Below, piece by piece: positions 1-23,958 of a stretch of DNA of 23,958 bases. The translations under genes and the position numbers were made by a program. The notes beneath the pieces are model-generated. The model did not search any database and had not been told where the DNA came from. It saw only the letters and a program-made list of their open reading frames with translations. Origin of the DNA: a virus; the IMG/VR virus record IMGVR_UViG_3300021335_000092, positions 1 through 23,958 of that record; one strand, 5' to 3'. Positions within the stretch are counted from its first letter, which is position 1. Every line of letters begins with the position of its first letter.

Positions 1-465
1 ATATTTGTCCGCCCCCTGGTACCGCTCTATCTCGTAGAAGTCACCCCTCCTCGACAGCACGGGTCGGTACATTACGGCCATGGCCTTGTGCATGTGCTCC
101 CATTTACCTATAAAGGTGTCTAAATCAATGTAGGCCCCGAAACTCATTTTGTCCAGCTGGGGCTCAAACCCGAAGGTTATTTCTACACCGTCCGTCCCGC
201 GGATAGTAAAAAACTTCTCCAACGGCGTTGGCTCATTTAGGCAGCTTAATATCTGCGAAACCGAGAACTCTACCACCCCACTCGGGATGTTCTTTATGTC
301 CTCGTACCTTGCACCAGCAAATATTTCGAGCAGCTTCATCTTTAGGAAGTCCTCAGCATCATCCCCCTCGCCCAGGTTGTCAGATATTTTAAGGTATTTT
401 TGGTAGCTCTGTAGCTCTATGTCTTCTATCGTCTCAGGGACATATAACGTAATATTCTCAGCCAT
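1..465 (-). CDS. Phage tail/morphogenesis protein, partial (possible tail assembly chaperone)
   Basis: An open frame starts at ATG 465 and stays open for 155 codons to the window edge, so the C-terminus is missing. It begins MAENITLYVP and is acidic and helical. Its clearest block is a stretch around residues 100-130 with FGFEPQLDKMSFGAYIDL followed by KWEHMHKAMAVMYRP. I associate that pattern (an FG-Y-DLDT-W--MHKAMA-LYRP signature) with a conserved morphogenesis protein of flavobacterial and marine phages that sits among tail genes. Tail assembly chaperone is my best guess, not a firm assignment. It lies downstream of a 448-base gap, so it probably begins a separate late (structural) transcript running left. 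The frame stays open upstream to a TAA at 625-627 but has no ATG there, so ATG 465 is the preferred start. Confidence 0.75.
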   Translation of the reverse strand, partial: MAENITLYVPETIEDIELQSYQKYLKISDNLGEGDDAEDFLKMKLLEIFAGARYEDIKNIPSGVVEFSVSQILSCLNEPTPLEKFFTIRGTDGVEITFGFEPQLDKMSFGAYIDLDTFIGKWEHMHKAMAVMYRPVLSRRGDFYEIERYQGADKY

Positions 466-913
466 ACTTGGGTAACTATATTTTATAAAATTGTTGTGTA
501 AGGTACGAACAGTTTCAGACTTTTTAGTTATCTTTATGAAGCGAGGATAGCTGACGGTCCTAAACTTGTGTCTCCCCGGCACTTGGATCGAGTAGCTTAA
601 GTCTTCGCAGTAATTGCAACAGTATTATCCTTTATAGCTTTCGATGGCCCCGCTGTTATTCAACCTGCCGAGCATAACTTAAAATTTAAAAGCTATTGGA
701 GGGGCCAAGTATCTACTACCACCCCTAAGAGGGTACCTTAAGTTCTTAGGAAAGAGGCCACCCCCCTGGGGGGGGCTAATCGATTTGGTGTTGAATTCAT
801 AACAGTGGTCTACGTAGCGGCCAGACCTGGAATTTACGTCCCCATCAGAGGGGGTGAAATTAGGCGAGCGGTTGCGGTCTTACTCTCTCGCTCTCTCTGA
901 GTCTCAGCCCAGT
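466..913. other. Hairpin-rich intergenic region
   Basis: There is no convincing gene here on either strand. Several structures stand out: a 7-bp inverted repeat (CCTAAGA 724-730 / TCTTAGG 744-750, 13-base loop), a C6-T-G8 run at 761-775, a CCCC-ATCAGA-GGGG hairpin near 841-853, and a pyrimidine-rich CTCTCT tract near 884-900 (GA-rich on the minus strand). The gap separates the end of the accessory gene block, closed by a terminator at 916-939, from the structural gene starting at 465. It should therefore contain the promoter for that gene, and could hold a packaging or origin-type signal. Which of these is right cannot be told from sequence alone. Confidence 0.55.
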
Positions 914-915
914 GT

Positions 916-939
916 AAAAAAAGGCCCCCGAGAGGGGGC
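916..939 (-). terminator. Rho-independent terminator
   Basis: Read on the minus strand this is GCCCCC-TCTC-GGGGGC followed directly by CTTTTTTT. That gives a perfect 6-bp GC stem, a 4-base loop and a 7-base U run. It follows the stop of the 37-residue membrane protein (946) and ends the leftward accessory transcript. Confidence 0.85.
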
Positions 940-945
940 TGTAAT

Positions 946-1059
946 TCAACCGAAGGCCAGCAGTACAAAAAATATAATTACAAATGCACCCGCGACCCCT
1001 AGAACCGCCGCCAAGACGAGGCGGGCAAGCCCTAGGATTTCAAGCTCTCTCCTACTCAT
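946..1059 (-). CDS. Small single-TM membrane protein (37 aa)
   Basis: This short ORF starts at ATG 1059, eight bases inside the end of the preceding gene (stop 1052-1054), and ends with TGA just before the terminator at 916-939. The protein starts MSRRELEILGLARLVLAAVL and continues with an unbroken hydrophobic stretch to its C-terminus (about residues 12-36). This predicts one membrane span with a short, charged N-terminal tail. Overlap with the upstream gene, a good frame and a terminator immediately downstream together support a real gene. The function is unknown. A small membrane protein in an early-type block could be a superinfection-exclusion or host-takeover factor, but nothing in the sequence proves it. 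Confidence 0.6.
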   Translation of the reverse strand: MSRRELEILGLARLVLAAVLGVAGAFVIIFFVLLAFG

Positions 1060-1282
1060 TGCGCAGCTCCTTTTCGAATTCCTCCATAAGATAAGCTAGG
1101 CCCCAGCTCTCGCAGTAAGCGTAATAAAGCTCTAGTAATACCTCCTTACTGGGTCGGCCATCTAGCAAGTTATAGCCTGAGCCGTAGACCTTACCGGCTT
1201 GAATTACTACTACCTCATCAAACACGGCTGGCGCCAGTATCTCGAATCCTTCTAAATGCTTAAGTATATGTTTACGTGTCAT
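1052..1282 (-). CDS. Hypothetical small protein (76 aa)
   Basis: A 76-residue soluble protein starting MTRKHILKHLEGFEILAPAV. The middle is beta-rich (EVVVIQAGKVYGSG) and the C-terminal half is an acidic helix ending EEFEKELRNE. I do not recognise the family. It follows a 36-base gap containing a UUCG hairpin (1296-1311) after the gene at 1319, and it overlaps the start of the 37-residue membrane protein. The two are probably translated from the same message. Confidence 0.65.
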   Translation of the reverse strand: MTRKHILKHLEGFEILAPAVFDEVVVIQAGKVYGSGYNLLDGRPSKEVLLELYYAYCESWGLAYLMEEFEKELRNE

Positions 1283-1295
1283 AGTATTAAATTTA

Positions 1296-1311
1296 GCCCC
1301 CCGAAGGGGGC
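1296..1311 (-). terminator. UUCG-loop hairpin between two accessory genes (attenuator or terminator)
   Basis: On the minus strand this is GCCCCC-TTCG-GGGGGC, a perfect 6-bp stem with the very stable UUCG tetraloop. It lies between the stop of the upstream gene (1319) and the start of the next one (1282). The following sequence TAAATTTAATAC is A/T-rich but has no clean U run. It may cause partial termination or stabilise the upstream message. Confidence 0.6.
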
Positions 1312-1318
1312 GCGGTTC

Positions 1319-1606
1319 CTACCCGTTTATTAGTGTATCAAGTTCATCCTTTAACTCCTTTTCTCGCTCTAGGCTATTATGTACCCTCTCGACCGAATCA
1401 GAGAAGTGGCCTATCTTTTCGGCTAAGGCATCCAATACCGCCTTAGTGTCCCATAGGGCCTCAAGCTCTTCCTCGATATTCTCGAAGCTGTAGTTGTTTT
1501 GTAGCGTCGTTTTGAGCCCTTTAAACTCTACCGCGGCCCAAGCCTCGGCCTTCGCTGTAATGGTTCCTAAGAATCTCGCTGTTGTCATTTCGTTTTTGTT
1601 TGTCAT
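1319..1606 (-). CDS. Hypothetical helical protein (95 aa)
   Basis: The protein starts MTNKNEMTTARFLGTITAKA. Its C-terminal half is strongly helical and charged (NIEEELEALWD, SLEREKELKDELDTL), which suggests a coiled coil. I chose ATG 1606 because the 22 codons of in-frame sequence above it run through the palindrome at 1621-1636 and look like leader. An alternative start at residue 7 is possible. The family is not recognised. Its leader carries a near-perfect parS palindrome and, further up, TTAACA boxes and TGTTCCAC half-sites, so this small gene has an unusually elaborate control region. Confidence 0.6.
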   Translation of the reverse strand: MTNKNEMTTARFLGTITAKAEAWAAVEFKGLKTTLQNNYSFENIEEELEALWDTKAVLDALAEKIGHFSDSVERVHNSLEREKELKDELDTLING

Positions 1607-1620
1607 TGTCTTTAATTTTG

Positions 1621-1636
1621 TGTTCCACGTGGAACG
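1621..1636. promoter_or_regulatory. parS-like palindrome (15 of 16 matches)
   Basis: TGTTCCACGTGGAACG differs only in its last base from TGTTCCACGTGGAACA, which fits the bacterial centromere consensus TGTTNCACGTGNAACA bound by ParB. It sits in the 5' leader of the gene starting at 1606, about 15 bases from the start codon. A second copy lies at 4018-4033. The sequence match is direct; ParB binding is inference. Confidence 0.55.
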
Positions 1637-1705
1637 GGTTATGTCGCTGTGTGTCTCACATTGACAATACAAGTATATATTTAATAAACCACATATTCAA
1701 GAACT

Positions 1706-1740
1706 TTAACATTTTTAACATTTGTTCCACAATGTTCCAC
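1706..1740. promoter_or_regulatory. Operator-like cluster: two TTAACA boxes and two TGTTCCAC half-sites
   Basis: TTAACA occurs at 1706-1711 and 1715-1720. The octamer TGTTCCAC occurs at 1723-1730 and again at 1733-1740, a 10-bp direct repeat matching one arm of the parS-like palindrome at 1621-1636. On the minus strand, TATACTTG (about 1670-1677) resembles a Bacteroidetes -7 element (TAnnTTTG). The cluster therefore probably controls the gene starting at 1606. Confidence 0.45.
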
Positions 1741-1780
1741 GAAGACAGTAATTTTTAGATCATCAGTAAATTTAAGAGGG

Positions 1781-1817
1781 CCCCCCGAATAAAAAAGCCC
1801 CCGAGTAAAAAAGGCCC
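1781..1817 (-). repeat. Tandem G-run/T-run units (T6ATTCG6 family, decayed terminator arms)
   Basis: On the minus strand this reads as three successive units of a G-run followed by a T-run: GGGGGCCTTTTTT, CTCGGGGGCTTTTTT, then ATTCGGGGGGCCC. Each resembles the loop, 3' arm and U tract of the real terminator at 916-939 but lacks the matching C-rich 5' arm. The core 1781-1796 (plus strand CCCCCCGAATAAAAAA) recurs at 2543-2558 and 3017-3032, and in shortened form at 5944-5957 and 15003-15015. It follows the stop codon of the gene ending at 1829. Confidence 0.55.
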
Positions 1818-1828
1818 CCAGTGTAAAA

Positions 1829-2425
1829 TTAATATTTCCAGCTCTCGCGTATTACCTCCCAAATTATAGCTTGAAACTCGTAGCCTTTTAACCTAAATTC
1901 CTGGGCCGTGTATATGGTAATTTTCTCTATATCTCGGTACCTCTTTTCTGTCAGGCTCTTGGGCTCTCTCATTCGATTAAAGCACGCGCGCCAGTGCCAA
2001 ACGTCGACCGTTACGCGGGCGCTGTTTAGGTGGGCAATATTGCGCACAAAAGACTCAGTTTTAGGCCCCCAGTTTACTGGCTTGCCGTCTAAGATATCGA
2101 AGGCCTTTTGTTTATTGCTGTCGAAGGTGCAGACCTTGACCGAGCTCGGCGGTAGGCCGTCGCGGTGGGCCATTAAGACGCGGGTGGCGTCTTCTAAATT
2201 GCGCGCCCACTTGTTACGCGGAGAGAGTGCCGAAACCACACCAGCAACGAGGTAAGGAGAGACCCCGAAGTGCTCAGCCCTAGACTGGCAAAATTCGTGT
2301 GCCCGCTGGTACCAGTCTCGGCCGCTGTCGTGCTGTTCTATGCTGGCACGCTCATACCAGTAGATTAAATTTTTTCTGATTTTTTTCTTTTGGTAGGCCG
2401 TTAGGCCTTGGTTTGCTTTTGCCAT
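1829..2425 (-). CDS. Conserved phage protein of unknown function (198 aa, DUF7178-like)
   Basis: The start at ATG 2425 (MAKANQGLTAYQKKKIRKNL) is chosen over a longer frame that would run into the promoter at 2447-2475. The protein is helical and carries the block GVVSALSPRNKWARNLEDA (about residues 60-80), then NKQKAFDIL, GPKTESFVRNI and VTVDVWHWRACF, and ends with FQAIIWEVIRESW. I recognise this ordered set (ALSP-W-RN, NK-KA--IL, PKT-SF--NI, VT-D-W) as a widespread phage family of unknown function that I associate with DUF7178; I am unsure of the number. The pattern recalls helix-hairpin-helix DNA-binding folds, but no activity can be claimed. It has its own repeated-type promoter and is followed by terminator-like G/T-run units. 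Confidence 0.75.
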   Translation of the reverse strand: MAKANQGLTAYQKKKIRKNLIYWYERASIEQHDSGRDWYQRAHEFCQSRAEHFGVSPYLVAGVVSALSPRNKWARNLEDATRVLMAHRDGLPPSSVKVCTFDSNKQKAFDILDGKPVNWGPKTESFVRNIAHLNSARVTVDVWHWRACFNRMREPKSLTEKRYRDIEKITIYTAQEFRLKGYEFQAIIWEVIRESWKY

Positions 2426-2446
2426 AATTGAAATAATTTGATACCC

Positions 2447-2515
2447 CAAAACTCGGAATTTAAACAACGCCAAAATGTTAAAGGACTCACAAAGTTTTGT
2501 TAACGCATTTTAACA
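2447..2515 (-). promoter_or_regulatory. Repeated promoter/operator cassette, copy A
   Basis: On the minus strand this reads TTAACATTTTGG, 15 bases, then GAGTTTTG as the -7-like element at 2447-2454. TTTTGG (2470-2475) is the -33-like element. Upstream lies the perfect inverted repeat TGTTAACGCATTTTAACA (2498-2515), 22 bp from the promoter-proximal box (2476-2481). The first TGTTAA of the repeat and the proximal box are two helical turns apart. It drives the gene starting at 2425. Copies occur at 2919-2987, 4049-4094 and 5848-5882. Confidence 0.6.
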
Positions 2516-2542
2516 CTTGACCTATACGCATAGGCGCGCGCA

Positions 2543-2558
2543 CCCCCCGAATAAAAAA
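2543..2558 (-). repeat. T6ATTCG6 intergenic repeat, copy 2
   Basis: Plus strand CCCCCCGAATAAAAAA, identical over 16 bases to 1781-1796 and 3017-3032. It lies between the stop of the 98-residue gene (2598) and promoter cassette A. It is flanked by a GGGCCC palindrome, and on its other side by an alternating G-run/T-rich stretch up to 2590. A short GCGCGCG tract is shared with the copy at 3017. Confidence 0.6.
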
Positions 2559-2597
2559 GGGCCCTTATTAAAGAGCCCCCCTCATTAAAGAGTGCCG

Positions 2598-2894
2598 TTA
2601 TCCGTAAACATAATCCGGCCTAGGTGTCGTGACCACCGCCTTGTAGTAGGCGATGACTTGCTTAAGGCACTGCTCATCATCTTTAACAAGAGCCTCCCAA
2701 CTAGACAAATCTTCGCTATTTTCTAAATCGTGTCTCATTTCCTCGATAGTCTCCGCCAAGCCCTCTAGATGATAAAGCAATGCGTCGTTCTCGTCATCAA
2801 AAACCGCGTTAGACTCTTCGCTATGCATATAGCCGTGATACCTCCAAAGTTCTGCCTCTACGTGTAGGGCTCTTTCTAATAAATTTCTACTCAT
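2598..2894 (-). CDS. Hypothetical acidic helical protein (98 aa)
   Basis: The protein starts MSRNLLERALHVEAELWRYH. It is acidic and helical throughout (GLAETIEEMRHDLENSEDL, WEALVKDDEQCLKQVIAYY) and ends TTPRPDYVYG. I do not recognise the family. It stands alone in its transcription unit, with promoter cassette B (2919-2987) just upstream and cassette A just downstream. Being small, acidic and separately promoted, it fits an early host-modifying protein, which is inference. Confidence 0.65.
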   Translation of the reverse strand: MSRNLLERALHVEAELWRYHGYMHSEESNAVFDDENDALLYHLEGLAETIEEMRHDLENSEDLSSWEALVKDDEQCLKQVIAYYKAVVTTPRPDYVYG

Positions 2895-2918
2895 GTCTTT
2901 TACTTTATTTGTTCACCA

Positions 2919-2987
2919 CAAAGCACGGGAATATATCAATACCAAAATGTTAAAGGACTCACAAAAAAATGTTAATGCGTTTTAACA
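2919..2987 (-). promoter_or_regulatory. Repeated promoter/operator cassette, copy B
   Basis: On the minus strand TTAACATTTTGG (2942-2953) is followed after 15 bases by GTGCTTTG (2919-2926). TGTTAATGCGTTTTAACA (2970-2987) is again a perfect TGTTAA-N6-TTAACA inverted repeat, 22 bp from the proximal box. From about 2941 to 3032 the region closely matches copy A (2470-2558), including GGACTCACAAA, the inverted repeat and CCCCCCGAATAAAAAA. The two intergenic regions are therefore duplicates. Confidence 0.6.
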
Positions 2988-3016
2988 CTAGATCGGTCTA
3001 TACATACACGCGCGCA

Positions 3017-3032
3017 CCCCCCGAATAAAAAA
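3017..3032 (-). repeat. T6ATTCG6 intergenic repeat, copy 3
   Basis: Plus strand CCCCCCGAATAAAAAA immediately follows (in transcription order) the TAG stop of the 49-residue gene at 3034-3036. It is preceded by the same GCGCGCAC tract as copy 2. The position right after a stop codon suits a transcription end or processing signal, but there is no matching 5' arm for a hairpin. Confidence 0.6.
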
Positions 3033-3033
3033 T

Positions 3034-3183
3034 CTAGTCGGGCATATCGAAGTAGCGCCGCCACGTCTCAATGGCCATCCTTCTATTCCACTGGGCCTTT
3101 CTGTAATTACCCGACCGGCCGTATCTGATGTAGGCCTCGTCGTAGCCTCGGGCCTGCTTTTTTATCATCTCCTTATACGTCAT
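3034..3183 (-). CDS. Small basic protein (49 aa)
   Basis: ATG 3183 overlaps the end of the preceding gene (stop at 3173) by 11 bases and the frame runs to TAG 3034-3036. The protein begins MTYKEMIKKQARGYDEAYIR and continues YGRSGNYRKAQWNRRMAIET, with many Arg, Lys, Tyr and Trp residues. It is basic and probably helical, which would fit nucleic-acid binding. The frame is clean, is coupled to its neighbour and stops one base before the T6ATTCG6 repeat. The family is not recognised. Confidence 0.65.
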   Translation of the reverse strand: MTYKEMIKKQARGYDEAYIRYGRSGNYRKAQWNRRMAIETWRRYFDMPD

Positions 3184-3466
3184 TGTGTGCCGTGCATTCT
3201 TCATAAGTTACACATTGCTGGCTAGGATATTCAGAGGCGTAAAACTCATCCTCTGTCATTTTCTCGACAAGAGCCATAGCCTTTTCATTCCAAGCCCAAG
3301 CCCTCTCGTACAACTTTTTAGCCTTAGACCTAAGACTTACTGCTTTCCCAACCCTACCCCGCTTTTGAGCGTAATCAGCCTCCCACTCCAAGTCAGCGGC
3401 CTCTAACTCTAATTCAGTATACTTCTCAGAATACTTGTTTAATCTGTTGATGTAACTTTTTCTCAT
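3173..3466 (-). CDS. Hypothetical helical protein (97 aa)
   Basis: The protein starts MRKSYINRLNKYSEKYTELE and is almost entirely charged helix, with an A/E/K/W-rich core (LEWEADYAQKRGRVGKAVSL, KKLYERAWAWNEKAMALVEK). A coiled coil or helical bundle is likely. A short tail contains two cysteines (QQCVTYEECTAHNDV). It follows the 174-residue gene by an 11-base gap and overlaps the 49-residue basic gene. These three probably form one unit driven from 4049-4094. The family is not recognised. Confidence 0.65.
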   Translation of the reverse strand: MRKSYINRLNKYSEKYTELELEAADLEWEADYAQKRGRVGKAVSLRSKAKKLYERAWAWNEKAMALVEKMTEDEFYASEYPSQQCVTYEECTAHNDV

Positions 3467-3477
3467 ATCTTTATCTG

Positions 3478-4002
3478 TTAAAATTCTCTGAACACACCGA
3501 CCTCAGCATCTATCCATCTAGGGGTAGCAAACCCGACCCTTGTCTCTGTCTTTCTGCGTATCTTAGAGATAACCATATTAACTACCAGCTCCAGTATGAA
3601 CTCAGCCCCGTCGTCCCTACGCTCGGTGTACTCAAAAAGCAAGGCATCTACCAGCTGGCACGCGATTTCATCGCTCTTAAGATACTCAGCGATACGCTCA
3701 ATCCTTTTCTTGTAATCATCCCTTAGGCCGAGGTAATCCCTCTCGTAATAACTATCGGGGTCATCCCTCTCAAAGAAACCATCCTCATAATTTACCGCAT
3801 CAAAGGTGTTGCAAGAGCCATTGTTGTAGTAGTCATAATAGATACTCGATATATCCCCTAGGGCTTGCTCGCCATCGGTTAAGACTATAGACTCATCATT
3901 GTTACGCAACTCAATTCTCTCCCAAATCTTGTGATAATCCTCCTCGTATTTTCCCTTGTGGTTCCAGTACGTGTTTCTTTTGTTGATTTCTGTTTTTGAC
4001 AT
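3478..4002 (-). CDS. Hypothetical acidic protein (174 aa)
   Basis: The protein starts MSKTEINKRNTYWNHKGKYE. It is rich in Asp, Glu and Tyr (SSIYYDYYNNGSCNTFDAV, ERDDPDSYYERDYLGLRDDY). It then has a helical section ending in ELVVNMVISKIRRKTETRVG and a short hydrophobic tail, AEVGVFREF. An A-rich leader (AAATAAAGAAAT) precedes ATG 4002. The 76-base gap upstream carries a parS-like palindrome and a repeated-type promoter. I do not recognise the fold. The strong negative charge could suit a DNA-mimic or inhibitor role, which is speculative. Confidence 0.65.
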   Translation of the reverse strand: MSKTEINKRNTYWNHKGKYEEDYHKIWERIELRNNDESIVLTDGEQALGDISSIYYDYYNNGSCNTFDAVNYEDGFFERDDPDSYYERDYLGLRDDYKKRIERIAEYLKSDEIACQLVDALLFEYTERRDDGAEFILELVVNMVISKIRRKTETRVGFATPRWIDAEVGVFREF

Positions 4003-4017
4003 ATTTCTTTATTTGTG

Positions 4018-4033
4018 TGCTCCACGTGGAACA
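4018..4033. promoter_or_regulatory. parS-like palindrome (15 of 16 matches), copy 2
   Basis: TGCTCCACGTGGAACA differs from TGTTCCACGTGGAACA at only one base (third position). Like copy 1 it sits in the short leader between promoter and start codon, 15 bases from ATG 4002. Two such matches in equivalent positions are unlikely to be chance. Confidence 0.55.
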
Positions 4034-4048
4034 CTGATTTGTTGAGTA

Positions 4049-4094
4049 CAAAGTAAGGCCTTATCTGAACACCAAATTGTTAAGGGTGTGTTAA
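4049..4094 (-). promoter_or_regulatory. Repeated promoter/operator cassette, copy C
   Basis: On the minus strand TTAACAATTTGG is followed after 15 bases by TTACTTTG (4049-4056), matching TAnnTTTG at 7 of 8 positions if nn is free. Two TGTTAA boxes (plus strand 4078-4083 and 4089-4094) are 11 bp apart, one helical turn. The boxes overlap the end of the upstream coding sequence (stop at 4080). Confidence 0.6.
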
Positions 4095-4535
4095 AGTTTT
4101 AAGAATAGTTCGACGGGCACTCTCCTTGGCTTGAAGGCGCATCTTCGTGCTGGTCCTATCGATGGGGTCGGCCCCTATGAGGGCCTCCTTCATCAACTTA
4201 ATGTCCCGCTCTAAAATCTTGAGGCGAACCCTTTTGTCTAGATCAGTAAGGAAACGCTCAAGCACCCCCCCTTTTGTTTTTTCTTCCGCACCTACGTGCC
4301 ACCTATACAGCTCAGCATAACTCTCAAGACCCTCGACCTTCCAGTCGTAAATCCAAAAGAGGTTACCCTTGTGCTCAATAACCCACTCATAATTAATCTT
4401 AGAATTCTCCTCCCCATAGTCGTAAGTAGGCTTGCCAAATGCAATCTCTAGGTCCGAATAAAACTGGTACGAATACCCCCGTAAGCAACCACCAGTCCTT
4501 AGGCCGTCTGCTCTTTTCTTTGATAGTTTTCTCAT
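4080..4535 (-). CDS. Conserved phage protein of unknown function (151 aa)
   Basis: The protein starts MRKLSKKRADGLRTGGCLRG. The N-terminal half contains FGKPTYDYGEENSKINYEW, then LFWIYDWKVEG and YRWHVGAEE. I recognise this FG-PT, W, IYDWK, WH-GG-type succession as a small globular domain seen in phages, with no known function. The C-terminal third is a basic helix (RFLTDLDKRVRLKILERDIK). It starts four bases inside the gene ending at 4532, so the two are translationally coupled. Its last codons contain operator boxes of promoter C. Confidence 0.65.
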   Translation of the reverse strand: MRKLSKKRADGLRTGGCLRGYSYQFYSDLEIAFGKPTYDYGEENSKINYEWVIEHKGNLFWIYDWKVEGLESYAELYRWHVGAEEKTKGGVLERFLTDLDKRVRLKILERDIKLMKEALIGADPIDRTSTKMRLQAKESARRTILKTLTHP

Positions 4536-5125
4536 ATTGTTTGCTGTCTCTTTTTGTATGCTGTTCTTATTTCCTTCTTGTGCTCGTCGCTTAAATACTT
4601 GTGGTCATCCATAAACTGAACCAGCCCATCATCATCATAGACGCCCTCATCAATGTACTCTAAGAGCCTCTCGACGTGGAAACTAGAGCAACCCTCTTTG
4701 TAGTCCCATTCGTTCCAGCTGTCGTACCTAACGCAGTCGGTGACTAAGCCATTCTTATAGTACTCTATACCAGCGAAGTCCATACCAGGCTCGTCATACT
4801 CAAGCCTAATAGTGCAGTCATAAGCCTTGGTTAATACCTCAGCGATACCAACTGGTGGCGCCCACGCGGAGTCACCCCTTACTATCAACTTATTTATATC
4901 TTCATAAACCTCGAGCTCTAAATCCCACCACTTGGTGCCATACTTGTAAAAATCATCGTAAGTCATCTCAGCAAGTGAGTCTTGAACCTTGTCATCACTT
5001 ATAGAGTCACCCCAGTAAGTGAAACAATTAAAGTTGTCGTAAGACTTAAAGAAGTCTGTAATCTTTTCTCGGTCATCCCCGTTCTGAACAGAAATTTCCA
5101 TATAGTTGTAACAATTATTTGCCAT
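4532..5125 (-). CDS. Api92/YubB-like ferredoxin-fold protein (197 aa)
   Basis: The protein begins MANNCYNYMEISVQNGDDRE, the N-C-YN start typical of Api92-like phage proteins (DUF1281/YubB ferredoxin-like domain). The signature continues with KYGTKWWDLELEVYE (about residues 61-75), the GDSAWAPPVGIAEVLTKAYD block, and then LEYDEPGMDFAGIEYY. These match the family pattern W-TKW, F-TAW-PP, and Y-EPG--FAG. The C-terminal part is acidic and variable. Family members occur on phages and plasmids and have no established biochemical role. It has an upstream promoter-like region (5131-5174) and overlaps the next gene by 4 bases. Confidence 0.75.
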   Translation of the reverse strand: MANNCYNYMEISVQNGDDREKITDFFKSYDNFNCFTYWGDSISDDKVQDSLAEMTYDDFYKYGTKWWDLELEVYEDINKLIVRGDSAWAPPVGIAEVLTKAYDCTIRLEYDEPGMDFAGIEYYKNGLVTDCVRYDSWNEWDYKEGCSSFHVERLLEYIDEGVYDDDGLVQFMDDHKYLSDEHKKEIRTAYKKRQQTI

Positions 5126-5130
5126 AGTGT

Positions 5131-5174
5131 AAAGTATATTTTCTGTTAATGCAAAAGTGTTAATGGTCTGTTAA
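5131..5174 (-). promoter_or_regulatory. Divergent promoter/operator cassette, copy D
   Basis: Three TGTTAA boxes occur at 5144-5149, 5158-5163 and 5169-5174; the last two are 11 bp apart. On the minus strand TTAACACTTTTG is followed by TATACTTTA as a possible -7. The spacing is shorter than in the other copies, so this is the weakest member. Confidence 0.4.
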
Positions 5175-5420
5175 ATTAAAATGTACTGGTATTCCGAACT
5201 GCTTTGAGAGGGCCTCCCTTACCTTAGTAATACTGATACCCCACCTCGAGGACATAGCCTCAAAGTCAACGCAGTTGCATTCAATAAAGAGCCAAGCTAT
5301 CTTGGCCCCATCTAACTTACACTCAAACCTAGTGTTGATGTGTTCAAAATCCCCGTCGAACTCCCCCATCTCTAAGACGGTTTGGTCCCCAATCATTGCG
5401 TGTTGTACAAATGTTCTCAT
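5160..5420 (-). CDS. Hypothetical protein (86 aa)
   Basis: The protein starts MRTFVQHAMIGDQTVLEMGE. The C-terminal third (AMSSRWGISITKVREALSKQ) has the look of a helix-turn-helix, with an amphipathic helix, a short turn at GIS and a second helix. This would suit DNA binding but is weak evidence. There are two cysteines in FIECNCVDFE. It overlaps the upstream gene by 4 bases (5417-5420), so it is coupled to it. The family is not recognised. If the HTH reading is right it would be a candidate regulator for the TTAACA boxes. Confidence 0.6.
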   Translation of the reverse strand: MRTFVQHAMIGDQTVLEMGEFDGDFEHINTRFECKLDGAKIAWLFIECNCVDFEAMSSRWGISITKVREALSKQFGIPVHFNLTDH

Positions 5421-5827
5421 ATTCCTATCTCTGTTACTTGTATATCTAGTTCACCTAATTCTAAGCACTGCACCATATACCTATGAGGATAAACAAAGTC
5501 GCAAATCTCCCATATAGCTTGGGTATCCTCTTGGTCGGGGTTGTCATACCAACCCTTGCCAAACAAAACGTCACCGACAACCTCCAACTTATGCGTGCAA
5601 ACAAAGTCTCCCGCACTAGAGTAAAGGCCCGCAAAGTCAGGACCCTTCTCCCATTGCTGTCTCCTCTCATTTAAGGTGTCCTCAAAGAACTCTAAAGCCC
5701 TTAGATAACCCGTCTTATAATACGTTGCCGCTACCTTCTCAGTGTCCTTAAAACCGCGCCCAAACTCAGAGGACTCAGCGTGTTTTTTTAGTTTTTCTAA
5801 AATCTCTCTTGTAAATGTGTCTGCCAT
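5417..5827 (-). CDS. Hypothetical protein (136 aa)
   Basis: The protein starts MADTFTREILEKLKKHAESS. A helical N-terminal half (EFGRGFKDTEKVAATYYKTG, RALEFFEDTLNERRQQWEKG) is followed by a more mixed alpha/beta C-terminal half ending LGELDIQVTEIGI. It is the first gene after the terminase and is preceded by the best conserved promoter cassette (5848-5882), with an A-rich leader right before ATG 5827. I do not recognise the family. Confidence 0.65.
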   Translation of the reverse strand: MADTFTREILEKLKKHAESSEFGRGFKDTEKVAATYYKTGYLRALEFFEDTLNERRQQWEKGPDFAGLYSSAGDFVCTHKLEVVGDVLFGKGWYDNPDQEDTQAIWEICDFVYPHRYMVQCLELGELDIQVTEIGI

Positions 5828-5847
5828 ATTTTTTTAATTTGATACCA

Positions 5848-5882
5848 CAAAGCTATGGTAAGAAGACACACCAAAATGTTAA
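5848..5882 (-). promoter_or_regulatory. Repeated promoter/operator cassette, copy E (best -7 match)
   Basis: On the minus strand TTAACATTTTGG (5871-5882) is followed after 15 bases by TAGCTTTG (5848-5855), an exact match to the Bacteroidetes -7 consensus TAnnTTTG. The region downstream (GTGGTATCAAATT) is shared with copy A. It drives the accessory gene starting at 5827, with a leader of only about 10-15 bases. The shared GTGATTTCC/GTGAGTCC block lies upstream. Confidence 0.65.
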
Positions 5883-5915
5883 GGAAATCACAAAGTTTTT
5901 GGGAGGGGGTAGGTG

Positions 5916-5943
5916 CCATATTACCATATTACCATATTACCAT
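5916..5943. repeat. Tandem 8-bp repeat CCATATTA (3.5 copies)
   Basis: CCATATTA occurs at 5916-5923, 5924-5931 and 5932-5939, followed by CCAT to 5943. The repeat is perfect. It lies between the terminase stop (5974) and promoter copy E, next to a shortened T6ATTCG4 unit (5944-5957). It could be an operator array, a small iteron, or simple slippage. Confidence 0.75.
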
Positions 5944-5973
5944 CCCCGAATAAAAAAGGGCCCTAATAAAAAA

Positions 5974-7191
5974 CTAAAGTATAGCATAACGCCCTAGCGA
6001 ACGTCCCTGAACCAAATGCTGTAAGGCGTAACGGCAGGCGTCGAGGTAATGGTCGTAGCCGTTCTCGAGTGGCTTAGCATTTCGCTGTTGCCAAATGTAG
6101 TTATTAAGCTCCCTAATTATCCCGTGGCTACCTCGGTCAACTATTATTTCATAGTCCTGCATTAAGGCAATGCCACTTAAGATACTACCCTTCTTTTTTA
6201 TGGTGGGCCTAATGTTGAGGTCGTGGTTGTCCTTTAGCTCCTGTAATAAACGAGGCTCACTGTTGTCGCAGATAATTAGATCAAGACCGCAGAACTGTTT
6301 GTTACGCCGACCTATTTCCGTAGTGCTGAGTCCCTCCTTGCCGTAGCATTCTTGTACCCACATTTTTTTTTGGTCCGCATCTACCGATATCTTAACTAAG
6401 GTTGTCAGGTCCTTGCTAAACCCAAAATCCTGGCCATAACACATTATGTCGGTCTCCTGAAAATCATCCACCCTCCAGTTCTTGTAGATGGTACCCTCAC
6501 TCTTAGATATCCAGGAGCCTAGTATTGTATGTAAATACTTGTCAGGCCTTTTCCTTTTCATATCCTCCACCTGCGCTAAAAAAGAGTCAGCCAAGTTCTC
6601 CTTGTTGTCCCGGTAGTCCGTGTGAATATAGGTCACGTTGTTCGCATCACCATTGAATCCCTCAGGGACACCCTCCGATTGAAACCAGCGCTTAAATATC
6701 CAGTGCTCCTTGGAGGCAGGGTTCAGGATCAGGACTACCCTATTCTGCCTATCCTTACCCCTTATTGAAAAGTCTATCTTCATAAACGTATCCTCATCCA
6801 CCAGCTCCTCAGCCTCCTCCACTACTAAAGTGGTTACCCCTGATAAAGATTTTAGGGCCGCGGTCTGATTACCACTGGAGGTCCTGATACCCTTAAAGAT
6901 AATACTGCTCTTTGTTGTAAGGTTTATGATTTCGTCCTTCGTTATCCTGAAGTCGCTATGCACATCCATAAGGTCTATCTTTTCAATAAACTCAGGAATA
7001 ATAGAGGTGTGCGCTGACATCATTGTATACCTAGTGAAGAGGACCTTGTGGCCCTCCTCGTAGGTTAACAAAAGTAGCCATACTGAGACGGAGAAACTTT
7101 TACCCGATCCACGCCCACCAGTAATTAAAAAGTACCTAGACTTACTATGAAAAAGGTTCTGATATTTAGGGTGTAGTTGTATCTGTTCCAT
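5974..7191 (-). CDS. terL: Terminase large subunit
   Basis: This is the ATP-driven DNA-packaging motor and headful/cos nuclease. The 405-residue protein has Walker A GGRGSGKS (residues 25-32), Walker B TLVVEEAEE (121-129, catalytic acidic pair), and a coupling motif LILNPAS (154-160). The nuclease domain has conserved acidic residues at CYGQDFGF (D255), LIICDNSEP (D309) and HYLDACRYAL (D384). The layout matches the PBSX/Terminase_3-type family, and the length is slightly short for it. ATG 7191 is chosen over a TTG 21 bases further upstream because GAGGAGG lies directly before it. It overlaps the small-subunit gene by 26 bases. Unusually, accessory genes and not the portal gene follow. Confidence 0.95.
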   Translation of the reverse strand: MEQIQLHPKYQNLFHSKSRYFLITGGRGSGKSFSVSVWLLLLTYEEGHKVLFTRYTMMSAHTSIIPEFIEKIDLMDVHSDFRITKDEIINLTTKSSIIFKGIRTSSGNQTAALKSLSGVTTLVVEEAEELVDEDTFMKIDFSIRGKDRQNRVVLILNPASKEHWIFKRWFQSEGVPEGFNGDANNVTYIHTDYRDNKENLADSFLAQVEDMKRKRPDKYLHTILGSWISKSEGTIYKNWRVDDFQETDIMCYGQDFGFSKDLTTLVKISVDADQKKMWVQECYGKEGLSTTEIGRRNKQFCGLDLIICDNSEPRLLQELKDNHDLNIRPTIKKKGSILSGIALMQDYEIIVDRGSHGIIRELNNYIWQQRNAKPLENGYDHYLDACRYALQHLVQGRSLGRYAIL

Positions 7192-7570
7192 CCTCCTCGT
7201 GCTCAATGTCAATCACTGGCTCCTCAGGGTTTGTGTTAATGAAGTTTATTATTGGTGCCTGTTTCTTTTTCGGGCCCTCCTCCTTGTGGTACTCATCGGG
7301 ATTACCGATTGTGTATCGTAGGAATTCTTTAAAAGCATTAAAGTTACCATCCTTGCCCTGCTGGGCTAACTCTACCAGCATCTGCTCTATACCACCAAAG
7401 ACCTCCTTAGCGGCACGCTCAGCGTACTGAGGTATCTGTTTCTTTTTTGCGTCATTTATGCGAGCTGGCTTGCTCGTTACTGGGCCGTGCAAAGAAACCT
7501 TAGAGGGTAGCCGCTTGTTGTTCTTGCGACCATCCGTGTCTCGTATTTCATCAGACTTCTTTCTTGCCAT
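7166..7570 (-). CDS. terS: Terminase small subunit (putative)
   Basis: The assignment as the DNA-recognition partner of the large terminase is by position and shape. The 134-residue protein has a basic N-terminal tail (MARKKSDEIRDTDGRKNNKR). A central helical block (QIPQYAERAAKEVFGGIEQM through FNAFKEFLRYTIGNPDEYH) is typical of Bacteroidetes phage small subunits, and the C-terminal tail is acidic and variable. It lies directly upstream of, and overlaps, terL. ATG 7570 is chosen over a start 13 codons upstream because it restores a typical overlap with the gene ending at 7551. No strong HTH is visible. Confidence 0.7.
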   Translation of the reverse strand: MARKKSDEIRDTDGRKNNKRLPSKVSLHGPVTSKPARINDAKKKQIPQYAERAAKEVFGGIEQMLVELAQQGKDGNFNAFKEFLRYTIGNPDEYHKEEGPKKKQAPIINFINTNPEEPVIDIEHEEDGTDTTTP

Positions 7571-7760
7571 AGTTTCTTTTATATAGTTCTCGGTACGCAT
7601 CAAAGACAATGTCTTGTATGTTTTTTACCGTGTACTTGTAGTCAGACTCATTCGTGTTGTCACCCTGCTTAATCACCACCCTGAACATTGTTGGCTGTTT
7701 CGGATTAGGCTCCATAAAAACATAGATACCTCTCTTGAAACACCAGCTCATCTCTTTCAT
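7551..7760 (-). CDS. Small conserved phage protein (69 aa)
   Basis: I place the start at ATG 7760 (MKEMSWCFKRGIYVFMEPNP). The alternative GTG at 7814 would add an RRRR leader that simply reads the end of the upstream gene in another frame. The pattern WCFK-GI-V--EP followed by FRVVIKQG and a C-terminal helix (IVFDAYRELYKRNYG) is one I have seen in small proteins next to packaging genes of flavobacterial phages. It overlaps the terS start by 20 bases. The function is unknown. Confidence 0.6.
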   Translation of the reverse strand: MKEMSWCFKRGIYVFMEPNPKQPTMFRVVIKQGDNTNESDYKYTVKNIQDIVFDAYRELYKRNYGKKEV

Positions 7761-7794
7761 AGGGTTTTCGGTTTTACAGGTGTTTATTAAAAAG

Positions 7795-8301
7795 TTAGAC
7801 CTTCTCCTTCTCACATAGGTATACCCTGCTCTTTATTGAGCGAACGAAGATGTCTAGCTTATAGTACACCTCATCCTGCTCATCCTTATCTAATTGTTCG
7901 ACCAGCCTTAAGAACCTATTCTCCTGGATCATTGTTGCTAGCTTATGCGTGAGCTCCACGTTCTGCTGGTACAAGCTATTGTTCTCAACAATATACTCCG
8001 CGATAGACTTCTTGTCACTCCTGGGTGATAAACTATAGCGTAACGACTCCGCTAATAAATTAAAGCGCTCGTGCTCTAGTGCATGAGGCATTACTTTTTT
8101 TAATGCATGAAGCACGGTCGCGTGGTCCCTATTAAGGGACTTGCCTAATTCAGCGAATGACATCTTAGGATAAACCTCCCTGCCTATCTTAAAATAAACA
8201 GCCCTGGCGTATACGGCCTCCCTCTTTCTTAGCTTGCCGCCAATGTCATAACCTACCTCCTTGTCAATTAGTTTTTTTATAACCTCCAACTTGTGACTCA
8301 T
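7795..8301 (-). CDS. Stand-alone DnaA domain IV-like DNA-binding protein (168 aa)
   Basis: The segment YPKMSFAELGKSLNRDHATV (about residues 44-63) followed by LHALKKV matches the C-terminal domain IV signature of DnaA, the helix-turn-helix that reads DnaA boxes (S--EIG--F-RDHTTVLHA). The N-terminal helices RKREAVYARAVYFK also align with the start of that domain. The AAA+ ATPase and domains I-III are absent. A C-terminal coiled-coil-like region (NSLYQQNVELTHKLATMIQE) may dimerise it. It could bind DnaA boxes to start phage replication, compete with host DnaA, or act as a regulator. The gene overlaps both neighbours in the run leading to terminase. Confidence 0.8.
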   Translation of the reverse strand: MSHKLEVIKKLIDKEVGYDIGGKLRKREAVYARAVYFKIGREVYPKMSFAELGKSLNRDHATVLHALKKVMPHALEHERFNLLAESLRYSLSPRSDKKSIAEYIVENNSLYQQNVELTHKLATMIQENRFLRLVEQLDKDEQDEVYYKLDIFVRSIKSRVYLCEKEKV

Positions 8302-8626
8302 AAATCTCTACTATTACTTTTATAAATATCTCCTTACTTACTTCCTTGTACTTACTCGCATCATCAAAGAGGTATGTAGTCTTAGAGGACTCCTCAGTAA
8401 CCTCGGAGTGTTCCTTAAACTTTTGGTCCATTAACTCCTCAATAAAGCGCATCCCTAAATGAATCCCGTGACAAACCTGATAATCCTCCTTACTTTCAAA
8501 CTCTTTTAGTATATCATCAAAGATGTCAAAATCATTAGCAATAAGCCAAACCATTAATGTAGTGACGTAGCTATAATGGACCACATCATCTACGGGGGCG
8601 TTATTATAAATATCCCTTAACCACAT
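8264..8626 (-). CDS. Hypothetical protein (120 aa)
   Basis: The protein starts MWLRDIYNNAPVDDVVHYSY. It is acidic and mostly helical (VWLIANDFDIFDDILKEFES, HLGMRFIEELMDQKFKEH). There is no motif I recognise. It overlaps the nuclease gene upstream by 23 bases and the DnaA-like gene downstream by 38 bases, so it is a firmly embedded operon member. A role with the nuclease or the initiator-like protein is possible by position only. Confidence 0.65.
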   Translation of the reverse strand: MWLRDIYNNAPVDDVVHYSYVTTLMVWLIANDFDIFDDILKEFESKEDYQVCHGIHLGMRFIEELMDQKFKEHSEVTEESSKTTYLFDDASKYKEVSKEIFIKVIVEIYESQVGGYKKTN

Positions 8627-9386
8627 AGTTCTTTAGCTTATCCGCCGAGTCCTCAGAGCAGTAGTACTCCTTGAATATATCAATAGCGCTCAGCAAGGCA
8701 TCATGCCCCTGGCGTATAAACTCCTCCGTGCATTCATATATAGCTATCTCTTTGTCATACTTGTTGACCACTAAGAAGGTGAACATCTCCGCCTTGAAGA
8801 GGTCCAAATAAAGCGCGGCCTGTATGTGGTACATGTATTTAAAGGCCTCGTGCTTGAAGTCCTCTATGTTCGCTGATGTTGTCTTCACATCTATAATGTG
8901 CTTGCGGTCCTTAGTGATCGCGTCGGCCTTACCCCTGAAGGGTAGACCATTGTAATAATCAATCTCAGGGACCTCGTAGTCACACCCCGCTAATAAGAAA
9001 CTAGCCTCATCATTCTCCTGGACCGCCCTAGCTATTTGGTAGGCATTGTTTACCTCAGAGGTGGTGTATACCTTGTCAGGCCCGTGCTCCTCTACGGCCT
9101 CCTTAAAGTCCTTCCTAGCCTTCGTGCCCTCTACGACAATAAGGTCCTTCACCTTCTCCCGCTCCAGCAGGTGCATGTGTATAAGCTTACCATCCCTGAA
9201 GGGCTGAGCATCACCCGAGGTTCGACTACTCTTTCTTGAGTAGGCCTTAGGGCTACGGTGTAGCTTTTTAATTGATGAACTGCTTAGGGCATTCTCCCCT
9301 AAGAATCCATAGTAATAATCATCGTCCTGCATGTTCTGTAGGATGTCCTCCTTGTAAAAGGAGTCGCCATTAAGGAGTGTTATCAT
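8604..9386 (-). CDS. RecE/exonuclease VIII-like PD-(D/E)XK nuclease (260 aa)
   Basis: The core of the PD-(D/E)XK fold is visible: GKLIHMHLLE (histidine near residue 70), PFRGKADAI (149-157, the conserved G-x-D aspartate D155), IIDVKTTS (164-171, D166 and K168) and YHIQAALY (186-193). This matches the PDDEXK-like exonuclease family linked with phage recombination (PF12684-type, DUF3799). It would resect double-stranded ends for the ERF annealing protein encoded at 13706. ATG 9386 is preferred because it overlaps the upstream stop (9383) as ATGA; an ATG 24 bases earlier (9410) is also possible. Confidence 0.85.
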   Translation of the reverse strand: MITLLNGDSFYKEDILQNMQDDDYYYGFLGENALSSSSIKKLHRSPKAYSRKSSRTSGDAQPFRDGKLIHMHLLEREKVKDLIVVEGTKARKDFKEAVEEHGPDKVYTTSEVNNAYQIARAVQENDEASFLLAGCDYEVPEIDYYNGLPFRGKADAITKDRKHIIDVKTTSANIEDFKHEAFKYMYHIQAALYLDLFKAEMFTFLVVNKYDKEIAIYECTEEFIRQGHDALLSAIDIFKEYYCSEDSADKLKNYVVKGYL

Positions 9387-9523
9387 CCTCCCCTCCAAAT
9401 TCTGTAGCATACTGAAATTCTTTGTCCCTCCTCAGGGAATTCGTTTATTATATCGGGATCGAGCGTGCACCTGGTCATAAAGTCCTGCTGGCTCTCATTT
9501 TGGTTAGGTATAGGTAGTGGCAT
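9383..9523 (-). CDS. Small conserved phage protein with RC...EFP...CYRIW motif (46 aa)
   Basis: ATG 9523 begins MPLPIPNQNESQQDFMTRCT, followed by LDPDIINEFPEEGQRISVCY and RIWRGG. The MPLP start, F--RC, EFP--GQR--VCY--W pattern is one I recognise. It appears as a free small protein or as a terminal motif on larger phage head or protease proteins. Two cysteines (C19, C39) may bind a metal. It starts one base after the stop of the small membrane gene and its TGA overlaps the nuclease ATG. The function is unknown. Confidence 0.8.
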   Translation of the reverse strand: MPLPIPNQNESQQDFMTRCTLDPDIINEFPEEGQRISVCYRIWRGG

Positions 9524-9524
9524 G

Positions 9525-9659
9525 TTAGGTGATAAAAAGGGAAACAATAAATAATAATGCATACCCCAGCATCACGCCAAAGCAGATAGCCGCGCTAATT
9601 TCTACTGGTATCTTGTCCTTAGGCTCTACCTTGACGCCTCTTATTGGTTCATCCTCCAT
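9525..9659 (-). CDS. Small single-TM protein (44 aa)
   Basis: ATG 9659 gives MEDEPIRGVKVEPKDKIPVE followed by a hydrophobic C-terminal span (ISAAICFGVMLGYALLFIVS), a tail-anchored layout with an acidic cytosolic head. A longer frame starting at GTG 9785 exists but its first 42 codons are the wrong frame of the cysteine protein at 9649-9795. The short form is therefore the real gene. It overlaps that upstream gene by 11 bases. The function is unknown. Confidence 0.7.
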   Translation of the reverse strand: MEDEPIRGVKVEPKDKIPVEISAAICFGVMLGYALLFIVSLFIT

Positions 9660-9795
9660 AGTGTTTTTTTGTTGTAAAATATTGACATAGGCCTCCCTTG
9701 TAAGGTATGCCACTAATTTTGCCAAGGGTATCCTCGGCGTAGTATCGGTAGCATCTCTCCTTAACAGGGCATTCGCCCCCGTCACATTTCATCAT
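9649..9795 (-). CDS. Small four-cysteine protein (48 aa)
   Basis: It starts at ATG 9795 (or the next codon, ATG 9792) and reads MKCDGGECPVKERCYRYYAE, then GIPYKGGLCQYFTTKKHYGG. The CD---CP-K--CYRY start with a later GLCQYF is a pattern I know from small flavobacterial phage proteins. Four cysteines suggest a zinc or iron-sulphur site. It is in a different frame from the long ORF covering the same bases and overlaps the membrane gene downstream. The function is unknown. Confidence 0.75.
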   Translation of the reverse strand: MMKCDGGECPVKERCYRYYAEDTLGKISGIPYKGGLCQYFTTKKHYGG

Positions 9796-9801
9796 ATTTG
9801 T

Positions 9802-9957
9802 TTATCTAATCTTGTTGTCAAAAAAGGATATGATACTTCTAACATCTTCATTATCTAGTACGGCAGAGATTTTCTTGTTTCCCTTGCTTGCCTCCAGGTA
9901 ATACTTGTCCTGGTCATTCCTTTTTAGACTAGATAGTTTTAGCTTTAACTTATCCAT
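9802..9957 (-). CDS. Hypothetical small basic protein (51 aa)
   Basis: ATG 9957 gives MDKLKLKLSSLKRNDQDKYY, then a beta-like block (LEASKGNKKISAVL) and a short helix (NEDVRSIISFFDNKIR). The alternative TTG start further upstream reads the end of the preceding gene in the wrong frame. The family is not recognised. It sits in the tight run of small genes between the sigma factor and the nuclease. Confidence 0.55.
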   Translation of the reverse strand: MDKLKLKLSSLKRNDQDKYYLEASKGNKKISAVLDNEDVRSIISFFDNKIR

Positions 9958-9979
9958 GCCTAAAGATATAAAAAAATTA

Positions 9980-10396
9980 TTAACTGTATGCCTCAAGGTA
10001 TCTTTTTAATTCCCTGTACATTGACCTCACACAGGAGGCGCAGGTTGAGAATCTTTTATTTACCTTAAAGACCCTATTATAAATCTGCAGCAGTCTCTTC
10101 TGCTGGTCTGACTCTATCTTGTATGGATCCTGATTAACCAGGTCCCACATATAATTATACTCATCCTCCGTAAAGCACTCAGGCTTTTTGTAGGAGAACA
10201 GGTTGTTTAGTTTCTTCTTTCGCTCATCACATCCGCAATCCTCACCCGCAACGAACTCAACAGCTTTCTTAATTCCCGTAGCCTCAGTAATCTTTTCAAT
10301 GCTATCTCCCAGGCCAGCTGGTGCGGACTCTTGAGTCTTTTTCCACTCCTTGTACTCCTTAGTACGCTTATCCATTTTTTCATAGTTTTTGTCCAT
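9980..10396 (-). CDS. Conserved flavobacterial-phage protein with two Cys pairs (138 aa)
   Basis: The protein starts MDKNYEKMDKRTKEYKEWKK. The middle reads GLGDSIEKITEATGIKKAVE, then FVAGEDCGCDERKKKLNNLF. A DEYNYMWDL helix follows, and near the C-terminus there is RFSTCASCVRSMYRELKRYL. The CGC and CASC pairs could together bind one zinc ion. I recognise this GIKKAV-F-AGEDCGCDERK block as common in phages of Flavobacteriia, which supports the host guess. The function is unknown. It lies in the replication-to-packaging run of genes. Confidence 0.8.
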   Translation of the reverse strand: MDKNYEKMDKRTKEYKEWKKTQESAPAGLGDSIEKITEATGIKKAVEFVAGEDCGCDERKKKLNNLFSYKKPECFTEDEYNYMWDLVNQDPYKIESDQQKRLLQIYNRVFKVNKRFSTCASCVRSMYRELKRYLEAYS

Positions 10397-10407
10397 CTAT
10401 TTCTGTT

Positions 10408-10629
10408 TTAATATTCAATACTTTCACTAAGCCATATTGGCGTCATCTCACCGACGTAAGAACCAATGCAGTTATAACTAATATAATCCATAGCATCCTC
10501 AGAGCTTATGTTGTCACGGGCCATCAAAACCTCTACCATCTTCTCTACACTGTAAATCATTCTAAGTGACACACAGCACTGCCCAACAATTGCCTCCTCA
10601 AAACCGTCGGCTAATAATACCTCGCTCAT
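10408..10629 (-). CDS. Small conserved phage protein (DGFEEAI...GEMTPIW family, 73 aa)
   Basis: ATG 10629 overlaps the previous stop as ATGA. It begins MSEVLLADGFEEAIVGQCCV and continues with YSVEKMVEVLMARDNISSED and YISYNCIGSYVGEMTPIW. DGF-EA--G, a -YS--K-VEIL--RD--S-EDA-EY stretch and YVGE-TPIW together form a pattern present in very many tailed phages. It has no established function to my knowledge. A longer frame upstream reads the end of the preceding gene out of frame. Confidence 0.8.
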   Translation of the reverse strand: MSEVLLADGFEEAIVGQCCVSLRMIYSVEKMVEVLMARDNISSEDAMDYISYNCIGSYVGEMTPIWLSESIEY

Positions 10630-10859
10630 AATATTCTTATTTCGTTGTTTGTTTCTATCCATACCTTGGCCCCACAAGACAGTGGCTTATCAGGGCTGTA
10701 TATTATCCTACACGCAACATCACCTGATCCATCTAATACCTCAACCTCTTTGGCATAGTCATTAGACCTATACGTCTTGCAAGTAATGACCGGCTCCCTT
10801 TTACCTGTCCTTGTGTTAGAGCGTATCTTATGCTGGTTAACGTGTATTATCTTCTTCAT
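10626..10859 (-). CDS. Small conserved phage protein (HVNQH-RSN-TGKREPVIT family, 77 aa)
   Basis: The protein starts MKKIIHVNQHKIRSNTRTGK and contains REPVITCKTY, VACRIIYSPDKPLSCGAKVW. It is a small all-beta protein with a hallmark N-terminal IHVNQ--IR-N--TG-REPVIT and a YSPDKPLSCGA-VWIET motif, which I recognise from many podo- and siphophages, also of unknown function. The gene is in ATGA overlap with the sigma-factor gene upstream and with the next gene downstream. Confidence 0.8.
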   Translation of the reverse strand: MKKIIHVNQHKIRSNTRTGKREPVITCKTYRSNDYAKEVEVLDGSGDVACRIIYSPDKPLSCGAKVWIETNNEIRIL

Positions 10860-11392
10860 ATCAAATTGTAGTCCCCATTCTTAAAATCCTCGTAATCCTC
10901 AGCGAACAGGTCCTTTAGTACTTGTTTGTTTTGCTTCATAGAGTGGTGTATACTCGTTAGGCTTATGCCGGTACCCCTCGCAATGTCTCGTAGGCTGTAG
11001 TCAGTCCTTAAGTATTTATTTGAGAGTATCCTGTCATACTTGTGCCAGGAATCTATTTCCTTATTTATCTTTGTCATCAGTCGGCTAAAGGCCGACTCCA
11101 TAGCCCCATCAAATACTACCGAATCATCAATAGCATCAGACTCCCTCACCTCAAAGAATGTATACTTAGACTTAGACTTCTTGTACATGATAAACATATT
11201 CTTTAGCGTCACATAAATAAAAAACCTATTCACCTCCTCATCATCATACATTATCCTTTTCTCGTCCTTAACATACTTATGTATCCTGAGGTACATTGAC
11301 TGCACAATATCCTCCGCCACGTGCCTGTCACACCCAAACCCTATCGTCATCCTTAGCCACAGATCGTGGTTCTTTGCTAATCGCTCAAGCAT
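10856..11392 (-). CDS. Phage-encoded sigma-70 family (ECF-like) sigma factor
   Basis: This 178-residue protein has a region 2-like block CDRHVAEDIVQSMYLRIHKY (about residues 20-40) followed by FIYVTLKNMFIMYKK (core-binding and -10 recognition helices). It also has a region 4-like helix-turn-helix, DYSLRDIARGTGISLTSIHH (about residues 130-150). Regions 1 and 3 are absent, as in ECF-type factors. It would redirect host RNA polymerase to phage promoters, plausibly late or middle ones. It overlaps the RusA gene (16 bases) and the next gene (4 bases). Confidence 0.85.
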   Translation of the reverse strand: MLERLAKNHDLWLRMTIGFGCDRHVAEDIVQSMYLRIHKYVKDEKRIMYDDEEVNRFFIYVTLKNMFIMYKKSKSKYTFFEVRESDAIDDSVVFDGAMESAFSRLMTKINKEIDSWHKYDRILSNKYLRTDYSLRDIARGTGISLTSIHHSMKQNKQVLKDLFAEDYEDFKNGDYNLI

Positions 11393-11796
11393 TCTATTTC
11401 TAGTTCTATTTTATTGGTATCACCGTAAATCTTTCTAACATCCCTGAGCCAACAGATGTTCTGATCCTGCTCCCATAGAACACCCTCTAGGGCATCAAAT
11501 AGTGCTTTGTTTAGGTTATCGTGTAGGTCAGGCTTTGTTGTCTTAAAGGTACCAAATTTTTGTTTATACTTGGGCATACTCTTAGGGTACTCGAAAACGT
11601 AGTGCAACCTGTTAACCACAATAGGCGTGCCCGCCCCTATAACGCAAAAATGGCTAGGGAGTCGCTCCCTAACCAGTTCCGCAATTAGTTTTTTGTAGTC
11701 CTTTATCTTTTTTGGCTGATAGGTAAAGCCACGCTTAGTAACCCGCACGGACTGGTGCGGTACTGCCTTAATGGGTATTTCCAAGTAGATTTTCAA
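11377..11796 (-). CDS. rusA: RusA-family Holliday junction resolvase
   Basis: This enzyme would resolve branched DNA during phage replication and packaging. The 139-residue protein has the RusA catalytic core KPDLHDNLNKALFDALEG then VLWEQDQNICWLRDVRK. Here the two metal-binding aspartates of PDLHDN and the later D in EQDQ correspond to D70/D72/D91 in the E. coli enzyme. The start is a TTG (11796) inside the end of the ATPase gene; the first strand IYLEIPIKAV fits the family start and no ATG nearby preserves it. An overlap with the ATPase gene (29 bases) and with the sigma gene supports operon membership. Confidence 0.9.
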   Translation of the reverse strand: MKIYLEIPIKAVPHQSVRVTKRGFTYQPKKIKDYKKLIAELVRERLPSHFCVIGAGTPIVVNRLHYVFEYPKSMPKYKQKFGTFKTTKPDLHDNLNKALFDALEGVLWEQDQNICWLRDVRKIYGDTNKIELEIECLSD

Positions 11797-12646
11797 GTAC
11801 GCTTTTATTCTTGTTAAATATCTCTATATCATCACTCAATACTAACGGTAACCCCTGGTTGTTTACCATAAAACTAAAGTCCTTAAAGGGTCGCCCCCTG
11901 GAGCTCCTACACTTTACATTTATTATGTTCTCATCCATCTCGCTCTTCTCGAGAGCAATCTGTGTCTCAGCCTTTCTCTCCATCGCACTACCCAAGTGCC
12001 CAGTCGGCTTTGTTGAATTATGATTAACGTGAACCACCGTAAGTATGTGTACATTGTATTTCTCACTCCATGTCATTAAGCGCTGAACCGCCTTGTTAGA
12101 CTCCTCAATATCATTAACGTCATTCACTAGATCCGCTATACCGTCAATCACGACTAGCCCTATATTATCATCACCCCTTAAGCAATACTCTATCACATTT
12201 ATTCGTTCCTCTACGCTCAATGACCTGAGGCCGTATGTCATATAACAAACCTTGTCTTCACCCGATATTCTTAGGGCCCTATTAAACACCTTCTGTGCGT
12301 GATAGGTGCCCTGTTCCGTATCAAAATGATACAAACACTTATCACCCCGGTGGCCCTTTAGGTCCCTGACATACTCCTTAGCATTCTTCCCAAGGTATGC
12401 CGCTGATAATAAGGTAACTAAAAAAGTCTTTTTGTGTTTCGGAGGTCCCTGGATAAAGCTAAAGTTCCCGTATGTACCAATCGGTGTTGGGTGGGTAACC
12501 ATACCATCTGAGGTGTAGTAATCAGACTCGCCGTAACTCAATGCGACGGGCGGATACTCCACCTCAGCGGTAGGATCAATATAGCTTTGCTCTAAGAGAT
12601 ACTGTGAGTACAAGTCCTCCTCTTCTCTCTTATCCAGCTCGGTCAT
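11768..12646 (-). CDS. RecA/RepA-type ATPase, probable replicative helicase
   Basis: A 292-residue single-domain RecA-fold ATPase. The P-loop is GPPKHKKT (residues 67-74), in which the usual glycine before the lysine is replaced by lysine; a similar form is familiar in Bacteroidetes relatives. The DTEQG motif (109-113), Walker B IGLVVIDGI (162-170, D168) and a late motif HVNHNSTKPTGHLGSAMERK (206-225) match the AAA_25/RepA-like helicase group. It lies between the ParB-domain and RusA genes and starts in ATGA overlap with a possible 22-residue ORF. Recombination mediator is the main alternative role. Confidence 0.8.
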   Translation of the reverse strand: MTELDKREEEDLYSQYLLEQSYIDPTAEVEYPPVALSYGESDYYTSDGMVTHPTPIGTYGNFSFIQGPPKHKKTFLVTLLSAAYLGKNAKEYVRDLKGHRGDKCLYHFDTEQGTYHAQKVFNRALRISGEDKVCYMTYGLRSLSVEERINVIEYCLRGDDNIGLVVIDGIADLVNDVNDIEESNKAVQRLMTWSEKYNVHILTVVHVNHNSTKPTGHLGSAMERKAETQIALEKSEMDENIINVKCRSSRGRPFKDFSFMVNNQGLPLVLSDDIEIFNKNKSVLENLLGNTH

Positions 12647-12711
12647 GATATCTTGTTAATCTGTCTTCTTTTGTTGTAAACCTTAACAATCTGATCCTCG
12701 TTATCTGCCAC
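12643..12711 (-). CDS. Possible 22-residue leader peptide
   Basis: Starting at GTG 12711, the frame reads MADNEDQIVKVYNKRRQINK then IS, and its TGA stop overlaps the ATG of the ATPase as ATGA. It fills the only gap in this operon between two genes. The composition looks coding-like, but it is too short to judge and it uses a GTG start. Alternatively, this is just spacer. Confidence 0.3.
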   Translation of the reverse strand: MADNEDQIVKVYNKRRQINKIS

Positions 12712-12717
12712 CTTATC

Positions 12718-13353
12718 TTAAAAATAAACCCTATTGGTCTCACACTTACGGGCGAACTCCTCAATACTGAAATGGCTATTCCTGTTGATAATGTTCTTTA
12801 GTGCCCTGGCGAATGACTTCTTGTACACATCCTTCCCTAACACATCTGATAACATCTTTAGGCTTGACAAATAAACGTGACCCCTGGGGGTAAACTCGTA
12901 GTTACCGTCCTTTATCTCTCTATGCACGCCCCTTGCGGTGCTTGAGAAGAACTCGTAAATTAGGCTCCTGTTTATTTTAGCGTAGGTGTCACAGTCTAAC
13001 TGCTGCTGCAGTTGCTCGTACTGATGGTTGCCCTGCTTAACATACTTGTTGATGAAGTCATCAGTACTCCAGGGACGCTGTGTCCTGTTGAGCGTTATCA
13101 TAAGCCTCTCACTATCGGCGCTTACCATTCGGTAGGCTATCGGTAGGTTGAGCTTTTTACAGGCCTCCAGCCTATGTTGGCCGTCAATGACTAAGTAGTT
13201 TGTGTCTACTATTATAGGAACCGTGTTGCCATTAGTGGCCTGTATCTGCTCGCATAACATCTCGAACTTGTTATCAAATCTTATCTTTCTGTTGTTGTGT
13301 ATGTACCCGAATAGGTCATACCTTTTGGTTTCTCCGTATTTTATTGTTTCCAT
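12718..13353 (-). CDS. ParB/Srx-domain protein without HTH (211 aa)
   Basis: The N-terminal 90 residues contain the ParB/Sulfiredoxin-like fold core: NTVPIIVDTNYLVIDGQHRL (44-62) and EACKKLNLPIAYRMV, with the box DGQHRLEA in place of the GERR--A box of ParB, a site for CTP/phosphate in that superfamily. The C-terminal half (LIYEFFSSTARGVHREI and so on) is helical and holds no recognisable ParB-type HTH. It is therefore not a partition protein in the usual sense; family members include nucleases and nucleotide-hydrolysing switches. It is separated from the SSB gene by a tetraloop terminator-like hairpin. Confidence 0.75.
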   Translation of the reverse strand: METIKYGETKRYDLFGYIHNNRKIRFDNKFEMLCEQIQATNGNTVPIIVDTNYLVIDGQHRLEACKKLNLPIAYRMVSADSERLMITLNRTQRPWSTDDFINKYVKQGNHQYEQLQQQLDCDTYAKINRSLIYEFFSSTARGVHREIKDGNYEFTPRGHVYLSSLKMLSDVLGKDVYKKSFARALKNIINRNSHFSIEEFARKCETNRVYF

Positions 13354-13363
13354 ATTGTTTATT

Positions 13364-13386
13364 AAAAAGTGGGGGCTTTCGCCCCC
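13364..13386 (-). terminator. GAAA-tetraloop terminator/attenuator after ssb
   Basis: On the minus strand GGGGGC-GAAA-GCCCCC (13371-13386) is followed by ACTTTTTAAT. A perfect 6-bp GC stem with a GNRA loop and a five-U run make a credible intrinsic terminator. It lies between the SSB-like stop (13393) and the ParB-domain start (13353), so it would reduce expression of the downstream replication genes unless read through. Confidence 0.75.
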
Positions 13387-13392
13387 GTTAGA

Positions 13393-13704
13393 CTAAAAGG
13401 GTAAATCAATATCTACCTCAGGTTGCGTTTCCTCTTGTCTCTGTGAAGGCGCCGCCGACACCTTGCCGTTGGTCCAGTTTACCTTCCCACTACACAGGAT
13501 CGGTGGTAGCTGGTCCTGGGCCTTAAGGGCATCAGACTCCTCCTTTTTAAGGTCAGTGGTAACGATTACGTTCTTACCCCACTGGTTTACCTCATCCTGT
13601 AGCTTTACTTTTAAGGGATAAAACTTCTCACCCTTGTCGTTTGTCCATACCTTGGTAGTATCTAACTTACCTAGGTTTAAATTAAATGTTACAATTGCTG
13701 CCAT
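13393..13704 (-). CDS. Single-stranded DNA-binding protein-like (103 aa)
   Basis: The start ATG 13704 (MAAIVTFNLNLGKLDTTKVW) directly follows the ERF stop. The remainder (EKFYPLKVKLQDEVNQWGKN, then VIVTTDL) resembles a compact OB-fold, and the acidic tail ending EVDIDLPF mimics the SSB C-terminal DDDIPF tail that recruits partner proteins. It is much shorter than bacterial SSB but similar to small flavobacterial phage proteins of this kind. It probably coats ssDNA and cooperates with the ERF annealing protein encoded next to it. Confidence 0.75.
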   Translation of the reverse strand: MAAIVTFNLNLGKLDTTKVWTNDKGEKFYPLKVKLQDEVNQWGKNVIVTTDLKKEESDALKAQDQLPPILCSGKVNWTNGKVSAAPSQRQEETQPEVDIDLPF

Positions 13705-13705
13705 G

Positions 13706-14296
13706 TTACTTCTTTTTTGCAATTACTAATTGTTGTTTGAGGAACTTCTCGTCATCCTCTTTGACGATATACTTAGACTTAACGGTGTCTAGTGAACCGT
13801 TCTCTGTTTGTAGATAAGCTATCACCTTATCAAGTGCCGCGCCAGTGCGGGGTAACCTATCCTTGTCCTTGAACTGATGGTCTGAAACGCCCTTGCTTGG
13901 CCGATTTGAGAAGTCAGCGTCCTTGGTGTCGTCGATTAAGAACAACCCGTTTAACGCGTACTTTCTCGCATAAGATGATGAACTACCAAAGGACTGTGAA
14001 ATGTCCATACCTTTCTTTGACATCTCGATACCGGCTGAGGCATATACCTCTGCCTTGGTACCCTCGTCGTCCCATACGATCGCCTTGGCTCGCACCATAA
14101 ACGTCCCTGAGACCTCGATAATTTCGTCGGACACTACGAGGGATAAACCATACTTATCAAGTATAGGCTTAGCGGCCTCTAGGATGTCCTCCTGGTTACG
14201 GTAATAATACTTACCAAAACTGTTGTACTGGCTCTTTGGAGCCTTTAACTCTAGCTGTACCTTGGACAGCCTTTGTCTAAAAGTCAATGTTTCCAT
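13706..14296 (-). CDS. erf: ERF-family single-strand annealing recombinase
   Basis: The core signature of ERF proteins is present as QSFGSSSSYARKYALNGLF then LIDDTKDAD (about residues 100-130), the Gly-rich SSYA-KYAL--LF-I-D--D motif. The upstream region (YNSFGKYYYRNQEDILEAAK; YGLSLVVSDEI) also fits. The 196-residue length is typical. ERF anneals complementary strands during phage genome circularisation and recombination and pairs naturally with the RecE-like nuclease at 8604. The ATG overlaps the 61-residue gene upstream (20 bases), and the SSB gene follows within one base. Confidence 0.92.
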   Translation of the reverse strand: METLTFRQRLSKVQLELKAPKSQYNSFGKYYYRNQEDILEAAKPILDKYGLSLVVSDEIIEVSGTFMVRAKAIVWDDEGTKAEVYASAGIEMSKKGMDISQSFGSSSSYARKYALNGLFLIDDTKDADFSNRPSKGVSDHQFKDKDRLPRTGAALDKVIAYLQTENGSLDTVKSKYIVKEDDEKFLKQQLVIAKKK

Positions 14297-14462
14297 TCTG
14301 TAGTATTTCTGATTTAACTAGCTGTTTGAACTCGTCAGTAACATCCTTATGGCACAGCTCTACCACTAAGGTTGTTAGGCGCGTAATGCGCTCCGCGTAC
14401 TCGTACTGTTTCTTCTGAGACCGCGATAATGTTTCTTTTAAGAACTCTATTAATTCAATCAT
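14277..14462 (-). CDS. Hypothetical helical protein (61 aa)
   Basis: The protein starts MIELIEFLKETLSRSQKKQY and is helical throughout, ending SEILQNGNIDF. It opens the recombination operon after a terminator at 14516-14540 and overlaps the ERF start by 20 bases. No family is recognised. It could be a coiled-coil adapter, but this is a guess from helicity alone. Confidence 0.6.
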   Translation of the reverse strand: MIELIEFLKETLSRSQKKQYEYAERITRLTTLVVELCHKDVTDEFKQLVKSEILQNGNIDF

Positions 14463-14501
14463 ACCGCTAAGTTAATAAAATAATTGAGACAGCAAATCTT
14501 T

Positions 14502-14518
14502 TTAACAAAGTTTTAACA
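14502..14518 (-). promoter_or_regulatory. Two TTAACA boxes 11 bp apart upstream of the ERF operon
   Basis: TTAACA occurs at 14502-14507 and 14513-14518 on the plus strand (TGTTAA on the minus strand), exactly one helical turn apart as at 4078/4089 and 5158/5169. The orientation is opposite to that of the accessory promoters. They lie between the terminator hairpin and the first gene of the recombination operon. No convincing -7 element is seen, so promoter position is not assigned. Confidence 0.45.
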
Positions 14519-14540
14519 AAAACGGACCCCGAAGGGCCCG
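14516..14540 (-). terminator. UUCG-tetraloop terminator after the M15-like gene
   Basis: On the minus strand CGGGCCC-TTCG-GGGTCCG (14523-14540) is followed by TTTTTGTT. The 7-bp stem includes one G-U pair that works only in the minus-strand RNA, which supports minus-strand termination. It separates the M15-like gene (stop 14580) from the recombination operon. Confidence 0.75.
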
Positions 14541-14579
14541 CAACTGACTAAACAAATAAAGAAACACTTACGCAGAAAC

Positions 14580-14969
14580 CTACCATAAGTATAGTGATGG
14601 CGACTTTAGGTCGTCCGTATCGTAGTAAACCGTGTCGCGAGATAGGGCAAACCTGGTGACGCCTTGCTCCATAAGACTGCGAACTAGTTTTAATCTTTTC
14701 TTTGGCCCTACGCACCTGATACGCACGGCCTTACCAACACGGTGTGAGTCCGTAGACACTAGGCCCATATCATCCGCGACCATCTTAGAGGTATACCCAA
14801 GTATTACCTTAGGTATGTAGTCGTGGCGCCGGCAGGCACGATCTAACGCAACAACAGGCTCCCTCTCCATAAACCTATATCCACTGCCCTTTGCGTCAGG
14901 GCTGTCAAACATAGACCATCTCAATTTCTTGAGTCCTTCCGTGTCCTGTATCTCGCTATAGTTGTCCAT
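14580..14969 (-). CDS. Degenerate M15 peptidase-fold protein (129 aa), probable pseudoenzyme
   Basis: Residues 21-30 FDSPDAKGSG match FDSPDVQGSG of the endolysin at 15669, and the rest aligns end to end without large gaps. The zinc-site residues are broken: the first histidine is kept (SHRVGKAVRI, H76), but the aspartate seven residues on is arginine (R83), and the last histidine is tyrosine (Y115 in TVYYDTDD). The SGFRT loop, which holds a conserved arginine, is LGYTS here. Zinc peptidase activity is therefore unlikely. The frame is intact, so it is probably used as a binding or regulatory protein. Its ATG abuts a terminator (14970-15008). Confidence 0.75.
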   Translation of the reverse strand: MDNYSEIQDTEGLKKLRWSMFDSPDAKGSGYRFMEREPVVALDRACRRHDYIPKVILGYTSKMVADDMGLVSTDSHRVGKAVRIRCVGPKKRLKLVRSLMEQGVTRFALSRDTVYYDTDDLKSPSLYLW

Positions 14970-15008
14970 AAAAAACAGGGGGTCGCACCCGTGTTACTTT
15001 GACCCCCC
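14970..15008 (-). terminator. Terminator placed against a start codon
   Basis: On the minus strand GGGGGGTC (15001-15008), a 16-base loop, then GACCCCCTG (14976-14984) and a six-U run end directly at ATG 14969. The stem is about 8 bp of GC. The 15003-15015 part is a shortened T6ATTCG6 repeat unit. Termination here would separate the lysis block from the M15-like gene; read-through RNA would fold its hairpin over the ribosome site. Confidence 0.65.
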
Positions 15009-15193
15009 GAATAAACCTAAATAATGAAGACCAAATATAAACAACTAATATGAGTATACCAAAAAAAGTGGGCTTGACTTTGTTAAAAAAAAGATGTAAC
15101 TTCGCCCCAAGGTTCTACCGCTTAAGCAACGGACGCCTTAGATAATAAGGAGCAAGCACACGCGCCGCTCCTTTACGATGTGTCAAGGGTGTA
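15009..15193. other. Intergenic region between 3TM holin gene and M15-like gene
   Basis: No gene is seen here. It contains a 7-bp hairpin (AAGGAGC 15147-15153 / GCTCCTT 15167-15173, 13-base loop), an 8-base palindrome GCTTAAGC near 15119-15127, one TGTTAA box (15081-15086), and A/T-rich runs. On the minus strand a GCTTAAGCGGTAGAAC stretch looks like a tRNA D-arm, but no T-arm or acceptor stem can be fitted. Together these suggest the end of the fibre/lysis transcript plus a promoter for the gene at 14969. Confidence 0.5.
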
Positions 15194-15643
15194 TTATTTT
15201 TTATTCTTAATCTGTGCGTACTTCTCAAAGCCTCTAGAGCCGAAGTAGGCGGTATAAGTACAGATTAGTATCGTCTCTAAGAGCGTAATCCAGCGCTCCT
15301 CTATTTCGCACAACCCAAGTGAGTCGAGCACAATGTATAGGGTCATACACACTGTTAGGTATATGATTATTAGTGGCCTGGTTATTTTGGTTAGCTTAAC
15401 ATCTGAGTTGGCGTCCGCCTCCCAGCGGCGGGTAACGCCTTCGAGTTCGTCCTGGTCAAGCTGTAGCAATTGCATAGCAATATCCTTATCGGCCTCGTCG
15501 AGCTCTTTGTTAGAGCTCACTAAGTTCTTTACAATACCAAGCAACCCCTTGTCAGGTATACTATCCCCGAGCGCATCTAATACGCCGCGCTCGCCTATTA
15601 AAAAACCGCCGACCTTAGTGTCCTTAAACTTCTTCTTTTTCAT
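15194..15643 (-). CDS. Three-TM holin-like protein (149 aa)
   Basis: The N-terminal half is soluble and charged (KKKKFKDTKVGGFLIGERGV; VTRRWEADANSDVKLTKITR). Membrane spans follow: PLIIIYLTVCMTLYIVL and WITLLETILICTYTAYF, and the protein ends GSRGFEKYAQIKNKK. The RWEAD--SD--L-K--RPL start to the membrane part and the YFGSRGFEKY end match the 3-TM holin/GTA-holin-like family (PF11351 type). It lies between the M15 endolysin and the M15-like gene, as expected for a lysis cassette. There are two clear spans, with a third short one possible. Confidence 0.8.
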   Translation of the reverse strand: MKKKKFKDTKVGGFLIGERGVLDALGDSIPDKGLLGIVKNLVSSNKELDEADKDIAMQLLQLDQDELEGVTRRWEADANSDVKLTKITRPLIIIYLTVCMTLYIVLDSLGLCEIEERWITLLETILICTYTAYFGSRGFEKYAQIKNKK

Positions 15644-15668
15644 AGTTCAGTAAACATATAGTAGTGCC

Positions 15669-16025
15669 TTAGTAGGTCCACACAACATTAGGCGCCTTAG
15701 CGCTATCTATGTCTACGTGTATGAAACCCTTACCTACCCCTATGCGATTAAAGTGTTTTAATAATATGCAAAGGAGCTCGTACCTCTCCTTGCTGTTGCG
15801 GACTTTTAGGTCCGCCGCCAGGCCCCTTAGGTGGGAGGAGTTAGAAACCCCCCCAGCCCTATGGTTTGCCTCCTCAGTCCTGAACCCACTAGATATCCTA
15901 ATAGGCCTCCCGTACTCCTCACGCACAGCATCTAACAGCACAATAAGCCTGTCGTCTACCATCTGCCCGCTGCCTTGTACGTCAGGGCTGTCAAATTCTT
16001 CGTATTTAAAATACTTAAAGTGCAA
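15669..16025 (-). CDS. M15-family peptidase, probable endolysin (118 aa)
   Basis: A zinc D-Ala-D-Ala carboxypeptidase-like cell-wall hydrolase. The core is complete: FDSPDVQGSG (11-20), SSGFRT (45-50), SSHLRGLAADLKV with H65 and D72 as zinc ligands, and GFIHVDID with H103 as the third. The 118-residue length matches short phage M15 proteins. The start is TTG 16025 immediately after the previous stop TAA (16026-16028); no ATG precedes the conserved N-terminal strand. The neighbouring holin at 15194 would release it. It has no signal peptide, so it depends on a holin. Confidence 0.9.
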   Translation of the reverse strand: MHFKYFKYEEFDSPDVQGSGQMVDDRLIVLLDAVREEYGRPIRISSGFRTEEANHRAGGVSNSSHLRGLAADLKVRNSKERYELLCILLKHFNRIGVGKGFIHVDIDSAKAPNVVWTY

Positions 16026-16739
16026 TTACCTCAATATATAATTAGCAAATGATGGATCTACCTTGTTAGATATTTTTTCAATAACAAAATCACTCCTTGT
16101 TGTAGACCCATAAGTTTCTGAGCTAGAATAGCTATTATTTGTCAATGTATCCCCGTTATATATAGATGCTATTTTAAGCGTTATTGAGCCGCCAAGTCTT
16201 GGGTCAACCGTAAATAAATTATTAAAACGAGCATTGTGCATTACTGTCGCCGAAGACGTTGGAACATCATCGATATTCATAGCATAAAAACCATCCCAAT
16301 AAGAGTCGGGGTCATCTGTACCGCCAAAATTAATATCCGGGTCTGTGGTATCTGTAAAATACCAAGCTATTATAGGGTCGAAATCGTAAGGGTTAGTCCC
16401 GTTGTCGGGGCTTGAGAAAACCATTTCCCCCTGTATTCTATACGTCCCTGGTTCAGTTACTTTAATATCATTAAATACTACCTGTTCTGATACCGTCCAC
16501 TGTGTATAACCTGCTCCGGTTCTTGAAAACTCTAACCACGAAGGTTTAATTGCAACATTATTAATGTCTTTCTGTAGAGATGTGGCTGACCAATTTGCCC
16601 ATAAATATCCCGTGTTTGGCACCACCCCAAAACCACCTACACTACCCGAGTGTATAGTAAATTCAAATTTTTCAGGTTTTGAGGGGTCAAAAGATGTTGT
16701 TTTTAACGTAGCTGTTGTGTCTAAATTAGTTACTGGCAT
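16026..16739 (-). CDS. Adhesin-like beta-rich protein (237 aa)
   Basis: The sequence starts MPVTNLDTTATLKTTSFDPS and is Ser/Thr/Asn/Gly-rich with short strands (FEFTIHSGSVGGFG; YTQWTVSEQVVFNDIKVTEP; GTYRIQGEMVFSSPDN). This is the texture of a jelly-roll (C1q/TNF-like) fibre-tip domain. It sits inside the lysis block between the membrane genes and the endolysin, and its DNA is visibly more AT-rich than the flanking endolysin and holin genes. An acquired (moron-like) receptor-binding module is the best reading. The fold assignment is by texture, not motif. Confidence 0.6.
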   Translation of the reverse strand: MPVTNLDTTATLKTTSFDPSKPEKFEFTIHSGSVGGFGVVPNTGYLWANWSATSLQKDINNVAIKPSWLEFSRTGAGYTQWTVSEQVVFNDIKVTEPGTYRIQGEMVFSSPDNGTNPYDFDPIIAWYFTDTTDPDINFGGTDDPDSYWDGFYAMNIDDVPTSSATVMHNARFNNLFTVDPRLGGSITLKIASIYNGDTLTNNSYSSSETYGSTTRSDFVIEKISNKVDPSFANYILR

Positions 16740-16845
16740 TTTCTTCTAGTTTTTCAATTCGTTTAGTTAATACTTTTATTAGCGACTCATTGTTTGAGTC
16801 TTGAGCCCTTTTTAATCTATTCTCTAGCCTTTCTAGTGATGTCAT
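16726..16845 (-). CDS. Tiny coiled-coil protein (39 aa)
   Basis: ATG 16845 overlaps the previous gene stop as ATGA, and its TAA overlaps the next gene start (16739) by 14 bases. It reads MTSLERLENRLKRAQDSNNE followed by SLIKVLTKRIEKLEENASN. The Leu/Ile heptad pattern indicates a short coiled coil. The close coupling on both sides supports a real gene. It may trimerise the adhesin encoded next or regulate lysis; neither can be shown. Confidence 0.65.
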   Translation of the reverse strand: MTSLERLENRLKRAQDSNNESLIKVLTKRIEKLEENASN

Positions 16846-17024
16846 ATATTATTTATTTTATAGTTTCTTTTCTTTTCCTTTAATAATTGTCTTAGTTCTT
16901 TCTTTTGCTGGCGCATCTCTTTCCTAAACTTACGCTTAACATAACGCTTGGCGGGGTCATTAGGCAGCGAATCTGCTGCCTGCGTAACAACCACCATAGA
17001 TATAAATAGTACTACTATCTTCAT
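16842..17024 (-). CDS. Small secreted or membrane-anchored basic protein (60 aa)
   Basis: The protein starts MKIVVLFISMVVVTQAADSL, a clear signal peptide or N-terminal anchor with a plausible cut after TQA. A strongly basic helix follows (AKRYVKRKFRKEMRQQKKEL, RQLLKEKKRNYK). There is no lipobox cysteine, so it is not a standard o-spanin. Being in the lysis block, a spanin-like or anti-holin role is conceivable. It overlaps both neighbours by 4 bases. Confidence 0.6.
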   Translation of the reverse strand: MKIVVLFISMVVVTQAADSLPNDPAKRYVKRKFRKEMRQQKKELRQLLKEKKRNYKINNI

Positions 17025-17296
17025 TTTAAGCCGACCTTAGCCTTGATACGTCCCCACACTGCTAGTGCCTGTCCAAGTAAAAAAGTTGCAGAGGCAATCG
17101 CCTGATCCACATTCATCGCAAGCTCCTCGCCGCCTGAAAGGATTTCTGATGATGCCCCCTGTACGTCTACCTTTCCCTCGGTAAGTGCAAACACTACTCC
17201 CGATATTGAAGAAACGATTAGACCGATAATAGTCTTTGATTGATACCATTTTTTAAAGTCATTAAATTTTTCTGTTACTTTTCCTGGTTTTGCCAT
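17021..17296 (-). CDS. Two-TM holin-like protein (91 aa)
   Basis: The N-terminus is charged (MAKPGKVTEKFNDFKKWYQS). A first hydrophobic stretch follows (KTIIGLIVSSISGVVFAL, about residues 21-38), then a polar loop and a second stretch (SATFLLGQALAVWGRIKA, about residues 69-86) ending in basic residues. The KS(K)TI-G---S--G and AVWGRIKAK ends are typical of small phage holins. It lies just after the fibre chaperone, at the head of the lysis region. Together with the 3TM protein at 15194 this gives two holin candidates. Confidence 0.65.
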   Translation of the reverse strand: MAKPGKVTEKFNDFKKWYQSKTIIGLIVSSISGVVFALTEGKVDVQGASSEILSGGEELAMNVDQAIASATFLLGQALAVWGRIKAKVGLK

Positions 17297-17298
17297 AA

Positions 17299-17679
17299 TT
17301 AATTTGGTTTTGTTGGATATACAATATTTGATAGGTCTACCGTAGCTGGTAAATCCCTGAGCTGTTGTCTATAGGTAGCCCATTCCTGTTTTTTTGTTTC
17401 TGTAAGCGGTGAGTCAGGCATCTGTGTCCAGTCAGACTCCTTCAGCAATAATCCCCTCGTAGACCTCACCCCATCCATTGCAGAGTCATCTAACTCTTGT
17501 TGGGAGTAATCCCAAACCTCGTGCTGTCCATTGTGGTATCTACATCTTGTAGAATTAGCCTGTTTCCATTGAGCCTCTGTAAGTTCTACATTAGGTGTTG
17601 GAATATCGTCTCCATGCCACTCATCAGAGTAAAACCCTGTGTAGCTACCATCTGTGTCGTATGTTGCAAAATATCTCAT
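17299..17679 (-). CDS. Tail-fibre assembly chaperone-like protein (126 aa)
   Basis: The start is ATG 17679 (MRYFATYDTDGSYTGFYSDE), one base after the fibre stop codon; a GTG 12 bases further up overlaps it. The C-terminal block LKESDWTQMPDSPLTETKKQ then EWATYRQQLRDLP and a final IVYPTKPN match the tail assembly chaperone domain (Phage_tail_APC, PF16778 type). There the -DWTQ-PDSPL---K--W-TYRQ-LRD-P---- ..P-KP pattern is diagnostic. It directly follows the fibre gene it would help fold. Confidence 0.85.
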   Translation of the reverse strand: MRYFATYDTDGSYTGFYSDEWHGDDIPTPNVELTEAQWKQANSTRCRYHNGQHEVWDYSQQELDDSAMDGVRSTRGLLLKESDWTQMPDSPLTETKKQEWATYRQQLRDLPATVDLSNIVYPTKPN

Positions 17680-17680
17680 A

Positions 17681-19912
17681 TTAATCACCAAATGCTATCC
17701 AAAAGAAATCCCTACCCTGTCCATTAGAATCCTCTATAACTGCCCTAAAACTTGATGCTGTAACAGAATAAACATAATTCGTACCATTACCACTAGAGCT
17801 AGTTCTTCTTGTAGAAACATGTACAGACCTACAAGCCTTTGGGAATGTTAAAGGAAAGGTTGTTGTTGGATTACTTAATGTTCCATTTACATACCCCCAT
17901 TGCATTATACAAGTGTCTGACAATCTTTGATAAAAATTAGCAGTTACAGTGTCAGAATGCGCAGCTGTTCTAGATGCATAATTCTGCACATTTAATGCAA
18001 CACCATCTAGGTTTAATCCTCCATCTATTTCTACAAACTCAGAGGATGCACTAACTGTTGATGTTTTTAGGTAGTTGTTAGAGTCATATATTACTTGAAA
18101 CCCTTCATCTGTTAATTCTGTTTGGTTTATCGTCTTAGCAAATACCCCATTAGTTTGTCCAAAATCAAAAGAGGTTAATGATGATCCTGTATCAAAATCA
18201 ACGCTACCAGCTCCAATAAAAACATTCCTGTAATAATAGACCCTCATGTAGGCTGTTGTAACATTCTGATTTATGTTTATCTCTATACTTCTGTCTACCT
18301 GAACAAAATCTACATCTGTACTTTCTGAGCTTGTACCTGCTGTTTGTAGAACAACTGTCTTAAGTATATTGTTGAATGAGGAATCAGTAGCAATATCCAT
18401 CCTAACCTCAACATTAACACTACCTACAAAATCAGAAGAAGTAGAATAAACAGTCTGCCCTACAGGTGTGGCATTCATTGAAATCTGCTCTACATAAACA
18501 CCATAGTTCGTACTTGTGATGTTTGCTGATGCACTTAAACTTGTTGTGCCATTATACAAGAAATCCTCAGAGTTGGATGTAAGCGTATCATTAAAGGTGT
18601 TAAATTCTAAGGTGCTTAATCCTGAAAAGGTAAAGTTTTTAGATGTTAGTCCTGTTAGTGATCCTGACCTAATTTGTACTTTAGGAGTGCCACTTGAGTT
18701 TTTAATCACTAAACCACTATCACTATTCACCTCTATCCTATCATCAGGAGACACAATCGCATCAGACTGTATATCCCATCCACCAATAGAACCTGATGTT
18801 GAGGTAATAGAACCTTTAAATTCAGCGTTACCAGAGGTCACCTTAAATTGTGGAGATATAACATCACCCGCTGCATTATCACCAACGCCTGTTAAGAATA
18901 ACTTTGTACCACTTACTGCGAAATCTGTAGCAGTAGCACCTGCAGTAAATCCTGTACTTTGTATTTGACCTGTGGTTATGTTAGAGCCATTAATAATAGT
19001 AGCATCTGCTGTTTTTAGGGAAGTAAAAGTTATTGGTCCATTAAACTGAGTAGACTCAAAAGCACTAGTGAAACTAACAGGTCTCGCTGTCGATGTGCCT
19101 ACATAAGCATTATAAGAAGACCACTCCCTAAGAAACACTTTATTTTGAGTACTTGCGCTATCAGGTGGGGCTTCACTATAATCACTACCATTAGCTGTAA
19201 ACGTAAGAACATTATCTACGAAGTTAAAAGTAGCTGAGGGAGCAGACACGTTAGCAACATCAGTTTCAGAACCAACATAATAAATAATTCCTCTAGCTAT
19301 CTTAGTACCATTATTATCATAGTTTGTAGTATAGTTGCCATAAAAGTTAGCATAGTTTAAATAATAAGAACCCTCCTCACCATCTAAAAGGTCCGCGTCT
19401 AATCCTGAGCTTGCACCATCTACGGTCTTTATTGCTGTTAGTATTTCACCCGCGGTTTGGTCCGCCGTGGCATTATCCTCTATATTAGTAAGTTTAGTTC
19501 TCTCTGCGCCAGTTATAATCTGACCTGATCCAGCTGAGGTCACATCATTATGCGCCGTAACGCTTATGCTTGTTATTGCTGTAGCTGTTACGTCTGCGTT
19601 TGAGTCTACCGTGCCTAACTTAGTTTTCTCAGCGTCAGTAAAGGCGTTAGTGTCACTATTATTCTCGTAGGCCGTCTTAACCTCAGCATCCGTCATTGTT
19701 TGATCGTCAGCGTCTAAGGTTATTGTTTGGGCATTAGACTGGTTTAAGGTAAACACACCACCACCAGTTAAATTAGTGCCAGGGTTAATAGTTATTTGTG
19801 TGTTATTTATAGAATCACCCGTGTCAGAGATACTATCATCTAGCGCGATTATAGCCTCCCTTACAGTGTCAAAGTTCTTAGAATTAGGTATTTTGGATAC
19901 GTCTACCGCCAT
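17681..19912 (-). CDS. Tail fibre/spike protein with receptor-binding C-terminus (743 aa)
   Basis: The N-terminal part (about residues 1-95) reads PNSKNFDTVREAIIALDDSI, typical of a fibre attachment domain. Repeat-like modules follow (SNADVTATAITSISVTAHND; GAERTKLTNIEDNATADQT), then LDADLLDGEEGSYYL, a motif common in marine fibres. Next come a long Thr/Ser/Asn-rich beta shaft and a SIGGWDIQSDAIVSPDDRIE segment. The C-terminus NFYQRLSDTCIMQWGYVNGT ending GRDFFWIAFGD resembles the gp53-like receptor-binding knob. It adsorbs the phage to its host. The start ATG overlaps the upstream gene by 10 bases. Confidence 0.85.
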   Translation of the reverse strand: MAVDVSKIPNSKNFDTVREAIIALDDSISDTGDSINNTQITINPGTNLTGGGVFTLNQSNAQTITLDADDQTMTDAEVKTAYENNSDTNAFTDAEKTKLGTVDSNADVTATAITSISVTAHNDVTSAGSGQIITGAERTKLTNIEDNATADQTAGEILTAIKTVDGASSGLDADLLDGEEGSYYLNYANFYGNYTTNYDNNGTKIARGIIYYVGSETDVANVSAPSATFNFVDNVLTFTANGSDYSEAPPDSASTQNKVFLREWSSYNAYVGTSTARPVSFTSAFESTQFNGPITFTSLKTADATIINGSNITTGQIQSTGFTAGATATDFAVSGTKLFLTGVGDNAAGDVISPQFKVTSGNAEFKGSITSTSGSIGGWDIQSDAIVSPDDRIEVNSDSGLVIKNSSGTPKVQIRSGSLTGLTSKNFTFSGLSTLEFNTFNDTLTSNSEDFLYNGTTSLSASANITSTNYGVYVEQISMNATPVGQTVYSTSSDFVGSVNVEVRMDIATDSSFNNILKTVVLQTAGTSSESTDVDFVQVDRSIEININQNVTTAYMRVYYYRNVFIGAGSVDFDTGSSLTSFDFGQTNGVFAKTINQTELTDEGFQVIYDSNNYLKTSTVSASSEFVEIDGGLNLDGVALNVQNYASRTAAHSDTVTANFYQRLSDTCIMQWGYVNGTLSNPTTTFPLTFPKACRSVHVSTRRTSSSGNGTNYVYSVTASSFRAVIEDSNGQGRDFFWIAFGD
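19499..19624 (-). repeat. 42-residue fibre module shared with the long fibre gene
   Basis: Codons 97-138 of the 743-residue fibre (TKLGTVDSNADVTATAITSI, SVTAHNDVTSAGSG...IITGAER) are a version of the 47-residue unit repeated in the fibre at 22078-23958. The SISVTAHNDVTSAGSG stretch is identical in protein sequence to one repeat there. DNA similarity is looser because synonymous codons differ. Confidence 0.7.
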
Positions 19913-20217
19913 GTGTTTATCTGTTCGAGAATATCATCTTCCTTTAGGGATAACTCAAAAGATAGGTTTGCGTTCCATTGGTAAACGGGGGTATTGTTCT
20001 TGTAGAGTATAACAACAGGCACGGCCTTTATCTTATCACGGAGGCTTTTGTTTTGTTCCTCTAGGCTTGCGTACGTATACTTTACGCCGTCAATACAGGG
20101 TATGTTTACCGAGTTTTTCTCGTTCCATTTAGCGTTTATCTGTACTAGCGTGAATTGCTGGGCCTTAATAGCGTGTGGTAATAAAAAAAATAATCCAAGG
20201 CAAATCAATGTTCTCAT
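19903..20217 (-). CDS. Secreted thioredoxin-like protein (104 aa)
   Basis: The protein starts MRTLICLGLFFLLPHAIKAQ, a clear signal peptide with a likely cut after IKA. The mature part has a strand (FTLVQINAKWNEKN), SVNIPCIDG with one cysteine, YASLEEQNKSLRDKIKAVPV, then VILYKNNTPVYQWNANLSFE. AVPVVILYKNNTPVYQW is the cis-Pro plus edge-strand part of a thioredoxin fold (VPT--LFK-GK-V--W). The active CxxC is missing, so it is not a classical reductase. The ATG overlaps the previous stop as ATGA. The family occurs next to fibre genes in Bacteroidetes phages. Function unknown. Confidence 0.65.
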   Translation of the reverse strand: MRTLICLGLFFLLPHAIKAQQFTLVQINAKWNEKNSVNIPCIDGVKYTYASLEEQNKSLRDKIKAVPVVILYKNNTPVYQWNANLSFELSLKEDDILEQINTWR

Positions 20218-20492
20218 CTGTTTATTATTTCGTATAGTTTCTCGTCGATCCTATCTAGTTTCTCACTGTTTTCCTGTACCTTCTGCTGAGTATTTAGTAT
20301 TGTCTCCCTAATTAAGGCGTCCTTTAGGTCAAACTCAGTACGGCTGATTGTCGGCTCAGGGAGCCTCTTTGCCTCAGAGATGTCTTTCTGTAACGAGAAG
20401 TACATAGCCGCTAAAGATATAGCACCTGACACTACCAAGACTATTGTCTTGATGTCTAAAGTAAGTTCTGTGTTTTCATTAATCTTTGCCAT
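20214..20492 (-). CDS. Membrane protein with C-terminal coiled coil (92 aa)
   Basis: The protein starts MAKINENTELTLDIKTIVLV. One membrane span (TIVLVVSGAISLAAMYFSLQ, about residues 15-34) is followed by a linker EAKRLPEPTISRTEFDLKDA and a long coiled coil (ETILNTQQKVQENSEKLDRI, DEKLYEIINR). This TM plus coiled-coil layout recurs in flavobacterial phages next to fibre or lysis genes. It may be an inner-membrane spanin-like or structural helper. It is coupled by ATGA to the thioredoxin-like gene. Confidence 0.65.
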   Translation of the reverse strand: MAKINENTELTLDIKTIVLVVSGAISLAAMYFSLQKDISEAKRLPEPTISRTEFDLKDALIRETILNTQQKVQENSEKLDRIDEKLYEIINR

Positions 20493-20507
20493 ATTTTATA
20501 TTTTTTT

Positions 20508-21209
20508 TTATTCAGGTCTAATAGCTAAAGTAACAACTCTACAAGGGTCACTAGTTGACCAAGAATAAGAAGCAGGAGACTCTGTTCCTGAAGTAGCTTG
20601 AAATTTTGAATCTACTGACGTCGTTAAAGGGAAAGCATTAAAGAACCCTCCTCCATAAGCTTCAATTTCATTAGCGTAACCTGTTGGTATAGATAGAGAG
20701 GATCTTTTATCATTTTCAATAATTATACAAGTAATTATTAAGCAACCATCATTGTTAGTGGTTATATCATCAGGAGTCAAACTTGAAGCGTTGTTAGCAT
20801 TGTTATAAACTAAACCTGTACCATCAAAAGGTTGACTATTTGTAGTTCTTGCATTTCTTATAGCAACTAAGGTTATGTAGCCATCTAAATCTGTTGTTCC
20901 TGCTGAAACACTAAAAGTAGCACTTGTTTCTGAAGCACCAACATATTTGTAAACCACCCTCATCTGCATACTTGAAGTTTCAGGAGTAAATGTTGACCAA
21001 CCTGTGCTTGTTGGTGGTGTAACCCTACCTGTATGTGCGCCAATAAAACCAAGAACTAAATCATCTTCTACTAAGTTATCAACTGTCACACTACCACCAA
21101 AAGGTTCATTATAACCACCGCTATTTGTATTAGTAACAAAAACATCAAGAGGTCCTGATCCTGTTCCCATTTGAATTTGCCTAAGCCTATGCCAATGCTG
21201 TAAAATCAT
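20508..21209 (-). CDS. Fibre-associated beta-rich protein (233 aa)
   Basis: ATG 21209 overlaps the upstream stop as ATGA and the protein starts MILQHWHRLRQIQMGTGSGP. After a short helix it is an all-beta domain: SVTVDNLVEDDLVLGFIGAH, STGWSTFTPETSSMQMRVVY, KYVGASETSATFSVSAGTTD, and a final VVTLAIRPE. The pattern of a D-LV--F-G-H, SGW, YK-VG-SET and G------TLAIR edge is that of a sandwich-type phage adhesin domain. It is probably a receptor-binding or baseplate decoration component. There is no enzymatic motif. Confidence 0.7.
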   Translation of the reverse strand: MILQHWHRLRQIQMGTGSGPLDVFVTNTNSGGYNEPFGGSVTVDNLVEDDLVLGFIGAHTGRVTPPTSTGWSTFTPETSSMQMRVVYKYVGASETSATFSVSAGTTDLDGYITLVAIRNARTTNSQPFDGTGLVYNNANNASSLTPDDITTNNDGCLIITCIIIENDKRSSLSIPTGYANEIEAYGGGFFNAFPLTTSVDSKFQATSGTESPASYSWSTSDPCRVVTLAIRPE

Positions 21210-22063
21210 ACCTTCAAAAAGTAAAAGAAATTACCTGTGCCATCATTAAAAATAACCATCTTTAGAGTAGTGCTTGATGTCCAAGGTTCGCCTGAAAGTT
21301 TAGTGGCATTAGAAAATGTTGGCTCAGAAGATGTGTTGATTGTGATATAAGCAAACCCACCTGTAACTGCTCCTGTTGCAACACTATAAGATGTAGTATT
21401 ACTTTGAGAAGTGTAGTAAGTTCCTGCTACTTTTGATAAATCAATGCTTGTAACATTTGCAGTATTATCACTTGATGATGAAACACCTGTAGCTTCACTA
21501 ACACCTGCTATTTTAGTTATTGACAAAACACTATCGCCACTATTCATTGTTATAGTACCTGTGTTTCCTTGCCTGATACTTCTAATATCTACAATATCTC
21601 CTGCACTTAAATCAACTAAAGCACTTATGCCTGAAGAACTAAATACCAAAGAACCTGAAGAACGCAAATACATATCTGAACCTCTATATCCTGTAGATGT
21701 GGCATTTATAAAAACTTCAATACCAACCCTACCCCTTTGCATAGAACCTGTTGCATTTACAATAGCTGAAACCATATACTGACCTGCATCAGTAATTGTT
21801 ACTCTACCACTTGAAAGGGAATAATTAGAGGTGTCAGTTATTGAATCAGTAACATTAAAAGGTACAATGGTAAAACCTGTGCTATTTAAATCTGTGGTTG
21901 TGTCTGTAGAGCCATATTGAGCCACACTAACAGTTGAACCTCCACCACCTCCGCTATAATTAGCATCAGCGTATGCCTTTGTAATTAACGCATCATTCCC
22001 CTGCGTAGTAATTTGTGAATTACTTGCAGAAGAAGATACTACTGTATTAAAGTTTGTTGCCAT
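21206..22063 (-). CDS. Tail fibre-like protein with trimeric C-terminal domain (285 aa)
   Basis: It starts MATNFNTVVSSSASNSQITT. A Ser/Gly-rich N-terminal linker including GGGGG precedes a beta-sandwich section (FTIVPFNVTDSITDTSNYSL, SSGRVTITDAGQYMVSAIVN). This looks like the C1q/TNF-like fold: AGQYMVSA, RVGIEVFINATSTGYR, SGISALVDLSAGDIVDIRSI. The C-terminal part holds another small beta domain ending MVIFNDGTGNFFYFLKV. This is a probable fibre or adhesin that follows the long fibre by 14 bases. The C1q-like assignment is by pattern and needs structure prediction. Confidence 0.75.
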   Translation of the reverse strand: MATNFNTVVSSSASNSQITTQGNDALITKAYADANYSGGGGGSTVSVAQYGSTDTTTDLNSTGFTIVPFNVTDSITDTSNYSLSSGRVTITDAGQYMVSAIVNATGSMQRGRVGIEVFINATSTGYRGSDMYLRSSGSLVFSSSGISALVDLSAGDIVDIRSIRQGNTGTITMNSGDSVLSITKIAGVSEATGVSSSSDNTANVTSIDLSKVAGTYYTSQSNTTSYSVATGAVTGGFAYITINTSSEPTFSNATKLSGEPWTSSTTLKMVIFNDGTGNFFYFLKV

Positions 22064-22077
22064 TCAACAAATATAAA

Positions 22078-23958
22078 TTATACCACCTTAGTTACCAATA
22101 CTCTTACATCATTTGTAGTAGGAGCAGAGGCAAAACTGATTGTTGCTTGTGTTGTGTTTGTTCTAACCACATCAGCAAATACTGTATCATAAGAACTAGC
22201 ATCATATAACTGAATAATCACATCCCTTGTGCCTAAGCCATGTGTGATTGTATACGATGTGTTTGTGCCATCTCCAATGCTTACTACGTATGTTCTTGCA
22301 TCAATAGCTGATTTAACACCTGCAGGAGTTGTTGCTCTTGCAGTATCTGTACCTGTATTTGTTTCTGTGTTTGTAGCTAATTCTACAATACCTGCAACAG
22401 TTGTAGAGGCACTTGGCTCATCTCCTGTATTTGAACCGCTAAGAGTAGTTATACCATCAAGTAAATTTATCTCAGTAGCATTTGCAGTAATACTTAAATC
22501 TGAAAGAGTTTCAACCTTTGCATCTAAAGCAGTCTGTAATCCATCAACATTAGAAATAATATGGTTGTGAGAATCATCAGCAACAGTAGCTGTTATTGTG
22601 ATATTGGCTGAACCATCAAAGTTAGCTGAACCTGATAAATCACCGCCAAGAGCAATATTTCTTGTAGTAGCTAACGCAGTAGCAGTATCAGCGTTTCCTG
22701 TTACATCTCCTGTTACATCTCCCTCAATGTTTGCTACTAATGTTCCTGTGGTAATTGCTAAACTTCCTGTTGAAGCACCTGTCGCAGTTGTAGTACCAAC
22801 AGTAAACTTATCAGCACTCTCATCCCATCCAATAAATGCATTGTTTCCTGTGGTTCCTCTTTCAAGGATAAGACCTAAATCATTTGAGTTCGCTCCTGTG
22901 TTTCCTGAACCTAATTCAATTAACGCATCAGCTATATTTGTGTTAGTAGAATCAACAGTCGTTGTTGTACCATTAACAGTCAAATCACCTGTAACAGTTA
23001 AACCACCTGAAGTAGTGACTGTGACATCTGATGCATCACCAATAGTCACATCACTCGATATTAAAGGTAAAGCAGTTGCTGTTACATCAGCGTTTGTTGA
23101 GATACCTGATAACTTAGTTCTCTCAACAGAAGTAATTATAGCACCTGAACCAACTGAAGAAACATCAGAATGCGCAGTAACAGATATACTACCTAAAGCA
23201 GTAGTTACGTTTGCTGAATCAGTTACGTCTGCACTTGCTTCAATACCACTTAATTTAGTTCTTTCTGCACTTGTGATGATCGCACCTGAACCTGCACTTG
23301 TTACGTCATTATGTGCAGTTACTGAAATAGAACCTAAAGCACTTGTAACATTAGCTGAATCTGTAACATCAGCACTCGCTTCTATACCATCAAGCTTAGT
23401 CTTGTCCTCATCAGTCATAGCACCCCAAGCAGATGTAGTCGCTGCAGGAATTGATGCGTTTGTACCATCTGAAGAATTAACAACTAATGATGTTCCATTA
23501 GCAGTAGTAGATAGGTTTGTAGTTACGTTAGAAACTTTAGCATTGTTCGTTGCTACATTACTCTCTAAAGTATCTAAATCTACTGCTTGAGTGATTGTGA
23601 TAAAATCTACCTTTGTTAATTGAGCAGAGGTTGCAAACTTGTTTGTTGTGCTTGTGTCATCAATATCATCAGCATCTAAAACCACTACTCCTGTCGCTCC
23701 ATTAACAGAGGCAACATCACCACTAGCTGATATAGTTACAGTATCTGATGCAGCTGTTGTTGTAATAGTAACATTACTACCTGCTGCAAAGTTTAAGGTG
23801 TCTGTCTTAGAATCTGCTACAACATCATCCTCTCCATCAACAGCAATAGTAGAGAATGCGTTTTGGTTTGTTTCCCCACCACTACCTGCTGCTAAATCTT
23901 CCCAAGACGTACCATCATAATATCTAAGTACGTTTGAGGTTGAGTTATAATAAATCTG
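22078..23958 (-). CDS. Long tail fibre protein, 5' end outside the window
   Basis: The frame is open from the right edge (first codons read QIYYNSTSNVLRYYDGTSWE, then DLAAGSGGETNQNAFSTIAV) to the stop at 22078, so 626 residues are visible and the N-terminus is missing. It is a low-complexity Thr/Ser/Val/Asp-rich shaft with two tandem 47-residue repeats, a GDVTGDVTGNADTATALATT section, DSHNHIISNVDGLQTALDAK, ASTTVAGIVELAT and a small C-terminal domain (YTITHGLGTRDVIIQLYDAS). Such fibres are typical of marine phages and bind the host surface. ATG/GTG codons inside (for example near 23685) are not real starts. Confidence 0.9.
   Translation of the reverse strand, partial: QIYYNSTSNVLRYYDGTSWEDLAAGSGGETNQNAFSTIAVDGEDDVVADSKTDTLNFAAGSNVTITTTAASDTVTISASGDVASVNGATGVVVLDADDIDDTSTTNKFATSAQLTKVDFITITQAVDLDTLESNVATNNAKVSNVTTNLSTTANGTSLVVNSSDGTNASIPAATTSAWGAMTDEDKTKLDGIEASADVTDSANVTSALGSISVTAHNDVTSAGSGAIITSAERTKLSGIEASADVTDSANVTTALGSISVTAHSDVSSVGSGAIITSVERTKLSGISTNADVTATALPLISSDVTIGDASDVTVTTSGGLTVTGDLTVNGTTTTVDSTNTNIADALIELGSGNTGANSNDLGLILERGTTGNNAFIGWDESADKFTVGTTTATGASTGSLAITTGTLVANIEGDVTGDVTGNADTATALATTRNIALGGDLSGSANFDGSANITITATVADDSHNHIISNVDGLQTALDAKVETLSDLSITANATEINLLDGITTLSGSNTGDEPSASTTVAGIVELATNTETNTGTDTARATTPAGVKSAIDARTYVVSIGDGTNTSYTITHGLGTRDVIIQLYDASSYDTVFADVVRTNTTQATISFASAPTTNDVRVLVTKVV
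23119..23400 (-). repeat. Two tandem 141-bp (47-residue) fibre repeats
   Basis: Protein units TKLDGIEASADVTDSANVTS (codons from 23400) and TKLSGIEASADVTDSANVTT (from 23259) are near identical, and a third partial unit (TKLSGISTNADVTA) starts at 23118. The period is 47 codons. Codon use differs between copies, so the repeats are old or selected at protein level and not freshly duplicated. Confidence 0.8.

Follow-up and report, generated by a model that had tools for sequence, protein, structure and literature searches.

The window analysed here is a stretch of 23,958 nucleotides (positions 1-23,958 of IMG/VR virus record IMGVR_UViG_3300021335_000092). On its minus strand, transcription runs through an endolysin gene (A), a holin gene, a gap of 225 bases, a gene for a second M15-like protein (B), a small gene (14277-14462) and an Erf-type gene, which is the first recognisable member of the recombination module downstream of B (Table 1). 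The frames of A and B lie exactly where the first-pass annotation of the sequence had placed them. The order around B is stable in relatives and reads endolysin, holin, B, small genes, Erf, SSB, ATPase. Among the best cultured matches of the terminase (47.5%) is Nonlabens phage P12024S (Inhavirus, 35.7 kb), which has the same order of M15 endolysin, holin, small genes, Erf and SSB but differs in that a profile search found no homologue of B anywhere in its record. Judging from the promoter type and the nearest cultured relatives, the hosts of the uncultivated phages that carry B are probably Bacteroidota.

Table 1. Features at the border of the lysis and recombination genes (related loci are cited in the text by L numbers)
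Feature	Positions	Strand	Remarks
A, M15 endolysin (PF08291)	15669..16025	-	118 aa
Holin, between A and B	15194..15643	-	149 aa; phrog_3427, E 8.9e-16; GTA_holin_3TM below cut-off
Conserved upstream DNA motif, GCGAAGTTAC-n-TTTTTTTT-AACAAAGTCAAG	15069..15105	-	
Predicted promoter of B, Bacteroidota sigma-A type, TTTG-N20-TATATTTG	15032..15063	-	perfect match
5'-leader hairpin, GGGGGTC/GACCCCC	14978..15007	-	16-nt loop; between promoter and start codon of B
B, M15-fold protein, predicted catalytically dead	14580..14969	-	129 aa
Intrinsic terminator after B, GCGGGCCCTTCGGGGTCCG + T run	14522..14541	-	z -3.16
Direct repeat TGTTAAAACTTTGTTAAA (TGTTAAA)	14501..14518	-	between B and the recombination operon
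Erf-type ssDNA annealing protein	13706..14296	-	phrog_155, E 4.5e-41

The endolysin matches PF08291 (E 2e-18) and the endolysin family phrog_894 (E 1.9e-27). It carries H65, D72 and H103, as had been noted before, and also R49; this zinc triad and the arginine are invariant among 27 M15 relatives. The AlphaFold2 model of A (pLDDT 96.2, pTM 0.88) is closest to the solved structure 1lbu (Z 14.6, 2.4 Å over 114 residues). Two other genes of the window were noted in passing. One (7795-8301, minus strand), near the terminase gene, encodes a small protein with a DnaA C-terminal helix-turn-helix (PF08299, E 1.1e-10). The other (19903-20217, minus strand), among the tail fibre genes, encodes a 104-aa protein that has an apparent signal peptide and looks thioredoxin-like by eye, with no significant match in PHROGs and none in NCBIfam.

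The predicted M15 fold of B and its lost zinc ligands

The proteins A and B align over their core with 26% identity across 117 positions (BLASTP, E 2e-12), and the family profiles of B and of the M15 endolysins match with 99.5% probability (E 4.5e-22, 114 columns). The likeness of their DNA, to which the first-pass annotation had also pointed, is present and slightly longer than was stated (CGTCAGGGCTGTCAAA); it simply encodes the conserved FDSPD motif, and the case for homology can dispense with it. The AlphaFold2 model of B (pLDDT 95.2, pTM 0.88) again has 1lbu, the Streptomyces albus G Zn DD-peptidase, as its closest solved structure (Z 13.1, 3.3 Å, 121 residues), and the two predictions give A and B the same fold rather than different ones. 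Phage and bacterial M15 enzymes and hedgehog domains follow with Z 8 to 9, values that common arrangements can reach as well; for this reason, the case for the fold rests on 1lbu and the sequence profiles. Direct searches with B gave nothing significant in Pfam, PHROGs or NCBIfam, no significant match among PDB sequences and no known nucleic-acid-binding domain. Among 18 members of its family, none reaches the curated cut-off of PF08291, and 8 match phrog_894 weakly (best E 0.0052).

All the substitutions reported earlier are found in B. H76 is kept, R83 and Y115 stand at the other two zinc positions, and the arginine of SGFRT is lost, with T60 where A has R49. Searching relatives for this Tyr/Arg pair defines a family, represented by 62 distinct sequences in alignment A2. 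The third zinc ligand (His103 in A) is Tyr115 in all 62, and the second (Asp72 in A) is replaced by Arg in 44, Lys in 15 and Gln in 3. The first ligand, H76, is kept in 61, the sequence of L024 having Phe. At the position of the substrate arginine, Thr, Val, Met, Ala or Cys is found across the family, and Ser46 of A, which precedes that arginine, corresponds to Leu57. An intact catalytic set occurs in none of the 62 aligned sequences, and the further B proteins in a second sample, gathered via the holin and Erf genes, all lack it as well. Two rows with Asp and His in the first residue count were endolysins (L064, L117) and were removed before alignment A2. The full-length M15 partners examined keep H-x2-G-x-A-x-D and the downstream His, with one irregular type-III reading (L158).

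Compared with the M15_3/M15A phage endolysins (PF08291, phrog_894), B thus has the same fold and full-length homology, with the zinc Asp and His and the substrate Arg and Ser replaced. On these residues, B should not be classed as an M15 peptidase, since the fold is right and the tested defining features, the zinc ligands and the substrate arginine, fail. Its catalytic residues are lost in a conserved, selected family, as is the case in pseudoenzymes, and their loss predicts that B is catalytically inactive. In the former cleft, H76, R77, G79, Y115 and D117 are conserved, and residues particular to B are conserved in EGLxxLxW, FMERxPV, HRxG, KKR and VYxDTD.

The persistence of H76 (61 of 62) together with D117 and Y115 (both 62 of 62) could be taken as a sign of a different working metal or catalytic site, and tyrosine is able to bind zinc in some metallopeptidases. 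However, the second ligand is replaced by Arg, Lys or Gln, whose side chain would bring a positive or polar group to the place of the metal, and L024 has Phe instead of H76, so that such a site is very improbable. The conserved pocket may still bind something, and the predicted fold and cleft resemble those of peptidoglycan peptidases. B might accordingly recognise stem peptides or precursors (cytoplasmic UDP-MurNAc-peptides, lipid II) without cutting them and, for example, protect the wall or block superinfecting phages. A wall-binding factor was among the roles first proposed, but the residues that would anchor the substrate are gone: the arginine that holds the carboxylate (R49 in A; R138 in an M15 DD-carboxypeptidase, PMC11266112 Table 2) is Thr, Val or Met in B, and the serine has become leucine. 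In addition, B starts with a charged N-terminus (MDNYSEIQDTEGLKK) in which inspection by eye shows no export signal. Binding of the wall or its precursors is therefore disfavoured, and we think it quite unlikely.

There is precedent for an M15 fold that is used for binding. The N-terminal domain of hedgehog, an M15-like pseudopeptidase that matches the B model with Z about 8, binds its ligands through the pseudo-active site (PMC11266112). It keeps H140/D147/H182 and binds zinc (PMC11266112 Table 2), whereas B lacks two of the ligands; hedgehog is secreted, whereas B has no visible export signal. Pseudopeptidases that act through protein binding have been reviewed (PMC11266112), and phages are unmentioned in that review of metallopeptidase pseudoenzymes.

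A conserved family and its changing endolysin neighbours

A single-sequence search with B found relatives in 28 viral contigs, and an alignment-based search of IMG/VR raised this to 119 confirmed stretches holding B. In a tree of 77 M15 proteins, B forms a single clade (support 100/100) whose branch is long (1.69). The median pairwise dN/dS is 0.33 for B vs 0.28 for active endolysins, so the frame that had been described as open is also under purifying selection across relatives. The loss of catalytic residues in a duplicate is how decay begins, and B could in principle be a decaying endolysin gene that is open by chance. Against this stand the frame and the invariant residues conserved in 62 distinct sequences, the dN/dS of 0.33, the single clade and the conserved promoter and terminator, which leave the idea with next to no probability. 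Decay of a recent duplicate is ruled out by the conservation; given that conservation, the single clade and the dN/dS, B is not a pseudogene, nor did it arise by a recent local duplication. The description of the pair as a working M15 endolysin next to a degenerate M15 paralogue is thus supported by sequence, structure prediction and the single clade of B.

No clear member of the family was found in the cultured phages or prokaryote genomes searched. In tblastn searches of cultured phages, two of three B proteins had no match and the third gave nothing beyond partial matches, at 31%, with the wall-hydrolase domain of Agrobacterium phages; 84,980 prokaryote genomes gave pattern matches to B but no relative. 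In the holin- and Erf-based samples, only part of the wider phage group has B; the fetched stretch lacks it in many relatives that do carry a type-I M15 endolysin and this holin. Literature searches, mostly without subscription papers, revealed no degenerate M15 endolysin paralogue in phages. B represents a new conserved family of predicted pseudoenzymes in uncultivated phages. The motif FDSPD-x2-GSG is common to B and to the type-I M15 endolysins of these phages, and this close similarity suggests that B was derived from a type-I endolysin. At L136 (4590-4985), an active type-I M15 endolysin has B-like features (a DDLKPP end, RYMDREF and a B-profile score of 92), and it may stand near the root or the ancestor of B.

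The endolysin encoded at B loci varies. Some loci carry a type-I M15 enzyme, as the window does; in others the enzyme belongs to M15_3 but is distinct from that one, or is of a third M15 type (L072). Two other classes also occur, namely an Amidase_2 amidase (L110, E 1.7e-15) and a GH24 lysozyme (L047, E 7.7e-44). On the tree of B, which is weakly resolved, the endolysin class changes about 12 times vs a minimum of 4, with one class possibly wrong (L069, a truncated gene). Closely similar B proteins stand beside unrelated enzymes: the B of L110 (amidase) is 92% identical to that of L107 (M15_3), and the B of L081 (amidase) is 87% identical to that of L077 (M15 type III). An M15_3 match is absent from the whole record in 7 of 20 B-bearing records, which are 22.9-41.3 kb long and may be fragments. 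At L123, B lies amid metallophosphoesterase, nucleotide-kinase-like and DNA methyltransferase genes, and the sole other M15 gene is 8 kb away.

It is this independence from the endolysin class that speaks most strongly against B as a titrator or inhibitor of the M15 endolysin, a role that the first-pass annotation had proposed. A dedicated inhibitor would be linked to a matching endolysin, and B shows no such link; it persists while the class switches. In a broader form, B could delay or tune lysis through cytoplasmic binding to the endolysin or the holin. A dead paralogue would lend itself naturally to a dominant-negative or decoy role, most B genes directly follow the endolysin-holin pair, and the f5 holin lies beside most of them. 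Nevertheless, B is kept beside Amidase_2 and GH24 enzymes and where the record has no M15_3 match, occurs without an adjoining f5 holin (L047/L048, L122/L123), lies far from the M15 enzyme at L123, and has its own predicted promoter and terminator. A factor for lysis timing is for these reasons unlikely.

Other neighbours of B were also recorded. A conserved protein of about 80 aa, f15, is encoded directly before B or overlaps it in L065-L069, L105, L112-L118 and L124, and it is a possible partner of B. In three loci, a tRNA-Ala(TGC) directly follows B (L025:5388-5462, L027:5388-5462, L029:5365-5439).

Predicted control elements around the gene

Lying between the lysis and recombination genes, B is predicted to be a transcription unit of its own. 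The predicted promoter follows the Bacteroidota sigma-A consensus (PMC9723704), although the strict match is not significant in the window alone (2 found vs 0.82 expected). Across 64 related loci, the density of TTG-N17-23-TAnnTTTG within about 400 bases of B is 7.5 times that found elsewhere. A -7 box is present in the 230 bases upstream of B in 62% of loci vs 18% in shuffles, a percentage that, like those below, describes conserved anatomy and not independent origins, since the surveyed loci are related and inheritance inflates motif enrichment. A clear -7 box is missing upstream of B in about a third of loci, and a further one follows B in 75% of loci vs 26% in shuffles.

The conserved motif upstream of the promoter has the form GTAAAGTTAC-n4-TTTTTTTTGACAwwGTCAAGTT in relatives. 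It combines AAGTTAC, a T tract and, in many relatives, the palindrome TTGACnnnGTCAA, and is possibly an operator or a replication element. Its AAGTTAC part, as CGAAGTTAY or AAAGTTAY, is found upstream of B in 57% of 61 loci vs 5% in shuffles. The next element, before the start codon, had been described as terminator-like. In the window, the stem is indeed followed by T's, but most related phages have a matching stem without them, and the element is for this reason better read as a 5'-leader hairpin. The relatives carry GGGGAGG/CCTCCCC, GGGGAGT/ACTCCCC or GGGAGGT/ACCTCCC at the same place, arms that differ and yet match. The hairpin aligns too poorly for covariation to be counted, and matching arms would be circular evidence in stems picked by complementarity. 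The hairpin is limited to the clade of the window, and its own folding z-score is only -1.1 to -1.7. Searches of this intergenic region for tRNA, tmRNA and Rfam families found no tRNA, and a sub-threshold L20_leader hit (21 bits vs 58.7) was taken as chance.

The intrinsic terminator downstream of B is stronger and more convincing than the leader element. A terminator stands there in 70% of 63 loci and the TGTTAAA direct repeat in 48%, both vs 0% in shuffles. Of 31 such repeats on the strand of B in the surveyed loci, 30 immediately follow B and precede the Erf operon, and the repeat is possibly the operator of some regulator. The remaining one is a second copy in the window (1705-1720, minus strand).

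A proposed role inside the infected cell

The reading that we prefer, with a probability of about 0.42, is that B is an endolysin-derived pseudopeptidase that carries out a binding or regulatory task inside the cell and is expressed separately from lysis. An M15 endolysin would have been duplicated, and one copy would have lost its zinc site and the residues that anchor the substrate. The dead copy would then have come under its own promoter at the border of the lysis cassette and the recombination genes, and would have been retained as one family, whatever type of endolysin adjoins it. B would stay in the cytoplasm, as its N-terminus, read by eye, suggests, and would act by binding rather than cutting. 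Its partner would be an intracellular component that governs infection in its early or middle phase, with RNA polymerase, a phage sigma-like factor, or DNA or RNA at B's own locus as candidates.

Several points make a regulatory role the preferred one: the location of the gene, the dense and conserved control elements that flank it, the basic pI (median 9.0 for B vs 8.0 for endolysins), the setting among DNA-metabolism genes at L123 and the precedent of T7 lysozyme. The latter protein (gp3.5) is an amidase that also inhibits T7 RNA polymerase (PMC5445346). The likeness would lie in a phage lysin fold that regulates events inside the cell, which is an analogy of mode; B would work in a comparable way, but without retained hydrolysis. 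T7 lysozyme has an Amidase_2 fold, unrelated to B, and is one bifunctional active protein, whereas here the lytic copy (A) and the non-lytic, predicted dead copy (B) occupy separate genes. The window also encodes a sigma-like protein (10856-11392, minus strand), with weak but consistent matches to Bacteroidota ECF-type sigma factors and phage sigma factors. It is conserved in relatives as the gene family f3, and it could be a partner of B. A more specific version of the proposal, which we hold to be rather doubtful, is that the dead M15 domain attaches to the transcription or DNA machinery, or else to its own locus with its conserved palindromes, leader hairpin and TGTTAAA repeats, and thereby helps to switch between early and late expression. 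B would then be a regulator of lysin descent that works apart from any lytic function.

Dead copies of phage lysis enzymes are easily labelled as endolysins or as decay. The B family is an old, selected copy, predicted to be dead, whose fate no longer follows that of its active relative: B stays, and the neighbouring endolysin has been swapped between unrelated chemistries. The conserved residues of FMERxPV and HRxG are direct targets for mutation. If B binds wall precursors, it would be a phage-made sensor of peptidoglycan peptides. If B is regulatory, it would extend the T7-lysozyme theme to another fold, with the two roles split between genes.
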